Shown here in pieces: positions 1 to 64,000 of a DNA stretch of 64,000 nt; position 1 is the first letter of the stretch; every line of letters starts with the position of its first letter. The stretch comes from Chloroflexota bacterium (GTDB lineage: Bacteria > Chloroflexota > Anaerolineae > UBA4142), in contig JACRBM010000047.1 in the NCBI GenBank assembly GCA_016219275.1, positions 1-64,000 of the forward strand, read 5' to 3'. The translations under genes were made by a program, and so were the position numbers. Under the pieces are notes generated by a model that was given only the letters and a program-made list of their open reading frames with translations, was not told the origin of the DNA and ran no database searches.

Positions 1-260
1 CTAGAGCCGCCGGGTTTTCTAAAGTTGCTTGACTCACTTGCCAACCTAACCCCCACCCCCCTTCCCTATGAGGGAAGGGGGCAGGGGGATGGGTCTGCAA
101 ATGACTTTAGCAAAGCCGTGGCTAGAGCCGCCGGGTTTTCTAAAGTTGCTTGACTCACTTGCCAACCTAACCCCCACCCCCCTTCCCTATGAGGGAAGGG
201 GGCAGGGGGATGGGTCTGCAAATGACTTTAGAAAAGCCGTGGCTAGAGCCGCCGGGTTTC
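1..260. repeat. Tandem 121-bp repeat carrying a GC-rich hairpin
   Basis: Two full copies and the start of a third follow each other with a period of 121 bp (copies begin at 1, 122 and 243). Each contains a hairpin whose arms are C-rich (CCCCCTTCCCT) and G-rich (AGGGAAGGGGG) around a TATG loop, framed by weaker outer complementarity (TTTTCTAAAGT against ACTTTAGAAAA). The same core occurs at 47,440-47,780. The third partial copy supplies the last few codons and the stop of the neighbouring minus-strand gene. It is most likely a non-autonomous dispersed element; no transposase is present. Confidence 0.85.
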
Positions 261-1442
261 TTCAAGCCCTTTGGCGTCGGGTTGAGTATTATGCAGGATC
301 GAGCGCACGGAGATGACGATGCGCTGGGCGCCCAAGATCAGACGCCAGCCATAGTAGAATGGCACGAGTGACGTGTGCGCGATGAGGTACCGTTGCCGCA
401 TGTACGCGGGACTGGGGAAAATAAAGTGGAACAAGTAGGCAACCTTGTCGCGCCACCGACGATAACTCAACCCCTCGCGCAGAATGAGAATGTCCGGCCG
501 TTCCGCTGTCGCGGCGAGCATGTCGACGCGGCTGGCTAGATTGCCGGTGGACGCAAGTTGCGCCCCCACGGCATCCGGTACGGCGACGCCCCACACTGAC
601 GCGACCTGCGTCAGCGCCGCCGCCAACGCCGGCGCAATTCGAAATTGGCGCGCGGCGGCGAGGATCGCGTCCCAATGCAATTCGTTTCCGTGCGCTGCGA
701 GGACGAGCGCGAGATCGCACTCCCAGCGCGTCCCGCGCATTTGATGATGCAGAACGAAATGCTCGGCGAGGTGAAGCAGTTGCGCGTCCCAGTTCAATAC
801 GGTCGCCGCGCGTGCGCCGAATGACGTCGTCAGGGTCCGTTCCCAGAACCACGCGACCGACGTGCGTTGCGCGTACGATGGCACGTTGATGATGTGCCAA
901 TGCGCGTCCACAGTGAGCGCGTGCTTGCCGCGCCGAGTGTAGGTCTGCTCGCTTCCCAACCCTTCGCGAAATCCAGTCGTCAAATCGAGGAGCGGCGTGA
1001 AGCCATGCGCGTGCAACAGCGCGGCGACACGCGTCTTGTCTTCGTCGTGGATCAATAGATCGAGATCGCCGATCTGACGAAGCGCGCCATCGGTGTAGAG
1101 GGTGACGCTGAGGGCGGCACCCTTGAGCAAGACGACCGGAATCTGCGCCGCGTCGAACCACTCTAGCAGTTCCTGGGTTAGGGCGATGGTTCGCCAATGC
1201 GCGACGTTCGCGCGAAGGTACGTCAGCCGCAGCGTTTTGGCGAGGTCGGCGGGCAGTTGCGCCAGGTGTCCGGTTCGCGTGAGCGCGGCGTACAACAGCG
1301 CGCTCATATTTTCGCGTTGCGCGTGCTGAACGAGCGCGCGCCACGCGTCCGCAGTGGGCGTGGGCATTTCGGCGGGTACGGTAAGCGGCGATAACCCAGC
1401 GCGGATGAATGCGACGAGTGCGCGGTTTAGGGTGATGGTCAT
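243..1442 (-). CDS. Nucleotidyltransferase-fold protein (NTP_transf_5 family)
   Basis: A 399-residue protein with the pattern of the uncharacterised nucleotidyltransferase family PF14907: LLKGAAL near residues 105-111, an Arg at 122 and a DLDLLI acid cluster near 126-131, matching the metal-binding acids of the polymerase-beta fold. Members are often found in exopolysaccharide and asparagine-synthetase-containing peptide clusters, and here it ends the polysaccharide locus. The substrate is unknown. Its stop codon and last residues lie within the third partial copy of the 121-bp repeat, so the C-terminus seems to have been reshaped by the repeat. The family call is from motifs only. Confidence 0.8.
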   Translation of the reverse strand: MTITLNRALVAFIRAGLSPLTVPAEMPTPTADAWRALVQHAQRENMSALLYAALTRTGHLAQLPADLAKTLRLTYLRANVAHWRTIALTQELLEWFDAAQIPVVLLKGAALSVTLYTDGALRQIGDLDLLIHDEDKTRVAALLHAHGFTPLLDLTTGFREGLGSEQTYTRRGKHALTVDAHWHIINVPSYAQRTSVAWFWERTLTTSFGARAATVLNWDAQLLHLAEHFVLHHQMRGTRWECDLALVLAAHGNELHWDAILAAARQFRIAPALAAALTQVASVWGVAVPDAVGAQLASTGNLASRVDMLAATAERPDILILREGLSYRRWRDKVAYLFHFIFPSPAYMRQRYLIAHTSLVPFYYGWRLILGAQRIVISVRSILHNTQPDAKGLEETRRL

Positions 1443-1458
1443 TTTTGAGATTTTGCCA

Positions 1459-1776
1459 GCCGACCTATCCCCCTACCCCCTTTCCTACAAGGAAAGGGGG
1501 AAATGCCTCCGCATCCCTCACAGGGAAAGGAGAAAATCACTCCGCATCCCTCGCAGGAATGGGGGAAATGCCTCCGCATCCCTCACAAGGAAAGCGGAAT
1601 ATCACTCCGCATCTCTCGCAAGGAATGAGGGAAATCCCTCCGCATCCCTCACAAGGAAAGCGGAATATCACTCCGCATCCCTCGCAAGGAATGAGGGAAA
1701 TGCCTCCGCATCCCTCACAAGGAATGGGAAAGTCACTCCCCTTCCCTTGCAGGGAAGGGGCTGGGGGTTAGGTCGG
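1459..1776. repeat. Hairpin element expanded by a 33-bp tandem array
   Basis: The outer arms (GCCGACCTATCCCCCTACC near 1459 and its near complement ending near 1776) are those of the GC-rich hairpin family. Between them lie seven tandem units with CTCCGCAT at 1507, 1540, 1572, 1605, 1638, 1671 and 1704, a spacing of 32-33 bp, with alternate units more alike (a 66-bp higher order). It fills the gap between two minus-strand genes. It is open in several plus-strand frames because the unit is a multiple of 3, but there is no sign of a real gene. Confidence 0.85.
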
Positions 1777-1805
1777 CGCGACTTGCCCAGCCCTGGAGGG
1801 TGGGG

Positions 1806-3764
<1,959 letters not shown>

Positions 3765-3767
3765 GGG

Positions 3768-4955
3768 TTAAGGTTGCTCTTCGACGATTCGTTTCAAGTT
3801 CGTACAGACGTACTCGACCTGTTCTTCGGTCATTACGCCGGCAAAGGGGAGCGCGAGCGACACGTCACCCAGGTACTCGGTCACCGGAAAATCGCCGCGC
3901 GTGTATCCAAACCGTTCGCGATAGAATGGTTGTAAGTGAATCGGCGTAAAGTACGGACGACTGGGAATACCGACCTCGGTGAGTCGTTGCATCACCTGCT
4001 CGCGTTGCGCCGGTGGTTTGATGCGAATGACATAGACGAACCACGACATGCGTGTCGTGGTTGGCGCGGTGTACGGTCGTTCGATCAGCCCGACGTTTGC
4101 CAGGCGTTCGTTGTACCATTGCGCCACGCATTCACGTTTGGCAAGCAGTTCGTCAATTCGCCGAATCTGCGCGAGACCCAGCGCCGCGCTCATTTCGTCG
4201 AGCCGATAGTTGTAACCGAGCCGCGTGTGATTGAGCCACGCGTCAAACACGTCACGCCCCTGATTGCGAAGCGAGCGAAACAGATTCGCCCAGTCCGCGC
4301 GGTTGGTGACCATCATTCCGCCTTCGCCGGTCGTCATCTGTTTATTCGGATAGAACGCAAATACCGCCGCGTCGCTTAACGTGCCGGCTTGGCGTCCCTT
4401 GTACTGTGCGCCAATTGCTTCGCACGCATCTTCGATGACAGAAAGGTCGTGAGCGCGCGCAGTCTCGTTGAGTGCGTCCATATCGGCGGGCTGACCGAAC
4501 GCGTGAACGGGCAATAAGGATTTTAGATTTCTGATTTCGGTTTTGTGATTTCGGAGAGCAGGCGGCAACCAGCGGTCAGCGGTGGGCAGTCGGCGATCAA
4601 GCGCGTCTACACATTCGGCGACGCACGCCGGGTCAATGTTCCCCGTCTTGGGGTCAATGTCTACAAAGATGGGCATGGCGCGTTCGTAGAGAATCACGTT
4701 CGCGGACGCGACGAATGAGAACGGCGTCGTGACGACAAGATCGTTTTCTTTGACCCCAGCGGCAATCACGGCGAGGTGCAATCCGCTCGTGCCGGAGTTG
4801 ACGCCGACCGCGTGTGTGGCGCCGACGTATTCGGTCGTCGCTTTTTCAAACGCGTCAATCTGCGGACCGATGCTAAGGGTGGGTGTTTGTAAAACTTGAT
4901 TGACCGCCGCGACATCTGCGGGTGTGATGTCGGGTGAAGACATGGGGATTTTCAT
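3768..4955 (-). CDS. pglE: DegT/DnrJ/EryC1/StrS sugar aminotransferase (PglE-like)
   Basis: A PLP-dependent aminotransferase of about 395 residues. The family pattern is clear: NSGTSGLHLA in the cofactor-binding loop, EDACEAIG, and the Schiff-base lysine in FYPNKQMTTGEGG (about Lys205). It probably aminates the 4-keto sugar made by the neighbouring PglF-like enzyme. Start 4955 (MKIPMSSP) is chosen over an ATG 24 bp upstream because it clears the preceding gene by 4 bp. An extra block of about 27 residues (about 120-147) before the conserved VHAFGQPADMD is encoded by repeat DNA. Confidence 0.88.
   Translation of the reverse strand: MKIPMSSPDITPADVAAVNQVLQTPTLSIGPQIDAFEKATTEYVGATHAVGVNSGTSGLHLAVIAAGVKENDLVVTTPFSFVASANVILYERAMPIFVDIDPKTGNIDPACVAECVDALDRRLPTADRWLPPALRNHKTEIRNLKSLLPVHAFGQPADMDALNETARAHDLSVIEDACEAIGAQYKGRQAGTLSDAAVFAFYPNKQMTTGEGGMMVTNRADWANLFRSLRNQGRDVFDAWLNHTRLGYNYRLDEMSAALGLAQIRRIDELLAKRECVAQWYNERLANVGLIERPYTAPTTTRMSWFVYVIRIKPPAQREQVMQRLTEVGIPSRPYFTPIHLQPFYRERFGYTRGDFPVTEYLGDVSLALPFAGVMTEEQVEYVCTNLKRIVEEQP
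4515..4602. repeat. In-frame repeat insertion in pglE
   Basis: Two repeat types lie side by side inside the gene: GATTTCTGATTT-like units (4518-4556) and CAGCGGTCAGCGG/CAGTCGGC-like units (4557-4602). The same types occur intergenically at 56,428-56,525 and 55,553-55,620. The frame stays open and the insertion adds about 27 residues just before a conserved active-site strand. Confidence 0.75.
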
Positions 4956-4959
4956 TAGG

Positions 4960-5601
4960 TTATGTTGTCCTGTTTTCAAGAATGCGCGCCGGAATACCTA
5001 CCACAGTAACGTTGCTTGGAACAGGGCGCGTCACAACTGCGCCTGCGCCGACAATGCTCCACGAACCCACTGATTGGCGCGGCATCACAGTCGCACCTAT
5101 ACCGACCAATGTGCCCTGACCAATTTGCGCTTGACCACCCAAATGTGCTCCCGGCGCAACGTGGGCAAAAGCGCTAATCAGGTTATGATGATCCACCGAA
5201 CAAGCGGTATTCAGAATAACGCCTTCTCCGATAGTGCTGCCTGTGCCAACGATAGCGCCGGCGCAAATCACGCATCCTTCACCTACCGTCGCTTGGCGCG
5301 CAAGCAGCGCGCTTGGATGGATCGCGGCAAAGAAGCGTTCTCCTTGGTCGCGCAGGCGCGTATACAATTGTTGGCGCAGATGGTTGTTACCAACAGCGAT
5401 GACAACCGCGTCATGTTCGATAATGCTCAAATCTGACACGATACCCAGGACGGGTAAACCAAGTAGGACCTGCGCCTGCAAATTAGCGTCGTCGTCCATA
5501 TAGCCGATTGGTTCTATCGCGGGGTTTCGCTCGCGCATACTCAGGAGAATGTCCGCGACGACCTGTGCGTGTCCGCCGGCGCCAATAATTAGTACGCGCA
5601 T
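4960..5601 (-). CDS. pglD: Sugar O/N-acetyltransferase, NeuD/PglD family
   Basis: A 213-residue protein with an N-terminal nucleotide-binding fold (VLIIGAGGHAQVVADIL) and a C-terminal left-handed beta helix of hexapeptide repeats (about 95-205), the layout of PglD. The conserved CSVDHHN motif carries the predicted catalytic base histidine. The expected role is acetylation of the 4-amino group of the UDP-sugar to give UDP-di-N-acetylbacillosamine. It lies between the sugar transferase and the aminotransferase, in pathway-consistent context. Confidence 0.88.
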   Translation of the reverse strand: MRVLIIGAGGHAQVVADILLSMRERNPAIEPIGYMDDDANLQAQVLLGLPVLGIVSDLSIIEHDAVVIAVGNNHLRQQLYTRLRDQGERFFAAIHPSALLARQATVGEGCVICAGAIVGTGSTIGEGVILNTACSVDHHNLISAFAHVAPGAHLGGQAQIGQGTLVGIGATVMPRQSVGSWSIVGAGAVVTRPVPSNVTVVGIPARILENRTT

Positions 5602-5604
5602 CGG

Positions 5605-6231
5605 CTACACCTGGTTTCCGCGAAACTCACGTGCCGTCGCCTCGCCAGGTTCATTGATGCCCTCGCGGGTGATTAACTTCCAGAGTGTCAACAGAATGAT
5701 TTTCACGTCGAGCCAAAACGATTGATGGTCAACGTACCAAACATCCAGTGCGAATTTCTGTTCCCAGGTCAGCGCGTTGCGTCCATTCACCTGCGCCCAA
5801 CCGGTGATACCTGGTTTCACTTCGTGGCGGCGTATCTGCTCCGGCGTGTAGAGATCAAGATACTGCATCAGCAACGGTCGTGGTCCAACTAGACTCATTT
5901 CGCCGCGCAAAACGTTGAAAAGTTCCGGTAATTCGTCGAGACTCGTCGCACGCAAGAATCTACCTAATCGCGTCAGCCGTTCGGCATCTGGTAACAGATT
6001 ACCGTGTGTGTCACGCGTCTCAGTCATCGTACGGAATTTGTAAAGTGTGAATGGCATACCGCGAAATCCCGGTCGCTTCTGATGAAACAAAACTGGTGAA
6101 CCCAACTTGATGCGTGCAAGCCATGCGAGCATGGATATGAAAGGTGACAGGACCACCAAAGCAGGGATCGTCAATCCCAGATCGAACAGGCGCTTGACAT
6201 ACCGCGCATAAAAGTTCAAAGGTGTCGCCAT
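5605..6231 (-). CDS. pglC: Undecaprenyl-phosphate sugar phosphotransferase (PglC-like)
   Basis: A 208-residue protein with one N-terminal hydrophobic re-entrant helix (about 13-38) and the bacterial sugar transferase domain: LYKFRTM, the Asp-Glu of SLDELPEL, MSLVGPRP and KPGITGWAQVNGR. The short single-domain form is that of PglC, which moves phospho-di-N-acetylbacillosamine onto undecaprenyl phosphate. It starts glycan assembly at the inner face of the membrane. It follows the 2-epimerase gene by 1 bp. Confidence 0.9.
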   Translation of the reverse strand: MATPLNFYARYVKRLFDLGLTIPALVVLSPFISMLAWLARIKLGSPVLFHQKRPGFRGMPFTLYKFRTMTETRDTHGNLLPDAERLTRLGRFLRATSLDELPELFNVLRGEMSLVGPRPLLMQYLDLYTPEQIRRHEVKPGITGWAQVNGRNALTWEQKFALDVWYVDHQSFWLDVKIILLTLWKLITREGINEPGEATAREFRGNQV

Positions 6232-6232
6232 T

Positions 6233-7321
6233 TCAAAAAGCAGATTGGTATCCTAGAACGATCTTCGCCACCGCGCGCGACACATCGGACTCTACATACT
6301 CGGCAGGCGGATTCCACGTGTGGCTTGTTTCTAGCGCAATCTTCACCGCGCGCAGAATCATCTCTGGTTCCGCGCCAGCCAAAATGTTACTGCCCACCTC
6401 AGTCGTTTCTGCTCGTTCGGTGACATCGCGCAGCGTGATATTCGGCACACGAAAAATACAACACTCTTCCTGCACTGTACCGCTATCGCTCAGGACACAA
6501 TGCGCGTGGCGTTCGAGGTTGACGAAATCGAAAAAGCCCATCGGCGACATGAGGCGAACGCGTGGCGATTGCAGGTCGAGTCCAAAGCGGTTGAGTTTGT
6601 CCGCCGTACGCGGGTGGAGACTGATGACCATTGGCTCGGCGTACGTGTCCGCGACGAGCGCCAGACCACGTAACAATCGCTCCAAGCGTTCGGGCTGATC
6701 CACGTTTTCGGCGCGGTGAAGTGTAACCAAGAAATATTTGCCTGATTCGACGTTGAGTCGGTCGAGCGCGTCGCTCTGTTCGATGTGCGACGCATACGCG
6801 TTCAGCACCTCGTAGATTGGATTGCCAATCACAAAGATGCGCTGACGCTCAATTCCCTCGCGCAATAGGTTTTCTTTGCTGCGATGCGTGTATGGCATCA
6901 ACACATTACTGCAATGGTCAATGATGCGGCGATTGATCTCTTCGGGCACGTGGTTGTCGTAACAGCGATTGCCGGCTTCCATGTGATAGACCGGAATGCC
7001 CAGCCGCGCGGCGACGATCGCGGCAAGCCCGCTGTTCGTGTCACCCAGGATCAAGAGCCGATCCGGTTTTTCCCGCGCGAGCAATTCACCGGCACGCGCA
7101 ATGATCTGTCCGGCTTGGTCGGCAAAACTGGTCGCCGTAATGCCGAGATGTACATCCGGCGCACGCACGCCGAGGTCGCGAAAAAAAATGTCGCTCAGGT
7201 TCGGGTCATAGTTCTGTCCGGTGTGGACGAGTACTTGATCGGCAAATTGGTCGAGTAGCGGGATGACGCGCGCGAGCCGAATGATTTCGGGGCGCGTGCC
7301 GAAAATCGTCATCACCTTCAT
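6233..7321 (-). CDS. wecB: Non-hydrolysing UDP-N-acetylglucosamine 2-epimerase-like (WecB/CapG)
   Basis: A 362-residue member of the WecB family: TIFGTRPEIIRL at the N-terminus, LGDTNSGLAA, the MEAGNR glutamate motif, PEEINRRIID, LHRAENVD and SDSGTVQEE. Because it follows the CapE-like and CapF-like genes with a 4-bp overlap (stop/start ATGA), it is more likely the CapG/FnlC step that epimerises C2 in UDP-N-acetyl-L-fucosamine synthesis than a general ManNAc supplier. The sequence alone does not separate the two roles. Confidence 0.88.
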   Translation of the reverse strand: MKVMTIFGTRPEIIRLARVIPLLDQFADQVLVHTGQNYDPNLSDIFFRDLGVRAPDVHLGITATSFADQAGQIIARAGELLAREKPDRLLILGDTNSGLAAIVAARLGIPVYHMEAGNRCYDNHVPEEINRRIIDHCSNVLMPYTHRSKENLLREGIERQRIFVIGNPIYEVLNAYASHIEQSDALDRLNVESGKYFLVTLHRAENVDQPERLERLLRGLALVADTYAEPMVISLHPRTADKLNRFGLDLQSPRVRLMSPMGFFDFVNLERHAHCVLSDSGTVQEECCIFRVPNITLRDVTERAETTEVGSNILAGAEPEMILRAVKIALETSHTWNPPAEYVESDVSRAVAKIVLGYQSAF

Positions 7322-8382
7322 CGCAATAGTTCTCCGCGCCCGTTGGCATCTTCCAGCATCAAGCGACGCGCCTTGAGCACGCCGACGGTTTCCGCTAGCG
7401 ACATAACGCTGTCCTGCGAACTGTACTCACCCTGCAAGCACCTAGAGCCGACACGGTCGCCGCTCACTTCGGGGAGCATGGGTAGAATCGCGTACCACTT
7501 GCCGCGCTCGACGACTCGATATGCTTCTTCATCGCTGACCATGATCTCGTGGATCTTTTCGCCGGGGCGAATGCCAGTCAAGACCTGTTTGATCGGACGG
7601 TCGCCGATCAGCGCGGTTGCCACATCCACAATGCGCGCGGCGGGCGCACGCGGCACGTAGGTTTCGCCGGGCTGCGCTTCGCTGATCGCGGCGAACACCG
7701 TGTCCACCGCGTCATCGAGACTAAGCAAAAAGCGCGTCATCTCTGGCGTGGTGATCGTCACTGGTCCACCAGCGCGGATCTGTTCGTGGAACAAGGGAAT
7801 GACCGATCCGCGCGAGGCGAGCACATTGCCGTAGCGCACGCAAACGAAACGCGTGCCATTGCACCGCATATTGCCCTGAATGAACACGCGCTCTTGAATC
7901 GCCTTGGTCATGCCCATCACATTGACCGGCTTGCACGCCTTGTCGGTTGAGACGCCGACGACCGTTTCGACCGGCAGACGATGTTCCTGGATCACGCGCA
8001 CGATATTTTCCGCGCCCTCGACGTTCGTGCGCACGGCTTCGTAGGGAAAATACTCGCAGGTTGGCACTTGCTTCATCGCCGCCGCATTGACGACGACATC
8101 CGCATCCGGCAGAACCGTCGCGACACTCCGAAAATCGCGCACGTCGCCGATGCGAAATTCGAGCAGTTGTTGAAAGTTGTGATAGATGATTTCGTCGGTT
8201 GCCGCGAGCCGATGTTGGTACTCGACGCGCATAAAGTGTTGCTTGGCTTCGTCGCGCGAAAAGATTATAACCTTGGCTGGCTTGCCCATTTCGCCGCTGA
8301 GTAAGCGACGCGTAAGTACTTGACCGAGCGAGCCGGTGCCGCCGGTAATCAGAATGCGTTTGTCTTGAAGAGGAAGAGTCAT
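7318..8382 (-). CDS. capE: UDP-GlcNAc 4,6-dehydratase/5-epimerase (CapE/FnlA-like)
   Basis: A soluble SDR of about 354 residues, lacking the membrane domain of the PglF-like protein. It has ILITGGTGSLG at the N-terminus, NAAAMKQVP, VSTDKACKPVNVMGMTK with the Met/Lys pair of inverting 4,6-dehydratases, and ALIGDRP. It is the expected first enzyme of UDP-N-acetyl-L-fucosamine synthesis. Start 8382 (MTLPLQDK) is chosen because the longer frame reads back through a palindrome at 8399-8428. It overlaps the WecB-like gene by 4 bp. Confidence 0.87.
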   Translation of the reverse strand: MTLPLQDKRILITGGTGSLGQVLTRRLLSGEMGKPAKVIIFSRDEAKQHFMRVEYQHRLAATDEIIYHNFQQLLEFRIGDVRDFRSVATVLPDADVVVNAAAMKQVPTCEYFPYEAVRTNVEGAENIVRVIQEHRLPVETVVGVSTDKACKPVNVMGMTKAIQERVFIQGNMRCNGTRFVCVRYGNVLASRGSVIPLFHEQIRAGGPVTITTPEMTRFLLSLDDAVDTVFAAISEAQPGETYVPRAPAARIVDVATALIGDRPIKQVLTGIRPGEKIHEIMVSDEEAYRVVERGKWYAILPMLPEVSGDRVGSRCLQGEYSSQDSVMSLAETVGVLKARRLMLEDANGRGELLR

Positions 8383-8398
8383 GGGGTGATCCATTGAT

Positions 8399-8428
8399 CG
8401 TAGGGGGCGACGCATGCGTCGCCCCTAC
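8399..8428. repeat. Near-perfect GC-rich palindrome between capE and the reductase gene
   Basis: GTAGGGGGCGACG, CAT core, then CGTCGCCCCTACG: arms of about 13 bp that could form a strong hairpin. It begins around the stop codon of the reductase gene and lies just upstream of capE, so it could act as an RNA stem between two cotranscribed genes. No T-run follows, so it is not a classical terminator. It resembles REP-like dispersed palindromes. Confidence 0.75.
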
Positions 8429-9324
8429 GCAACAATCCATTCGTCGTAGGGTGTAGGGTCTTGCGCGAGATTTTGGGCGAGTGTTTGCCATGCTGGTGAA
8501 ACATACCCAGTGGCAAGGCGCAACTTGTCGCCCTTCATACTGCGGTCGGATATAACTGTCTCGTCTGGCGTGATTTCGATATCGAGTTTGTAAGCGTCGC
8601 GGAGCAGACAAAGCAAGTCGTATTTGGAGATAGGTTCGGCGACAACCTGATACAAGCCGGATAGGGTTGGATAATTCTGAATCACGAATGTAACGACCTC
8701 TGCCATTTGATTTGTCGTGATGCCGGAATAAATAACGCGTCTAAAGCCCTTGATCGTTTTGTGATTCTGCGCAAGGAACCAGTCGAGTAGCGATTGATGC
8801 TCGACGAGTTCGCGTCCGATGATAGAGGTGCGAAGTGTCAACGCGTTCGCCGTCGCAACCTCGCCGAGGAACTTGGACTTGCCATAGAGGTCGTCGGCAT
8901 CTGAATCATCTGTTTCGGTGTATCCGCCGCGCTTGCCGCTGAACACGCAATCGGTGCTAAAGTGAATGACTCGTCCGCCCCAGGTCTGCGCGAGGTCGGC
9001 TAACCGATGGGGTAATAGTGAATTGAGCGCGATGCTGGGAATGGCGCGTTTGGCTTCGTCACGCTGTTTGATGATGCCGACACAGTTGACGATGTAATCC
9101 GGTTGATGCTCAGTGAGCAGACGCGAGAGCGCATCGAAATCCATCACATCCACGCCGCGCAAAACATCGTCACCCTGCAACAGTTCGACCTTGTGAAAGG
9201 GGGGCTGATGCGTATCTTCGCGTGTGGTTGTGATGGTGCCGGGAAAGCGTTGGCGCAGAATTTGGAACAGTTTGTGTCCCAGCATTCCGGCTCCACCGAT
9301 GATTACAAGACGTGTTTCGCCCAA
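8425..9324 (-). CDS. RmlD-type SDR reductase (probable CapF/FnlB role)
   Basis: A 299-residue sugar-nucleotide reductase fold: VIIGGAGMLGHKLFQIL at the N-terminus, VNCVGIIKQ, HFSTDCVFSGKRGGY and YGKSKFLGE with the catalytic Tyr/Lys. Homologues next to CapE-like and WecB-like genes reduce the 4-keto intermediate in the L-FucNAc pathway. The cupin domain of classical CapF is missing. The start is TTG with an AGGAG box 7-8 bp upstream; no ATG fits the conserved N-terminus. It overlaps the upstream epimerase gene by 22 bp. Confidence 0.8.
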   Translation of the reverse strand: MGETRLVIIGGAGMLGHKLFQILRQRFPGTITTTREDTHQPPFHKVELLQGDDVLRGVDVMDFDALSRLLTEHQPDYIVNCVGIIKQRDEAKRAIPSIALNSLLPHRLADLAQTWGGRVIHFSTDCVFSGKRGGYTETDDSDADDLYGKSKFLGEVATANALTLRTSIIGRELVEHQSLLDWFLAQNHKTIKGFRRVIYSGITTNQMAEVVTFVIQNYPTLSGLYQVVAEPISKYDLLCLLRDAYKLDIEITPDETVISDRSMKGDKLRLATGYVSPAWQTLAQNLAQDPTPYDEWIVA

Positions 9325-10229
9325 TTCAAATACTCCTTCAACCCAGATTCAAGTGTGATGCTCGGATTGTACCCGAACGCGATACGTGCGGCGGAAATAT
9401 CTGCCAAACTGTGGCGCACGTCGCCCGCGCGCGGCGGCGCGTACTCAATTGATGCGGAAATGCCGCTTGCCTCGCACATCCATGTAGCCAGACGGTTGAT
9501 CGTGATGCGCGTGCCGCTCGCGATGTTGAACGCGCCCCAAACACCCGGCGTGAGCGCGGCTTGAAGGTTTGCGCGTGCGACATCCTGCGCGTTCACAAAG
9601 TCGCGGGTCTGTTCGCCATCGCCAAAGATGGTAATAGGTAAACTGTGAAACAAGCGATGCGCGAAAATGGGAATGACGTTGCCGTACGCGTCATAGCGCT
9701 GGTTGATGCCGTAGACGTTGAAATAGCGCAAGCACACACATTCGAGCGATGGATAGAGTTTGCTATAGGCGAGACACAATTTCTCCGCTGCGAGTTTGCT
9801 CGCGCCATATGGCGAGTCGGGTTCGACGGGGTGATCTTCTTTAATAGGGAGTGTCTTGAGTTCGCCGAAAATACCAGCCGATGAGGAAGCGACCAATTTC
9901 CTGATTCCCGCGTGCCGCGCGGCTTCGAGCACATTGAGCGTGCCAATGACGTTGACCTGGGAATCTTCAAGCGGATGTTCGATGGAGCGTTTGTTGCCGA
10001 CGGACGCGGCAAGATGGAACACCGTGTCCTTATCCTGCATCGCGCGTGTGACGCACGCGGCATCGCGTACGTCGCCCTCGATGAATTCGACTTGCGGAAA
10101 CGGATCAAGGTTGCCGCGATACCCGGAGGTGAGGTTATCCAGTACCGTGACCGAGTGTCCTTCATGGACGAGTAGGGCGACAATGTTCGAGCCAATAAAG
10201 CCCGCGCCGCCGGTGACAAGTGCATTCAC
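9303..10229 (-). CDS. NAD-dependent nucleotide-sugar epimerase (UDP-glucose 4-epimerase-like)
   Basis: An SDR of about 308 residues starting at a GTG (VNALVTGGAGFIGSNIVALL), which overlaps the previous gene by 4 bp (GTGA). It has the Gly-rich NAD motif, HLAASVGNKRSIEHP, SSSAGIFGE and the catalytic YGASKLAAEK, followed by a sugar-binding C-terminal domain (RYFNVYG, DFVNAQDVARA). This is the extended SDR pattern of GalE-like 4-epimerases; the exact UDP-sugar cannot be told from sequence. The longer frame upstream runs through the glycosyltransferase gene and is not used. Confidence 0.85.
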   Translation of the reverse strand: MNALVTGGAGFIGSNIVALLVHEGHSVTVLDNLTSGYRGNLDPFPQVEFIEGDVRDAACVTRAMQDKDTVFHLAASVGNKRSIEHPLEDSQVNVIGTLNVLEAARHAGIRKLVASSSAGIFGELKTLPIKEDHPVEPDSPYGASKLAAEKLCLAYSKLYPSLECVCLRYFNVYGINQRYDAYGNVIPIFAHRLFHSLPITIFGDGEQTRDFVNAQDVARANLQAALTPGVWGAFNIASGTRITINRLATWMCEASGISASIEYAPPRAGDVRHSLADISAARIAFGYNPSITLESGLKEYLNWAKHVL

Positions 10230-11485
10230 GTTGTTGTGCTCCGCTGAACGTTGAGATGGATCGTATGCTGATCCGCAATTTGAGTAAATAATTCTTCGTA
10301 ACGACCTATCAATACGGTGCGCGTATAGTGATCGAGAAACGCGCGTCTGCCAGATTGTCCCATTGCTTCGCGCTGTGTGTGAGGCATCGCATGCAACTGA
10401 CGCACTGCCCGCGCAAGCGCCGCGGGATCTTCTGGCGCGCAGATAATCCCAGCTTGAGCATTCCGAATCATCTCGGCGGCATCTCCAGCAATCGCACCAA
10501 GAATGGGGCGACCGCAAGCAAGGTATGCTATGGTCTTGCCGGGGATCGTGATTTCAAATAGCGGATCGCGCCGCAAGTGGACAAGCAAGGCATCTGCCCA
10601 AGCAAAAAACTGCGCCATCTTTTCAGCCGGTTGGCGTCCAATCAAACGGACATTCCTAATGTCGCGTTCCCGCACGGCTCGCTGCAGACGTTCTTCCTCC
10701 ACACCATCGCCAACCAAGACGAATTGTGTGTCCGGCAGATCGTTCAGCAGCGTGGCGGCATTGAGCACATTGTCCAAACTCTGCGCCGCGCCGAGGTTAC
10801 CGCCGTAAATGATATTAAATTTGCCGAGCAAGCCATATTCATGCGCTAGTGTCTCGTCGCGGGGAACTGGGTAATAGAGTTCTTCGTCTGCCCAATTTGG
10901 AATCACGTGAATCTTGTCTGCCGGTACTCCTTTGGCAATCAGATTACGTTTAAATCCAGGCGAGATCACTGTTATGGCGGAGGCGCGCGCATAAACCCCG
11001 CGCGCAAATCGGTCAACGAGTGCCATGCCACGCCGAGAACGAAACATGCCGGTTGCCGCGAGCGTTTCGGGCCACAGGTCCTGGATTTCGTACACAAAGG
11101 GAATCCGGCGCAAGCGCGAAATACACCAAGCCGGTAGACCAATCGTCAAGGGGGGATGATAGACCCACATGACATCGGCGGGACCACACCAAGCCGCGCC
11201 GAGGAACGATGCGGACAAGGCAAAGCTGGCATAATTGGCAATCCGCTTGATACTGGACTGATTATGGTTAGGATAGAGGGGAACACGTAGCACCTGTACA
11301 CCATCGCGGATTTCCCATTGTCGCCAACGGATGGAATAGCCGGGATAAAGGTGCCCGCTAGGATAATTGGGAAACCCGGTGATGGCGGTGACCTGATGAC
11401 CACGAGCCACGAGTGTTTTGGCGAGCAGATGGATACGCGTGTCCGGTTCAGGTGGGTACCACTGGGACAAAACAAGAATTCTCAT
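10226..11485 (-). CDS. wbuB: GT4 glycosyltransferase, WbuB-like (probable FucNAc transferase)
   Basis: A 419-residue GT-B fold enzyme. The N-terminus (LVLSQWYPPEPDTRI), GFPNYPSG, LWPETLAATG and the GT4 donor-site block (KTIAYLACGRPILGAIAGD) match the WbuB group, whose characterised member adds N-acetyl-L-fucosamine to a lipid-linked amino sugar. An L-FucNAc gene set lies immediately downstream, so the genomic context agrees. It overlaps both neighbours by 4 bp. Donor specificity is inferred. Confidence 0.82.
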   Translation of the reverse strand: MRILVLSQWYPPEPDTRIHLLAKTLVARGHQVTAITGFPNYPSGHLYPGYSIRWRQWEIRDGVQVLRVPLYPNHNQSSIKRIANYASFALSASFLGAAWCGPADVMWVYHPPLTIGLPAWCISRLRRIPFVYEIQDLWPETLAATGMFRSRRGMALVDRFARGVYARASAITVISPGFKRNLIAKGVPADKIHVIPNWADEELYYPVPRDETLAHEYGLLGKFNIIYGGNLGAAQSLDNVLNAATLLNDLPDTQFVLVGDGVEEERLQRAVRERDIRNVRLIGRQPAEKMAQFFAWADALLVHLRRDPLFEITIPGKTIAYLACGRPILGAIAGDAAEMIRNAQAGIICAPEDPAALARAVRQLHAMPHTQREAMGQSGRRAFLDHYTRTVLIGRYEELFTQIADQHTIHLNVQRSTTT

Positions 11486-12639
11486 CTATTATAATTACAG
11501 TCGAATAGCTTCCGATATGCGTCGGGTAGCGTTGCTTCCTGCTCACATTTGAACTGTTCGGCGAAGACGCGCGCTCCATTGGACCACATATCGAACTCGG
11601 ATTGATTGATTGACACACAGTATTGGAGGATGGTGTGGAATTGCGTGTGCCTCGAAAGTGGTACGTCCCAACCGGCATGGTGGGAATCCAAGTTGTGCCA
11701 GAGCGTTTGATCGCTAATCAAGACCGGCGAGCCAACCGAAAGAGCTTCTAGGATCGCTCGACCGAATCCTTCTCCGAAAGTTGGCAAAAAAAACAAATGA
11801 TAGCGCGCGAGTGTTTCCGGAACCTGCTCCGGGGATACACTGCCACGATACGAAACGCGAATGTTGGCAGGTAAGTCTCGAATCACGTGTTGACATTCTT
11901 GCCAATACTGCGTGTCTTCAAGAGGACCAAAAATATCGAACTCAACCGCGCCTTGAAGAGGAGCCAACAGTCGAAGCGCCAAGGCGAGATTTTTTATACG
12001 GACAATCCGCGAGAGGTAAACTACGCGCAATTTACCGGCGTGTTTTTCGATCGGATGTGTCGAAGTGACCGATGGAAAATTGCCGGATGCCCAGTCAAAA
12101 GCAACTTGGATATTCGCTGATTTCACCTGTCGTCGAATGTCCTCCGCTTCGCGCTCACTCGTGGCGCGCCAGATTACATCGCGGTAAAGCCCCCACCGGT
12201 TTGCCAGAGCAAGATAGGGACGTTTTTTGTATGCCTTGAGCGCGAGCGCATGAGGAGAGAATTCTCCGCGCGGCGCTAGAATGACGCGGTGCGAATCAAT
12301 TTTGCCTAGGTACCGCAAGAACAGGAGTTTGATAGTAGGGCGGGCAAAGTGGCTGTTCAGAAAAAGAACATCATGCTCAGTGGTCTGAATCAAGGTGCGC
12401 CAATGGTGCAGTGATTGTTGTTGCGGCGTCAAGTAACGTACGCATGCTTTACCGACGGGTTGCCATTCGCCATGTTTTATACTCGAATACGGCTGTGACT
12501 CACCTACATCGCGATCAAGTGTAACGATTGAGAACGTATATTCGTCACCCATTCGCTCGACGAGATTCGCGATACTTCGGATTGGTCCGCCTCCCTTGTA
12601 ACCGGGCAAATAAGCGCCGACAACGACCAGAATCTTCAT
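11482..12639 (-). CDS. GT4-like glycosyltransferase (tandem paralogue B)
   Basis: A 385-residue GT-B glycosyltransferase. N-terminal ILVVVGAYLPGYKGGGPIRS and a C-terminal donor site with FLPTFGEGFGRAILEALSVGSPVLISD are typical of family 4 retaining enzymes. It is a diverged duplicate of the next gene upstream (same length; shared YLPGYK.GGP, EY.FSI.T.DRD, VILAPRGEFS-type and YWQECQ blocks). It overlaps both neighbours by 4 bp. The sugar it transfers is unknown. Confidence 0.85.
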   Translation of the reverse strand: MKILVVVGAYLPGYKGGGPIRSIANLVERMGDEYTFSIVTLDRDVGESQPYSSIKHGEWQPVGKACVRYLTPQQQSLHHWRTLIQTTEHDVLFLNSHFARPTIKLLFLRYLGKIDSHRVILAPRGEFSPHALALKAYKKRPYLALANRWGLYRDVIWRATSEREAEDIRRQVKSANIQVAFDWASGNFPSVTSTHPIEKHAGKLRVVYLSRIVRIKNLALALRLLAPLQGAVEFDIFGPLEDTQYWQECQHVIRDLPANIRVSYRGSVSPEQVPETLARYHLFFLPTFGEGFGRAILEALSVGSPVLISDQTLWHNLDSHHAGWDVPLSRHTQFHTILQYCVSINQSEFDMWSNGARVFAEQFKCEQEATLPDAYRKLFDCNYNR

Positions 12640-13793
12640 ACCTGTGGCAATTGATTAATCAGGCTACGGAACTGGTCGAGTTGTTCGTTTTGGCTTTCTA
12701 CGAATCGTGCGCCGAGGGCGCGTGCGCCACGCGACCATTCCGCAAATGTCGAACTATCCATTGCCACACATTCATTCAAGATGGCTTGAAATTGTTCCGA
12801 CGCAGACAAGGATACGTCCCAGCCCGCGTGCTTCGCCGCCAAGTCCCGCCAAGGGGTTTGGTTACTCACAAGCACTGGGCAGCCCGCTATCAGCGCTTCG
12901 GCAACCACGTGCCCGAAATTTTCTCCGTGCGTTGGAAATAGAAACAAGTGGTATTTAGAAAAAACGTGGATGACTTGGTCTTGAGCGACCACACCGCAAT
13001 AATTGACGCGATGTGACGGCGGTAACTTTCGAATCAATGCTTGACATTCTTGCCAGTACTGGACATCTTCGAGCGGACCATAAATATCGAATTTTACGCA
13101 ACCTGGTGCCAGACGCAACATCTGCAAGGCAAAGAGCAGATTCTTTTTGCGGACGATACGCGAAAGAAAAACGATCTGCAATTCTCCAACGCGTTTTACG
13201 CGATGATCCATTTTCTCCGGTATGGTGTCGAATGTGACGATGTTCTCAGCGGTGTGAATCGGCGCCAGCTCAAAGACTCGGTGAATGTCTTGCGCTTCTG
13301 AATCGCTCGAAGCGTGCCAGACTACGTTCCGGGTGAGCCCGAGTTGCTTGGCGAGAAATATGTACGCGCGTTTTTTGATGGTTTTCAGTGCTAGCGCACC
13401 CGATGAGAATTCGCCACGCGGCGCGAGTACAACCGGCTTGGATGGAATCTGGCGCAAGCGACGTAACACCAATGTTTGGATCGTGAGCAATGCGAAAAAA
13501 CTATTGAGGTAGAGCACGTCGTATTGGATCTGGGATAAAAGCCACCGCCAATTCAACAATCGCAATTGGTGCGGCGCAAGGTACATCACGCGCGCTTTCC
13601 CGACAGTCAGCCAGTCGCCAACGAGAATGTTGGAAAATGGAACCCGGTCGCCAATGTCACGGTCACTCGTCAAGATGGAAAAATCATACTCGTTGCCCAG
13701 GCGATCAACCAGATTCACGAGCGAGCGTACCGGACCACCGGCTTTATAGCCCGGCAAGTAATGTCCTATCGAAACCAAAATCCGTCGGTTCAT
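12636..13793 (-). CDS. GT4-like glycosyltransferase (tandem paralogue A)
   Basis: A 385-residue glycosyltransferase of the same subgroup as its downstream neighbour: YLPGYKAGGPVRSL, APRGEFSSGALALK, VFLSRIVRKKN and FPTHGENFGHVVAEALIAGCPVLVS. Equal length and collinear motifs point to a tandem duplication followed by change of specificity, so the two probably add successive sugars. It overlaps the asparagine synthetase gene by 4 bp. Confidence 0.85.
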   Translation of the reverse strand: MNRRILVSIGHYLPGYKAGGPVRSLVNLVDRLGNEYDFSILTSDRDIGDRVPFSNILVGDWLTVGKARVMYLAPHQLRLLNWRWLLSQIQYDVLYLNSFFALLTIQTLVLRRLRQIPSKPVVLAPRGEFSSGALALKTIKKRAYIFLAKQLGLTRNVVWHASSDSEAQDIHRVFELAPIHTAENIVTFDTIPEKMDHRVKRVGELQIVFLSRIVRKKNLLFALQMLRLAPGCVKFDIYGPLEDVQYWQECQALIRKLPPSHRVNYCGVVAQDQVIHVFSKYHLFLFPTHGENFGHVVAEALIAGCPVLVSNQTPWRDLAAKHAGWDVSLSASEQFQAILNECVAMDSSTFAEWSRGARALGARFVESQNEQLDQFRSLINQLPQV

Positions 13794-15583
13794 CGCTGTA
13801 TGTCTACAAATTCACCTAACACGCGCAGTGCCAAGCGGCGCGAGTCCATTCCCCACCGGGGTGGGTCGCGTGGGACAGACGGGTCGAGCCATTCCATCAC
13901 CGGGAACATAAAACCGGACTTGCGGCGCGTGAAGAGTTGGGTCGGCAATTCCGGAGCGACTTGTTGAACAAGAGCGGCTTTGCCTTGATGGCGCGCCGGT
14001 TCAAAACCGGTTTGGCAAAGGTACTCACGCAAACGCACGTCAACCAGCGGCACGCGCAACTCGAGCGAGTGTGCCATCGAAGCCCAATCCGCGTCGCGCA
14101 AGAGTTGGTTTCGCATGTACTGACCGGATTCTAGCTGATGCACGTGTTCCCACGCGCTACACCCATCGGTTTGTGTGCCTGGGCCATTCGTCAAAGCCAG
14201 CATCCGGGCGATTGGGTCATACGTGGCAAGTCCTGCGTGTGCCATATCTGATCCAATCAATGCTGGCAGTTCCTCCGGCAGAAACACGCCGCGGCGGAGA
14301 TAGTACGCACCCGCGATATCACCGCCGTACCTGAGCAATCCTGCGAGCTTGGGCTGGGTCGGACGCGCGATCTGCGCGAGCTGAGACCAAACCGCATGCA
14401 AGCCGGGAATACGTCGCGCGATGCTCGACCACTTGGTCCAGCGCGGCACATCGTGGAATGAAGAATAACTGCCGAACAACTCGTCGCCGCCTAGTCCCGA
14501 CAAGACAACCTTGAGTCCGGCGGATTGCGCAAATTGACTGATCACAAAAACGTTAAATCCATCTACACTAGGTTGATCCATTGCCGCGAGCGTGTGCGAC
14601 CATAGATCCGGCAAGTCAGTTGGACTGACGCGTTGTTCGATATGATGCGTGCCAAGTGTTTTGGCAACCTCAGCCGCCAACGGCAATTCATCCCATGGTT
14701 TGCCCAGGAAACTGGTAAAGCCCAGTGAGAAGGTTTGCGGCGGAGTTGGCAAAGTCCGGCACGCTAATGCGGTAAGCAACGTCGAATCAAGTCCGGCTGA
14801 GAGAAAAATTGCTACGGGCACATCGGCAACTAGATGTGCCTGCACCGTATCTTGGAGCGCTTCTTGAACGTTGGCGTACCGGTTGGCAACGGGCGCGCGC
14901 CAATCGTAGTGTGCACACGGCGCGCCGATCTTGCCACACTCGACAAGGACATAGTGCCCGGCGGGAACGGCGCGCACGGCGTGCCGAATCGTGAACGGTT
15001 CCGGCACTGATCCCCACAACAAAAAACCGGCAACGCCTGCAGGATCCGGTTCGCGCGAAATTGCGCCGCTAACTTCCAACGCCTTGACTTGTGAGGCGAA
15101 GCGAAGATAATCTCCGTCGCTTGAATAGTACAGTGGTTTGATGCCATAGGGGTCGCGTGCCAGCAAGAGACGATGGGTGTGTGTATCCCAGATTGCAAAC
15201 GCATACATTCCACGTAGACGTGGAAACATCGCAGTGCCTTGACGTGCGTACAGCGCCAGGATAACTTCAGTGTCACTGTGCGTTTTCAACGGTGCGCCAT
15301 CGCGGATCAACTCGGCGCGCAGTTCGGCATAGTTGTAAATCTCGCCGTTGAACGTGATCCAATAACGACCATTCTCCCACGACATCGGTTGTGCGCCAGC
15401 CGGCGAGAGGTCAATGATTGCTAATCGCAGATGCCCAAAGCCGATTTCACCGGATTCCAAGACCCATTCTCCGGTATCATCTGGACCGCGCAAGTACATA
15501 TAATCACGCGTACGGATTAGCTCGGTTCGACTGATCGCCGGGGCTGATTCGCGCAAGCGCAAGATGCCATTGATCCCACACAT
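13790..15583 (-). CDS. asnB: Glutamine-hydrolysing asparagine synthetase
   Basis: A 597-residue class B enzyme with Cys2 as the glutaminase nucleophile (MCGINGIL), the N-terminal Ntn domain with LRLAIIDLSPAGAQP and NGEIYNYAELR, and the ATP-binding SAGLDSTLL loop near residue 255 followed by LSGLGGDELFGSY. In surface-polysaccharide clusters such enzymes are thought to amidate sugar acids or attach amino groups, rather than to make free asparagine; that role here is inferred. It overlaps the glycosyltransferase gene by 4 bp. Confidence 0.92.
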   Translation of the reverse strand: MCGINGILRLRESAPAISRTELIRTRDYMYLRGPDDTGEWVLESGEIGFGHLRLAIIDLSPAGAQPMSWENGRYWITFNGEIYNYAELRAELIRDGAPLKTHSDTEVILALYARQGTAMFPRLRGMYAFAIWDTHTHRLLLARDPYGIKPLYYSSDGDYLRFASQVKALEVSGAISREPDPAGVAGFLLWGSVPEPFTIRHAVRAVPAGHYVLVECGKIGAPCAHYDWRAPVANRYANVQEALQDTVQAHLVADVPVAIFLSAGLDSTLLTALACRTLPTPPQTFSLGFTSFLGKPWDELPLAAEVAKTLGTHHIEQRVSPTDLPDLWSHTLAAMDQPSVDGFNVFVISQFAQSAGLKVVLSGLGGDELFGSYSSFHDVPRWTKWSSIARRIPGLHAVWSQLAQIARPTQPKLAGLLRYGGDIAGAYYLRRGVFLPEELPALIGSDMAHAGLATYDPIARMLALTNGPGTQTDGCSAWEHVHQLESGQYMRNQLLRDADWASMAHSLELRVPLVDVRLREYLCQTGFEPARHQGKAALVQQVAPELPTQLFTRRKSGFMFPVMEWLDPSVPRDPPRWGMDSRRLALRVLGEFVDIQR

Positions 15584-15587
15584 AGTT

Positions 15588-16793
15588 TTAGTTTCCTGCT
15601 CGACAAATCAGCAACTCAGCGTACTTGTCCAAATAGACTTGCCCAGTGGCAGCCATTGAAAAGCGTTTTTCGGCAACGGTACGACCGGCATATCCCATCT
15701 GTTGGCGCATGGTCGAGTCTTGCAAAAGGGACTGGATTGCGTCAGTGATCGCGCCTAGGTTGCCAACAGGTGTAAGTAATCCAGTAGTTCCATGAACAAT
15801 CGCGGTAGACGGTCCGCCGCAATCTGTGCATATTACTGGAAGCCCAGAAGCCATCGCTTCGAGAATGACAATGCCTAATCCTTCTTCATCCGAAGGTAAG
15901 ACAAATAGCGACGCATTCTGATACGTCAGCCGCAGTTGCGCTAATGAGATGTTTTTCTTGATTTCGATATGATTCTCTAATCCTAGAGATTTGACCAGAT
16001 GAGTGTCCTCCTCAGAAACGCCATTACGTCCGACGAGCACGAGGCGGGGGATGTCAGGTCGCTGTAGATGAATCGCGTGATAGGCGCGAATCAACATGCT
16101 CAAATTCTTACGCGGATCATCAAGCCGACCGACGCATAGGAGGGGTCCATCAGTTTGATAGCAAGAGGGAGGGCAGAAAAAATCGGTATCTACGCCCGGG
16201 GGAGCCAGTGTCAAACGCGCTTGTGGGACAATCGAATTCAATAGTTTGATCGTATAGTGGCTTTCAGCGAAAACGCAGCTAGCCAATGATAAAGCGCGCA
16301 GTTCGATTTGAGCGACGGCGTGTACCATGCCAGTCATCCAAATTTTTTTCCAACCAGTGGCTTGACGGATGCTCGACACACGTTCATTACCGGCGCGGGT
16401 GGCTACGAATAGTGTGACCGGCGGCACAATCCCTTCTGTCACTGCTGCCCATGCGGGCGTACCCGCGACGACCTGAACAAGATCATAGCGATTGAGTAAT
16501 TCAGTTAATTGACGCCGTGGTTTGTAGCGCTGGAACTCGAATTCAGTCAAAAAAGCGCCGACATGATAGATTTTGTCATTGTTGTTATTTTGTTTCAAAC
16601 CAACTTGGATACCGCGTTGCCAAGTTGCTGGCGACAGTAGTCGCACGCTTTGGTCGTCACTCATTGAAGTGGCGAGGACGATGATGTCGGTACTGTACTG
16701 TTCGGTGTGATTAAGCGCCGCGCGTAGGAACTGGGTCGTTGTCCAAACACCTCCGCCAACGGTGTGTGTTACCAGGGCAATGCGATATGTCAT
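15588..16793 (-). CDS. GT4 glycosyltransferase
   Basis: A 401-residue GT-B enzyme. The N-terminal half has VTHTVGGGVWTTT. The C-terminal half has LLCVGRLDDPRKNLSMLIRAY and LFVLPSDEEGLGIVILEAMASGLPVICTDCGG, with the EX7E motif of family 4. It probably adds one sugar of the repeat unit. It is separated from the asparagine synthetase gene by 4 bp. The donor sugar is unknown. Confidence 0.88.
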   Translation of the reverse strand: MTYRIALVTHTVGGGVWTTTQFLRAALNHTEQYSTDIIVLATSMSDDQSVRLLSPATWQRGIQVGLKQNNNNDKIYHVGAFLTEFEFQRYKPRRQLTELLNRYDLVQVVAGTPAWAAVTEGIVPPVTLFVATRAGNERVSSIRQATGWKKIWMTGMVHAVAQIELRALSLASCVFAESHYTIKLLNSIVPQARLTLAPPGVDTDFFCPPSCYQTDGPLLCVGRLDDPRKNLSMLIRAYHAIHLQRPDIPRLVLVGRNGVSEEDTHLVKSLGLENHIEIKKNISLAQLRLTYQNASLFVLPSDEEGLGIVILEAMASGLPVICTDCGGPSTAIVHGTTGLLTPVGNLGAITDAIQSLLQDSTMRQQMGYAGRTVAEKRFSMAATGQVYLDKYAELLICRAGN

Positions 16794-16836
16794 TCAACCT
16801 ACTTGCGTCAAGTATTCACGCGGATGGAGTAATTCA

Positions 16837-18348
16837 TTACAGGTGCTTGCGTAGAAGAATCCAAAGTGCGAAGGCGACTGCCAGTGGAATCACCATATCG
16901 CGAAAAGTGGCGAGGTAGTGTCCAAAAGGTTGCTCTAGGTTCAAGGTAATCCCGACTAACCAAGGTGCGAGTGGGTGCGTGGATAACCGGCTCGGCGAAA
17001 GCAAAAAACCGGTCAAAAGAGACCAGAAGAAGCCGATTCCCAAGAACGTGAACAAGCCAGCAACCCATCCATAGTTCCCTACGAACTCGAATGGAAGCGA
17101 AACGGCGATGCTGTTCAAGTAATTCGAAGGATCGGTAAGCCCCAAATCGGTACCAATCGTCCGCGACATCAAGTTGCCAACGTTCATTTCCGGTTTGTCC
17201 GGCGCGAGTGCGCGCGGAATCAACGCTTGCAAACCCATCTCGACCGTTTCGCCTTTCCAGTACCCATCGAACCAATCGGCTTTGCGTGTCAATTCCCCCG
17301 CCAGCGGGTAGATGCCGCGAAACAATTGCTCGACCTTGACATCTCGTACATCGGATTGCAGAAATCTGCCAGACAAAAAGGTATCGAGAAATATGTCTGT
17401 GCGATCGGTGGTTGATTGCGCTGACGTCATGATGGCGGTTTGCCGCGCTGTCGTCACAAAAGGGTCAACGATGAACAAGAAAACAATGGCTAAAACGAGA
17501 CCCAAATGCCACGGGATGCGTTTGGTATAGGACACGTACGCACAGAGTGTGTAAAAGAATAACAGGATCATCGGGCCGCGTGATCCACTGGTTATTCCAG
17601 TTGCTAGACCCTGCACAAGAATCAAGATGGCAACTAATTTCAGCCACCAAGAGCCAGAGTGTTTGGGCGCAAACAAATATGCAATCGCACCGACACTTGC
17701 AAAGATAATGACATCGCTTATCGCGTCAAGCACACCCAACCACCACACATCGGTGCGAGTTCCTCCGAGATAATTGACAAACGTGATTCCTTCGACGCCG
17801 GCGGTCCTAAACGCGATTACTAGAACGGTGGCAATCGTGCCAATCGCCCAGAATGCCAATAAGGTTAAGGGTGTATACGAAAAACTATTCGGCATGAGAA
17901 ACGTTGCAGACAGTTTGCTGGATTCGAGCCATTGTAGTGCCACGCGCGCAATCGCGGCATAGAGTGGCAATCCAAGAGCGACGATAAATTGTGCATCCAG
18001 CCCGGCTTCTTGAATGCGTAAGGCGGCTGAAGCGTCTCCGAGGAACAAATAATATCCGCCAATCACCACCGGCGCGGCACCAACCCACCAGTAGAAAATG
18101 GCAACAACTGCCTGAACCGGATTGATGAGTGGGCGGTCAGACAGCAACCACAACGCGATGAATGTGCCGAGCAATATGCACATCTGACTGAACCAATATG
18201 AAGAACTCGTACTAGATAGCAGAGCCGTGCCAAATGTAGCAACGACAATGAGGATAGTGCCCGCAATGAACCATGGAGCGCGAATCCAAGATTTTTCACT
18301 GACATCTGGATAGTGCAACTGAGCTACGCGCAATGTTTCTGTACTCAT
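16837..18348 (-). CDS. Polytopic membrane protein, probable polysaccharide polymerase (Wzy-like)
   Basis: About 503 residues with roughly ten to twelve membrane segments and one large hydrophilic loop (about 300-400: DIFLDTFLSG, LFRGIYPLAGE, ALIPRALAPDKPE). PRALAPDKPE-like motifs followed by membrane helices are seen in O-antigen polymerase/ligase-type proteins. The cluster otherwise lacks a polymerase, which supports the call. Start 18348 is chosen because a purine-rich GAAGAACGAGA precedes it; the longer frame has no such signal. Confidence 0.65.
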   Translation of the reverse strand: MSTETLRVAQLHYPDVSEKSWIRAPWFIAGTILIVVATFGTALLSSTSSSYWFSQMCILLGTFIALWLLSDRPLINPVQAVVAIFYWWVGAAPVVIGGYYLFLGDASAALRIQEAGLDAQFIVALGLPLYAAIARVALQWLESSKLSATFLMPNSFSYTPLTLLAFWAIGTIATVLVIAFRTAGVEGITFVNYLGGTRTDVWWLGVLDAISDVIIFASVGAIAYLFAPKHSGSWWLKLVAILILVQGLATGITSGSRGPMILLFFYTLCAYVSYTKRIPWHLGLVLAIVFLFIVDPFVTTARQTAIMTSAQSTTDRTDIFLDTFLSGRFLQSDVRDVKVEQLFRGIYPLAGELTRKADWFDGYWKGETVEMGLQALIPRALAPDKPEMNVGNLMSRTIGTDLGLTDPSNYLNSIAVSLPFEFVGNYGWVAGLFTFLGIGFFWSLLTGFLLSPSRLSTHPLAPWLVGITLNLEQPFGHYLATFRDMVIPLAVAFALWILLRKHL

Positions 18349-18423
18349 TTCTCGTTCTTCCCATAGATAACTAAAAGCAGCAAGTCCGGGCAAGCGACAA
18401 TCCAAGGAAAAGTCATATCTTCC

Positions 18424-19569
18424 TCACGAGAGAACTCGTTCATAAACGGAATGGACTTGATGAGCGCAACATTCCCAAGAGTATTTTTTCGCGACTGCGT
18501 ATCCTCGCGTCCGCAAGCGGTCGACACTTTGACTATCGTTCAACAAGCTACATATCGTTTCAGCAAGTGTCGTTGGATTCTCGACGGGAAACAAGATAGC
18601 CGCACCCTGGACAATTTCACGGAACACCGGAATATCGGAAGCAATAACAGGACATCCAGAATTCATCGCTTCAATAATCGGAATCCCGAAACCTTCGTAT
18701 AGACTTGACATCACCAGAATCTTGGCGTGCCGTATCAGTTGACGTACCGTGTGCGTGTCTTTGCCACTGAGGTGCACCAGTTCCTCAGTATTCTGAAGTC
18801 GAAGGATGGTCTCCTGAATAGACTTGCTTTTCCAACCAATGCTTCCAACAATGACCATTTGAACACTCTGTGACATATTTTTTCTCAAAATAGAATAAGC
18901 CTCCAAAAGGGTTTTAATTCCCTTCCTAGGCTGAATAGTACCAACAAAAATGACGTACGGTTTGTGAATCCCATGGGAAGGTAGGAATTCATTACCGTGC
19001 TTGGAATCTTCCCAAGATGGTTCATCAACCCCTGGATATGCTACATGGATTTTTTCTTTGGGCACATTTAGGATCCGGTTAAGTTCGTTTTTGACAGTTG
19101 CTGAGATGGTAATTATTGCATCTGCAAGGTTGACGCTGGATCGAATAAGATATCTGTGGTAAAGATTGGAAATCAAGCGGCCGGTTTCTGGAAACAGGAA
19201 GGGAGTTAGATCGTAAATAGTCACTATCTTTTTTGCCTGGCGTGTCTTGGGCACAAGATGAAATAACCCGTGGACCAAATCAACATCGCCGATCTGGTAT
19301 TCGATTGGGTCAAGCTTGAGCGTGTTCCAGCGAATCGCGCTAATGGTTTGGGAACGTCGCATTACATGGAGAGAGGCGTCGGTTCGCAGAGCAGTTAGGT
19401 CGGACAAGCCATGAATATCTACGAAACGCGAGTACGCATATAGTGTGAAATCGTCTTGAGGAAAACCTAGGAGAAGAGATTTGACCAAGTTGGCAGCATA
19501 GGTTCCGACTCCAGTCCGGTTTCCGGAAGTACAGGTGATATCTAACCCAATCTTCACCCCCAATTTCAA
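18424..19569 (-). CDS. GT4 glycosyltransferase (mannosyltransferase-like)
   Basis: A 381-residue enzyme. It has GIDITCTSGNRTGVGTY-type N-terminal glycine-rich residues, IVTIYDLTPFLFPET, ISATVKNELNRIL, FVGTIQPRKGIKTLLEAY and VMSSLYEGFGIPIIEAMNSGCPVIASD, a pattern common in family 4 mannosyl- and rhamnosyltransferases. Local base composition is more AT-rich than the rest of the cluster, as in the flippase and methyltransferase genes beside it, which hints at a block acquired separately. It overlaps the methyltransferase gene by 4 bp. Confidence 0.88.
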   Translation of the reverse strand: MKLGVKIGLDITCTSGNRTGVGTYAANLVKSLLLGFPQDDFTLYAYSRFVDIHGLSDLTALRTDASLHVMRRSQTISAIRWNTLKLDPIEYQIGDVDLVHGLFHLVPKTRQAKKIVTIYDLTPFLFPETGRLISNLYHRYLIRSSVNLADAIITISATVKNELNRILNVPKEKIHVAYPGVDEPSWEDSKHGNEFLPSHGIHKPYVIFVGTIQPRKGIKTLLEAYSILRKNMSQSVQMVIVGSIGWKSKSIQETILRLQNTEELVHLSGKDTHTVRQLIRHAKILVMSSLYEGFGIPIIEAMNSGCPVIASDIPVFREIVQGAAILFPVENPTTLAETICSLLNDSQSVDRLRTRGYAVAKKYSWECCAHQVHSVYERVLS

Positions 19570-20261
19570 GAGCCCTCTGAAGCAAGTACAATATAAAGTT
19601 CACCGGGCGATAAACGTACGAGTGTCTGCCTAATCACCCATAGGGTACGATTCCGTTTGTATGCAAATCGGCGTTCCACAAAACCCAGAATACGACCCAG
19701 CAGATTGTAATGTGCTTGTCCCGTCACATCCACAACACCAAGACCGCCAACCAAGTCCAGCCACTTCTTAACGGACAATAGGCGTTCATCACCACGTAAA
19801 CCACCACGCCAGTAGCATGTTGGAACTGAAAAGGCAACCAGGCGACTAACGCGAAGAGATTCACGAAGAGCGGCGGTAATAACTGGTGGATCGAAATGCT
19901 CCAATAGTCCCTGACTGTAAATCAAGTCAAAAGTACCTTTCTGAAAAGGCAAGGAAAGCAGGTCCCCTTGCATCAAATCCAATCGGACGGATTTGCTAGA
20001 CCAGTCTCTTGATTGAGAAAGTAGATCAAACGACAAGTCCACCCCAACATAACGAGCGCCAATGCTTGCAAGGTACATTCCAAGATAGGCATTGGCGCAA
20101 CCGACCTCCAGAATCCTGCGATTTCTGAGATCATGACCGAGAGCAGTTTGGATAAAATGGAATTGTCCTGATACTGTGTTATGGAACGCGGCGAGTGACA
20201 AAGCTGTCCCATAATATTCTTCCCAAGTTGCCTGCGGGTTTGCTTGGCTTGGATTTTTCAT
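19566..20261 (-). CDS. Class I SAM-dependent methyltransferase
   Basis: About 231 residues. Motif I is RILEVGCANAYLGMYLA, followed by YVGVDLSFDLL (acidic end of strand 2) and FDLIYSQGLLEHF. These are the SAM-binding elements of class I methyltransferases of the Methyltransf_11 type. It may methylate a sugar or cap the chain; the target is unknown. Start 20261 gives a 4-bp overlap with the flippase gene, against 19 bp for the longer frame. Confidence 0.85.
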   Translation of the reverse strand: MKNPSQANPQATWEEYYGTALSLAAFHNTVSGQFHFIQTALGHDLRNRRILEVGCANAYLGMYLASIGARYVGVDLSFDLLSQSRDWSSKSVRLDLMQGDLLSLPFQKGTFDLIYSQGLLEHFDPPVITAALRESLRVSRLVAFSVPTCYWRGGLRGDERLLSVKKWLDLVGGLGVVDVTGQAHYNLLGRILGFVERRFAYKRNRTLWVIRQTLVRLSPGELYIVLASEGS

Positions 20262-21538
20262 GTACGAACTGCCCAATAAAGAATGATGAATACAGTCATA
20301 TAACTTGCAACGGATGTTATCGCCGCACCAAGAATGCCAAAATAAGGGAGCAAAGCAATCAAGCCCACTAAAGTGACCAAGAGTCCGGCGATTTCGGCTA
20401 TTGTGGTAGCGAAAGGTCGCCCCAGACCGCGCAATCCGTCGCTCAAAACATAGTTGGCACTAAGAAAAACGGTTCCCAGCAACAAGACGAGGGCAGAGTT
20501 GACTGCCAGGGTGAATCTCGAACCAAACAAGAACGGTAACGCCACTGAACAGATAATACCTAGTGCTAGTGCTCCTGTAACAGAAACACCCAAATTCAAT
20601 TTCAAGATTCGGAGGATTCGTGCACCTGCATTTTGCTGATCCTCTGCAACACGCGGGAAAAGAATCGTGGCGAACGCACCTGTAACGGGAAACAGAACAT
20701 TGGAGTACGAAACCGCAACAGCGTACTGTCCTAAAGCGTCCATCCCCACAATTGCACTCATAACAAACTGATCCAAGCGCGCATTGGCTACCCATGACAA
20801 ACTTCCCCAATACGATTTGGTCCCGTACGCCAACAAATGTTTTGCCCACACAGTTTCCACACTCCACACCGGCCGGACACACATGAGAAATATACCGAAC
20901 TGGACAAGCGCGCTGAAGACAAGGAACGACAACATCAATGCGACGATTTCCACTGTGCGATTCAAACCAAGGAGTATTCCTAATCCTATGCTTAGTGGAT
21001 AAGTGATGGACGCTGCCAGTCGTATCGCGTTGAATAATCCAAAGCGTTTTAGCCCTTGTGCCATTGTGCTTAGATAAGTCGTCAGTATTACTGGGGGAAT
21101 AGAGAACAAGTATAATCGCGTGGATTCGGTTGCGGGGGACCGCAAGTGCGCCAAGAGCAAATCAATCGCGACCCAGCCACTCAGCAAGGCGATACTACTC
21201 TGGACTAACCAAATCATCAGCGTGGTAGAAAAAATCGTTCCAACCGCCGATGGGTCGCGCGCTACAAAAAAAGTTAATGCCTGTGGCAGTCCTATCGTTG
21301 CGATTGCGCTAAGTACCGCCGCCCAAACAATTGCCACGGCAAACTCGCCGCGGCCTTCTGGTCCTAAAAGGCGCGCCGCCAGAATTCCGCCCATAGCCGT
21401 AAAGACTGTTACAGCGAAATTACTTCCTGCTGTCAACAAAAAATCTTGGGCAGACTTGGCCCGCCAAATCTGAATTGTTTGCTTGATAAAATGATTAAAG
21501 GAAAGTGTACGGAATCGTGAGGGGATAATTTGATTCAT
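20258..21538 (-). CDS. Polysaccharide flippase (Wzx/MOP superfamily)
   Basis: A 426-residue membrane protein with about twelve hydrophobic segments and the N-terminal pattern of oligosaccharide flippases (LLTAGSNFAVTVFTAMGGILAARLLGPEGRGEFA). It should move lipid-linked repeat units across the inner membrane before polymerisation. Together with the polymerase-like gene it indicates a Wzx/Wzy-type assembly route. Confidence 0.88.
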   Translation of the reverse strand: MNQIIPSRFRTLSFNHFIKQTIQIWRAKSAQDFLLTAGSNFAVTVFTAMGGILAARLLGPEGRGEFAVAIVWAAVLSAIATIGLPQALTFFVARDPSAVGTIFSTTLMIWLVQSSIALLSGWVAIDLLLAHLRSPATESTRLYLFSIPPVILTTYLSTMAQGLKRFGLFNAIRLAASITYPLSIGLGILLGLNRTVEIVALMLSFLVFSALVQFGIFLMCVRPVWSVETVWAKHLLAYGTKSYWGSLSWVANARLDQFVMSAIVGMDALGQYAVAVSYSNVLFPVTGAFATILFPRVAEDQQNAGARILRILKLNLGVSVTGALALGIICSVALPFLFGSRFTLAVNSALVLLLGTVFLSANYVLSDGLRGLGRPFATTIAEIAGLLVTLVGLIALLPYFGILGAAITSVASYMTVFIILYWAVRT

Positions 21539-21554
21539 TCAAGGTTGCTACACA

Positions 21555-22820
21555 TTAACGCGAACAGTTCGAAGAAAACAATTGTTGGAAGGGGGTGGCA
21601 CGTTGAGACTCACCTAGCCGAGTGTACCCCTCTGCTATCAGTCTCCAGGACTCACAAGAAGGAGTAAGCGTGCTTGCTCGCTCCAGCAAAGTGAGTGCGA
21701 TCGTGCGGTTGCCTTGCCGGTTCTCAAACATCGCTGTTGACCAAAGTGTTCCGAGGTGCTGCGGCGCGATTTGGAGCGCCACGTCAAATCTTTGTCGTGC
21801 TTGATTCTGATTATTCAACCCTTCTGCCACCTCTGCCGCGCGAATGTATGCCCAGGGATCACGCGGAAAAAGGGCAACCACACGGTCTGCCCAATCGTTT
21901 GCTTTTGCGTAATCTTTGTTAGCAAGGAATATTCTTGCGAGTGAGGTGTATGGTTCCGAGGAATCGCCCGGCGCAATCTCAATTGCTTTTTCGTACGCGA
22001 GAATCGCGCGTTCGCTCTGCTTGCCTTCTTCCATTGCGCGCCCCAAGCGTAGATACAAATCAAATTGAATATGTATGTTTTGGGTGGCTTGTGCCGCGCG
22101 GGTAGACGCATCAAACAACGTATCCCACTCGCGATCTTGCGCGGCAATCTCTGCCGTCGCGATCGAATGCAACATACTGCCAGATGGCGACTCGGCAATC
22201 ATTTTCAACCAGAGGCCGCGTTCTGCTTGAGTATTCTTTTGTCCCTCGTACACGCGTGCCAGTCGGTTTGCCGTTTCATAGGTTGGGCGCACCTCCAATG
22301 CAAACGAGTACAAGTCAATGGCGGCGGGAGCATCGCCGGCAATCTCGCGGCTATACCCCAGCTGATAAAAGTAGGATTCTAATTTTGCTTGCCGCGCAAT
22401 CTCGATAGCGGGTTCGCGCATTCGCAGACGAAGCAAGCCGCGCGCCAAGGCGACACTTGCTCGCGCGCTGATTGAAGTGTTTTCGTTCGCGCTCGCTTGC
22501 CAGTACGCCAGCGCAGATTCGCAATTGCCTTCGAGCCAAGCGAGTGTGCCAATGCGATAGGTCGCGCGCGCATCGTCCGGGTTAAGCGCGATTGCCATGG
22601 AGAGCAATGAACGCGTTGAATCCGCTGTACGCACAGTACCACATTCGATCCCGCGATACAGATCGGCGGCAACCAGTTTCTGAGTAACTGCAACCTGGTC
22701 CACGTTGAAAAGAAACTCACCCGCAACAAGACGCGCCTGGAAAACTCCAAGCGCGCTTATCAGAATGAATGCTAGCCACAGTGGATTCGATTTGAATCGC
22801 AGAATCATGGTGTTAAACAT
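21555..22820 (-). CDS. TPR-repeat protein with N-terminal membrane anchor
   Basis: About 421 residues: one hydrophobic N-terminal segment (PLWLAFILISALGVF) followed by a chain of tetratricopeptide helices from about residue 90 to the end (for example YEKAIEIAPGDSSEPYTSLARIFLANKDYAKA). It is probably a periplasmic or membrane-attached scaffold for the polysaccharide machinery. The start is uncertain: ATG at 22820, 22808 or 22865. It is the first gene of the cluster and lies just downstream of a long hairpin. Confidence 0.75.
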   Translation of the reverse strand: MFNTMILRFKSNPLWLAFILISALGVFQARLVAGEFLFNVDQVAVTQKLVAADLYRGIECGTVRTADSTRSLLSMAIALNPDDARATYRIGTLAWLEGNCESALAYWQASANENTSISARASVALARGLLRLRMREPAIEIARQAKLESYFYQLGYSREIAGDAPAAIDLYSFALEVRPTYETANRLARVYEGQKNTQAERGLWLKMIAESPSGSMLHSIATAEIAAQDREWDTLFDASTRAAQATQNIHIQFDLYLRLGRAMEEGKQSERAILAYEKAIEIAPGDSSEPYTSLARIFLANKDYAKANDWADRVVALFPRDPWAYIRAAEVAEGLNNQNQARQRFDVALQIAPQHLGTLWSTAMFENRQGNRTIALTLLERASTLTPSCESWRLIAEGYTRLGESQRATPFQQLFSSNCSR

Positions 22821-22927
22821 GAGAGCACTCGATATGAACCGCGCCCAAACAGCCCACCAATCCAAATTCGTCCGATCTCTATTTGCTCAAAAACACTAGT
22901 CGCGATTGATTTGCGTTTGGATTATTG

Positions 22928-22968
22928 AGAGCACGCGCCTCGCCGCGTGTCGAAGCACGTGCTCTCTT
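22928..22968 (-). terminator. Hairpin after the 23,022 gene
   Basis: GAGAGCACG and CGTGCTCTC form a perfect 9-bp stem around a GC-rich loop of about 22 bases that can pair further. It stands between the stop of the upstream minus-strand gene and the start of the polysaccharide cluster. There is no good T-run, so factor-independent termination is only possible, not certain. Confidence 0.45.
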
Positions 22969-23021
22969 CGTTCAGGGTCAAAGTTAAGAACTACACCTGC
23001 CTACTTGCGAAGAGATGCGCA

Positions 23022-23591
23022 CTACACCTTGTCAGTGGATTTCGTGCTCGTGTGGCCGGGGTGATCCTTGGCAGTTACATTCACACGCACTGCTGTACCG
23101 GTCGGTACCGCTTGTTTGGCGGTATAGACCCAGCGACCACTGCCCGGCGGTGTTTCCACCGCGTCGCCAGCTTCGATGGCTTGCCCATCCGTACGCGCAA
23201 TCGCCACCGCGACGCCGACGACCGCAAAGTCATCGTGTGCGTGCACGCTGATCTCGTCCCCCACTTTGCCCGCGTAGGCAGACAAGTCTACTTCATCTAC
23301 TGCGGGGGCGTTGTAAAAGTCGGCGACGGTCAAACTAAAGACCGGCACGCCACGATCCTGTGCCTCTTCCTCGTACAGCGTCTTGGTGTCCGGGTCCGCC
23401 ATGACCATTTTGCCATACAACGTGGCTTGACGGAATTTCTCCCGTGCCGCCAACTGCGCTTCGGTCGCCTCGCGTCCCTCCATGTCCGGCTTGCGCGTGA
23501 GGACTGTCTCGCCATTGTAACGCTTGAAGACCAAATCGCCCACTTGACCTCGCACCTGTTCCAGAATCGGGTTCAACTTGGTTTTTGCCAC
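23022..23591 (-). CDS. Conserved protein of unknown function
   Basis: About 189 residues starting at GTG with an AGGAG box 7-8 bp upstream. The sequence opens VAKTKLNPILEQVRGQVGDLVFKRYNG and continues with a helical part (about 30-70, EGREATEAQLAAREKFRQA) and VFSLTVADFYNAPAVDEVDLSAYAGKVGDE-like beta segments ending in an Ig-like or barrel-like domain (VETPPGSGRWVYTA). There are no membrane segments or catalytic motifs. It forms a pair with the small membrane protein gene upstream. I do not recognise a function. Confidence 0.75.
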   Translation of the reverse strand: MAKTKLNPILEQVRGQVGDLVFKRYNGETVLTRKPDMEGREATEAQLAAREKFRQATLYGKMVMADPDTKTLYEEEAQDRGVPVFSLTVADFYNAPAVDEVDLSAYAGKVGDEISVHAHDDFAVVGVAVAIARTDGQAIEAGDAVETPPGSGRWVYTAKQAVPTGTAVRVNVTAKDHPGHTSTKSTDKV

Positions 23592-23655
23592 CGTGTGTCT
23601 CCTTCGAGTGAGTTTGTTGTCTGACATCCGCATGTACGGCGGGATGCCTGCGCCG

Positions 23656-23961
23656 TTACTTGTTTGCCGGCGAGGGGGCGAGCAATCCTGCGAGTGCGCC
23701 GATGGCGGCAGACCCCAAAGCAATCAGCACTTCGGGAATCGGCTTGCCTACCAGCGCGAGCACGATCGCACCAACCATCCCGACCAGCACGCCCAGTCCC
23801 AAGGTGCCGACGACCACGCGGTAGATCCAGACATCGGATTGAAGCGGCGCGGCTAAACCTGCCAGCGTCTCGGCGGGATTCGCTTGGATTCGCTTGGCAA
23901 GTTCAGGGTCCCGAGCAACTTGCACAGCCAGTTCACTAACGGACTCGACACGCTTTTCCAC
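23656..23961 (-). CDS. Small two-helix membrane protein, unknown function
   Basis: About 101 residues. The N-terminal half is soluble and helical (SVSELAVQVARDPELAKRIQANP), resembling a short helical bundle. Then come two membrane helices (about 50-70, VVVGTLGLGVLVGMVGAIVL, and about 76-93, VLIALGSAAIGALAGLLAP). Start GTG 23961 has AGGAGG 5 bp upstream. It precedes the unknown 189-residue protein by 64 bp, so the two may be cotranscribed. Confidence 0.7.
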   Translation of the reverse strand: MEKRVESVSELAVQVARDPELAKRIQANPAETLAGLAAPLQSDVWIYRVVVGTLGLGVLVGMVGAIVLALVGKPIPEVLIALGSAAIGALAGLLAPSPANK

Positions 23962-24109
23962 AAGCACCTCCTTGAAAGATGATGAAGCAAGTCAAACGCT
24001 TGCTCTCCGATTAGAATCACGATGCCGAATGGATGATGTATGCGTGTGGAAACGCGCTCACTCGTGAGGCAATTTGCGTGTAGCCAAAGACGCCCGATCA
24101 AATGTAAAG

Positions 24110-24225
24110 GTGCAGAGTTCCTACCTAGATCCTACCTACAACCTACCTATAACCTACCTAACTCCAATACCTTCGCAAAATCGTTTTCGACTGCTTTTTT
24201 TATCCGCGAATAACGCGAATCTCCG
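24110..24225. repeat. Short-unit repeats in a gene-poor stretch
   Basis: The roughly 280 bp between the small membrane protein and the DUF433 remnant hold no gene. They contain four tandem CCTACCTA-type units (24,117-24,168) and a TCCGCGAATAACGCGAAT element (24,202-24,220), whose inverse relative appears at 30,180-30,202. Both belong to the short-unit repeat families of this genome. Confidence 0.6.
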
Positions 24226-24238
24226 CTAATTTTTAAAT

Positions 24239-24510
24239 TCAAACGATTTCATGCGACAATCGGTGCTCTCGTTCTATCCGGTCTGCTTCGGCTTCATCCG
24301 CCGCGATCGCGGTTTCGATTTCGGCTTGGTTGGCATGGTAGTATGCTAACGCGGCGTGGACTTGGCGAGCGAGAGATGTCCAACCCGGTCAGCAATCTCT
24401 TCTGGACTCCATCCCAATTTATACCAACCGACGATGCGCTGCACCGTCATACCGGTGCCGGCGATGCGTGGACGCCCGCCGCGAATCTCCGGCATCCGAA
24501 CGATCAATGT
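24239..24510 (-). pseudogene. DUF433 antitoxin-like gene, frameshifted
   Basis: Reading the minus strand gives TLIVRMPEIRGGRPRIAG, then GMTVQRIVGWYKLGWSPEEIA and HLSLA in one frame, and QVHAALAYYHANQAEIETA to the stop (24,239) in another. Together these make a complete DUF433 protein of about 95 residues. The frame breaks near 24,361-24,366, where one G of the plus strand seems to be missing. DUF433 proteins are usually antitoxins of DUF5615/PIN-type modules; no partner is visible. A sequencing error would restore a whole gene. Confidence 0.75.
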
Positions 24511-24560
24511 TCCGCTATCAATTACATTTGACTAGTTGCAATCTCCCGGTTGCGCCAAAC

Positions 24561-25298
24561 TTACCGCCGCACGGCGCGCGCCGAACGTTTAGCCCAGTTG
24601 GTATGCTCCGCCGATTTGAGACCGCGCCGCAATTCTGCCAACACCTCAGCCAAATCACCTTTGAGCATGGCATTCACATTCAAACGCAAACCCGGAAACT
24701 GCGCGCTGTGCATCACTCCCTTGTTATCCGGCGCAAGTTCGCGATATTCACCTTCACGCAAAACAAACCAACTCACGCGCACCTCGTGGACTTGCCATAC
24801 GATGTACTCGCGCACACCGTTCCGCCGATAGACGCGTTTCTTGTCATGGAGGTCATACGCCGCGCTCGTGCTCGCGATCTCGACGATCAGCTCAGGTGCA
24901 CCGGTCAGGAAATCATCCGGCGTGACCTGGGATGTGCCACCCTCGATCAATCGAAGGAGAGCGTCCGGTTGAACTTCGTTCTCGGCATCCAAACGCACGG
25001 ATACATTGTCAGCCGTTTCGACGCCGGGAGTAGACGCGCAATAGGTAATCAACCATCCATTGATGATTTGGTGCGGCTTGCCGTGTTGCGCAAAATGGAC
25101 TGGCGATGGCATATAGACGACTCCTTCGACGAGTTCGGCTTTCTTGATATGTGGCATCGCGCGATACCGCATTTCAAATTCAGGGCGCGTCAATCTGTCG
25201 CCGTTCTCCAAACGCGGCATGCGCGTCTCAGGAATCGGCTTGGCGCGCAGAGCATGTTCGCCGCGAATCGTCTCATGGGTTATCGAGCGTACGACCAT
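24561..25298 (-). CDS. Uma2-family (DUF820) PD-(D/E)XK endonuclease-like protein
   Basis: A 245-residue protein with the Uma2 pattern: KAELVEGVVYMPSPV, then QPDALLRLIEGG and PELIVEIASTSAAYDLHDKKRVYRRNGVREYIVW, which hold the D, E and K of the restriction-nuclease-like active site. Uma2 genes are abundant in cyanobacteria and Chloroflexota and have no settled function. It stands among toxin-antitoxin-like genes. Confidence 0.85.
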   Translation of the reverse strand: MVVRSITHETIRGEHALRAKPIPETRMPRLENGDRLTRPEFEMRYRAMPHIKKAELVEGVVYMPSPVHFAQHGKPHQIINGWLITYCASTPGVETADNVSVRLDAENEVQPDALLRLIEGGTSQVTPDDFLTGAPELIVEIASTSAAYDLHDKKRVYRRNGVREYIVWQVHEVRVSWFVLREGEYRELAPDNKGVMHSAQFPGLRLNVNAMLKGDLAEVLAELRRGLKSAEHTNWAKRSARAVRR

Positions 25299-25314
25299 TT
25301 TGATTTGTTTCTCT

Positions 25315-25385
25315 CCGGAAAATAGGACGCGGATAAACGCGGATGAACGCGGACAAAAATGAACAGCAGCGTTTGTCCGCGTCCC
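25315..25385. repeat. Palindromic short-unit repeat upstream of Uma2 gene
   Basis: GGACGCGGATAAACGCGG and GATGAACGCGGACAAA, then after a short loop TTTGTCCGCGTCC. Tandem ACGCGGA-type units form one arm and the inverse complement the other. This is the same architecture as the other short-unit elements in the window. It fills the gap between Uma2 and hicB. Confidence 0.65.
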
Positions 25386-25633
25386 TACACAAGTTGCAAC
25401 GCCGGCACTTGGTTTTCAATGATGATTCTGGGATGACTAGATGAAGACGGCACGGGGAGACCTTGTTCCTGCAAGAGGGCTAGATGTTCTTCGATGCCCC
25501 AGGTCGCCTTGTAGATGCAATCCTCGATTGAATTTCCCACGCCGGAAAATCCCTCCAAATCAGGCGAGTAAAACCCGAAAAAATTCGGATCCTCGGTTGC
25601 TTCGATCACGATGGTATATTTAAGACTAAGCAT
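25385..25633 (-). CDS. hicB: HicB-family antitoxin
   Basis: An 82-residue protein of the partial RNase H-like HicB fold: KYTIVIEATEDPNFFGFYSPDLEGFSG and SIEDCIYKATWGIEEHLALL. HicB binds and blocks HicA. It overlaps hicA by 8 bp, the usual toxin-first order. The short form lacks an obvious C-terminal DNA-binding domain, so autoregulation may be weak. Confidence 0.88.
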   Translation of the reverse strand: MLSLKYTIVIEATEDPNFFGFYSPDLEGFSGVGNSIEDCIYKATWGIEEHLALLQEQGLPVPSSSSHPRIIIENQVPALQLV

Positions 25634-25835
25634 TCGCTTTATTCTCCTTCCCTCTAATCTCGGCGGCTTTCAATATCGCATTGCATGTACCAGTGGGCAC
25701 TTCTTTGCTTCCATGAAAGTCCACACGAATCAATCTTGGAATTCCCGGTTTGGCATAATAACGAATTGAACCTTTTTCACGCACGAGTCGGAATCCGTTC
25801 TGTTCAAGTAGTTTGACCAATTCGCTAAAGCGCAT
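25626..25835 (-). CDS. hicA: HicA-family mRNA interferase toxin
   Basis: A 69-residue dsRBD-like toxin: SELVKLLEQNGFRLVREKGS, then the catalytic histidine in VDFHGSKEVPTGTCNAILKAAEI. HicA toxins cleave mRNA. The key His is present, so the toxin looks intact. It is the first gene of the hicAB pair. Confidence 0.9.
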   Translation of the reverse strand: MRFSELVKLLEQNGFRLVREKGSIRYYAKPGIPRLIRVDFHGSKEVPTGTCNAILKAAEIRGKENKANA

Positions 25836-25854
25836 ACCTTCTCATGCTCCTCTC

Positions 25855-25920
25855 CTTGTTATCAACCCAGCGACCCAACTATCCAGCCATCCAACCATCC
25901 AACTACCCAACTCTCCGACT
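25855..25920. repeat. CCAACTATCC-type tandem units
   Basis: Tandem degenerate 7- to 8-bp units (CCAACCATCCAACTACCC). Almost the same block lies at 27,010-27,058, in both cases directly after the sequence coding for the C-terminus of a GDP-fucose-synthase-type protein. The block was therefore duplicated together with that gene end, or promoted the recombination. Confidence 0.75.
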
Positions 25921-26040
25921 TGTTACATACCACCCAATCGTCTTGCGCAATGCTTCCTCGAACCGCACGCGCGATGCGAAACCAAATTTCGCTTCTGCGC
26001 GACAAGATTTGTAGTTGGATCGTCGCGAGATTAGGACGCT
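25914..26040 (-). pseudogene. Truncated duplicate of the GDP-L-fucose synthase C-terminus
   Basis: The minus strand reads SNYKSCRAEAKFGFASRVRF then EEALRKTIGWYVTSRRVG and a stop. This matches the end of the intact gene at 27,040 ([31 protein letters not shown]) almost residue for residue. Only about 35-40 residues remain, with no start or NAD domain. The fragment and its repeat tail are a partial duplication left about 1.1 kb from the full gene. Confidence 0.8.
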
Positions 26041-26048
26041 TGCGGTGA

Positions 26049-26471
26049 TTACAAATCGTCCGCTGGAGCGATCAAAGCCTCGGCGACCGAGACGACAAAT
26101 TGGGCGTCCTCAATCGCGCGCAACGCGTCAGTGCGCGAATACTCTTCAGTCGGAATAAAATCAATGTCGCCGTAGAAAGAAAACTCACGCTCCTTGCGAA
26201 GCCAACTCGAAATTTCAGCTAATCGTTCGAGATGTGCCCCGACCGCGTCTGGGAATCGCGTTCGGTACTCTTTCAGCATTCCGCCCACGTCGTGCCATTT
26301 GGGTGGCTCGATACCCACTTGGCGTAGCATGCCCTTGAGCGCCAACTCGACGATTTCTTGAGCTTCGCGGACCACGTCCGAGTAAGCGGATTCGTCAAGT
26401 AATACTGAGAGGATTTTCAGTCGCTTGCGCGCTTTGATCAGATAACTCTGCGCGAGTGAAATGTTCGTCAT
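26049..26471 (-). CDS. HEPN-domain protein (pair 1)
   Basis: A 140-residue all-helical HEPN protein: LAQSYLIKARKRLKIL, REAQEIVELALKGMLRQVG and a C-terminal RKEREFSFYGD with EEYSRTDALRAIEDAQ. It follows the nucleotidyltransferase gene with a 4-bp overlap, the usual arrangement of HEPN/MNT toxin-antitoxin modules, in which the HEPN protein is the RNase toxin. A strict Rx4-6H motif is not obvious, so RNase activity is unsure. Confidence 0.82.
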   Translation of the reverse strand: MTNISLAQSYLIKARKRLKILSVLLDESAYSDVVREAQEIVELALKGMLRQVGIEPPKWHDVGGMLKEYRTRFPDAVGAHLERLAEISSWLRKEREFSFYGDIDFIPTEEYSRTDALRAIEDAQFVVSVAEALIAPADDL

Positions 26472-26992
26472 AACTCAAACACCTCACCGACGCGATAGTC
26501 AGGTTTGAGATCCCACAGCCAGGCATTGCCGCGCCAAATGCGTCGCGCATGCAGCTTTTCGAGACGGGCTTGGAATTGGGCGAGTGTGGTAATGAAAAAG
26601 CCAGCGCGATCATATAGCACGCGCGCATCTTGAATCATGTCTAACAAAAGCGGACTGCCCTGCGCGAGTTCCTCGCGTGTCTTGAATACCGGCGACAATT
26701 CGACATGGCGACCGGCAGAGTAGAGGTCTGCCAGAATCGGCTTGAGCGTATCCTCGACCGACCGAAATTCATTAACACGGCTCAAACGACCAACGGGCAA
26801 GTCGTCGGCAATAATCAGAATGTCCACGTCCGAATCTGGGCGCGGCGTGCCTCTGCCGACCGAACCAAAGATCACGAGTGAAACCAGGCGCGCCGCGTAG
26901 TATTGGCGGCAAGCCGCGAGCAAGGCGTCGAGCAAAGATTCGAGCAGTGAGCTATCGCCAAATGTTGGAATCGCATCCTTACTTTGACGCAT
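26468..26992 (-). CDS. Minimal nucleotidyltransferase (MNT, pair 1)
   Basis: A 174-residue nucleotidyltransferase with VIFGSVGRGTPRPDSDVDILI, the GSx10-DxD signature of the polymerase-beta fold. In HEPN/MNT modules such proteins neutralise the HEPN toxin, in the best studied cases by AMPylation. It is longer than the minimal 100-120 residues, with a helical C-terminal extension. It overlaps the HEPN gene by 4 bp. Confidence 0.85.
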   Translation of the reverse strand: MRQSKDAIPTFGDSSLLESLLDALLAACRQYYAARLVSLVIFGSVGRGTPRPDSDVDILIIADDLPVGRLSRVNEFRSVEDTLKPILADLYSAGRHVELSPVFKTREELAQGSPLLLDMIQDARVLYDRAGFFITTLAQFQARLEKLHARRIWRGNAWLWDLKPDYRVGEVFEL

Positions 26993-27009
26993 AAATTACC
27001 TTGCCTTTG

Positions 27010-28429
<1,420 letters not shown>

Positions 28430-28754
28430 AGATCGTTTTGCCTTCGCGCAAGGCGCGCGCAACGAATGGACGTTCAGCCATCAGCACGAACTCTTGCGGC
28501 GTATAGATCAGCAAATCTACATCGCGCTCGCGCATCACGGCAGAAATTGCCGGGAGTAATTCGGAATACCGATCCAAGAATCGTTTCGGAGTGTCTTGCA
28601 CGATGATAAGATCGAGGTCGCTATGCCGTGACGCGTCGCCCCGCGCGAGCGAACCGAATACAATCGCTCGGCGTACTTGCTGTCGTTGTAAAATGGGACG
28701 TAAGCGTTTCGCAATATCGTCCAGTAGATCGTCAACCATCTTTGTTCATCCAAT

Positions 28755-29768
28755 TTACCCAACTACCACCGAACACCCCGTCCGCGCTGACTCGTACATC
28801 GCGAGCACGAGCGCGACGGACTGGCGTGCTTGCGCGCCGTTCGTCCTGGGTTCGCGTCGCTCGTTCACGGCGGCGAGCATATCCGCGATGACCGCGCGAT
28901 GACTCGTGCCATACACCGACGGCGGATCAACCTGGTCGCGCGTGAGCAATTCCTTTTCGTGCTCTAGTTCGCCCGCGACTTTCCAAATCACTTTGCGATT
29001 GAGCGCGGTCCCACCGATCTTGACCGAACCGCATTCGCCAAACACCGCGACCGATCCTTCGAGATTCTCTGGATAGGTCAGCGTCGAACCTTCGACGACG
29101 CCGAGCGCGCCGCTCTTGAATCGGATCGTCGCCACCCCAGCATCTTCCGCTTCCATGCGATGCGCGAGCGTCGCGGTGTACGCGAACACACTCTCGACAT
29201 CGCCCATCAACCATTGCAGTGCGTCAATGTGATGAATGGATTGATTCATCAGCGCGCCGCCGTCCATCGCCCGGGTGCCGTGCCAGCCGTCTTCGTAATA
29301 TTCTTGCGGACGAAACCAGCGGACGGTCGCGTTGCCCAGCAATAGTTTGCCGAGTTTGCCCTCGTCAACCACGCGGCGAAGGTCTTGCATCGGTGGGTTG
29401 TAGCGATTTTGCAAGACGACGCACAGTCGGACGTTGCATTCGCGCGCGGTCGCGATCATCCGGTCGGCATCGGCAAGCGAGAGCGCCATCGGCTTTTCGA
29501 CGATGACGTGTTTGCCGGCGCGCATCGCCGTGATCGCCATCTCGGCGTGCAATCCGCTCGGTGTGCAGATGGTAACCACGTCCACGTCCGCGCGATCCAG
29601 CACGCGGCGATAATCGCTGTACGCGTCGCCGTGCTGTTTGCTCGCGGCGCGTTGCGCGCGCGATTCGATCAGGTCGGCGGCGGCGACGAGCCGCGCGTCC
29701 GGCAGTTCCGCGATAGATTCAACGTGCCGCGAGGACACGCGTCCGCAACCGATCAATGCAAAATTCAT
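28755..29768 (-). CDS. Gfo/Idh/MocA-family sugar oxidoreductase
   Basis: About 337 residues from MNFALIGCGRVSSRH, which forms the NAD-binding Rossmann motif, with CTPSGLHAEMAITAMRAGKH and the active-site EKPMALSLADAD. The C-terminal domain holds GALMNQSIHHIDALQWLMG. The sequence resembles WbpB-type UDP-sugar dehydrogenases, which make precursors of amino sugars, but the substrate is not settled. The upstream extension of the frame lacks family similarity, so 29,768 is the start. Confidence 0.87.
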   Translation of the reverse strand: MNFALIGCGRVSSRHVESIAELPDARLVAAADLIESRAQRAASKQHGDAYSDYRRVLDRADVDVVTICTPSGLHAEMAITAMRAGKHVIVEKPMALSLADADRMIATARECNVRLCVVLQNRYNPPMQDLRRVVDEGKLGKLLLGNATVRWFRPQEYYEDGWHGTRAMDGGALMNQSIHHIDALQWLMGDVESVFAYTATLAHRMEAEDAGVATIRFKSGALGVVEGSTLTYPENLEGSVAVFGECGSVKIGGTALNRKVIWKVAGELEHEKELLTRDQVDPPSVYGTSHRAVIADMLAAVNERREPRTNGAQARQSVALVLAMYESARTGCSVVVG

Positions 29769-29783
29769 GTTGGTTTGATACTT

Positions 29784-29842
29784 TAGCTGACCCCTCCCAA
29801 CGCGCCCCTTAACAAGGGGAGGGCAAGGGTGGAGTGAGTTGT
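29784..29842. repeat. GC-rich hairpin element (variant)
   Basis: CCCTCCCAACGCGCCCCTT, AACA loop, AAGGGGAGGGCAAGGGTGG: a variant of the C-rich/G-rich hairpin family, directly upstream of the oxidoreductase start. Confidence 0.65.
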
Positions 29843-30250
29843 GCTGGGAGTTGACCGCGCTCCGCCCTTCCGGCAATCCGCTGAGGGATGTTCAGAATCA
29901 GTGAAGTAAATTTGGCGATACGGAAAAACGACCAAACGCATTCTATCTAAAACGATAGAGCAAGTCAATTCTGACAAAAGCAAGTTTTGTAAATTCACAG
30001 TAAAATTATCGCGCGATGAAAAGAGGTGACTACTTTGGCAATGTCACATTCTTCTTTGCCATCGAGATCATAGAGGGAAAAAACGGGATTCTCTCTATGT
30101 TCTCTATGTGCTCTATGGCTACTCTGATATTGCCAAACTACTCAGCCCACCATCGCTCACCCAGATGAAAAACAAATTGATCCGCGTTATTCGCGGATCA
30201 ATTTATGATTTTGGCGAAGGTGTTGTCTAGGAATATGCTTCCAAGAACGA
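29843..30250. repeat. Gene-free stretch with several imperfect palindromes
   Basis: No coding signal is seen here. It contains inverted ACTTTGGCAAT and ATTGCCAAACT blocks (30,034-30,140) around CTCTATG-type tandem units (30,093-30,120), and a GATCCGCGTTATTCGCGGATC palindrome (30,180-30,200). All are of the short-unit type found elsewhere. A promoter for the oxidoreductase may lie here but I cannot identify it. Confidence 0.6.
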
Positions 30251-30284
30251 AACGCCCATCGCTTGGTCTCAAGCGATGGGCGTT
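30251..30284 (-). terminator. Perfect 15-bp stem after pckA
   Basis: AACGCCCATCGCTTG, loop GTCT, CAAGCGATGGGCGTT: a perfect stem 32 bp beyond the pckA stop on the minus strand, followed on that strand by TTCGTTCTT. It is a likely terminator of the aspartate aminotransferase-pckA operon. Confidence 0.7.
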
Positions 30285-30315
30285 CTGTCACACAGGGCAA
30301 CGCAGTTCGCGCGGG

Positions 30316-31950
30316 CTATAACTTGGGACCGGCGTTGCGAACATGATTAGGCGTTTCTGCCGCGAACTTTTTGAAATTGTTCACAAAGCGCGACGCGAGT
30401 TCGCGATAGCGGCGCATGTATTCTTCTTTGTTGCTCCACGAGTCAGCAGGGTTGAGGATGGACGAGGGAACGCCTTCGCAGGACTTGGGCACTTGGAAGC
30501 CGAACACCGGGTCGGTATAGTACTCGACGTTGAGTAGTTTGCCGCAGAGCGCGGCATTGAGCAACGCGCGCGTGTACTGAATGCTGATGCGCTTACCGAC
30601 GCCATACGATCCGCCGATCCAACCGGTATTCACGAGCCAACAATGCGCGCCATAGCGATCAATTTTGTCTTTGAGCAGTTGCGCGTACACGGACGGATGA
30701 TGCACCATGAACGGCGCGCCAAAGCAGGTGCTGAACGTCATTTCCGGTTCGCGTCCCAAGCCCACTTCCGTTCCCGCGATTTTCGACGTGTAGCCGGAGA
30801 TGAATTGGTACATCGCTTGATCGGTCGTCAGCTTTGCGATGGGCGGCATGACGCCGGACGCATCGCACGTCAACAACACAATGTTCTTGGGATGCCCGCC
30901 GCGTTTTTCCGCCACCGCGTTCTCGATGAAATCGAGCGGGTAAGACATGCGCGTATTCTCGGTGATGCTTTCGTCGTCCAGGTCAATCAAACGCGACCCA
31001 GGATCGAACACGACATTTTCGAGAATCGTGCCAAAGCGGCGCGTGCACGCGTAGATTTGCGGCTCGGCGGTCGGCGAGAGACGAATCACTTTGGCGTAAC
31101 AGCCGGCTTCAAAGTTAAAGACCCCGGTGTTGCTCCACCCATGTTCGTCGTCGCCGATCAAGCCGCGGGTCGGATCCGCGGAGAGCGTGGTCTTGCCCGT
31201 GCCGGACAAGCCGAAGAAGATCGCCACATCGCCGCCCGCGCCGATGTTCGCGGAGCAGTGCATCGGCATGATGCCGCGCAAGGGCAGGAGATAGTTGAGT
31301 ACGGTGAAGATGGATTTCTTGATCTCGCCGGCGTACAAACTGTTGCCGATGATGCCGATCTGGCGTTCAAAGTTCAGGATGATGAACGTGTCCGATTGTG
31401 TGCCGTCAATTTGCGGCAGACCCTTGAAGGACGGCGCGCAGAGAATCGTGAACTGCGGGACGTGATGCCGATAGTCGTCGTGGGTCTTGGGCGTCATGAA
31501 CATGTTGCGCGCAAAGAGCGAATGCCACGCGCGCTCGGTGACGATGCGAATCGGCATTTGCACTTCGGGATCGGCGCAGACACTGCAGTCCTGCACGAAC
31601 GCGTCGCGCCCCTGAAAGTACCCGAGCAAGCGATTGAACACATCGTCGAATTTGTCGGCGGCGAATGGACGATTGTACTGTCCCCACCACACATGTTCCT
31701 GGGTCGAAAATTCCTTGACGATGAATTTGTCGTTCGCCGAACGCGCAGTGTGTTTGCCGGTGTTCGTCAGGATCGGACCGTGCTGCGTGATCTTGCCTTC
31801 GTTGCGATAGATGATCTCTTCGTACAACGCCTCGACCGGCAAATTCCAGTACGTCTGCTTTAGATTCGTCAGTCCGATGTTTTCCAAACCATAGTCGGAT
31901 TTGAATTCGGTTGCCTGCCCCTGGGCAGGTGTGCGAGGTGCGCTGCTCAT
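30316..31950 (-). CDS. pckA: Phosphoenolpyruvate carboxykinase (ATP)
   Basis: About 544 residues. The ATP-type signature is present: GLSGTGKTTLSADPTRGLIGDD-like kinase-1a loop and metal-binding Asp, plus GGSYGVGKRI. It interconverts oxaloacetate + ATP and PEP + CO2 + ADP. Start 31,950 (ATG) overlaps the aminotransferase stop by 4 bp. The first 12-15 residues (SSAPRTPAQGQATEF) are encoded by a CACCTGCCC/GGGGCAGG palindrome and look like repeat-derived sequence. The pairing with aspartate aminotransferase suggests aspartate-to-PEP flux. Confidence 0.95.
   Translation of the reverse strand: MSSAPRTPAQGQATEFKSDYGLENIGLTNLKQTYWNLPVEALYEEIIYRNEGKITQHGPILTNTGKHTARSANDKFIVKEFSTQEHVWWGQYNRPFAADKFDDVFNRLLGYFQGRDAFVQDCSVCADPEVQMPIRIVTERAWHSLFARNMFMTPKTHDDYRHHVPQFTILCAPSFKGLPQIDGTQSDTFIILNFERQIGIIGNSLYAGEIKKSIFTVLNYLLPLRGIMPMHCSANIGAGGDVAIFFGLSGTGKTTLSADPTRGLIGDDEHGWSNTGVFNFEAGCYAKVIRLSPTAEPQIYACTRRFGTILENVVFDPGSRLIDLDDESITENTRMSYPLDFIENAVAEKRGGHPKNIVLLTCDASGVMPPIAKLTTDQAMYQFISGYTSKIAGTEVGLGREPEMTFSTCFGAPFMVHHPSVYAQLLKDKIDRYGAHCWLVNTGWIGGSYGVGKRISIQYTRALLNAALCGKLLNVEYYTDPVFGFQVPKSCEGVPSSILNPADSWSNKEEYMRRYRELASRFVNNFKKFAAETPNHVRNAGPKL
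31908..31936. repeat. Palindrome inside the pckA N-terminal coding region
   Basis: TTGCCTGCCCCTGGGCAGG: arms CCTGCCC and GGGCAGG overlap the codons for residues about 5-12 of PckA. Similar CCTGCCC-type palindromes occur inside mtaB (near 48,218-48,245) and before livK (54,218-54,243). Confidence 0.55.
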
Positions 31951-33164
31951 AGCCAATCCCTAATGTAGCGTTTGTCGCCGATGTAAATTTCGTTCGGCGA
32001 AGTTGGATCGAGCGCCCAGCGAATGCGTGCGATGCCTTCGGTGAGATCCTTGATCGAGCCGACGTAGCTGAGGCGCAAATGTCCTTCCATGCCGAATTCC
32101 TTGCCGGGCACGGTGACGACGAGCGCCTTTTTCAACAACAGTTGCGACAGTTCGACCGAGTTGTTGGTGAACGCGCGAAAATCGGGCAGGCAGTAAAACG
32201 TGCCGGCGGGCTTGTGGATTTTGACGCCGGTGAACGCTTGCAATTCTTGCATCATTACGTCGCGATTATTTTCGATCATCAAGCGCAAACTTTCGACCGC
32301 GCTTTGCGGACCGTTGAGCGCGCCTTCGGCGGCGGCTTGGTCGAGCGGCGACGCGCACGACGTGGTCTGGCTTTGCACGTTCGTCATCACTTCGATCAGT
32401 TTGCGATTGGCGACCGCCCAGCCGATGCGGAACCCGGTCATGCCGTACAATTTCGACACGCCGTTGATGATGATGATCTTGCTTGTATCGAGATCGTATT
32501 TCGAATACCGGATCGCGGGCGGCGCGTGGATGCCGTCGAAGATGAGTTTGTGATAGATATCGTCGGCGATGACGTAAATGCCTTTGCGTTCGCACAACTC
32601 GATTACCTGCGCGACAAAGTCGCCGCAGTACACGTTGCCCGATGGATTGTTCGGGCTGTTGAGGATGATGGCTTTCGTGTTCGCGCTAATCACGCGCTCG
32701 ATTTCCTGAATGCGCGGCGTGAAACTACCATCCTCCGGCGTGACGACAATTGGCACGCCGTAACACATCTTGACCATTTCCGGATAACTAACCCAGTATG
32801 GCGCGAGGATGATGACTTCTTCCTGCGGATTGAGCAGACTGTAGAGCACGTTGTAGATGGATTGCTTGGCGCCGGTGGAGACGATGATGTTCTCGGGAGC
32901 GACGGCGGTCCCATAATTTTCTTCCGTGTAACGAATGATTGCTTTCTTCAATGAAGGCAGACCATCGGTGGGCGCGTACTTGATGTCGCCGGTTGAAAGT
33001 TTCGCGCCGGCAGAGAGGATCGCGGTCATCGGCGTCTTGTTCTTCGGCTCGCCGATGCCGAGGTGGATGACGGGCTCGCCGCGCTCGCGCAAAAGACGCG
33101 CTTCTTCATTCATCGCGAGCGTCGGTGAGGCGGCGATGGATCGCGCTAGGTTACTGAGGGTCAT
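31947..33164 (-). CDS. Aspartate aminotransferase-like class I PLP enzyme
   Basis: A 405-residue fold-type I aminotransferase of the Ib subgroup: VIHLGIGEPKNKTP, APYWVSYPEM, ILNSPNNPSGNV, and the PLP lysine in NGVSKLYGMTGFRIGW; the substrate-carboxylate Arg sits in GHLRLSYVGS. It probably converts aspartate and 2-oxoglutarate to oxaloacetate and glutamate. An AAGGAG box lies 5 bp before the ATG. It is the first gene of the operon with pckA. Confidence 0.88.
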   Translation of the reverse strand: MTLSNLARSIAASPTLAMNEEARLLRERGEPVIHLGIGEPKNKTPMTAILSAGAKLSTGDIKYAPTDGLPSLKKAIIRYTEENYGTAVAPENIIVSTGAKQSIYNVLYSLLNPQEEVIILAPYWVSYPEMVKMCYGVPIVVTPEDGSFTPRIQEIERVISANTKAIILNSPNNPSGNVYCGDFVAQVIELCERKGIYVIADDIYHKLIFDGIHAPPAIRYSKYDLDTSKIIIINGVSKLYGMTGFRIGWAVANRKLIEVMTNVQSQTTSCASPLDQAAAEGALNGPQSAVESLRLMIENNRDVMMQELQAFTGVKIHKPAGTFYCLPDFRAFTNNSVELSQLLLKKALVVTVPGKEFGMEGHLRLSYVGSIKDLTEGIARIRWALDPTSPNEIYIGDKRYIRDWL

Positions 33165-33200
33165 AGCAACTCCTTATAAATTTCCTAAATATTGCGGCGC

Positions 33201-33229
33201 ATTATACTGATGCTGGTCGTTTTTGGCAA
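33201..33229 (-). promoter_or_regulatory. Sigma70-type promoter of the aminotransferase-pckA operon
   Basis: On the minus strand TTGCCA, a 17-bp spacer, and a perfect TATAAT, 36 bp before the ATG. This leaves room for a short leader with the AAGGAG ribosome binding site. Confidence 0.85.
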
Positions 33230-33285
33230 AAGTCACGCGCGCGCGGCGCGATTCGTGGCAAGCGTTCCGATCCCTCGACGAGCGG

Positions 33286-33325
33286 TATAAAAAAGACCTG
33301 ATCGGTTGCAGGAACCAATCAGGTC
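33286..33325 (-). terminator. Rho-independent terminator of the SUF operon
   Basis: Minus strand: GACCTGATTGGTT, loop CCTGC, AACCGATCAGGTC, then TTTTTTAT. A 13-bp stem with one mismatch is followed by a T-run, 18 bp past the Rieske gene stop. It separates the SUF operon from the next promoter. Confidence 0.92.
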
Positions 33326-33342
33326 AGGGGTGCGCAAGTCAC

Positions 33343-33654
33343 TCAACCAAACGCGACTTGAATATCGTCGCCGTTCACTTGCACGGGGAATGTTTTAATT
33401 GGCATGATCGCTGGCATTTGGGTCGCCTTGCCGGTCTGAACGTTGAACCGCGCCCCGTGTCGCGGGCATTCGACTTCTTCGCCGAACAACTCGCCATCGC
33501 CGAGCGGTCCGTTGTCGTGCGTGCACAAGTCTTGCGTCGCGAAAAAGTTGCCTTGCACATTCGCGATGAGCACGCGTTTGCTGTTCACGACGAACGTCTT
33601 CATTTTACCGGGCGGAACCTCGCCCAATTTGGCGACAGTGATGAAGGTGGGCAT
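33343..33654 (-). CDS. Rieske [2Fe-2S] ferredoxin-like protein
   Basis: A 103-residue single-domain Rieske protein: cluster ligands in CTHDNGPLGDGEL (Cys, His) and CPRHGARFNVQTGKA (Cys, His). It lacks a membrane anchor, so it is a soluble electron carrier of the NirD or dioxygenase-ferredoxin type. It is the last gene of the SUF operon, 2 bp after sufU, and may serve as an electron donor for, or a client of, cluster assembly. Confidence 0.9.
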   Translation of the reverse strand: MPTFITVAKLGEVPPGKMKTFVVNSKRVLIANVQGNFFATQDLCTHDNGPLGDGELFGEEVECPRHGARFNVQTGKATQMPAIMPIKTFPVQVNGDDIQVAFG

Positions 33655-33656
33655 CG

Positions 33657-34049
33657 TTAATCTTCTTCCTCATCGGGCCATGCGGTGATGCCATACGCGC
33701 CGGCTTTGACGACTTTGAGCGGGAGCAACGCGCACTTGATGCGCGAAGGTCCGAGCGGAATCCCCAGCATATCGAGGATGAATTGCTTGTCGAGCCGCTT
33801 GACATCCTCGAGCGACTTGCCGATCAATTCGTCGGTGAGCATCGAAGCGGACGCCTGGCTGATCGCGCAGCCCTTGCCGTTGAATTTCACATCTTCGATG
33901 ACGCCGTTCTTGACCTTGATGTCAAAACGAATCTTGTCGCCGCAGAGTGGATTCGAGTCTTCGTACGAAATATCCGCGCCCGGAATATCGCCGTGGTTGT
34001 GCGGATGTTGATAGTGATCGAGAATGAGTTCGCGGTAAAGGTCGTCCAT
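33657..34049 (-). CDS. sufU: Iron-sulfur scaffold SufU
   Basis: A 130-residue SufU/IscU-fold protein: LILDHYQHPHNHG, NPLCGDKI, GKGCAISQASASML and RIKCALLPL supply three Cys and an Asp for zinc or cluster binding. SufU takes sulfur from the desulfurase SufS. It ends 2 bp before the Rieske gene. A second, more diverged homologue is encoded at 36,778. Confidence 0.93.
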   Translation of the reverse strand: MDDLYRELILDHYQHPHNHGDIPGADISYEDSNPLCGDKIRFDIKVKNGVIEDVKFNGKGCAISQASASMLTDELIGKSLEDVKRLDKQFILDMLGIPLGPSRIKCALLPLKVVKAGAYGITAWPDEEED

Positions 34050-34050
34050 G

Positions 34051-34410
34051 TTAGTTCATCTCTTTAGTTTGAGATTCATACCAATACAGTTCAAGTTCGC
34101 GCAGAAACGATGCGAAATCTATTTCATCACAGGGCTGGTGGTTTGAGGGATCATCAAACGGGTGCCGATGCCAACCCATCCGGGTGTTGTCCTTACCATA
34201 GATTCGTTTGTCTGCTCGAATCCAGGCGAAGGCGGTTTTGTTGCGCGCGATGTTGTAATAAACGTGAATGAAAGATTGATCGCTCAAGATCACGCGGACA
34301 CTGAGCGTGTCTTCGTCGCTTGATGCCACCGAAAACGATTCAACCAAGGTTGATTGTTGACAAGCGAACGCGAGGTGACGCAACAGATCATCTATAGTTA
34401 CGTCAGCCAT
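34051..34410 (-). CDS. Small protein, TumE-like (DUF6516) toxin candidate
   Basis: A 119-residue protein with a beta-rich middle (SVRVILSDQSFIHVYYNIAR) and the pattern YGKDNTRMGWHRHPF then DDPSNH. A Tyr/Asp/Asn followed by a run of His and a conserved HPF resembles the TumE/DUF6516 toxin family. It overlaps the upstream small gene by 13 bp and ends 1 bp before sufU, so it is embedded in the SUF operon. Assignment is by motif resemblance only. Confidence 0.6.
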   Translation of the reverse strand: MADVTIDDLLRHLAFACQQSTLVESFSVASSDEDTLSVRVILSDQSFIHVYYNIARNKTAFAWIRADKRIYGKDNTRMGWHRHPFDDPSNHQPCDEIDFASFLRELELYWYESQTKEMN

Positions 34411-34703
34411 GCCTGCACACCCTCAAGGCGTACTTTGCGCGTATCAAGCGCTTCCCATTCTAGATAATCAAACTCGGCTTCGTAGGAGTAATACTCGGAT
34501 TTGTCTTCGGTCTCCCAATGTTTTTTGTATTCCTCAAAAGTCATCCCATACTTGGCTTCGAAGCGCGTTTGTGCCAATGCAATCTGTTCGAGACGATGTG
34601 CGATAGCATCTTTGAGCACCAAGAGCATAGCGACATCCGGGCGTGATTCTCCGGTCACTTCAGTTAACATCCGCGCGGTTGTTTTGGGCCATGTGACTGC
34701 CAT
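34398..34703 (-). CDS. Small helical protein, possible antitoxin partner
   Basis: A 101-residue, mostly helical, acidic protein (LVLKDAIAHRLEQIALAQTRF, KYGMTFEEYKKHWE, EAEFDYLEWEAL). Such short FEEKYGM-type and YEVE.D..EWE-type proteins are commonly found before TumE-like genes. It starts 24 bp after the sufS stop. Antitoxin-first order with an overlap fits a toxin-antitoxin pair. Function is inferred from arrangement. Confidence 0.6.
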   Translation of the reverse strand: MAVTWPKTTARMLTEVTGESRPDVAMLLVLKDAIAHRLEQIALAQTRFEAKYGMTFEEYKKHWETEDKSEYYSYEAEFDYLEWEALDTRKVRLEGVQAWLT

Positions 34704-34727
34704 CTTGCTCTCCTTTCACTGAAAGGA

Positions 34728-35963
34728 TTACCCCTTAAAAATCGTCTTGACCTTTTTCAGCGTCTCGACGAGTTTGTCTACTTCTTCAGGAATGTTGTAG
34801 ATGTAGAATGACGCGCGTGTGGTCGCGGCGAGTCCGAAAAAATCGTGGAGCGGCATCGCGCAGTGGTGCCCGGCGCGTACACAAATTCCTTCGCGATCGA
34901 AAATCGTCGCGACATCGTGCGGATGCGCTTCCGGGATGCTGAACGCAACGACGCCGCCGCGCTGGTTCGGATCATGTGGACCGATTACGCGCACGTGATC
35001 GAGCGCGCTAATCTGGTCGAGCGCGTATGCGACCAGGTCGCGTTCGTGCGCGCGCACATTGTCCATGCCGAGCGCGGTCAAATAATCCACCGCCGCGCCC
35101 AAGCCAATTGCTTCGGCAATCGCCGGCGTACCCGCTTCGAACTTGTGCGGCAGATCGTTCCAGGTCGAATGGTCGAGGAAGACTTCGCGAATCATGTCGC
35201 CGCCAGCCATAAACGGCGGCATCGCTTCGAGCAACGCGCGCTTGCCGTACAGCACGCCGACGAATGGCGCAAGCATCTTGTGCCCGCTGAACGCGAGAAA
35301 ATCGCAGTCGAGCGCCTGCACGTCCACCGGCATGTGCGGCACACTCTGCGCCGCATCCACGACGACCCTCGCGCCGACCGCGTGCGCCCGCGCGATAAGG
35401 TCGTTGATCGGCGTGATCGTGCCCGCGACGTTCGACATCATCGTCACTGCGACGAGTTTCGTTTTTTCGGTGATGAGCGCGGCGATGTCTTCGGGCAGGA
35501 GCAAGCCCTGGTCGTCCACGCGAATGTGTTTGAGCACCGCGCCCATTTCTTGCGCGAGAATCTGCCACGGCACGATGTTCGAGTGGTGCTCCAACACGGT
35601 CGTCACGATCTCGTCGCCCGGGTGAATGTTCGCGCGTCCCCAGGAGTACGCGACGAGATTCAACGCTTCGGTCGCGTTACGCGTGTAAATCACCTCGCGG
35701 TACGATTTCGCGTTGATGAATTTCTGGACCTTTTTGCGTGCGGCTTCGTACCGCGCGGTCGCTTCTTCGGCAATCGAGTACACGCCGCGATGAATGTTCG
35801 CGTTATATTTGTGATAGTACTCATTGAGCGCCGCGAGCACCGCTTCCGGCTTTTGCGACGTAGCCGCGCTGTCGAGATAGACGAGCGGCTTGCCGTTGAC
35901 AATTTGTTGGAGCAGAGGAAAATCTTCGCGAATGGCTGAAACGTTTAATCCAGAATGAGACAC
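34728..35963 (-). CDS. sufS: Cysteine desulfurase SufS
   Basis: About 411 residues, group II desulfurase: YLDSAATSQKPEAVL, TRNATEALNLVAYSWG, TVLEHHSNIVPWQ, FSGHKMLAPFVGVLYGKR (PLP lysine) and RAGHHCAMPLHDF with the catalytic Cys. It removes sulfur from cysteine for delivery to SufU. GTG at 35,963 is chosen because GAGGA precedes it by 5 bp; the TTG upstream has no such signal. A repeat element fills the gap to sufT. Confidence 0.95.
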   Translation of the reverse strand: MSHSGLNVSAIREDFPLLQQIVNGKPLVYLDSAATSQKPEAVLAALNEYYHKYNANIHRGVYSIAEEATARYEAARKKVQKFINAKSYREVIYTRNATEALNLVAYSWGRANIHPGDEIVTTVLEHHSNIVPWQILAQEMGAVLKHIRVDDQGLLLPEDIAALITEKTKLVAVTMMSNVAGTITPINDLIARAHAVGARVVVDAAQSVPHMPVDVQALDCDFLAFSGHKMLAPFVGVLYGKRALLEAMPPFMAGGDMIREVFLDHSTWNDLPHKFEAGTPAIAEAIGLGAAVDYLTALGMDNVRAHERDLVAYALDQISALDHVRVIGPHDPNQRGGVVAFSIPEAHPHDVATIFDREGICVRAGHHCAMPLHDFFGLAATTRASFYIYNIPEEVDKLVETLKKVKTIFKG

Positions 35964-35975
35964 ATTGTCCTCGCG

Positions 35976-36032
35976 CAATAACCAATTACCGCTTACGAAT
36001 TGTAATTTGTAATTGGTGATTGGTAATTTACC
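35976..36032. repeat. AATTAC/AATTGG short-unit palindrome
   Basis: CCAATTACCGCTTACGAATTG then TAATTTGTAATTGG, TGATTGGTAATTTACC. The arms are complementary (CCAATTACC, GGTAATT). It occupies almost the whole sufT-sufS intergenic gap and touches the sufT stop codon region. Confidence 0.7.
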
Positions 36033-36360
36033 ACCCCATCAACAATCCTGGGTCTTCCATATAATTTTGATCCCACATTTCGGGAAGCACCGTGACCTTG
36101 AATTTCTTGCCGTACGCTTGCGACGCGGTGTCTTGAACTTGTTGGATCAGCCAACCGCCGTACGGACAGAACGGGGTGGTCAACATCATTTTGATTTCCG
36201 GCGCGGCGTCGTCCAGGATGATCTCGCGAATGAGCCCGAGTTGAATCACATCCAATCCGATTTCCGGATCTTTGACCTGGCGCAACGCCGTTTTGATTTG
36301 ACCGGGCATTCCTTCGTCGCTCAAGTTCGCAGTGTTACTCTGAAGCGTTTGATTGTCCAT
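36028..36360 (-). CDS. sufT: SufT-like iron-sulfur assembly factor (DUF59/MIP18)
   Basis: About 110 residues from MDNQTLQSN, preceded by AGAGGA. The MIP18 pattern VKDPEIGLDVIQLGLIREI and TTPFCPYGGWLIQQV (with the conserved Cys) is clear. SufT proteins assist maturation of Fe-S proteins. It lies between ferredoxin and sufS in the operon. Confidence 0.88.
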   Translation of the reverse strand: MDNQTLQSNTANLSDEGMPGQIKTALRQVKDPEIGLDVIQLGLIREIILDDAAPEIKMMLTTPFCPYGGWLIQQVQDTASQAYGKKFKVTVLPEMWDQNYMEDPGLLMGW

Positions 36361-36372
36361 CGTTTCCTCTAT

Positions 36373-36413
36373 GAATGCAAACCCCCGCCATCGCAGGACG
36401 AGGACGGGGGTTG
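36373..36413 (-). terminator. Hairpin between ferredoxin and sufT
   Basis: GCAACCCCCG on one side pairs with CGGGGGTTTGC on the other around a loop of about 17 bases. There is no T-run, so it may be an RNA stem that attenuates or stabilises the operon transcript rather than a full stop. Confidence 0.5.
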
Positions 36414-36434
36414 CGAAATGACCAAGACGTGGAT

Positions 36435-36740
36435 TTACACCGTCTTGCCAGCCGAGCCCCACTTGGCTTGGAACGCATCGGCGGCGAGTTTGAAGTAATC
36501 GGCGTTCTTACCCGTGAACGACTTCCATTCATCCTTCAAGTCCGGTTCGGGGAAGATCGCGCTGACCGGGCATTCGGGCACGCACGCGCCACAATCAATG
36601 CAAGTGTCCGGATCAATGTACAATTGCTGGACTGGTTCAAAGTTCTCATCCTTGCGAGGATGGATGCAGTCCACCGGGCAGACATTCACGCATGCAGCAT
36701 CCTTCGTTCCGATGCAGGGTTCGGCAATCACGTACGCCAT
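36435..36740 (-). CDS. Seven-iron ferredoxin (FdxA type)
   Basis: A 101-residue ferredoxin: MAYVIAEPCIGTKDAACVNV then CPVDCIHP, and CIDCGACVPECPVSAIFPE. The first set (C-x7-C-x3-C-P) is typical of a [3Fe-4S] cluster, the second of [4Fe-4S]. The C-terminal 35 residues are the usual helical tail. It is likely an electron donor in cluster assembly. Confidence 0.93.
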   Translation of the reverse strand: MAYVIAEPCIGTKDAACVNVCPVDCIHPRKDENFEPVQQLYIDPDTCIDCGACVPECPVSAIFPEPDLKDEWKSFTGKNADYFKLAADAFQAKWGSAGKTV

Positions 36741-36777
36741 TGTTTGTTGCTCCTTTCGTCGAGAGGATTTGGATTGC

Positions 36778-37218
36778 TTATTCAGTTTGGAGGGTATGGG
36801 CTAAGATAATTGGTTGAATCAATTTCTGACCCAACGCTTTGCGACTGGGATACTCGCGTGCCGCGCCTTTCAACGTGTCTGTGCCGAGTGTCGCGCATCG
36901 CAATCGCGATTTTACCACATCTTGCCCCATTTGGTCAATTAACGGCGCGTACGACATCGCTTCAATTTCGGCGAGTGTCTTGCCGAGGACCATTTCGGTG
37001 ATGAGCGATGCGCCCGCCATACTGATCGTGCAACCGTGTCCCTCGAACTTGATGTCGGTGATGCGATCCTGCTCGTCCAGTTTCAGATACATCGTCACGA
37101 CATCGCCGCAGCCCGGATTCCCGCCGTTGACGAGAATATCCGGTTCTTCAATGACGCCCCGATTGCGCGGGTTGTTAAAGTGATCGAGAATGAACTCGAT
37201 GTATTCCTGGCGTTCCAT
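36778..37218 (-). CDS. NifU/SufU-like scaffold (second copy)
   Basis: About 146 residues from MERQEYIEFILDHF. It shows DHFNNPRNRGV, NPGCGDVVTMYLK, GHGCTISMAGASLI and RLRCATLGTDTLKG, three conserved Cys as in IscU/SufU. It is only distantly like the SufU at 33,657 and has an N-proximal insertion, so the two scaffolds probably have different clients. The start is at an internal ATG with better family fit. Confidence 0.85.
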   Translation of the reverse strand: MERQEYIEFILDHFNNPRNRGVIEEPDILVNGGNPGCGDVVTMYLKLDEQDRITDIKFEGHGCTISMAGASLITEMVLGKTLAEIEAMSYAPLIDQMGQDVVKSRLRCATLGTDTLKGAAREYPSRKALGQKLIQPIILAHTLQTE

Positions 37219-37225
37219 GTTTGAG

Positions 37226-37297
37226 AATAAGGTAGGCAAGAAAACAAGTAGACAAGTAGAATCACGACGTGTCTACTTGTTTCCCTGTTTCCCTACT
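37226..37297. repeat. AGACAAGTAG-type short-unit palindrome
   Basis: AGGCAAGAAAACAAGTAGAC units on one side, and GTCTACTTGTTTCCCTG then TTTCCCTAC on the other. It fills the gap between the sulfurtransferase and the NifU-like gene. The same family lies at 39,672-39,764. Confidence 0.75.
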
Positions 37298-38140
37298 TCA
37301 CTTTTCGATAGGCGCGCCGACGAGATTGCCCCACTCGGTCCACGAGCCATCGTAATTGCGGACGTTTGGAAAGCCGAGCAGGTATGTCAACACGAACCAG
37401 GTGTGGGACGAGCGTTCGCCGATGCGGCAATACGCGATCACGTCTTTGTCGGCGGTGACGCCTTGCGGTTCGTACAACGCTTTCAACTCATCCGCCGATT
37501 TGAACGTGCCATCTTCGCGTACCGCTTTTGCCCAGGGAATACTTTTCGCGCCCGGAATGTGACCGCCGCGCAACGCGCCTTCTTGCGGATAACCCGGCAT
37601 GTGCAACAATTCGCCCGAATACTCTTGCGGCGAGCGCACGTCCACCAGCGGTTTCTTCGCATTGACGTGTTGCGAAACCTGATCGCGGAACGCGCGTATC
37701 GTTTTGTCGTCGCGATCTTTCGCCGCATACTTGGTGCGCGAATAGCTCGGCACATCTTTCGAAAGCGGACGATTTTCCGCGATCCATTTCTGCCGACCGC
37801 CGTTCATCACCAAACATTTTTCGTGACCGAACAACTTGAATACCCAGAACGCGTAGCACGCCCACCAATTGTTCTTGTCGCCGTAGAACACGACGGTCGT
37901 GTCGTTCGCGATGCCGCGACTTGACAACAGTTCATCAAAGGCGCGCTTGCCGACGTAATCGCGCACGACTTGATCTTGCAAGTCCGTGTGCCAATCTATT
38001 TTGACGGCGCCCGGCACGTGCCCGACTTCGTACAGCAAAATATCTTCGTCGGATTCGACGATGCGGAGATTCTTATCGTTCAAGTGTTGGGCGACCCAGT
38101 CGGTCTCCACCAACACTTCGGGATGTGTGTACGTACTCAT
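37298..38140 (-). CDS. sseA: Thiosulfate/3-mercaptopyruvate sulfurtransferase (tandem rhodanese)
   Basis: A 280-residue protein with two rhodanese domains. The first has [20 protein letters not shown] and is inactive-like. The second has [22 protein letters not shown] and the active-site Cys in [14 protein letters not shown]. The CRIGERS loop is that of thiosulfate sulfurtransferases. In this operon it could deliver sulfur or remove thiols; role inferred. Confidence 0.9.
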
Positions 38141-38157
38141 ACTTCGTTCTCCTTATC

Positions 38158-38226
38158 AAAAAGCAGGGGAGCGGTGGCGCAGCGGGGCAGAGGGATAGCG
38201 CCCCCCGCTCCCTGGCTCCTCTGCGA
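38158..38226. repeat. GGGGAGCAG-type short-unit palindrome
   Basis: GCAGGGGAGCGGTGGCGCAG, GGGCAGAGGG, and on the other side CCCCCGCTCCCTGGCTCC. It belongs to the same family as the piece inside the ECF ATPase gene (59,432-59,508). It lies between sufD and sseA. Confidence 0.7.
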
Positions 38227-38228
38227 AT

Positions 38229-39650
38229 TTAGATGCCGATCTTGGCTTCAATCACCGCCGCGAGTTCGTCGCGAATAGATTCGAGTGGAATCTTTTGCAT
38301 CAGCGGATCGAAGAATCCTTCGACGATGAGCCGCTCTGCCTGCACGCGGTCAATGCCGCGCGCCATCGCGTAAAAAATTTGTTCCGGCTCGACGGGACCG
38401 ACGGTCGCGCCGTGCGTGCACCGCACGTCGTTCGCTTCGATTTCCAATTCGGGAATCGAGTCGGCGTGCGAAGTTTGGCTCAACAAGAGATTGCGATTCG
38501 CCTGGTACGCATCGGAACGTTGCGCGTCGGGGTTGACGCGAATCAAGCCGCGAAACGCCGAGTACGCCCGGTCTTTGAGCGCGCCTTTGAAGAGCAAGTC
38601 GCTTGTCGAATTGCCGACGATATGATTCTGGAACGTGTGTTGATCGAAGCGTTGCTCGCCGTCGCCGAAAAAGAAACCGAGCAATGCCGCGTTCGATCCT
38701 TTGCCCAGCATTTTGCAGTCGAGAAACGCTTTCGTCGCGCCGCTGCCGAGCGTGCCCGTAAGCCAGGTCAGATTCGTGTCTCGATTGAGCAACGCGGTCT
38801 GCGACGAAAAATGCCACACGTTGCGCGCGAAATCTTGCAAATGGAAATACTGCAAGTTCGCCCCAGGTTTCAAAATCAGTTCGACCGCGCCGTTGGAGAA
38901 ACGTTGCGCTTCGTTTTGCGACGATGCATAGTTCTCGATCAACTTGACCGACGCGCCGTCTTCGAGCACGACGAGTGTGTGCGTGAACATCGCCACAGCG
39001 GCGGCGTCAAAGTACGTGAGCGTTTGCAACGGCAGATCAATCACGACATTGCGCGGCACGTAGAGGAACGTGCCGCCGCTGAGAAACGCGCCGTGCAATG
39101 CGGCGAATTTCATATCGCCAATCGTGTCGCCATAGCCGCCGCCTTCGTGTTTGCCGGTGGTGCTCGTGCGCGGTTTCGCGGACGCGTAGCGATTCTCGGT
39201 GTACGTGACGGCTTGCGTCATCAAGTACTGTTTGACGAGGTCGGGATGTTCACGAATTGCGGCGTCGAGATCGCAGAAAATCACGCCGCGTTTTTTGAGA
39301 TCGTCGGCGAGCCGCGCGTACGCGTTCGCCGAATTGTATTGCGCGAGCACGCCGCCTGCGTTCGCGTCGTTCGTGATGTGCTGAAATTTTTCCGGCAACG
39401 CGCTCAACGCGTTTGCCGCGTTCGTCAGCGCAAACGGAATCGCCGCGTCGAGATTCAGCGTGTCGAGTTTCGTGCGTCGCCACAGTTCGTCATTCGACGC
39501 GGGCAACGGTGTTTCTTCGTACAGATGCCACGCTTCGAGACGCCGCGCGAGCATCCATTCGGGTTCATGCTTGGCGCGCGAGAGTGTTTCAATCGCGTTC
39601 TTGGAAAACCCAGTTTCAGTTTTGTTCATTGTTGCGACAGTGCTAGCCAC
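38229..39650 (-). CDS. sufD: SUF complex subunit SufD
   Basis: A 473-residue SufB/SufD beta-helix protein: PEWMLARRLEAWHLYEETPLP at the N-terminus, RNVVIDLPLQT, and the C-terminal core ending DVRCTHGATVGPVEPEQIFY (conserved His) and ARGIDRVQAERLIVEGFFDP. It makes the SufBC2D complex with SufB and SufC. A GTG start has GGAGG about 10 bp upstream; a Met 21 bp downstream is the alternative. Confidence 0.94.
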   Translation of the reverse strand: MASTVATMNKTETGFSKNAIETLSRAKHEPEWMLARRLEAWHLYEETPLPASNDELWRRTKLDTLNLDAAIPFALTNAANALSALPEKFQHITNDANAGGVLAQYNSANAYARLADDLKKRGVIFCDLDAAIREHPDLVKQYLMTQAVTYTENRYASAKPRTSTTGKHEGGGYGDTIGDMKFAALHGAFLSGGTFLYVPRNVVIDLPLQTLTYFDAAAVAMFTHTLVVLEDGASVKLIENYASSQNEAQRFSNGAVELILKPGANLQYFHLQDFARNVWHFSSQTALLNRDTNLTWLTGTLGSGATKAFLDCKMLGKGSNAALLGFFFGDGEQRFDQHTFQNHIVGNSTSDLLFKGALKDRAYSAFRGLIRVNPDAQRSDAYQANRNLLLSQTSHADSIPELEIEANDVRCTHGATVGPVEPEQIFYAMARGIDRVQAERLIVEGFFDPLMQKIPLESIRDELAAVIEAKIGI

Positions 39651-39671
39651 GTGCGTTGTTCCTCCGGTACA

Positions 39672-39764
39672 AGTATCAGGTAAACCGGTAGATAGGTAGA
39701 CAAGTAAACCGGTAGACAGGGAAATGATGTGTCTACTTGTTTACCTGTTTACCCGCCTACATGC
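39672..39764. repeat. GTAGACAAGTAAAC-type short-unit palindrome
   Basis: Left arm units GGTAAACCGGTAGATAGGTA and GACAAGTAAACCGGTAGAC; right arm GTCTACTTGTTTACC then TGTTTACCCGCCTAC. The two arms are nearly complementary. It fills the sufB-sufD gap and belongs to the 37,226 family. Confidence 0.8.
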
Positions 39765-41189
39765 TTATCCCACCGAGCCTTCCATCTGCAACGAGATGAG
39801 GCGGTTCATTTCGACCGCGAATTCCATCGGCAATTCCTTGACGATCGGTTCGATAAAACCGCTGACAATCATCGTGGATGCCTCGGCTTCGCTCAACCCG
39901 CGCGACATCAAGTAGAACAGTTGCTCTTCGCCGATTTTCGACACGCTCGCTTCGTGTCCGATTTGCACATTGTCCTCGTCTACTTCGATGTACGGGTACG
40001 TATCCGAGCGCGAGTCTTCGTCGAGCAACAACGCGTCGCAACGCACGTTCGATTTGACGCCGTCACACCCAGGATACACTTTGAGCAGACCGCGATACGA
40101 GGTGCGTCCACCGTCCTTGCTGATGGATTTCGACGTGATGAGCGACGACGTGTTTGGCGCGGCGTGAACGACTTTGCCACCCGCGTCCTGGTGTTGTCCC
40201 TTGCCCGCAAAGGCGACCGACAAAATTTCGCCGTGCGCGCCTTCGCCCATCATGTAGACGCTGGGATATTTCATCGTCAACTTGGAACCCAGGTTGCAGT
40301 CCACCCACTCCATCGTCGCGTCTTGATACGCGACCGCGCGTTTGGTGACGAGGTTGTAGACGTTCGACGACCAGTTTTGGATCGTCGTGTAGCGCACGCG
40401 TGCGCCTTTGTTAATCACAATCTCGACGACCGCGCTGTGCAACGAGTCGCTGGAGTAGGTAGGTGCGGTGCAGCCCTCCACGTAGTGTACGTACGACCCT
40501 TCGTCCGCGATGATGAGCGTGCGTTCGAACTGCCCCATATTTTTCGCGTTAATGCGAAAGTACGCTTGCAAGGGCATCTCGACGTGTACGCCCGGCGGGA
40601 CGTAGATGAACGAGCCGCCCGACCACACCGCGCTGTTGAGCGCGGCGAATTTGTTGTCGGCGAGCGGAATCACCGTGCCGAAATATTTCTTTACGATATC
40701 CGGATGTTCAGCCAGTCCCTGGTCCATGCCCAGGAAGATGACGCCTTGTTTCTTGAGCGAGTCCTGGATGTTGTGGTACACGACCTCGGATTCATATTGC
40801 GCGCCCACGCCGGCGAGAAATTTCTTTTCCGCTTCGGGAATGCCGAGCCGGTCAAACGTGCGCTTGATGTCTTCGGGCACTTGATCCCACGAGCGTTCCG
40901 ATTTGTCGGTCGCGCGCAGGAAATAGTAAATGTCGTCGAAGACGATGTCGTTGAGGTTGCCACCCCATTGCGGCATCGGTTTCTTGTAGAATGTTTCGAG
41001 CGCGCGCAAACGAAAATCGCGCATCCATTCCGGTTCGCTCTTCATCCACGAAATCTCTTCGACGACCTCGCGGCTCAACCCTTTCTTCGCTTTGAATACG
41101 TATTTTTCCGGATCGTAGAATCCGTATTTTTCTTTGTACTCTGAACCTGACGAGCCAATATCAAACGTTGGTTTGTTCGCTTCTGTCAT
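39765..41189 (-). CDS. sufB: SUF scaffold subunit SufB
   Basis: A 474-residue Suf[92 protein letters not shown], and the C-terminal [20 protein letters not shown]. SufB builds the nascent cluster together with SufC and SufD. It is full length for the family (about 470). Confidence 0.96.
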
Positions 41190-41317
41190 TTCTGACTCCT
41201 ATTTCTATCTATCAGTCTCGGCACCAGCCGCGCCGTGGCTTGTCGCTGAACCTGCTTGATGCCAGGTCATTCGAGAACTGCATACTCAGCGGTGCTCAAT
41301 GCCTGCCCATGATCTAC

Positions 41318-41683
41318 TCATCCCATCGGAAATGGAGTTACCAATTGAAAGAGGTTGCCGTCTGGGTCAGCCAATGTCGCAATCCACCCACCCCCCATTT
41401 CATAGGGTTCTCGAATAACCCGACCGCCTAGAGTTCGAATTCTCTCAAATTCCTCTTTGACCTGCGTGGTTTCAAAATTGAACATGACACGCCCTGGCTC
41501 TTTCGCATTACCCGCCATTTCGGAATGCTCTAAAACGGAGAAATAGGCGCTGCCAAGTTGCCAGCCAAAAAAACCATTCTCGCTATCGACCATGTCGGCT
41601 GGCTTTCCAATGACCTTTTCATAGAAAGTCGCCAACGCTTGGGTTTGTTTTGTTCCAATCATGATGGAATTGAGTTTCAACAT
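41318..41683 (-). CDS. VOC/glyoxalase-fold protein
   Basis: About 121 residues from MLKLNSIMIGT, with AGGAT upstream. The two beta-alpha-beta-beta-beta halves are visible (ALATFYEKVIGKP; EEFERIRTLGGRVIREPYEMGGGW; LADPDGNLFQLVTP). It resembles metal-dependent glyoxalase/bleomycin-resistance proteins. It lies inside the SUF operon between sufB and sufC; its link to cluster assembly is unknown. Confidence 0.87.
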   Translation of the reverse strand: MLKLNSIMIGTKQTQALATFYEKVIGKPADMVDSENGFFGWQLGSAYFSVLEHSEMAGNAKEPGRVMFNFETTQVKEEFERIRTLGGRVIREPYEMGGGWIATLADPDGNLFQLVTPFPMG

Positions 41684-41750
41684 TTCGAGCGTATCCTTTC
41701 TTTGTACGTTTGGTGACACCTTCTCGATTGACCGAGCATCGCCCAACGCA

Positions 41751-42527
41751 CTATTTCGTCGTTTCAGCTTCGATAATCCAATCGTACCCTTGGTCTTCCA
41801 AGCGCAACGCGAGTTCGGGACCGCCGGATACGGCGAATTTGCCGTTCACCATCACGTGCACGAAATGCGGTTTGATGTAATTCAGCAAACGTTGGTAGTG
41901 CGTGATGAGAAGCACGCCGAGGTTCGGACCGGTCAACGAGTTCACGCCTTCGGCGACGACGCGCAGTGCGTCAATGTCGAGACCCGAATCGGTTTCGTCG
42001 AGCACCGCGAATTCGGGATTGAGCACCGCCATTTGCAAAATCTCGACGCGTTTCTTTTCGCCGCCGGAAAAACCGTCGTTGAGATAGCGCGTCGCAAACG
42101 CGTCGTCGAGCTTCAAGACCGCCATTTTCTCGCGCATCAATTTGCGAAACTCGGGGATGCTGATCGGTTTGCCGCTGCCGTTCGTGCCGGTCGCTTTGCG
42201 GCGCGCGTTCAGCGCGGTGCGTAAAAAGTTCGCGACCGTCACGCCGGGAATCGCCATCGGATATTGAAACGCCAGGAACATTCCTTTCTGTGCGCGTTCG
42301 TCGGCGCCCCATTCGAGAATACTCACGCCGTTGTACAGAATATCGCCTTCAGTCACTTGATACTTGGGATGCCCTGCCAACGTATTGGCGAGTGTAGATT
42401 TGCCCGACCCGTTGGGACCCATGATCGCGTGAATCTCGCCTTTTTGGATCGCCAGATCAATCCCTTTGAGAATTGCTTTCCCTTCGACTTGGACGTGCAG
42501 ATTTTTGATTTCGAGTTCGTTCGACAT
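41751..42527 (-). CDS. sufC: SUF ATPase SufC
   Basis: A 258-residue ABC ATPase: Walker A in [19 protein letters not shown], signature [19 protein letters not shown], Walker [19 protein letters not shown], switch His in [10 protein letters not shown]. It powers the SufBCD complex. It is the first gene of the operon, and divergent from the gene at 42,728. Confidence 0.96.
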
Positions 42528-42667
42528 TGGAACAAGCGCTCCTTGAGTGTTGGAAATTTACAAAAACGATAGTTGGCGTTCTTATCGCAACCACCGCAAT
42601 TCTATGTGGTCGTTGTAAAATCAGAATAAGAATCCCGCAATGACGATAAAGAAATCATTAGACTTGT

Positions 42668-42696
42668 TTGACAATGCGCAATCCGTCGGGTAGAAT
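42668..42696 (+). promoter_or_regulatory. Consensus sigma70 promoter
   Basis: TTGACA, 17-bp spacer, TAGAAT: 31 bp before the ATG of the 42,728 gene. It lies in the divergent region with sufC. I could not identify an equally good sufC promoter on the other strand. Confidence 0.85.
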
Positions 42697-42727
42697 GCAA
42701 TCAATTGATTGTGTACTGGGAGTTTCC

Positions 42728-43255
42728 ATGTCTTCAGTTGAACCGGCGGTTGCTTATCGCGTGGTGATTTTGACGAGCACGCATTACGTGTCCGGTGATC
42801 TGTTGTTCAAGAATCAACGCCTGTCGGATTACTTGAACGACCGACGCGAGAGCGTGATCAGTTTGCGTAAAGCCGAAGTCGCGCGATTGCAAGACCCCGG
42901 TAAAATTTTGCAAGCACATCCTGCGGCAGTCATTCCGAAAACGTGGGCGATGATTGCATTCGAGCCGCCGCAAAAATCCATTCCGCAAGCGCATCGCTTT
43001 TACGGCTATGTCAAGAAACAAGAGCACGAAGTTTTCATCTTGATGGATCGGCTCGAAGTGCGCGGCATTTTGCACACGCAGGCAGATTTAGACCTGCGCC
43101 GCGTTTTTTTAGATGCCGCCAACAGTTTCTTGCCGCTTACCAAAGCCGTGGTAACATTATTTGCCAACGAAAAGTACGTGATTCAACAAGACGCGATTAT
43201 GGTGAACGCGAATTTGATTCGCTACATTGCCAAGATGGAACCGGTTGGGACCTGA
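42728..43255 (+). CDS. Conserved protein of unknown function (DUF6812-like)
   Basis: About 175 residues from MSSVEPAVAYRVVILTSTHY, with GGGAG 8 bp upstream. It carries YVSGDLLFKNQRLSDYLNDR near the N-terminus and a second similar barrel-like domain (FYGYVKKQEHEVFILMDRLEVRGI). No catalytic motif or membrane segment. LSDYLN also occurs in small proteins that bind cyclic or c-di-GMP-like ligands; I do not assign a function. Confidence 0.75.
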   Translation: MSSVEPAVAYRVVILTSTHYVSGDLLFKNQRLSDYLNDRRESVISLRKAEVARLQDPGKILQAHPAAVIPKTWAMIAFEPPQKSIPQAHRFYGYVKKQEHEVFILMDRLEVRGILHTQADLDLRRVFLDAANSFLPLTKAVVTLFANEKYVIQQDAIMVNANLIRYIAKMEPVGT

Positions 43256-43280
43256 CCGCCTCGGTCAGGTCGCTTTATTT
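43249..43280 (+). terminator. Terminator after the 42,728 gene
   Basis: GACCTGACCG, loop CCT, CGGTCAGGTC, then GCTTTATTT. The 10-bp perfect stem contains the gene's TGA stop. The stem core resembles the SUF terminator at 33,286. Confidence 0.85.
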
Positions 43281-43672
43281 GGAGCGTACACGACGACGTT
43301 CTCTTGCTCGTTCGGATCGTTACGCGCGACAATCGCTTGCGCGACCTCGGTCTGGCTCAAGTTGACCGGCTGATGCGGCACATCCGCCGGGATAAACAAA
43401 AAATCCCCCGCCTCGTTGACGATTCTTTTTTTCAACCCCGCGCCGTACCGCGTTTCGACGCGCCCCTTGAGAATGTAGATGGCGGTCTCGTACCCGCGAT
43501 GCAAATGCGGTTGCGCCGCGCCGCCCGGTGGAATCACGACCAGGTTCATCGAAATCCCGGTCGCGCCGGTGGTCGCGCTCGACACGCCGACAAAGTACGG
43601 CAAACGTTGTCGTGTCATCGTTGTGGTATCCGGTCGCACGACGATAATCTCGTCGGATGCAGAGTTCGTCAT
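43265..43672 (-). CDS. Cupin-domain protein
   Basis: About 135 residues from MTNSASDEIIVV. Cupin motif 1 is PPGGAAQPHLHRGYETAIYILKG and motif 2 is NEAGDFLFIPADVPHQPVNL, with His and Glu metal ligands. It is a single beta-barrel whose substrate is unknown. It is transcribed towards the terminator of the divergently oriented unknown gene. Confidence 0.85.
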   Translation of the reverse strand: MTNSASDEIIVVRPDTTTMTRQRLPYFVGVSSATTGATGISMNLVVIPPGGAAQPHLHRGYETAIYILKGRVETRYGAGLKKRIVNEAGDFLFIPADVPHQPVNLSQTEVAQAIVARNDPNEQENVVVYAPNKAT

Positions 43673-43705
43673 TCGCAATGTTCCTTTCTGACGCGATGGT
43701 TGCCC

Positions 43706-43742
43706 ATCCTTGCGAAGGGTAAAGAACCTTCGCAAGGTTTTT
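43706..43742. repeat. CCTTGCGAAGG palindrome
   Basis: CCTTGCGAAGG, short loop, CCTTCGCAAGG, then TTTTTATCC on the plus strand. The same arms occur inside both 250-bp repeats at 47,325 and 47,575. It lies between the cupin start and the ArsA gene stop and may also terminate transcription. Confidence 0.7.
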
Positions 43743-43745
43743 ATC

Positions 43746-44915
43746 CTAACTCGCCGCGCCAAATGTGATTGCCAACCGCGCGCCTTCGAATTTCGCTTTC
43801 TGCACGGTGAGCGCGGCGAGCGAACGCGGCAGAATCACGTTGCGCCGGAAATTGCCGATGCTGATCGCGAGTTCGTCGCCGTTGCGCGACAAGTTCACAT
43901 CCTCTTTGCCGATAAACGGCAGATGCAGTTTCAACACGTACGCGTTGCCCTGCTTCTCGATGACCTGGGATTGTTCGGCGTAAAACACACGCGTCGGGTC
44001 TTGCTCGCGATAAATCGCGTCCGCCATTTTGCGGAGCATTTCGACGCCGACCACTTCTTGATCCATCAATGGCACTTGGAAAATCGGCACAGGCGAGAAC
44101 GCGTCCTCGACGAGTTGCCCGTACCGCGTCTGTGAATTTTTCCACGCCGCGAAATAACCGTCGCCGACACTCGCCGGAATGATGCGATTCGATATGATGA
44201 GGTCGGTGGAATAGCCGTACAAGTTCAAGTACGTGAACGTGCGCTGCGCTTCCTTGATCACCATTTTTTCCGGATTGAGCACGAGACGCACGGACGATTG
44301 ATTCGGTTCGGCGAGGAGTTGGTGCATGCGATCCAACTGCAAAATCAAATCCTTGATCGAGTCGAAGACTTTTTCGTCGGGAATCGGCAAATCGGTGAGA
44401 CTCTTGAGCAGTGGTCCCGCGAGTTTAACGGCTTGGCGTTCGATTGGAAAAATGTGCGAGAGGTACCACCGCGCGACTTCGGGGAGCGAGAGCAAGCGCA
44501 ACGTTTCGCCGGTCGGCGCGCAGTCCACGATGATGACATCGTACTGCTTGCTGTCGTACAGATAGACGATCTGCAACAGACTCGCGAGTTCGTCCATGCC
44601 CGGCAAAACGCTCGCCTCGTCCGCGATCAGTTCGTCAATGCCGCGCCAGGAGAGCACGGACGTGACCCACTCTTGCACTGTGCCCCAATAGCGGCGCATC
44701 TGATGCAACACGTCAATCTCTTGTCCCTGTAAATGCGGCGCAATGTCCATCGGCTCGTTGCCGATGTGAAGATCGAATGAGTCCGCCAGTGAGTGCGCCG
44801 CGTCGGTGCTGATGACGATGGTGCGATAACCCAGGTCGGCGCAGCGCAGCGCGGTTGCCGCGGCGATGCTCGTTTTGCCGACGCCGCCTTTGCCAGTGTA
44901 AAGTAGAATTCGCAT
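43746..44915 (-). CDS. ArsA/GET3-type ATPase with HSP20-like C-terminal domain
   Basis: A 389-residue ATPase: deviant Walker A LLYTGKGGVGKTSIAAATAL, switch I ISTDAAHSLADSF, VIVDCAPTGETLRLLSLPE, and a C-terminal beta domain of about 85 residues (YVLKLHLPFIGKEDVNLSRN) that matches the alpha-crystallin-like domain attached to many bacterial ArsA homologues. The metal-binding Cys of arsenite pumps are absent from the expected region, so tail-anchored protein or stress roles are more likely than arsenic export. It starts 3 bp after the HD-GYP gene. Confidence 0.88.
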   Translation of the reverse strand: MRILLYTGKGGVGKTSIAAATALRCADLGYRTIVISTDAAHSLADSFDLHIGNEPMDIAPHLQGQEIDVLHQMRRYWGTVQEWVTSVLSWRGIDELIADEASVLPGMDELASLLQIVYLYDSKQYDVIIVDCAPTGETLRLLSLPEVARWYLSHIFPIERQAVKLAGPLLKSLTDLPIPDEKVFDSIKDLILQLDRMHQLLAEPNQSSVRLVLNPEKMVIKEAQRTFTYLNLYGYSTDLIISNRIIPASVGDGYFAAWKNSQTRYGQLVEDAFSPVPIFQVPLMDQEVVGVEMLRKMADAIYREQDPTRVFYAEQSQVIEKQGNAYVLKLHLPFIGKEDVNLSRNGDELAISIGNFRRNVILPRSLAALTVQKAKFEGARLAITFGAAS

Positions 44916-44918
44916 GGT

Positions 44919-47231
44919 TTACGCTTTCAACATCTCTAGAAAAATTTGGACGAGCCGCGGATCGAACCACGTGCCGCTGTGCGCGCGCACAAACTCGCGC
45001 GCCTGTTCTTCGCTCCACGCCTCGCGGTACGGTCGCGCGGACATCAGCGCGTCGTACACGTCAATGATCGCAAAGATGCGCGCGACGAGCGGAATCGCTT
45101 TGCCGGCAAGTCCTTCGGGATAGCCAGCGCCGTTCCAGCGTTCGTGATGCGAAGCGACGACCGGCAGCGCGTTACGCAAGAATGGAATGCCGCGCAAAAT
45201 CGTCGCGCCGATTTCCGCGTGCCGGCGTATTTCGATCCGTTCGGCGTCGGAAAGGGTTTCGGGTTTGCCGAGCACCGCGTCGCTGATTTGGATTTTGCCG
45301 ATGTCGTGCAAGAGCGCGCCGTAATGAATCGCGCGCAATTCGTGTTCGTCGGTCATTCCGCTGGCGCGGGCGAGCCAACACGCGAGTTCCGCCACGCGTT
45401 GCGCGTGTCCCTCCGTCTCGTGATCGCGCACGTCGAGCGCGGTGGACATGGCGGTGAGCGTGGCGGTGTAACTTTCTTCGAGTTGGCGCGCCAGATCGGC
45501 GAGCGACGCGGCTTGGCGTTGCGCGTCTTCGTACCGACGCGTATTCTGCACCACCAGCGCGGCTTGCCCGCCCAGGGTGACGAAGAAATTGAGTTCCTCG
45601 TCGTTCGGCGAGTAGGGTTGGCGCGCGCACACCACGAGCGCGCCTATTTGTTCGCCGGCAACTCGCATCGGCGCGGCGACGAGCGCGCGCAGATTTTCTT
45701 GCGCGCCGGCGACACATCCGCGCGTGCGCGCATCGTGCGCCATATCGGCGACGACACGCGGAATGCCGTCTTCCATCACGCGCGCGAGAATACTGGCGTG
45801 GATTTGTTGGGACAAGGTCTGCGCGAGTTCCGCGCTCAGATTCTTGGCGGCTTCCACGCGCAACTGCGTCGGGTCGTCGGCATCGCGGAGCGCGACCCAG
45901 CCCGCCGCGTCGCGCGGACCGACGTGCGCGAGGGCTTGGTCGAGCAAAACGTCGAGCGTCCGCGCGAGTTCGAGCGTCGCGCTGATCGTTTGGTCAATCG
46001 TGCGCAGCGCGCGGAGTTGCCGCAGGCGTTGTTGCGTCGCCTCGTGCATTTGCGCGTTGTCGAGCGCGATCGCGATTTGCGCCGCGAGCGATTCGAGCAA
46101 CAGCACGTCGCTTTGCTCGAACGCGTTCGCGCGATAACTGGAGATGACGAGCGCGCCGAGCAATTTGCCCTGGGTGTTGAGCGGTAAAGCAACCTGGGAC
46201 AGCGTCGGGTCATCGGCGGAGTGCTGTGCGCCGCGCGAATCAATTCGCACGTCCGCAATCACGATCGTTTTACGCGCGGCAATCGCTTGCGCGATGAGCG
46301 GATGCGTGGTCAAGGATTGTCGCGGCGCGCGGCGGGTGTGCTCGGCGACGGCGGTCGGATAGCCGCGCAGGATCGTCGCCGTGATTTGGTGATCGTGAAC
46401 CATGTAGAGCGCGGCGCGGTCGTAGCCGAATCGCTCGGTGATGGCGCGCAAAACTTGGGCGGTCAGTTCAGTGGGGGCGAGAATCGCCGTCAGTTGGCGT
46501 CCCACATCGTTGATGGTTTGGAAATCGCGCGCGCGGCGTTGCTCTAGCGCGTACAGTTGTTCGTTATCGGTTTGGTGGCGGATCAGTTCGCGCGATGCGC
46601 CGCGCACGATTGCGAATAGCGCGATGTACAAGGCAAGGAATCCCAACGCTAGACCGGCGAAGAGCGTTTGTTCGATGGTGGCGATGCGCGCTTGCGCCGC
46701 GTCGAGCCGCGCGTAAATTTCGTACGCGCCCACGGTCGCCGCGCGATCGCGTGGAATGATCGGCGCGTAGATTTCAAACGCGCGCGCGACGTGCGCGCGC
46801 TCGGCGATATTCTCCGGTCGGTCGAGCGACGACACGCGCATCGCCGTATTTCCGGCGAACGCTTGCCGTAATTCGTCGGACGGCGGAAACATTTGTCCGA
46901 TCAACTCGCGCTCGTCCGAATAAATTAGTTTGCCCTGCGTGTTCCAAATTTTGACGCGAAAGATGCGGCGGTTGATGACGTGATCCCGAATTTCGGCGTT
47001 GAGCAGTTCCAACTGGGTTGGGGCAAGCCCGTCCAGATCGGCGGCGGTGAGCTTGGGCGCAATAATCCACTGCGCTTGCTCAATCGCGTTGGCGGCTTCT
47101 TGTTCCAACTCGCTCTCGGTGATTTTTTGCTGGAGGAGATAGCCGAGAGTGACCGCGATGACGATGAGCGTGATGAAACTGAGCAGACTGAATTGCGCGA
47201 GCAAGGATAGGCGCGGGCGTGATTTATTCAT
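44919..47231 (-). CDS. Membrane sensor with GAF domains and HD-GYP output
   Basis: A 770-residue protein: membrane segments at about 10-30 and 190-215 enclosing an extracytoplasmic sensor, two GAF domains (about 240-390 and 410-560), and an HD-GYP domain (590-770) with LLHDIGKI, HAEIGATIL and HHERWNGAGYPEGLAG. HD-GYP enzymes degrade c-di-GMP; the HD and GYP residues are intact. It is followed at 3 bp by the ArsA-type ATPase. Confidence 0.9.
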   Translation of the reverse strand: MNKSRPRLSLLAQFSLLSFITLIVIAVTLGYLLQQKITESELEQEAANAIEQAQWIIAPKLTAADLDGLAPTQLELLNAEIRDHVINRRIFRVKIWNTQGKLIYSDERELIGQMFPPSDELRQAFAGNTAMRVSSLDRPENIAERAHVARAFEIYAPIIPRDRAATVGAYEIYARLDAAQARIATIEQTLFAGLALGFLALYIALFAIVRGASRELIRHQTDNEQLYALEQRRARDFQTINDVGRQLTAILAPTELTAQVLRAITERFGYDRAALYMVHDHQITATILRGYPTAVAEHTRRAPRQSLTTHPLIAQAIAARKTIVIADVRIDSRGAQHSADDPTLSQVALPLNTQGKLLGALVISSYRANAFEQSDVLLLESLAAQIAIALDNAQMHEATQQRLRQLRALRTIDQTISATLELARTLDVLLDQALAHVGPRDAAGWVALRDADDPTQLRVEAAKNLSAELAQTLSQQIHASILARVMEDGIPRVVADMAHDARTRGCVAGAQENLRALVAAPMRVAGEQIGALVVCARQPYSPNDEELNFFVTLGGQAALVVQNTRRYEDAQRQAASLADLARQLEESYTATLTAMSTALDVRDHETEGHAQRVAELACWLARASGMTDEHELRAIHYGALLHDIGKIQISDAVLGKPETLSDAERIEIRRHAEIGATILRGIPFLRNALPVVASHHERWNGAGYPEGLAGKAIPLVARIFAIIDVYDALMSARPYREAWSEEQAREFVRAHSGTWFDPRLVQIFLEMLKA

Positions 47232-47243
47232 AGACGTGCGCGG

Positions 47244-47252
47244 ATTATATCA
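47244..47252 (-). promoter_or_regulatory. Extended -10 promoter of the HD-GYP gene
   Basis: TGATATAAT on the minus strand is a perfect extended -10 box (TGnTATAAT), 12 bp before the ATG. The -35 region is weak. Transcription would start only about 5 bases before the start codon. Confidence 0.65.
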
Positions 47253-47282
47253 CAAAAAATTGGCAGTGACGAATTTTGTTAG

Positions 47283-47790
47283 CGCCGAGTCGGGTGTGCG
47301 TCAAGTTTTTGGGTGGTAAAAAAACCTTGCGAAGGGCGAACGGCAATCATATTTGATTTGTCGTCAAAATCTTCGCAAGGTTGAGTGTTCCAAAATTTTG
47401 ACGGACACCCCGCCGAGCACAGCTTTTCAAAAGTCGCTTGACTCACTTGCCAACCTAACCCCCAACCCCCTTCCCTATAAGGGAAGGGGGCAGGGGGATG
47501 GGTCTGCAAATGACTTTTGAAAAACCGTGCCCCGCCGAGTCGGGTGTGCGTCAAGTTTTTGGGTGGTAAAAAAACCTTGCGAAGGGCGAACGGCAATCAT
47601 ATTTGATTTGTCGTCAAAATCTTCGCAAGGTTGAGTGTTCCAAAATTTTAACGGACGCCCCGCCGAGCACGGCTTTTCAAAAGTCGCTTGACTCACTTGC
47701 CAACCTAACCCCCAACCCCCTTCCCTATAAGGGAAGGGGGCAGGGGGATGGGTCTGCAAATGACTTTTGAAAAACCGCGCCCCGCCGAGT
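47283..47790. repeat. Tandem 250-bp repeat with GC-rich hairpin element
   Basis: Two near-identical copies (start 47,283 and 47,533) plus the first 10 bp of a third, in a 600-bp intergenic region. Each copy holds a CCTTGCGAAGG/CTTCGCAAGG inverted pair and a full hairpin element whose arms run from TTTTCAAAAGTC to GACTTTTGAAAA and include the C-rich/G-rich core. The hairpin core is the same as in the 121-bp tandem repeat at 1-260. No gene is present. Confidence 0.9.
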
Positions 47791-47797
47791 CGCCCGG

Positions 47798-47826
47798 TTG
47801 ACAGTCGTCTCGAAAACGGCTATTCT
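47798..47826 (+). promoter_or_regulatory. Promoter of mtaB
   Basis: TTGACA, 17-bp spacer, TATTCT, then only 8 bases to the ATG at 47,835. There is no ribosome binding site, so the transcript is probably leaderless. Confidence 0.8.
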
Positions 47827-47834
47827 ATCGCCCC

Positions 47835-49199
47835 ATGAAAGTTTATCTGAGCACGCTCGGCTGTAAATTAAACGAAAGCGAATTGGAAGCGTGGGCGCGC
47901 CGATTTGGCGCGGACGGATACGAGATCGTAGACGACGCGCGCGATGCGGACTTGTGCGTGGTCAACACGTGCGCGATCACGCACGTCGCCGCGCGCAAAT
48001 CGCGACAACTGGCGCGGCAAATGGCGCGCGCGAATCCGCACGCGCGCATCGTGCTGACCGGTTGTTACGCCGATGTGTCGCCTGATGAAGCGCAAGCATT
48101 GCCCAACGTCGCGCTTGTCGTGCCGAACGCGGACAAGGACAACCTCGTCTCGCGAATTGCGAATTCCGAATTAGGAATTGCACATTGCGCCCAGTCCGAG
48201 GATCCAAATTCGCAACCCTGGCACCGCCCGCCAGGGCAGGTGTTCGCAACTCGCAATTCGCAATTGAGAACGCGTGCCTTTGTAAAAATTCAAGATGGTT
48301 GCAACATGAGTTGCACGTACTGCATCATCCCGCTCGCGCGCGGCAAGGAACGCAGTCGCGCGCGCGATGAAATTGTCGCTGAAGTGCAATCGCTTGTGCG
48401 CGCAGGTTATCAGGAAATCATTTTGACCGGCGTGCAGATTTCCACCTATCGTAGCGCAAATTTCCAATTTGCGTTGCGCGATCTTGTCGCCGCGATTCTG
48501 GACGAAACGAATGTGCCGCGCTTGCGCCTCACGAGCATCGCACCCTGGGATTTGGACGACGCGTTGCTCGATGCGTGGCGCGATGCGCGGGTGTGCCGGC
48601 ATTTGCATCTATCGCTCCAAAGCGGGAGCGATGCGATTTTGCGCGCGATGCGGCGCCCGTACACGACCGCGCAATTCGCGCGTGCCGTTGAAATCGCGCG
48701 CGCGAAAATTCCAGAAGTTGGCATCACGACGGATGTGATCGTCGGTTTTCCCGGCGAAAGCGACGCCGAATTCGACGAATCGCTCAAGTTCGTCGAACAA
48801 ATGCAGTTCTCGCGCGTCCACGTCTTTCCGTATTCAATGCGCGAGGGTACGCCCGCCGCGACGATGTCGCACCAAGTCGCGGACGCAGCCAAGCAATCGC
48901 GAGTCCGGCAAATGCAAACGGTGGGCGACGCCAGCGCGTGCGCGTTCGCCGGGCGATTCGTCGGGCGCGTGATGCCGGTGTTGTGGGAGTCGGTGGACGG
49001 TGGACAATGGTCTGGGTACACGGACAACTATATTCGCGTGCTCGCGCCGAGTGATGCCGATCTTGCCAATCGAATCGTTTCCGTTCAACTCACCTCCATC
49101 ATGGATGACCACGTTCAAGGTATCTTCATTTCTGATACGAAAGCACCTAAAGATTCTCCGATTGGGTCTCCCCAAATCACCCACAATCGCATAGAATAA
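47835..49199 (+). CDS. mtaB: tRNA t6A37 methylthiotransferase (MtaB)
   Basis: A 454-residue radical-SAM methylthiotransferase. The UPF0004 domain shows STLGCKLNESE, VNTCAITHVAARKSR and LTGCYA (three Cys for one cluster). The radical SAM motif is CNMSCTYCIIPLARGKERSR. The C-terminal TRAM-like part ends in the Gly-rich region. It adds a methylthio group to t6A37 of tRNA. A block of about 40 residues (about 108-147, IANSELGIAHCAQSEDPNSQ-like) before the radical SAM domain is repeat-derived and kept in frame. Confidence 0.9.
   Translation: MKVYLSTLGCKLNESELEAWARRFGADGYEIVDDARDADLCVVNTCAITHVAARKSRQLARQMARANPHARIVLTGCYADVSPDEAQALPNVALVVPNADKDNLVSRIANSELGIAHCAQSEDPNSQPWHRPPGQVFATRNSQLRTRAFVKIQDGCNMSCTYCIIPLARGKERSRARDEIVAEVQSLVRAGYQEIILTGVQISTYRSANFQFALRDLVAAILDETNVPRLRLTSIAPWDLDDALLDAWRDARVCRHLHLSLQSGSDAILRAMRRPYTTAQFARAVEIARAKIPEVGITTDVIVGFPGESDAEFDESLKFVEQMQFSRVHVFPYSMREGTPAATMSHQVADAAKQSRVRQMQTVGDASACAFAGRFVGRVMPVLWESVDGGQWSGYTDNYIRVLAPSDADLANRIVSVQLTSIMDDHVQGIFISDTKAPKDSPIGSPQITHNRIE
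48150..48272. repeat. In-frame palindromic insertion in mtaB
   Basis: GCGAATTGCGAATTCCGAAT units on one arm; GCAACTCGCAATTCGCAATTG on the other; a CCCTGG/CCAGGG hairpin in the middle. The two arms are complementary. The element is about 123 bp, a multiple of 3, and carries no stop in the mtaB frame. Confidence 0.85.
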
Positions 49200-49282
49200 A
49201 CTCACACGCACCCGCCTAATTCATCCTCAATGGTTGAGGATTCACTACGCCGGTTAAGCAGTCTTGCTCGATGAGGAGGCAG

Positions 49283-50095
49283 ATGCCGGAACTAGACGAT
49301 GCAGTCCAGTTAAAGGTCGAGAACGTCCACATGGCGTTCGGTGGTGTTTTCGCGCTTCGCGGCGTCAGTTTTCGGGTCCGCCAAGGGGAAATTTTTTCGA
49401 TCATCGGACCGAACGGCGCCGGCAAAACCGTGATGCTCAATTGCATCAGCGGCTTGTATCGTCCCCAGCGCGGCAAAATCCTCTTTGAAGGCAAGGATAT
49501 TACCTCCCTGCGCGCATATCAGCGCGCGCGTCTTGGCATCTCCCGCACGTTTCAGAAAATCGAACTCTTTCGCGGCATGACCGTCCTCGACAATATCCGT
49601 CTGGGACGGCATTTGCATTTGCACGCCGGGTTGCTTGAAGCTGGCGTGTACCTCGGGCGCGCCGCGCGCGAAGAAATCGCGAGCCGCGAATTTATCGAAC
49701 GCGAGATCATTGACCTGCTCGAAATCGAACACATTCGCAACAAGGTTGTCGGCATGTTGCCGTATGGTTTGCAGAAACGCGTCGAACTCGCGCGCGCGCT
49801 CGCGCTGCAACCCAGGTTGCTCATTCTCGACGAGCCGATGGCGGGCTTGAACCTCGAAGAGGTCGAGGACATGGCGCGCTTTATCCTCGACGTCAACGAA
49901 GAAAAAAAGTGGAAGGTGACGTGCATTCTCGTCGAGCATGATATGGGCGTCGTGATGGATATTTCACATCACGTCGCGGTGTTGAACTTTGGCGAGAAGA
50001 TCGCGGAGGCGACGCCGGAGGAAATTCAGCTCGACGAACGCGTGCACCGCGCGTATCTCGGCGAAAAAGAGGAGTTGTATGTCACGCGGCGGTAA
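49283..50095 (+). CDS. livG: Branched-chain-type ABC transporter ATPase (LivG)
   Basis: A 270-residue ATPase with Walker A GPNGAGKTVMLNCISG, the LivG-specific FQKIELFRGMTVLDNIRLG, a signature LPYGLQKRVELARALALQ (typical for this subfamily, replacing LSGGQ) and Walker B LLILDEPMAGLN. ATG 49,283 is preceded by AGGAGG, and is preferred over the ATG 12 bp upstream. First gene of the transporter operon. Confidence 0.92.
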   Translation: MPELDDAVQLKVENVHMAFGGVFALRGVSFRVRQGEIFSIIGPNGAGKTVMLNCISGLYRPQRGKILFEGKDITSLRAYQRARLGISRTFQKIELFRGMTVLDNIRLGRHLHLHAGLLEAGVYLGRAAREEIASREFIEREIIDLLEIEHIRNKVVGMLPYGLQKRVELARALALQPRLLILDEPMAGLNLEEVEDMARFILDVNEEKKWKVTCILVEHDMGVVMDISHHVAVLNFGEKIAEATPEEIQLDERVHRAYLGEKEELYVTRR

Positions 50096-52022
50096 CCCAT
50101 CACGCGCGCCGGTCCTCACGATCACGCCGGACTTGACGATTCCCAAAGTGTTCGTGCAAGCCGCGTCCAAGTACGGCGACGCCAAGGTCGCGATGCGCGA
50201 AAAAGAGTACGGTTTGTGGCGACCGATCACGTGGAAGCAGTACCTCGCCAAGGTAAAACTCATCGCGCTTGGGCTTGCCGACCTGGGATTGAAACGCGGT
50301 GACAAGGTTGTGCTCATCGGCGATAATCGCCCGGAGGGATTGTGGGCGGAGATGGCGGCGCTGTGCGCGGGCGGCGCGGCGGTATGGATCTATCAGGATT
50401 CGTTGCTTGACGAAGTGCAGTACATCGTAGACCACTCGGACGCGAAAATTCTGATCGGCGAAGGTCAAGAAGAGGTAGACAAGGGGCTGGGTCTGCGTGA
50501 CAAGTGCCCCAAACTTGAACACATTGTCTGGGACGACCCGAAGGGAATGCGCCGCTATGACGATCCGATGCTCACGAGTCTCGACCGCTTGATGGAGCGC
50601 GGGCGTAAGTTGGATGAGCAAGACCCGCATCGCTTTGACGAATTGGTCAAGCGTGGCAATGGCGACGATATTGCGCTCTTGTTCTACACCTCGGGTACGA
50701 CCTCCGCGCCGAAAGGCGCGCTCCTCACGCATTACAACATGCTCAAGATGGGACAGAACTTGATGCAGGTTGACCCCGCGTTCGAGAACGACGATTTCGT
50801 TTCGTTCTTGCCCTTTGCGTGGATCGGCGAGCAAATGATGTCCATCTCGTGTGGCATCCAAGCCGGCTTTACGCTCAATTTTCCGGAAGAGCCGGAAACC
50901 GCGATGGAAGACTTGCGCGAGATCGGTCCGCAGATGATGTTTTCGTCGTCGCGCCTGTACGAGCAGATGGTGCGCAATTTGCAAGTCAAGTACTCTGACT
51001 CGTCGTGGATGAAGCGCAAGTTGTACGAGTGGAGTTTGAACGTCGGTTACGCCGTCGCCGATGGCAAGTTCGATAAGAAACCGCTTGCGTTACCGCTCAA
51101 GGCGCAGGCGTTCGTTGCGGATAAACTCGTGCATCGCGCGTTACGCGATCACATGGGCTTGTCGCGAATGCGGAACGCGTACACCGGCGGCTCGGCAATC
51201 GGTCCCGATCACTTTCGTTTCTTTCACGCGATTGGTGTGAACCTCAAACAGATTTACGGACAAACCGAAATTGCCGGCATTTCGGTGTTGCATCGCACCG
51301 ACGATGTGAAACTCGATACGGTCGGCAAGCCGATTCCGGAAACCGAAATCAAAATCGCGGAGGACGGCGAAATTCTCGCGCGTAGCCCGGCGGTGTTCAA
51401 GGGCTATTACAAAAATGACGAGGCAACGGTCAAGACGTTACAGGATGGCTGGCTGCACTCCGGCGACAATGGATTCATTGACGACAATGGGCATCTGGTT
51501 TTCTTCGACCGCTCGAAAGACATTATGATTTTGAGCGACAAGCGCAAATTCTCGCCGGTCTTTGCCGAGAGTAGACTCAAGTTCAGCCCGTACATCAAGG
51601 ACGCGTGGATCATTGGGCACGAGCGACCGTTCGTCGCCGCGGTGATCTGCATTGATTACGCGGTGACCGGACGTTGGGCGGAGAGCAAGGGCATCGCGTA
51701 CACCAGTTACACCGAATTGTCGCAAGAGCCGCGCGTGTTGGAAATCGTGGAGAGATCGGTCGAGCAAGTGAACAAGAGTTTGCCGGAACCCGCGCGCATC
51801 AAACGCTTTGTCAACCTGTTCAAGGAATTCGATGCGGACGACGACGAACTAACGCGCACGAAAAAACTGCGGCGCGGCTTTCTCGAAGAACGATACAAGT
51901 TGATTGTGGATGGACTGTTTGGTGGCGTGGACGTGATTCACATTGACACGGCGATCAATTACGAGGATGGGCGCGTCGCGCGTATCAAGACGGATTTGAA
52001 AGTGGTGGAGAGTGGCGGGTAG
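50079..52022 (+). CDS. Long-chain acyl-CoA synthetase-like AMP-binding protein
   Basis: About 647 residues from MSRGGNPSR, preceded by GAGGAG, overlapping livG by 17 bp. AMP-binding motifs: LLFYTSGTTSAPKGALLTH (P-loop), IYGQTEIAGI, GWLHSGDNGFIDDNGHLVFFDR and RKFSPVF. It activates a carboxylic acid with ATP and CoA. Placed between livG and livH, it probably activates the acid imported by the transporter. Confidence 0.9.
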   Translation: MSRGGNPSRAPVLTITPDLTIPKVFVQAASKYGDAKVAMREKEYGLWRPITWKQYLAKVKLIALGLADLGLKRGDKVVLIGDNRPEGLWAEMAALCAGGAAVWIYQDSLLDEVQYIVDHSDAKILIGEGQEEVDKGLGLRDKCPKLEHIVWDDPKGMRRYDDPMLTSLDRLMERGRKLDEQDPHRFDELVKRGNGDDIALLFYTSGTTSAPKGALLTHYNMLKMGQNLMQVDPAFENDDFVSFLPFAWIGEQMMSISCGIQAGFTLNFPEEPETAMEDLREIGPQMMFSSSRLYEQMVRNLQVKYSDSSWMKRKLYEWSLNVGYAVADGKFDKKPLALPLKAQAFVADKLVHRALRDHMGLSRMRNAYTGGSAIGPDHFRFFHAIGVNLKQIYGQTEIAGISVLHRTDDVKLDTVGKPIPETEIKIAEDGEILARSPAVFKGYYKNDEATVKTLQDGWLHSGDNGFIDDNGHLVFFDRSKDIMILSDKRKFSPVFAESRLKFSPYIKDAWIIGHERPFVAAVICIDYAVTGRWAESKGIAYTSYTELSQEPRVLEIVERSVEQVNKSLPEPARIKRFVNLFKEFDADDDELTRTKKLRRGFLEERYKLIVDGLFGGVDVIHIDTAINYEDGRVARIKTDLKVVESGG

Positions 52023-52098
52023 CGAATGGCGAATGGCAAATAGCGAATAGCGAATGGCGGATGGCAATTAGCCATTTGCCATCTGCCATTCGCTATAC
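52023..52098. repeat. GAATGG short-unit palindrome (full example)
   Basis: GCGAATGGCGAATGGCAAAT then AGCGAATAGCGAATGG on the left; CCATTTGCCATCTGCCATTC then GCTATA on the right. About seven degenerate 7-bp units pair with their inverse. It fills the gap between the ligase and livH genes. Confidence 0.92.
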
Positions 52099-52107
52099 GG
52101 GGACGCG

Positions 52108-53013
52108 ATGGAAGTTTTTCTACAATTGGTCATCACGGGATTAATGGTCGGCAGCATCTATGCTCTCGTTGCGTTGGGCTGGACGCTGATCTATAAATCG
52201 TCCGGTGTGCTCAATCTCGCGATGGGTGAACTAACGCTCGTCGGCGCGTACGTGTCGCTGGCGTTTTATCAGTGGGGCTTGCCGTTCCCGCTCGCGTTGT
52301 TTCTCACGCTCGTCGTCGGCTTGATCCTGGGTCTCGTCGTCGAGCGCGCGTTTCTGCGCCCGCTCATCGGCGAATCGGTGTTGACGGTGATAATGGTGAC
52401 GGTGGGCTTGTCATTCTTTATGCGTGGCTTGCTTGGTCTTATTTTCGGAACGGACACCTTGGTCTTCAAGCCCGCCGTTTTTCCCGACGAGCCAGTGCGC
52501 GTGGGCGGCGTGGTGATTGGACAGGTGTACATTTGGAGTTTCGTCGCCGCGCTCGTTTTGCTCGTCGTTTTTGTCGCGTTCTTCAAGTACACGCGTTGGG
52601 GCTTGGCGATGCAAGCAACCGCCGACGACGAAATGGCGGCGCTCTCGATTGGCATCAGCGCGAAATTCGTGTACGCACTCGCGTGGGCAATCGCGTTCAT
52701 GTCGGCGGGTGTCGGCGGCGCGTTGCTCGGCAACATCAACGGCGTGAACGTGTCGGTCGGATACCTGGGTCTGCTCGTTCTGCCGGCGGTTGTGATGGGT
52801 GGACTCAACTCGGTGCCCGGCGCGATTGCGGGTGGATTGATCGTGGGACTTTTGCAGAATTTTGCCGGCGGCTATCTCGACAACCTCACGATTGCCGGCA
52901 TCAATCTGATTCCCGGCGGCGCGAAAGATGTATTTCCGTTCATCGTGATGACGATTGCGTTGTTGTTCAAGCCGTACGGGTTGTTTGGATGGCAGAGGAT
53001 CGAACGCGTCTAG
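52108..53013 (+). CDS. livH: Branched-chain-type ABC permease LivH
   Basis: A 301-residue permease with eight or so membrane helices: MVGSIYALVALGWTLIYKSS, GVLNLAMGELTLVGAYVS, and the EAA-type cytoplasmic loop (AMQATADDEMAALSIGISAK). The start has GGGGA a few bases upstream. Confidence 0.92.
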   Translation: MEVFLQLVITGLMVGSIYALVALGWTLIYKSSGVLNLAMGELTLVGAYVSLAFYQWGLPFPLALFLTLVVGLILGLVVERAFLRPLIGESVLTVIMVTVGLSFFMRGLLGLIFGTDTLVFKPAVFPDEPVRVGGVVIGQVYIWSFVAALVLLVVFVAFFKYTRWGLAMQATADDEMAALSIGISAKFVYALAWAIAFMSAGVGGALLGNINGVNVSVGYLGLLVLPAVVMGGLNSVPGAIAGGLIVGLLQNFAGGYLDNLTIAGINLIPGGAKDVFPFIVMTIALLFKPYGLFGWQRIERV

Positions 53014-53083
53014 TTCCCTCAGTTCCCTTATTTTCTTCATTTCCCTTCTTGAACGGAAATGCGGGAATTTGACTGGAGTCAAA

Positions 53084-54178
53084 GTGTCCGCAATGCGACT
53101 TCCTTCCGGGGTGTATCACGAAAATTACACGCAAGACCACGCGTGGTGGCAGACGCGCTTTGTCTGGTTCCGGATGCTGGCGTTGTTCGTGATTTTGTTC
53201 GCGGTGTTTCCATCGCTGGTCGGCGGGTACGAGTTGTCGGTGGCGAATCGCATCGGGTATACGATTCTGTCCGCGCTTGGCGTCCAGTTGCTGATTGGCT
53301 TTGCCGGACAAGTGACACTGGGTCACATGGCGTTTGTCGCGATTGGCGCGTACACCTCTGCCATCTTTACTCTGAATGTCAATCAGACATTTCCAATTCT
53401 CAAAGACCTAGGTCTGTCGTATCCAATCAGCATGATCGTCGCGATGATTGTCGCCGGTTTGTGGAGTATGTTGTTCGGTCTGCCGTCGGCGCGCGTCAAG
53501 GGGTTTTACCTGATTATGACGACGATGGCGGCGCAGTTCATCACCGTAGATTTCATCATCACGCACTATATTAGCCGCGTCGGCGATCGCGGCGTGTCGT
53601 TCTCGCTGCCGCCCGGCACGATTCGCTTCGGGCTCTGGGATATTCGTACCGATCTGGAACAGTACTATCTGATGCTCGTGCTCGTCATCCTGGGTATCGT
53701 GTTCGTCGGCAACTTGATGCGGACGCGCATCGGGCGCGCGTGGATTGCGATTCGCGACAATGACATTGCCGCCGAAGTGCTGGGCGTGAATGTCGTGCGC
53801 TACAAACTCCTCGCGTTTTTTGTCGCCGGCGCGCTGGCGGGTCTCGCGGGTTCGTACGCGAATGCCGTGTCGTTCACGGTCAGCCCCGAGCAATTTAGTT
53901 TCGGCGAATCATTGTGGCTCGTGGGTGTTGTGCTCATCGGCGGCATCGGCAGTAACTATGGCACGATCTACGGCGCGATTTATTTGACGATGATCGCCGA
54001 ACTCGTTCAACCTGCGCTCAAAATTATTCTGCCCGACCTCGCGCTCAAGACCTCGTACGTCAAGGATATGGTATTCGGTTTGTCCATCGTCGTATTTCTC
54101 TTGCTCGAACCAAAAGGATTGGCGTATCGTTGGTCGCGTCTCAAAGATTACATTCATCTGTGGCCCTTTTCGTACTAG
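53084..54178 (+). CDS. livM: Branched-chain-type ABC permease LivM
   Basis: About 364 residues, ten or so helices: LLIGFAGQVTLGHMAFVAIG (the LivM signature), LMRTRIGRAWIAIRDNDIAAEVLGVNV (ATPase-coupling loop). GTG 53,084 has GGAG 5 bp upstream; ATG at 53,093 is the alternative. The longer frame upstream overlaps livH and has no family match. Confidence 0.92.
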   Translation: MSAMRLPSGVYHENYTQDHAWWQTRFVWFRMLALFVILFAVFPSLVGGYELSVANRIGYTILSALGVQLLIGFAGQVTLGHMAFVAIGAYTSAIFTLNVNQTFPILKDLGLSYPISMIVAMIVAGLWSMLFGLPSARVKGFYLIMTTMAAQFITVDFIITHYISRVGDRGVSFSLPPGTIRFGLWDIRTDLEQYYLMLVLVILGIVFVGNLMRTRIGRAWIAIRDNDIAAEVLGVNVVRYKLLAFFVAGALAGLAGSYANAVSFTVSPEQFSFGESLWLVGVVLIGGIGSNYGTIYGAIYLTMIAELVQPALKIILPDLALKTSYVKDMVFGLSIVVFLLLEPKGLAYRWSRLKDYIHLWPFSY

Positions 54179-54214
54179 CGATTTGGAATGGTCGAAATTG
54201 CGGCGGTCGGCGGT

Positions 54215-54250
54215 CTGCCCCTTCGACTGCGCTCAGGGCAGGCGTCGGCG
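54215..54250. repeat. CTGCCC/GGGCAG palindrome before livK
   Basis: GTCTGCCCCTTCGACTGCGC then TCAGGGCAGGC. The central CCCTTCGACTGCGCTCAGGG block is itself a palindrome of a widely dispersed type. It lies between livM and livK, before a GGAGGAGGAG ribosome binding site. Confidence 0.65.
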
Positions 54251-54271
54251 TCGTATTTTGGGAGGAGGAGT

Positions 54272-55552
54272 ATGGATTTCCGCAAACTATCGGTCGTGAT
54301 GATGTTCGTCCTCGTGGCGATCCTTGTCGTCGCGTGTGGCGGCGGCGGCGCGCCAGCCGGGCAACCGACTGCTGTCGCGAGCAAGGGTGAAATCAGCGTC
54401 GGCTCGTTGAACGATCTAACCGGCGCGACCTCGGACGTGGGCAAGGATTACGCGCTCGGCGTGCAAGAGGCGGTCAAATGGATCAACGACAATGGCGGCA
54501 TCAACGGCAAGACCATCAAGTTGTTCCAGTACGATTATGGCTATCGCGTGCCTGAAGCGCAAACGACGTACAAACGATTTCGCGATTTCGACAAAGTGAT
54601 CGCGGTGCTGGGTTGGGGTACGGGCGACACGTCCGCGCTTTCGCCGACCATCAATCAGGACAAGATGCCGTACGTCTCCGCGTCGTATGCGGGCGAGTTG
54701 ACCGACCCCGCCAAGACGCCGTACAACTTGTTCGCCGCGCCGGACTATTCGACATCGGCGCGCGCCGCGTTGACAGTGTGGTACGAAGAAGTGTGGAAAA
54801 AAGATCCGCGCTTTGCCGCCGAGCAATCCTCCAAGCCGCGCGTCGTCATGTTCTATCAAAAATCGTCGCCGTACTCCAGCGCGCCGATCAAGGCGATGAA
54901 GGAGCAAGCCGCGCTGCTCGGCTTTGAAGTCGGATCCGATCAAGATGTCGCGCTGACCGCGCTCGATACAAAGTCGCAAGTGCTCGCGGCAAAAGATTTC
55001 AAACCGCACGTCGTGTGGCACGGCAACACGACCAACTCGGTGGCGACCGCGTTGAAAGACGCGAAAGCGTTGGGGTTGGGCGCGGATCACCTGGTCAACA
55101 CGTACGGGTACGACGAGAATTTGCCGCGCCTCGCGGGCGATGCCGCCGAAAATGTGATGGGCATTGGCGTTGCCGCGTTCTATGGCGAGAACGTCAAGGG
55201 GATGGATGTCGTCATCGAGTCCGCGAAAAAATACAATCCCAGCACGCCGCAAGACACGCGCTTGATTCACACCGTCAAGGCGTGGGCGAATACGCTCGTC
55301 TTGCGCGAGGCGATGACGCGCGCGGACAAAGCCGGCAAACTCAGCGGCGAAGGGATTCGCACCGCGTTCGAACAACTGAAAGATTTCGAAGTCGGCTTGG
55401 GCGTCACGCCGCTAACGTGGACCGCGACTGACCATCGCCCGACGAGCCAGGTGCGCGTCTATCAAATCAAGGGCGGCAAGTTCAACCTGCTCAAACAGAT
55501 TGATCTGAAAGCCAAGTATGCGAACGAGTGGCCCAAGTGGGTTGGGTACTAG
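54272..55552 (+). CDS. livK: Branched-chain-type ABC substrate-binding lipoprotein (LivK)
   Basis: About 426 residues: signal peptide and lipobox (LVVAC, Cys at about 22), then the periplasmic binding fold type I with GSLNDLTGATSDVGKDYALG, LGWGTGDTSALSP and VWHGNTTNS. Strong GGAGGAGGAG before the ATG. The ligand pocket cannot be read reliably; the neighbouring acyl-CoA ligase suggests a carboxylic acid rather than an amino acid. Confidence 0.9.
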   Translation: MDFRKLSVVMMFVLVAILVVACGGGGAPAGQPTAVASKGEISVGSLNDLTGATSDVGKDYALGVQEAVKWINDNGGINGKTIKLFQYDYGYRVPEAQTTYKRFRDFDKVIAVLGWGTGDTSALSPTINQDKMPYVSASYAGELTDPAKTPYNLFAAPDYSTSARAALTVWYEEVWKKDPRFAAEQSSKPRVVMFYQKSSPYSSAPIKAMKEQAALLGFEVGSDQDVALTALDTKSQVLAAKDFKPHVVWHGNTTNSVATALKDAKALGLGADHLVNTYGYDENLPRLAGDAAENVMGIGVAAFYGENVKGMDVVIESAKKYNPSTPQDTRLIHTVKAWANTLVLREAMTRADKAGKLSGEGIRTAFEQLKDFEVGLGVTPLTWTATDHRPTSQVRVYQIKGGKFNLLKQIDLKAKYANEWPKWVGY

Positions 55553-55620
55553 TCGCCAGAAGACAGTCGTCAGTAGACCGACATCCTATTGGCGACTGGC
55601 GACTGACGACTGACGACTGC
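55553..55620. repeat. GTCGTCAGTCGCC short-unit palindrome
   Basis: GTCGCCAGAAGACAGTCGTC on the left; GGCGACTGGCGACTGACGAC then TGACGACTGC on the right. It fills the gap between livK and livF. The same type is half of the insertion in pglE. Confidence 0.85.
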
Positions 55621-55621
55621 T

Positions 55622-56425
55622 ATGGATAACGGCAACATTCTCAACCTCAACAACATTGAGGTGATGTACCACGAGGTCATTCTCGTGCTCAAAGGCGTCT
55701 CGCTGAGCGTGCCGAGCGGCGGCATCGTTGCCCTGCTCGGCGCGAACGGCGCGGGCAAAAGCACCACACTCAAAGCGATCTCCGGTTTGCTCAAGCACGA
55801 GAACGGACGCGTGACCGACGGCTCGATCGAATTCCTGGGCGCGCGCATTGATCGCAAATCCGCCGAGGAAATCTCGCGGACGGGCATCATTCAAGTGATC
55901 GAGGGACGCCGCGTGTTCGAGCACTTGACCGTCGAGGAAAACATCAAGGTCGGCGCACACCTGAGTAGCGCCAAGTTGCGCGGCGGACTGGAAAAAGTGT
56001 ACGCGTATTTTCCACGCCTTCAAGAAATTCGCACGCGCACGGCGGGGTTTTGCAGCGGCGGCGAGCAACAGATGTTGGTAATGGGACGCGCGTTGATGAC
56101 GAATCCCAAACTGATGTTGCTCGACGAACCTTCGATGGGGCTTGCGCCGCTACTGATCAAAGAGATTTTTACGATCATCACGCGGCTGAACCAGGACGAG
56201 CGCCTGCCAATCCTGCTCGTCGAGCAGAATGTCAAACTTGCGCTGACGGTTGCCGGCTATGGTTATGTGCTGGAGGGTGGTCGCATTGTGATGGATGGCG
56301 CGGCGGATACATTGCGCGACAACCCCGACATCAAGGAATTCTATCTGGGTCTTACCGACCTGGGCACGCGCAAAAATTTCCGCGAGATTAAACATTACAA
56401 ACGCCGCAAACGCTGGCTAACGTAA
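55622..56425 (+). CDS. livF: Branched-chain-type ABC transporter ATPase (LivF)
   Basis: A 267-residue ATPase: Walker A GANGAGKSTTLKAISGLL, GIIQVIEGRRVFEHLTVEEN, signature CSGGEQQMLVMGRALMTNP, Walker B LMLLDEPSMGLAP. The MLVMGRALM signature is normal for LivF. Its C-terminal tail is longer than in E. coli LivF by about 25 residues. Confidence 0.94.
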   Translation: MDNGNILNLNNIEVMYHEVILVLKGVSLSVPSGGIVALLGANGAGKSTTLKAISGLLKHENGRVTDGSIEFLGARIDRKSAEEISRTGIIQVIEGRRVFEHLTVEENIKVGAHLSSAKLRGGLEKVYAYFPRLQEIRTRTAGFCSGGEQQMLVMGRALMTNPKLMLLDEPSMGLAPLLIKEIFTIITRLNQDERLPILLVEQNVKLALTVAGYGYVLEGGRIVMDGAADTLRDNPDIKEFYLGLTDLGTRKNFREIKHYKRRKRWLT

Positions 56426-56427
56426 TT

Positions 56428-56525
56428 CGAATTTAGGATTTCTGATTTCTGATTTATGATCTGGCAATTCACGATGCGCGCGAAAAGTGTAAATCATAAA
56501 TCGCAAATCATAAATCGTAAATTTC
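56428..56525. repeat. GATTTCTGATTT short-unit palindrome
   Basis: TTAGGATTTCTGATTTCTGA and TTTATGAT on one arm; AATCATAAATCGCAAATCAT then AAATCGTAAATT on the other. It fills the gap between livF and the lipoprotein gene. The GATTTCTGATTT half occurs inside pglE. Confidence 0.88.
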
Positions 56526-56541
56526 CCTAGGGGGAGCACCT

Positions 56542-57192
56542 ATGAAGCGATTATCGCTGTTTGTGTTTTTGCTCGTTGTGCTGATCGCGAGCGCGTGTAG
56601 TGCGCCCGCACCCGCGCCCGCCGAGTTCAAGAATCCGACTTTGACGTTGACCCAGGTTCAAGTGCAAGGGTACTTTGCCGCGCCGTGGGCGGGCTGGCCC
56701 GCCGCGGTACCGACGCCCACCCCGCCGCCGGCGGGGACGCCTGCCGCGCAGTTCGTACCGTTTCCCGGCGCGATCAGTGTCCCGCTCGTGATCGCGTTCA
56801 TCTGGGAAATCAACAATCCGAATGACGCGGCGGTCACGCTCGAGCAAATGCAGTACTCGGTCGAGTTTGAAGCCGCACCCTCCCAGCCCGGCGAGTACTT
56901 TTCACTCGCGCGTCCGATCGCGCCGGAACGACAGACGATTCCCGCCAAGACGACGAATCAAATGCGTGTTGTCGTCGTGCTCGATTCTGCGGTCGTGCCC
57001 GGCAACCTCGCGGTGACGAGCGGGCAACGCCTGGGTGCGCTCAAGTTATCCGGCGCGACGCTCGTCAAAGATTGGTGGGCGAACATCGGCGATTTCAAAT
57101 TCGTCATCAAGGCAACCGGCGGCACCGCCGATTTTGTCACGAGCGCCGGGAAAAAAGTCATCACGTTCGACGGCAAGTTTCCCAACAAATGA
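56542..57192 (+). CDS. Lipoprotein of unknown function
   Basis: A 216-residue protein with a lipoprotein signal (LIASAC, Cys at about 19) and a Pro-rich linker (APAPAPA; PTPTPPPAGTP). The remainder is beta-rich (SVPLVIAFIWEINNPND; TIPAKTTNQMRVVVVLDS), consistent with an immunoglobulin-like or LEA-type domain. GGGGGAGCA is upstream. Function unknown; likely exported and membrane-anchored. Confidence 0.8.
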   Translation: MKRLSLFVFLLVVLIASACSAPAPAPAEFKNPTLTLTQVQVQGYFAAPWAGWPAAVPTPTPPPAGTPAAQFVPFPGAISVPLVIAFIWEINNPNDAAVTLEQMQYSVEFEAAPSQPGEYFSLARPIAPERQTIPAKTTNQMRVVVVLDSAVVPGNLAVTSGQRLGALKLSGATLVKDWWANIGDFKFVIKATGGTADFVTSAGKKVITFDGKFPNK

Positions 57193-57257
57193 TGGCAGGG
57201 GCGCGGCATTCGCTCAACGTTTCATCGCACGCATTCCGCGCCCCTTCGTGTGATGCC

Positions 57258-57695
57258 ATGTCTCCTCAACGCGCGCTCGAGCAATTTGTCGTCGGCGAGC
57301 AAGCCGAGTTCTCGCGTACATTCACTGAGAGCGAAGTGACGCAATTCGTCGGGTTGTCCTGGGATGTGAATCCATTTCACACGGACGATGAGTTTTGCAA
57401 AACGCATCGCGTCGGCAAGCGCATCGTCCCAGGATTATTAATCGGCAGTATGCTGACACACATTGGCGGACTCGCAGCAGTCCTGGCGTCGCACGCGTCG
57501 TTTGAATTTCTCGCGCCGGTGTACATCGGCGATACGGTAACCGCGACGTGCACCGTCGTCGAGGCGGATGCAACACGTGGTTGGGCGCGATTCGAGATGC
57601 GCGGCGTTAATCAGCGCGGCGAACTCGTGGTGCGCGGCGAAGCGCGCGGGTATCCGATGCGTTGGCGCGACCGTTTGCGCCGTGCCAGCGAATAA
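57258..57695 (+). CDS. MaoC-family hot-dog dehydratase
   Basis: About 145 residues from MSPQRALEQF. MaoC pattern: FTESEVTQFVGLSWDVNPFHTDDEF (Asp/His catalytic pair in DVNPFH) and KRIVPGLLIGSMLTHIGG. It should hydrate an enoyl-CoA. A start at 57,189 (ATGATG overlapping the lipoprotein stop) is possible but adds 23 residues without family match. With the ligase in the Liv operon it hints at acyl-CoA metabolism. Confidence 0.8.
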   Translation: MSPQRALEQFVVGEQAEFSRTFTESEVTQFVGLSWDVNPFHTDDEFCKTHRVGKRIVPGLLIGSMLTHIGGLAAVLASHASFEFLAPVYIGDTVTATCTVVEADATRGWARFEMRGVNQRGELVVRGEARGYPMRWRDRLRRASE

Positions 57696-57698
57696 CTT

Positions 57699-57727
57699 TT
57701 GCATTCCCACCGCGTTTGCAGTATACT
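57699..57727 (+). promoter_or_regulatory. Sigma70 promoter of the CBS-ACT gene
   Basis: TTGCAT, 17-bp spacer, TATACT, 50 bp before the ATG at 57,778, with a GGAGG site 5 bp before the start. The promoter begins 4 bp after the MaoC stop. Confidence 0.85.
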
Positions 57728-57777
57728 ACGCGTGAGGCGAAGAGTGCCCAAACTTTAGACTCATAGCGGAGGTGTCT

Positions 57778-58458
57778 ATGCTGGTACGTGAAAGAATGAC
57801 GGCGAACCCGGTGACGGTTCACCCCGAAACGTCCTTTGAAGATGCGCTCCAATTATTGCGCGAAAAGAAAATTCGTCGTCTGCCGGTGGTGGATAAGAAT
57901 GGCGATCTGGTTGGCATCGTCGTCGAAAAAGATTTGCTTTACGCATCACCCTCGCCCGCGACCTCGTTGAGCGTATTCGAGGTGCATTATTTGCTTTCCA
58001 AATTGACGGTGAAAGATGTGATGACCAAACGCGTCATCACCGTCGGCGAGGATTGTCCGCTGGAAGAAGCCGCGCGTATCATGGTGGACCACAAGATCGG
58101 CAGTCTGCCCATCGTGCGCGGCAAGCAAGTCGTCGGCATCGTCACCGAAACGGACGTGTTCAAGACGATGGCAGAGGCGTTGGGCGGGCGCGCCAAAGGA
58201 TTGCGCGTGACGATTCGCGTGCCCGACGTGAAAGGCGAACTTGCCAAGATTACGAACCGGATCGCCGACATGGGCGGCAACTTTATCAGTTTTGCCCAGT
58301 TCATTAGCGGCGATGGTAAACAGGTCGAAGTGACGTTCAAAGTGCAAGGCATTCCCAAAGACGCGATCAGCGGTGTGTTGGAAAAAACCGGCGCGCAAAT
58401 GGTGGATGTGCGCGAGATTGACAAAGAGTACCAGCCCACATTGATCTCATCGCGATGA
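57778..58458 (+). CDS. CBS-domain pair with C-terminal ACT domain (AcuB-like)
   Basis: About 226 residues: two CBS motifs (about 1-55, RERMTANPVTVHPETSFEDAL and LPVVDKNGDLVGIVVEKDLL; about 80-135, DVMTKRVITVGEDCPLEEAA, GSLPIVRGKQVVGIVTETDV) and an ACT-like region (about 145-215, LRVTIRVPDVKGELAKITN). CBS pairs bind adenine nucleotides; the ACT domain senses small molecules. It is a likely regulatory protein without known target. Confidence 0.85.
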   Translation: MLVRERMTANPVTVHPETSFEDALQLLREKKIRRLPVVDKNGDLVGIVVEKDLLYASPSPATSLSVFEVHYLLSKLTVKDVMTKRVITVGEDCPLEEAARIMVDHKIGSLPIVRGKQVVGIVTETDVFKTMAEALGGRAKGLRVTIRVPDVKGELAKITNRIADMGGNFISFAQFISGDGKQVEVTFKVQGIPKDAISGVLEKTGAQMVDVREIDKEYQPTLISSR

Positions 58459-58469
58459 CCGAGTTTGCA

Positions 58470-58500
58470 GAAACCAGGTTTCTTCAAGAAACTTGGTTTC
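58470..58500. repeat. GAAACCAGGTTTCTT palindrome
   Basis: GAAACCAGGTTTCTT, CA, AGAAACTTGGTTTC. It is a near-perfect hairpin 12 bp after the CBS-ACT stop. The type is common as a dispersed repeat in related genomes; here it stands before a separate terminator. Confidence 0.7.
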
Positions 58501-58523
58501 TCCTGGGTGATGTAAAAATTGAA

Positions 58524-58555
58524 CGCGAAGGGCATCCGTGCCCTTTGCGTTTTTT
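58524..58555 (+). terminator. Rho-independent terminator after the CBS-ACT gene
   Basis: CGCGAAGGGC, loop ATCCGT, GCCCTTTGCG, then TTTTTT. One wobble in a 10-bp stem. Confidence 0.92.
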
Positions 58556-58563
58556 CAAGTGCG

Positions 58564-58592
58564 TTTACGACGCGCATGGTTTGTGCTACAAT
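58564..58592 (+). promoter_or_regulatory. Promoter of the ECF transporter operon
   Basis: TTTACG, 17-bp spacer, TACAAT, and only 10 bases to the ATG at 58,603. There is no ribosome binding site, so the mRNA may be leaderless or start a few bases before the ATG. Confidence 0.7.
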
Positions 58593-58602
58593 CGGCTGTC
58601 TG

Positions 58603-60384
58603 ATGAACGACGCTATCCTTCGCATTGAAAGTTTGCACCACACATTTTTTGCGGGAACGCCCCGTGCTATCCCTGCATTGCGCGGTATTGATTTGACGAT
58701 TGCGCGCGGTGAGTACGTCGCGATTGTCGGACACAATGGCTCGGGCAAGTCCACGCTTGCCAAGCATCTCAACGGATTGTTGTTGCCGACCCAGGGCGAG
58801 GTTTGGGTCAAAGCGTGGAACACGCGCGAGGTCGCGCATCGCCGCGCGATTCGCGCGACGGTTGGCATGGTGTTCCAGTCGCCCGATAACCAAATCGTCG
58901 CGACGATGGTCGAGGAAGACGTCGCGTTCGGTCCGGAGAATTTCGGCATACCGCGCGAGGAAATTCGCACGCGCGTCGAAACCGCGCTCGCGACGGTCGA
59001 GATGCAGGCGTATCGTCATCGCGCACCGCACTTGTTGTCCGGCGGACAAAAACAGCGCGTCGCGATTGCCGGCGTGCTCGCGTTGCAACCCGAAGTGTTG
59101 GTGCTCGACGAATCCACCGCGTTGCTCGATCCGCGTGGACGCGCCGAAGTGTTGCGCGTGATGCGGCAATTGCACGATGCCGGCGTGACGATCATTGCGA
59201 TTACGCACTTGATGCACGAAGCCGCTTTTGCGGATCGCGTGATCGTGTTGAACGAAGGTCACATCGCGTTGCAAGGTACGCCGCGCGAGGTTTTTTCGCA
59301 GATCGAACGTTTGCGCGCATGGCAACTCGACGCGCCGGAAATCGCGCAACTTGCGTGGCGAGTACGGCGCGCGCATCCGGATTTTCCGGGCGACGCGCTC
59401 GCGGTAAAAGAATTTGTGGAGGCAGTGATTCAGCAGAGGGGCAAGGGGGCAGAGGGGCAGGGGAGCGATCGGTTCGTCCCTGCTCCCCTGCTCCCCCGCC
59501 CCCCGGTGCGTGACAACATCATCGCAGTTCGCGATCTCGCACACACCTACTTGCGCGGCACGCCGCTCGAATCGCTCGCGTTGCGCGGTGTGACGCTCGA
59601 TCTCGCGCGCGAACACGTGACCGGCATCATCGGGCAAACTGGGTCGGGCAAGTCCACGTTGATTCAACATTTCAATGGGCTATTGCGTCCGCAAGTGGGC
59701 GATGTGGTCGTGCTCGGCAACGATTTACGCGCGGCGCACGTGGATTGGCGCGCGTTGCGGCGACGCGTCGGTCTCGTATTTCAATTTCCCGAAGCGCAGT
59801 TGTTCGAGCGATTCGTCGGCGACGATGTCGCATTTGCGCCCTGGCAGATGGGCATGCGCGGCGAGGCGCTACGCGCGCGCGTGCGCGAGGCGATGGCTGT
59901 GGTCGGTTTGGATTTCGACGCGTTCAAAGACCGCCCGCTCTATTCGTTGAGCGGCGGCGAGCGGCGACGCGTCGCGCTCGCGGGTGTGCTCGCGATGAAG
60001 CCGGAAATTCTCGTGCTCGACGAGCCGACGGCGGGATTGGATCCGCGCGGACACCAGGACATTCTCGCGCGCTTGATGGCGTTGCGCCGCGAGTGGGACA
60101 CGACGCTCGTGATCGTATCGCACAACATGGAGGATATTGCGCGTTTGTGTGATCGCGTGGTCGTCATCGCCGATGGGCGCGTGGAGATGATCGGCGCGCC
60201 GCGCGAAATTTTCGCGCAAGCAAAGCGCCTGGGCGAGCTGGGTCTGGGTGTACCGCAAGTTACCGCTGTGATGCGCGCGTTGCGCGAGGCGGGCTTGCCG
60301 GTGCGCGACGATGTGTTGACGCTCGACGAAGCGGAAGCAGAAGTGAACAAGGTGCTGGGTGGAAAACTGGGACATTCTGCGTAA
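58603..60384 (+). CDS. ECF transporter ATPase, both halves fused
   Basis: About 593 residues holding two ABC ATPase domains. Domain 1: [54 protein letters not shown] (EcfA1-like DEST). Domain 2: GQTGSGKSTLIQHFNGLLRP, LSGGERRRVALAGVLAMKP, LVLDEPTAGLDPRGH (EcfA2-like DEPT). Separate EcfA1/EcfA2 genes are the more usual case. The linker (about 279-302) contains a GGGGCAG/CTCCCCTG repeat-derived piece. It energises uptake with the EcfT encoded next. Confidence 0.92.
   Translation: MNDAILRIESLHHTFFAGTPRAIPALRGIDLTIARGEYVAIVGHNGSGKSTLAKHLNGLLLPTQGEVWVKAWNTREVAHRRAIRATVGMVFQSPDNQIVATMVEEDVAFGPENFGIPREEIRTRVETALATVEMQAYRHRAPHLLSGGQKQRVAIAGVLALQPEVLVLDESTALLDPRGRAEVLRVMRQLHDAGVTIIAITHLMHEAAFADRVIVLNEGHIALQGTPREVFSQIERLRAWQLDAPEIAQLAWRVRRAHPDFPGDALAVKEFVEAVIQQRGKGAEGQGSDRFVPAPLLPRPPVRDNIIAVRDLAHTYLRGTPLESLALRGVTLDLAREHVTGIIGQTGSGKSTLIQHFNGLLRPQVGDVVVLGNDLRAAHVDWRALRRRVGLVFQFPEAQLFERFVGDDVAFAPWQMGMRGEALRARVREAMAVVGLDFDAFKDRPLYSLSGGERRRVALAGVLAMKPEILVLDEPTAGLDPRGHQDILARLMALRREWDTTLVIVSHNMEDIARLCDRVVVIADGRVEMIGAPREIFAQAKRLGELGLGVPQVTAVMRALREAGLPVRDDVLTLDEAEAEVNKVLGGKLGHSA
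59432..59508. repeat. In-frame repeat insertion in the ECF ATPase linker
   Basis: AGAGGGGCAAGGGGGCAGAG and GGGCAGGGGAGC units on the left; CCTGCTCCCCTGCTCCCCCG on the right, a palindrome of about 75 bp. It encodes the Gly/Pro-rich linker between the two ATPase domains. The same family lies at 38,158-38,226. Confidence 0.85.
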
Positions 60385-61207
60385 CATCACCATCGGTCAA
60401 TACTTGCCGACTGGTTCGTTCGTCCATCACCTCGATCCGCGCGTCAAACTGATTTGCTTTGCGCTCATCGTCGGCGCAGTGACGTTCACGGGGACGTACC
60501 TAGGTAACGCAGTGTTGCTCGTCGTCGCGTTCGCGCTCATCGCGTTGAGCAAAATTCCGATGCGGTACGCACTCGGCGGACTCGTACCCGCGATTCCGAT
60601 TGTGTTGTTTCTCGGCGCGCTCCAGATTCTACTCTACACACCTGGATTCGCCGGACGCGATGATTGCGTTGTGTTTTTCGAATGGGGTGTTATCGTCAGC
60701 AATACGTGCGGCGTCCAACTCGCGATGGTCTCAGCCGCGCGTTTTGTCGAATTGCTGATCCTCACAAGTTTGTTGACGTTCAGCACGACGACGGCGCAAC
60801 TCACACTCGGTACTGAACGCTTGCTCAGTCCATTGCAACGCGTGAATTTTCCCGCGCACGAAATCGCGCTTACGCTGACGATTGCGCTGCGTTTCGTGCC
60901 GACGTTCGCCGAAGAGTTGGAGCGCATCGTCAAGGCGCAGGTCTCGCGCGGCGCGGATTTAGGCGAAGCGAGTCGTTGGCAATTCGCGCAACAGATGCGG
61001 TACTTGTTGCCGCTCGTCGTGCCGCTGTTTCTCAGCGCGTTGCGCCGCGCCGAAGACCTCGCGCTCGCGATGGAGGCGCGCGGGTACGTCGGCGGCAAAG
61101 GGCGCACGCATCTCATCGCGTTTCACGCGACGCGTTCTGATTTCATCTCGCTCCTAGTCACGATTGCTTTTTCGATACTGCTGCTCGTTTTCCCGTTCGC
61201 GTTCTAG
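60359..61207 (+). CDS. ecfT: ECF transporter transmembrane subunit EcfT
   Basis: A 282-residue membrane protein beginning at GTG, overlapping the ATPase gene by 26 bp. About five to six helices and the two cytoplasmic ATPase-coupling motifs AQVSRGADLG and MEARGYVGGKG (the ARG motifs). It forms the energy-coupling module with the double ATPase. Confidence 0.92.
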   Translation: MENWDILRNITIGQYLPTGSFVHHLDPRVKLICFALIVGAVTFTGTYLGNAVLLVVAFALIALSKIPMRYALGGLVPAIPIVLFLGALQILLYTPGFAGRDDCVVFFEWGVIVSNTCGVQLAMVSAARFVELLILTSLLTFSTTTAQLTLGTERLLSPLQRVNFPAHEIALTLTIALRFVPTFAEELERIVKAQVSRGADLGEASRWQFAQQMRYLLPLVVPLFLSALRRAEDLALAMEARGYVGGKGRTHLIAFHATRSDFISLLVTIAFSILLLVFPFAF

Positions 61208-61230
61208 CGCGCGACCAGAAAAATGTTGTG

Positions 61231-61323
61231 GGATTGTCATTTCGAACGAGGCGTAGCGGAGTGAGAAATCGCGGTGACAACCTCGCGAGATTTCTCGTGG
61301 CAAAAATCGCCACTCGAAATGAC
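61231..61323. repeat. CATTTCGA-bounded palindrome
   Basis: TGTCATTTCGAACGAGGCGT and AGCGGAGTGAGAAATCGCGG on the left; CGCGAGATTTCTCGTGG and CACTCGAAATGACAG on the right. It is an imperfect inverted repeat of about 90 bp with a MITE-like outline, between ecfT and the S component gene. No protein fits. Confidence 0.8.
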
Positions 61324-61375
61324 AGTACGATCAAGGACAGCGGTCGTTCGTTCGCCGTCTAGTTTGAAGGGAGAA

Positions 61376-61936
61376 ATGCAAATGCAAACTTCAGCGCAAC
61401 CCGTTTTATCCATTCGTCGCATCGTCGTCGCCGGTGTGCTTTCCGCGATTGCGATCTTGCTGGGGCTGACCCAGCTCGGTTTCATCCCCGTGCCGAATTT
61501 GTCCGGGCGCGCGACGATCATGCACGTGCCGGTCATCATCGGCGCGGTGTTGGAAGGTCCGGTCGTCGGCGTGTTGATCGGCGGCATCTTTGGTATCTTT
61601 AGTTTTCTTCAAGCGACCACACCCGTGTTCAAGAATCCGATCGTCGCCGTCGTGCCGCGTTTGCTGATCGGCATCGTTGCGTACTATCTCTACGCGCTCA
61701 TCGCGAAAAAGAATCAGTCTGTCGCGCTAACAGTTGCCGGCGTGTTCGGTTCGTTAACGAACACCGCGTTCGTGCTGGGTCTCGCCGGTTGGTTCGGATT
61801 GATTCCGTGGACGGCGATGCCTGCGATTATTCCGCAGGCGATTGTGGAAGCGATTCTCGCGGCGGTCATCACAGTCGCCGTCGTGACCGCGTGGAAAGCG
61901 ATTGATTCCGGCGCGGGCGGTTCGCGCAAAGTTTAG
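61376..61936 (+). CDS. ECF transporter substrate-binding S component
   Basis: About 186 residues from MQMQTSAQPVL, preceded by GGGAGAA. Six hydrophobic segments; the N-terminal part LTQLGFIPVPNLSGRATIMHVPVII and VLEGPVVGVLIGGIFGIFS match PF12822-type S components (vitamin or cofactor uptake). The vitamin cannot be named. It is 169 bp after ecfT with a palindrome in between. Confidence 0.85.
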   Translation: MQMQTSAQPVLSIRRIVVAGVLSAIAILLGLTQLGFIPVPNLSGRATIMHVPVIIGAVLEGPVVGVLIGGIFGIFSFLQATTPVFKNPIVAVVPRLLIGIVAYYLYALIAKKNQSVALTVAGVFGSLTNTAFVLGLAGWFGLIPWTAMPAIIPQAIVEAILAAVITVAVVTAWKAIDSGAGGSRKV

Positions 61937-61989
61937 TTGTAGACCCGAAACAAATCCCCACGCCAGTCTTTCCCCGTTCAGCAAACTAC

Positions 61990-62056
61990 GCCGAACAGGA
62001 GAGGGAGCAAGTTCCCTCCCCTGCGAAAGCGGGGGAGGGTAGGGTGGGGGCTTGCT
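61990..62056. repeat. GC-rich hairpin (variant) before lepA
   Basis: AGTTCCCTCCCCTGCGAAAG then CGGGGGAGGGTAGGGTGGG: C-rich and G-rich arms of about 12 bp. It is a variant of the hairpin family found at 1-260 and 47,283-47,790. It may also end the ECF transcript. Confidence 0.65.
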
Positions 62057-62076
62057 TCGCTCTTCGGGTCTAGGAA

Positions 62077-62106
62077 TTGGCGCGATGTGTAAGCCGGTGG
62101 TATAAT
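62077..62106 (+). promoter_or_regulatory. Promoter of lepA
   Basis: TTGGCG, 18-bp spacer, perfect TATAAT, then 8 bases to the ATG at 62,115, without a ribosome binding site. Confidence 0.8.
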
Positions 62107-62114
62107 GCGCGGCA

Positions 62115-63920
62115 ATGAATCAAGAACGCATTCGCAATCTCTGTATTATCGCGCACATTGACCACGGCAAGTCCACGCTGACCGACCGCTTGCTCGAAAT
62201 GACCGGCACACTCCAAAAGCGTGAAATGGTCGAGCAGGTGATGGACCAGATGGACTTGGAGCGCGAAAAGGGTATCACGATCAAAGCCAAAGCCGTGCGT
62301 ATGTTGTACCACGCACGCGATGGCAACGAGTACGAACTCAATTTGATTGACACACCCGGTCACGTGGATTTCACGTACGAAGTGTCGCGCGCGCTCGCCG
62401 CGTGCGAGGGCGCGATTCTTGTCGTGGACGTGACCCAGGGTGTCGAAGCGCAAACGCTCGCGAACCTGTACCTCGCGCTCGAACACAACCTCACAATTGT
62501 GCCGGTCATCAACAAGATTGATTTGCCTTCCGCGCGCCCCGATGACACCGCGCACGAACTCGAACGCTTGCTCAATGTGCCGAACGAACAAATCATTCGC
62601 GCATCCGCAAAGGACGGCACCGGCGTTCCCGCGATCCTCGAAGAAATCGTCGCGCGCATTCCGCCGCCGCAAGCGAATACGGCTCTGCCGCTGCGCGCGC
62701 TCATCTTCGATTCCAAGTACGATTCCTACAAAGGTGTCGTCGCATACGTGCGCGTCGTGGACGGTGAGTTACCCAAGAACGAAAAAATCAAATTGATGTC
62801 GTCGGGCTTGGAAATTGACGCGCTCGAAGTCGGCGTGTTTCGCCCCAAGATGATCGCCGGCGAAATATTGAGCGCGGGCGAAGTCGGCTACGTGGCGACC
62901 GGGCTGAAGAGCGTGCGCGATATTCAGGTCGGCGATACGATCACGCATGTCGTCAATCCGGCGAGCGAACCTGTCCCAGGTTTTCGTCCCGCCAAGCCGA
63001 TGGTGTTCGCCGGTTTTTATCCGACCGAAACGAACGATTATCCCCTCTTGCGCGACGCGCTCGACAAACTCAAACTGAATGACGCGTCGCTGACGTACAT
63101 TCCCGAAACTTCCGCCGCGCTCGGCTTTGGATTTCGTTGCGGCTTTCTTGGCTTACTCCATCTCGAAATCGTGCAAGAACGATTGGAACGCGAGTACGAT
63201 CTCGATCTCATCGCGACCGCGCCGAGTGTCGAGTATCGCGTGCTCAAGACGAACGGCGATTTGATCACGGTGGACAATCCGGCGGAGATGCCGAGCGGCG
63301 ACGAGATTTCCGAGATCGAAGAGCCGTGGATGCACATCCAAGTATTCACGCCGAAAGAATACATCGGCGCAGTGATGGATTTGGTCGTCGCGCGGCGCGG
63401 CACGTTCGACAAGATGGAATATCTCGACGAGCAACGCGTGATGCTCGCGTACATGATGCCGCTCTCGGAGCTCATCATTGATTTTTACGATCAACTCAAA
63501 TCGCGCACGCGCGGGTACGCGTCACTCGATTACGCGTTCGGCAATTATCGGACGAGTGAGCTGGTCAAGTTGAACGTGCTCGTCAACGAAGAGCCGGTGG
63601 ACGCGCTCGCGATGATCGCGCACAAGGATTACGCGTACGCGCGCGGCGCGGCGCTCGCCAAAAAATTGAAAGAAGTCATTCCGCAACAAATGTTCCCCGT
63701 GCCGATTCAAGCCGCGATTGGCGGACGCATCGTCGCGCGCGAAACGATCCGCGCGATTCGCAAGGATGTGTTAGCCAAGTGTTACGGCGGCGACATTACG
63801 CGCAAACGCAAACTGCTCGAAAAACAAAAAGCCGGCAAGAAACGGATGAAGCGATTTGGTACGATTGAGATTCCGCAGGAAGCATTTATGGCAGTCCTGA
63901 AACTCGGCGAAGATAGTTAG
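62115..63920 (+). CDS. lepA: Elongation factor 4 (LepA)
   Basis: A 601-residue translational GTPase: G1 [20 protein letters not shown]3 [17 protein letters not shown]4 NKIDLPSA, and the LepA-specific C-terminal domain with [20 protein letters not shown] and [13 protein letters not shown]. It remodels stalled ribosomes. The length is normal. Confidence 0.97.
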
Positions 63921-64000
63921 AGTTTGGATGTTAGATGTTGGAGGTTGGAAATTCGATTCTGACGCATCGCATCTAACATCTAACTTCTAACCTCCAATTT
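63921..64000. repeat. GTTAGATGTTGGAGG short-unit palindrome
   Basis: TTTGGATGTTAGATGTTGGA on the left; GCATCTAACATCTAACTTCT then AACCTCCAATTT on the right. It begins directly after the lepA stop and is cut by the end of the window. Confidence 0.85.

Follow-up and report, generated by a model that had tools for sequence, protein, structure and literature searches.

A 27-bp REP-like palindrome, probably inserted in frame in the mtaB linker of an Anaerolineae bacterium

Within the 64,000-nt stretch of Chloroflexota DNA analyzed here (the window), an mtaB gene carries inverted arms and a hairpin inside its reading frame. How much of this sequence was inserted, by what route did it enter, and what does it add to the protein? 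We consider it probable that a 27-bp mobile palindrome resembling REPs has entered the gene precisely and in frame, landing within an older pair of heptamer tracts that occupy a permissive linker.

The mtaB linker and its 27-nt addition

The gene carrying the insertion, mtaB (47835–49199, + strand), encodes a 454-residue tRNA ms2t6A37 methylthiotransferase. In profile searches, the open reading frame matched TIGR01579 (MtaB) at 430 bits against a curated cut-off of 357, with UPF0004 at residues 2–95 and Radical_SAM at residues 151–320, and the invariant, cluster-binding cysteines of the family (C10, C46, C77, C156, C160, and C163) are all present. These results bear out an earlier note on this DNA, which had described an open mtaB frame with intact catalytic Cys and a palindrome between the methylthiotransferase N-terminal and radical SAM domains. 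The AlphaFold2 model (mean pLDDT 88.8) resembles MtaB and MiaB structures. Residues 114–143 have pLDDT < 50, so the inter-domain linker is predicted to be a disordered loop.

The same note proposed that one whole element of ~123 bp had been spliced in, adding 40 residues that might form a surface loop. Inverted arms do exist (48155–48177 and 48243–48265, 83% complementary), and the 123-nt region folds better than 200 of 200 shuffles (z −3.2), as expected if arms and hairpin had arrived together. Against a single arrival, no second full-length copy of a 143-nt query was found in this genome (107-contig draft searched); its left arm (parts 13–44) and its CCCTGG hairpin with the right arm (parts 68–121) match elsewhere in the genome, each at places of its own. 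The mtaB of the sister genus (L107, identical to L026 from contig JACRPR010000127; protein 77% identical) has a linker of 132 nt, versus 159 nt here, a difference of exactly 27 nt. When the 27-mer is omitted, the two 132-nt linkers align without a gap (89/132 identical), and the sister-genus linker has complementary arms of its own. The 27-nt mobile palindrome CCCTGGCACCGCCCGCCAGGGCAGGTG (48216–48242, + strand) is therefore a precise addition of codons 128–136, encoding PWHRPPGQV between A48215 and T48243; the peptide across the insert reads SEDPNSQPWHRPPGQVFATR. Since relatives that lack such arms have linkers whose lengths span that of the core-less linker, the net gain is 9 residues, and ~30 of the 40 claimed residues correspond to ancestral linker length. 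In the model, the nine added residues fall within the region predicted to be unstructured.

Around the 27-mer lie older repeat tracts and a native stretch. A left period-7 tract of AATTGCG type (48152–48182) lies outside the insertion and is complementary to a right tract, which is split into a portion 5′ of the insertion (48207–48215) and an AATTCGC-type portion 3′ of it (48243–48268) that holds the right arm of the inverted repeat; AATTCGCAA^TTCGC becomes continuous once the 27-mer is omitted. The heptamer units of the arms are AATTGCG/AATTCGC here versus AAATTTC/AAATCTG in the sister genus, yet the arms are complementary in both genera despite the change of unit (z −2.5 and −2.4). Between the tracts lies a central stretch (approximately 48183–48206) reading CAQSEDPN here, CSQFEDPN in the sister genus, CSQFEDVA in L029 and SSQWLDAD further out. 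Its residues C-Q-EDPN are native, being common to core-less relatives. The earlier note had held that the same residues in MtaB of relatives without the repeat would mark native sequence; this applies to CAQSEDPN/CSQFEDPN but not to PWHRPPGQV.

In other genera of the family, the same linker holds different repeat-like translations (SDQRSAISSQRSAISGQQSAVGG, IHPSSFILHPSL, and SGRRSVVGGRR), making it a recurrent site for repeats. Separately, MtaB of L029 (UBA4826) has a second in-frame repeat-like insert of ~36 residues (SHRVIASRPERSVAESKEAAKQSPSS...) after GVQISAY, inside the radical SAM domain, which its relatives lack.

A dispersed family with clean ends

Beyond mtaB, the genome holds 22 copies of the 27-mer, kept on inspection from 25 hits with up to two mismatches allowed. 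Exact matches to GCRCCGCMCGCNNNNGCAGGTG occur in 40 of 396 Anaerolineae genomes, with at most 34 copies in any one genome, whereas the reversed control matched almost nowhere; a few of these 40 genomes have unpaired stems and represent chance matches. The 129 copies collected include 124 with a paired stem, which give the consensus CMCTDGCRCCGCMCGCHAGKGCAGGTG. Judged by these sequences, the 27-mer is a dispersed and apparently mobile family, and in our sample of the phylum it is nearly confined to Anaerolineae. The evidence for mobility consists of comparisons between genera and between paralogues; no presence/absence polymorphism was seen within species. Rfam gave no match near gathering scores at the element. 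In the literature searched, which covered few subscription papers, we found neither the core letters nor any account of such repeats in Anaerolineae. The 27-mer also occurs on eight IMG/VR contigs classed as viral (L401–L408).

Empty sites define the ends of the insertion. Two are clean, and each reveals an exact 27-nt addition between A and T. The P-type ATPase gene reads GCGCACGAGA[CACTTGCACCGCACGCAAGTGCAGGTG]TGGGGCATGGCG here versus the empty site GCGCACGAGATGGGACACGG in a relative, and its protein reads MAHE-TLAPHASAG-VGHG versus MAHE-MGHG in four relatives. In the second case, IS200 tnpA paralogues from one genome (L261 and L282) differ by a single 27-nt gap at AA^T in an otherwise well-conserved alignment. 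A TMEM260-like protein (RHASR[TPALADGAR]VTHH versus RYASRITHH) and hypF also fit the empty-site pattern. Neither target duplication nor deletion is seen at the ATPase and tnpA sites. Repeats in direct orientation, such as TTCGCAA|core|TTCGCAA, could be taken for a target duplication; this reading was rejected, as they stem from the period-7 flanks and the empty sites have no duplication.

The flanks of the 124 copies are A^T in 67, T^T in 21, and A^A in 19. Long period-7 runs lie next to 43% of own copies and 17% of the full set, versus 1.5% of random A^T sites in this genome, and flank periods other than 7 are near zero. Perfect helices of at least 9 bp join the flanks of 20% of copies, versus 4% of controls. 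Further targets are palindromic repeats, such as CATTGCGAG...GCAATC and GGACGCGGATGAACGCGG. The 27-mer thus often sits within short repeats of other kinds, most of all heptamer tracts. In one other family (L241, L315, and L321), it lies within a longer related palindrome (CACTTGCGCCGCACTGCGTT^TGTTGCAGTGCAGGTG), nearly an element within an element.

The 27-mer can form two hairpins. Positions 1–7 pair with 15–21 (hairpin A), and positions 7–14 pair with 19–27, with a bulged A (hairpin B); the GKG segment is common to both, so they are mutually exclusive. Two-sided changes in both hairpins exceed those of 500 shuffles and of every slid version, the signal for B coming from a single pair. A pseudoknot of both stems was set aside by reasoning, as two nucleotides are too few to bridge a stem of 7 bp. 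Along the bottom strand, the order is CACC-TG-hairpin A, with CACC 2 nt from the stem and able to pair with the loop.

Nine of the 22 own copies are in frame in genes: hypF, GT87, TMEM260-like (two), mtaB, PLP decarboxylase, an NRPS adenylation domain, P-type ATPase, and PMT-like. Elsewhere, copies lie in IS200 tnpA (L261) and in seryl-tRNA synthetase (L247, 1213–2616, + strand), the latter with a nine-residue insert, TLAPHASAG, in the N-terminal arm. As read from the sequence, the 27-mer is nine codons long and has no stop codon in any of its frames; every insertion therefore leaves the host frame intact and lengthens the protein by nine residues. At A^T sites, insertion in phase NAT would yield the two Cys-containing peptides. 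Although 37.5% of A^T sites in coding sequence are in this phase, none of eight own insertions is (p 0.02). Scored by codons, the insertions of all genomes give 2 of 22 (p 0.003, against a control drawn from this genome only); L261 is a further Cys-phase case. Such avoidance of the Cys-coding phase suggests translation of the inserted peptide and selection on it.

Movement of the 27-mer and rival explanations

Our best guess for how the 27-mer moves is single-strand mobilization in trans: the element would travel as a folded single strand on which a DNA-processing enzyme acts in trans, perhaps one of the Y1/HUH transposases of IS200/REP type. This model fits the absence of duplicated target sequence, a hairpin whose 5′ tetranucleotide could pair with its loop, and the hairpin-rich targets. 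Copies would persist in genes because the surviving insertions lie in tolerant loops, and no benefit to MtaB from its nine residues is implied. All 12 core-bearing genomes that we searched encode Y1 transposases, which are of several kinds, and among 30 Y1 loci in these genomes we found no linkage to the 27-mer. One locus has copies nearby, though no flanking pair (L286), and one has a copy inside tnpA. That copy, in L261, had been considered as possible linkage because it adjoins a Y1 domain; it was rejected upon proving to be an insertion inside the tnpA. A GC-skew test, which had no power, showed no strand bias (8/12).

The main rival dispenses with a transposase altogether. Template switching, or microhomology-driven copying, between hairpin-forming repeats during replication (heptamer tracts, CATTGCGAG, and CGCGGA palindromes) would account for most copies lying within other short repeats, for heptamer arms that change in concert between genera, and for the absence of a linked transposase. 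It is weakened by clean insertions in the unique coding DNA of the P-type ATPase and tnpA, with constant ends and length, and we regard it as rather unlikely. Entry of the ~123-bp sequence at once, as a Rickettsia palindromic element (RPE)-like unit, is very improbable given the linker comparison above. A repeat misjoined during assembly could be suspected in a draft of 107 contigs; an error of exactly 27 nt that keeps the frame of nine genes here and recurs in unrelated assemblies strikes us as extremely improbable. Variation of the linker across all relatives leaves room for a native, fast-diverging sequence that resembles a repeat by chance, but the 27-mer recurs unchanged elsewhere in this genome and in others, and the reversed control pattern is nearly without match, reducing this prospect almost to nothing.

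Relation to known repeats and mobile elements

Several features recall REPs. The 27-mer is a palindrome within the 20–40 nt range, with a paired, covarying stem and many dispersed copies (22 in this genome). REPs likewise are 20–40 nt dispersed hairpins whose subfamilies show complementary stem changes and of which some copies are in frame in genes (PMC3733652, PMC6006769); intragenic REPs and REPs lodged inside other palindromes have been described (PMC3733652), and the REP plan places a tetranucleotide just 5′ of the hairpin (PMC6006769). By analogy, we infer that CACC-TG-hairpin A on the bottom strand may parallel this plan, with CACC replacing GTAG. Neither GTAG nor CGTC occurs on either strand of the consensus of 124 copies, and none of the 30 Y1 loci in 12 genomes offers a transposase (RAYT) gene flanked by copies. 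Because the tag test failed and transposase linkage is missing, we do not file the 27-mer as a REP. Also unlike REPs, it has an alternative second hairpin, ~40% of its own copies are in genes, and it targets heptamer repeats.

The comparison with RPEs, drawn in the earlier note, stands in part. Rickettsia elements in frame in genes are among the work cited in PMC3733652, and here too a palindromic mobile sequence is in frame in mtaB, as it is in all nine own genes that carry one and stay functional-looking. However, the 27-mer is only 27 nt (9 residues) versus longer elements, is nested in older heptamer tracts, and belongs to an Anaerolineae family, in another phylum. By analogy, it appears to work like an intragenic REP or a Rickettsia element.

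Like elements of the IS200/IS605 group, the 27-mer inserts without target duplication and has a hairpin whose foot is preceded by a short 5′ sequence, but 27 nt are too short for two element ends, and no fixed target tetranucleotide was seen beyond A^T. It is not a MITE, as empty sites lack the target-site duplication that accompanies terminal inverted repeats. Cyanobacterial STRRs are heptanucleotide repeats. The arms, though not the 27-mer, share this 7-nt periodicity, which strongly dominates the short tandem repeats of the genome (88 per Mb versus 0 in a shuffled control, over 0.8 Mb). Compared with the described heptanucleotide TAACTGA repeats (PMC4679880), the tracts here differ in being paired in inverted orientation within a gene and in providing the 27-mer with landing sites.

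A bolder reading, which we offer tentatively as possible though doubtful, is that the 27-mer represents a distinct minimal mobile DNA: 27 nt, nine stop-free codons, switchable hairpins, and clean A^T entry into repeats and enzyme genes via a hypothetical dedicated enzyme, steadily adding nine-residue loops to Anaerolineae proteins. The 27-mer would be among the smallest DNA elements with a clean, duplication-free insertion readable directly from empty sites. Because its length permits entry into enzyme genes without a frameshift, the 27-mer naturally supplies proteins with short insertions, and its copies record which loops tolerate nine extra residues. The mechanism is testable, as many copies have empty sites in relatives.

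Other repeats also mark this DNA. Heptamer tandem tracts of ~35 different units occur in 0.8 Mb of the genome, two of them in the window at 55600 and 56437. Just upstream of mtaB, at 47400–47800, the window has a ~250-bp direct duplication that contains a C/G-tract palindrome (CCCCCTTCCCTATAAGGGAAGGGGG) and a GCCGAGCACGGCTTTTCAAAAG unit.
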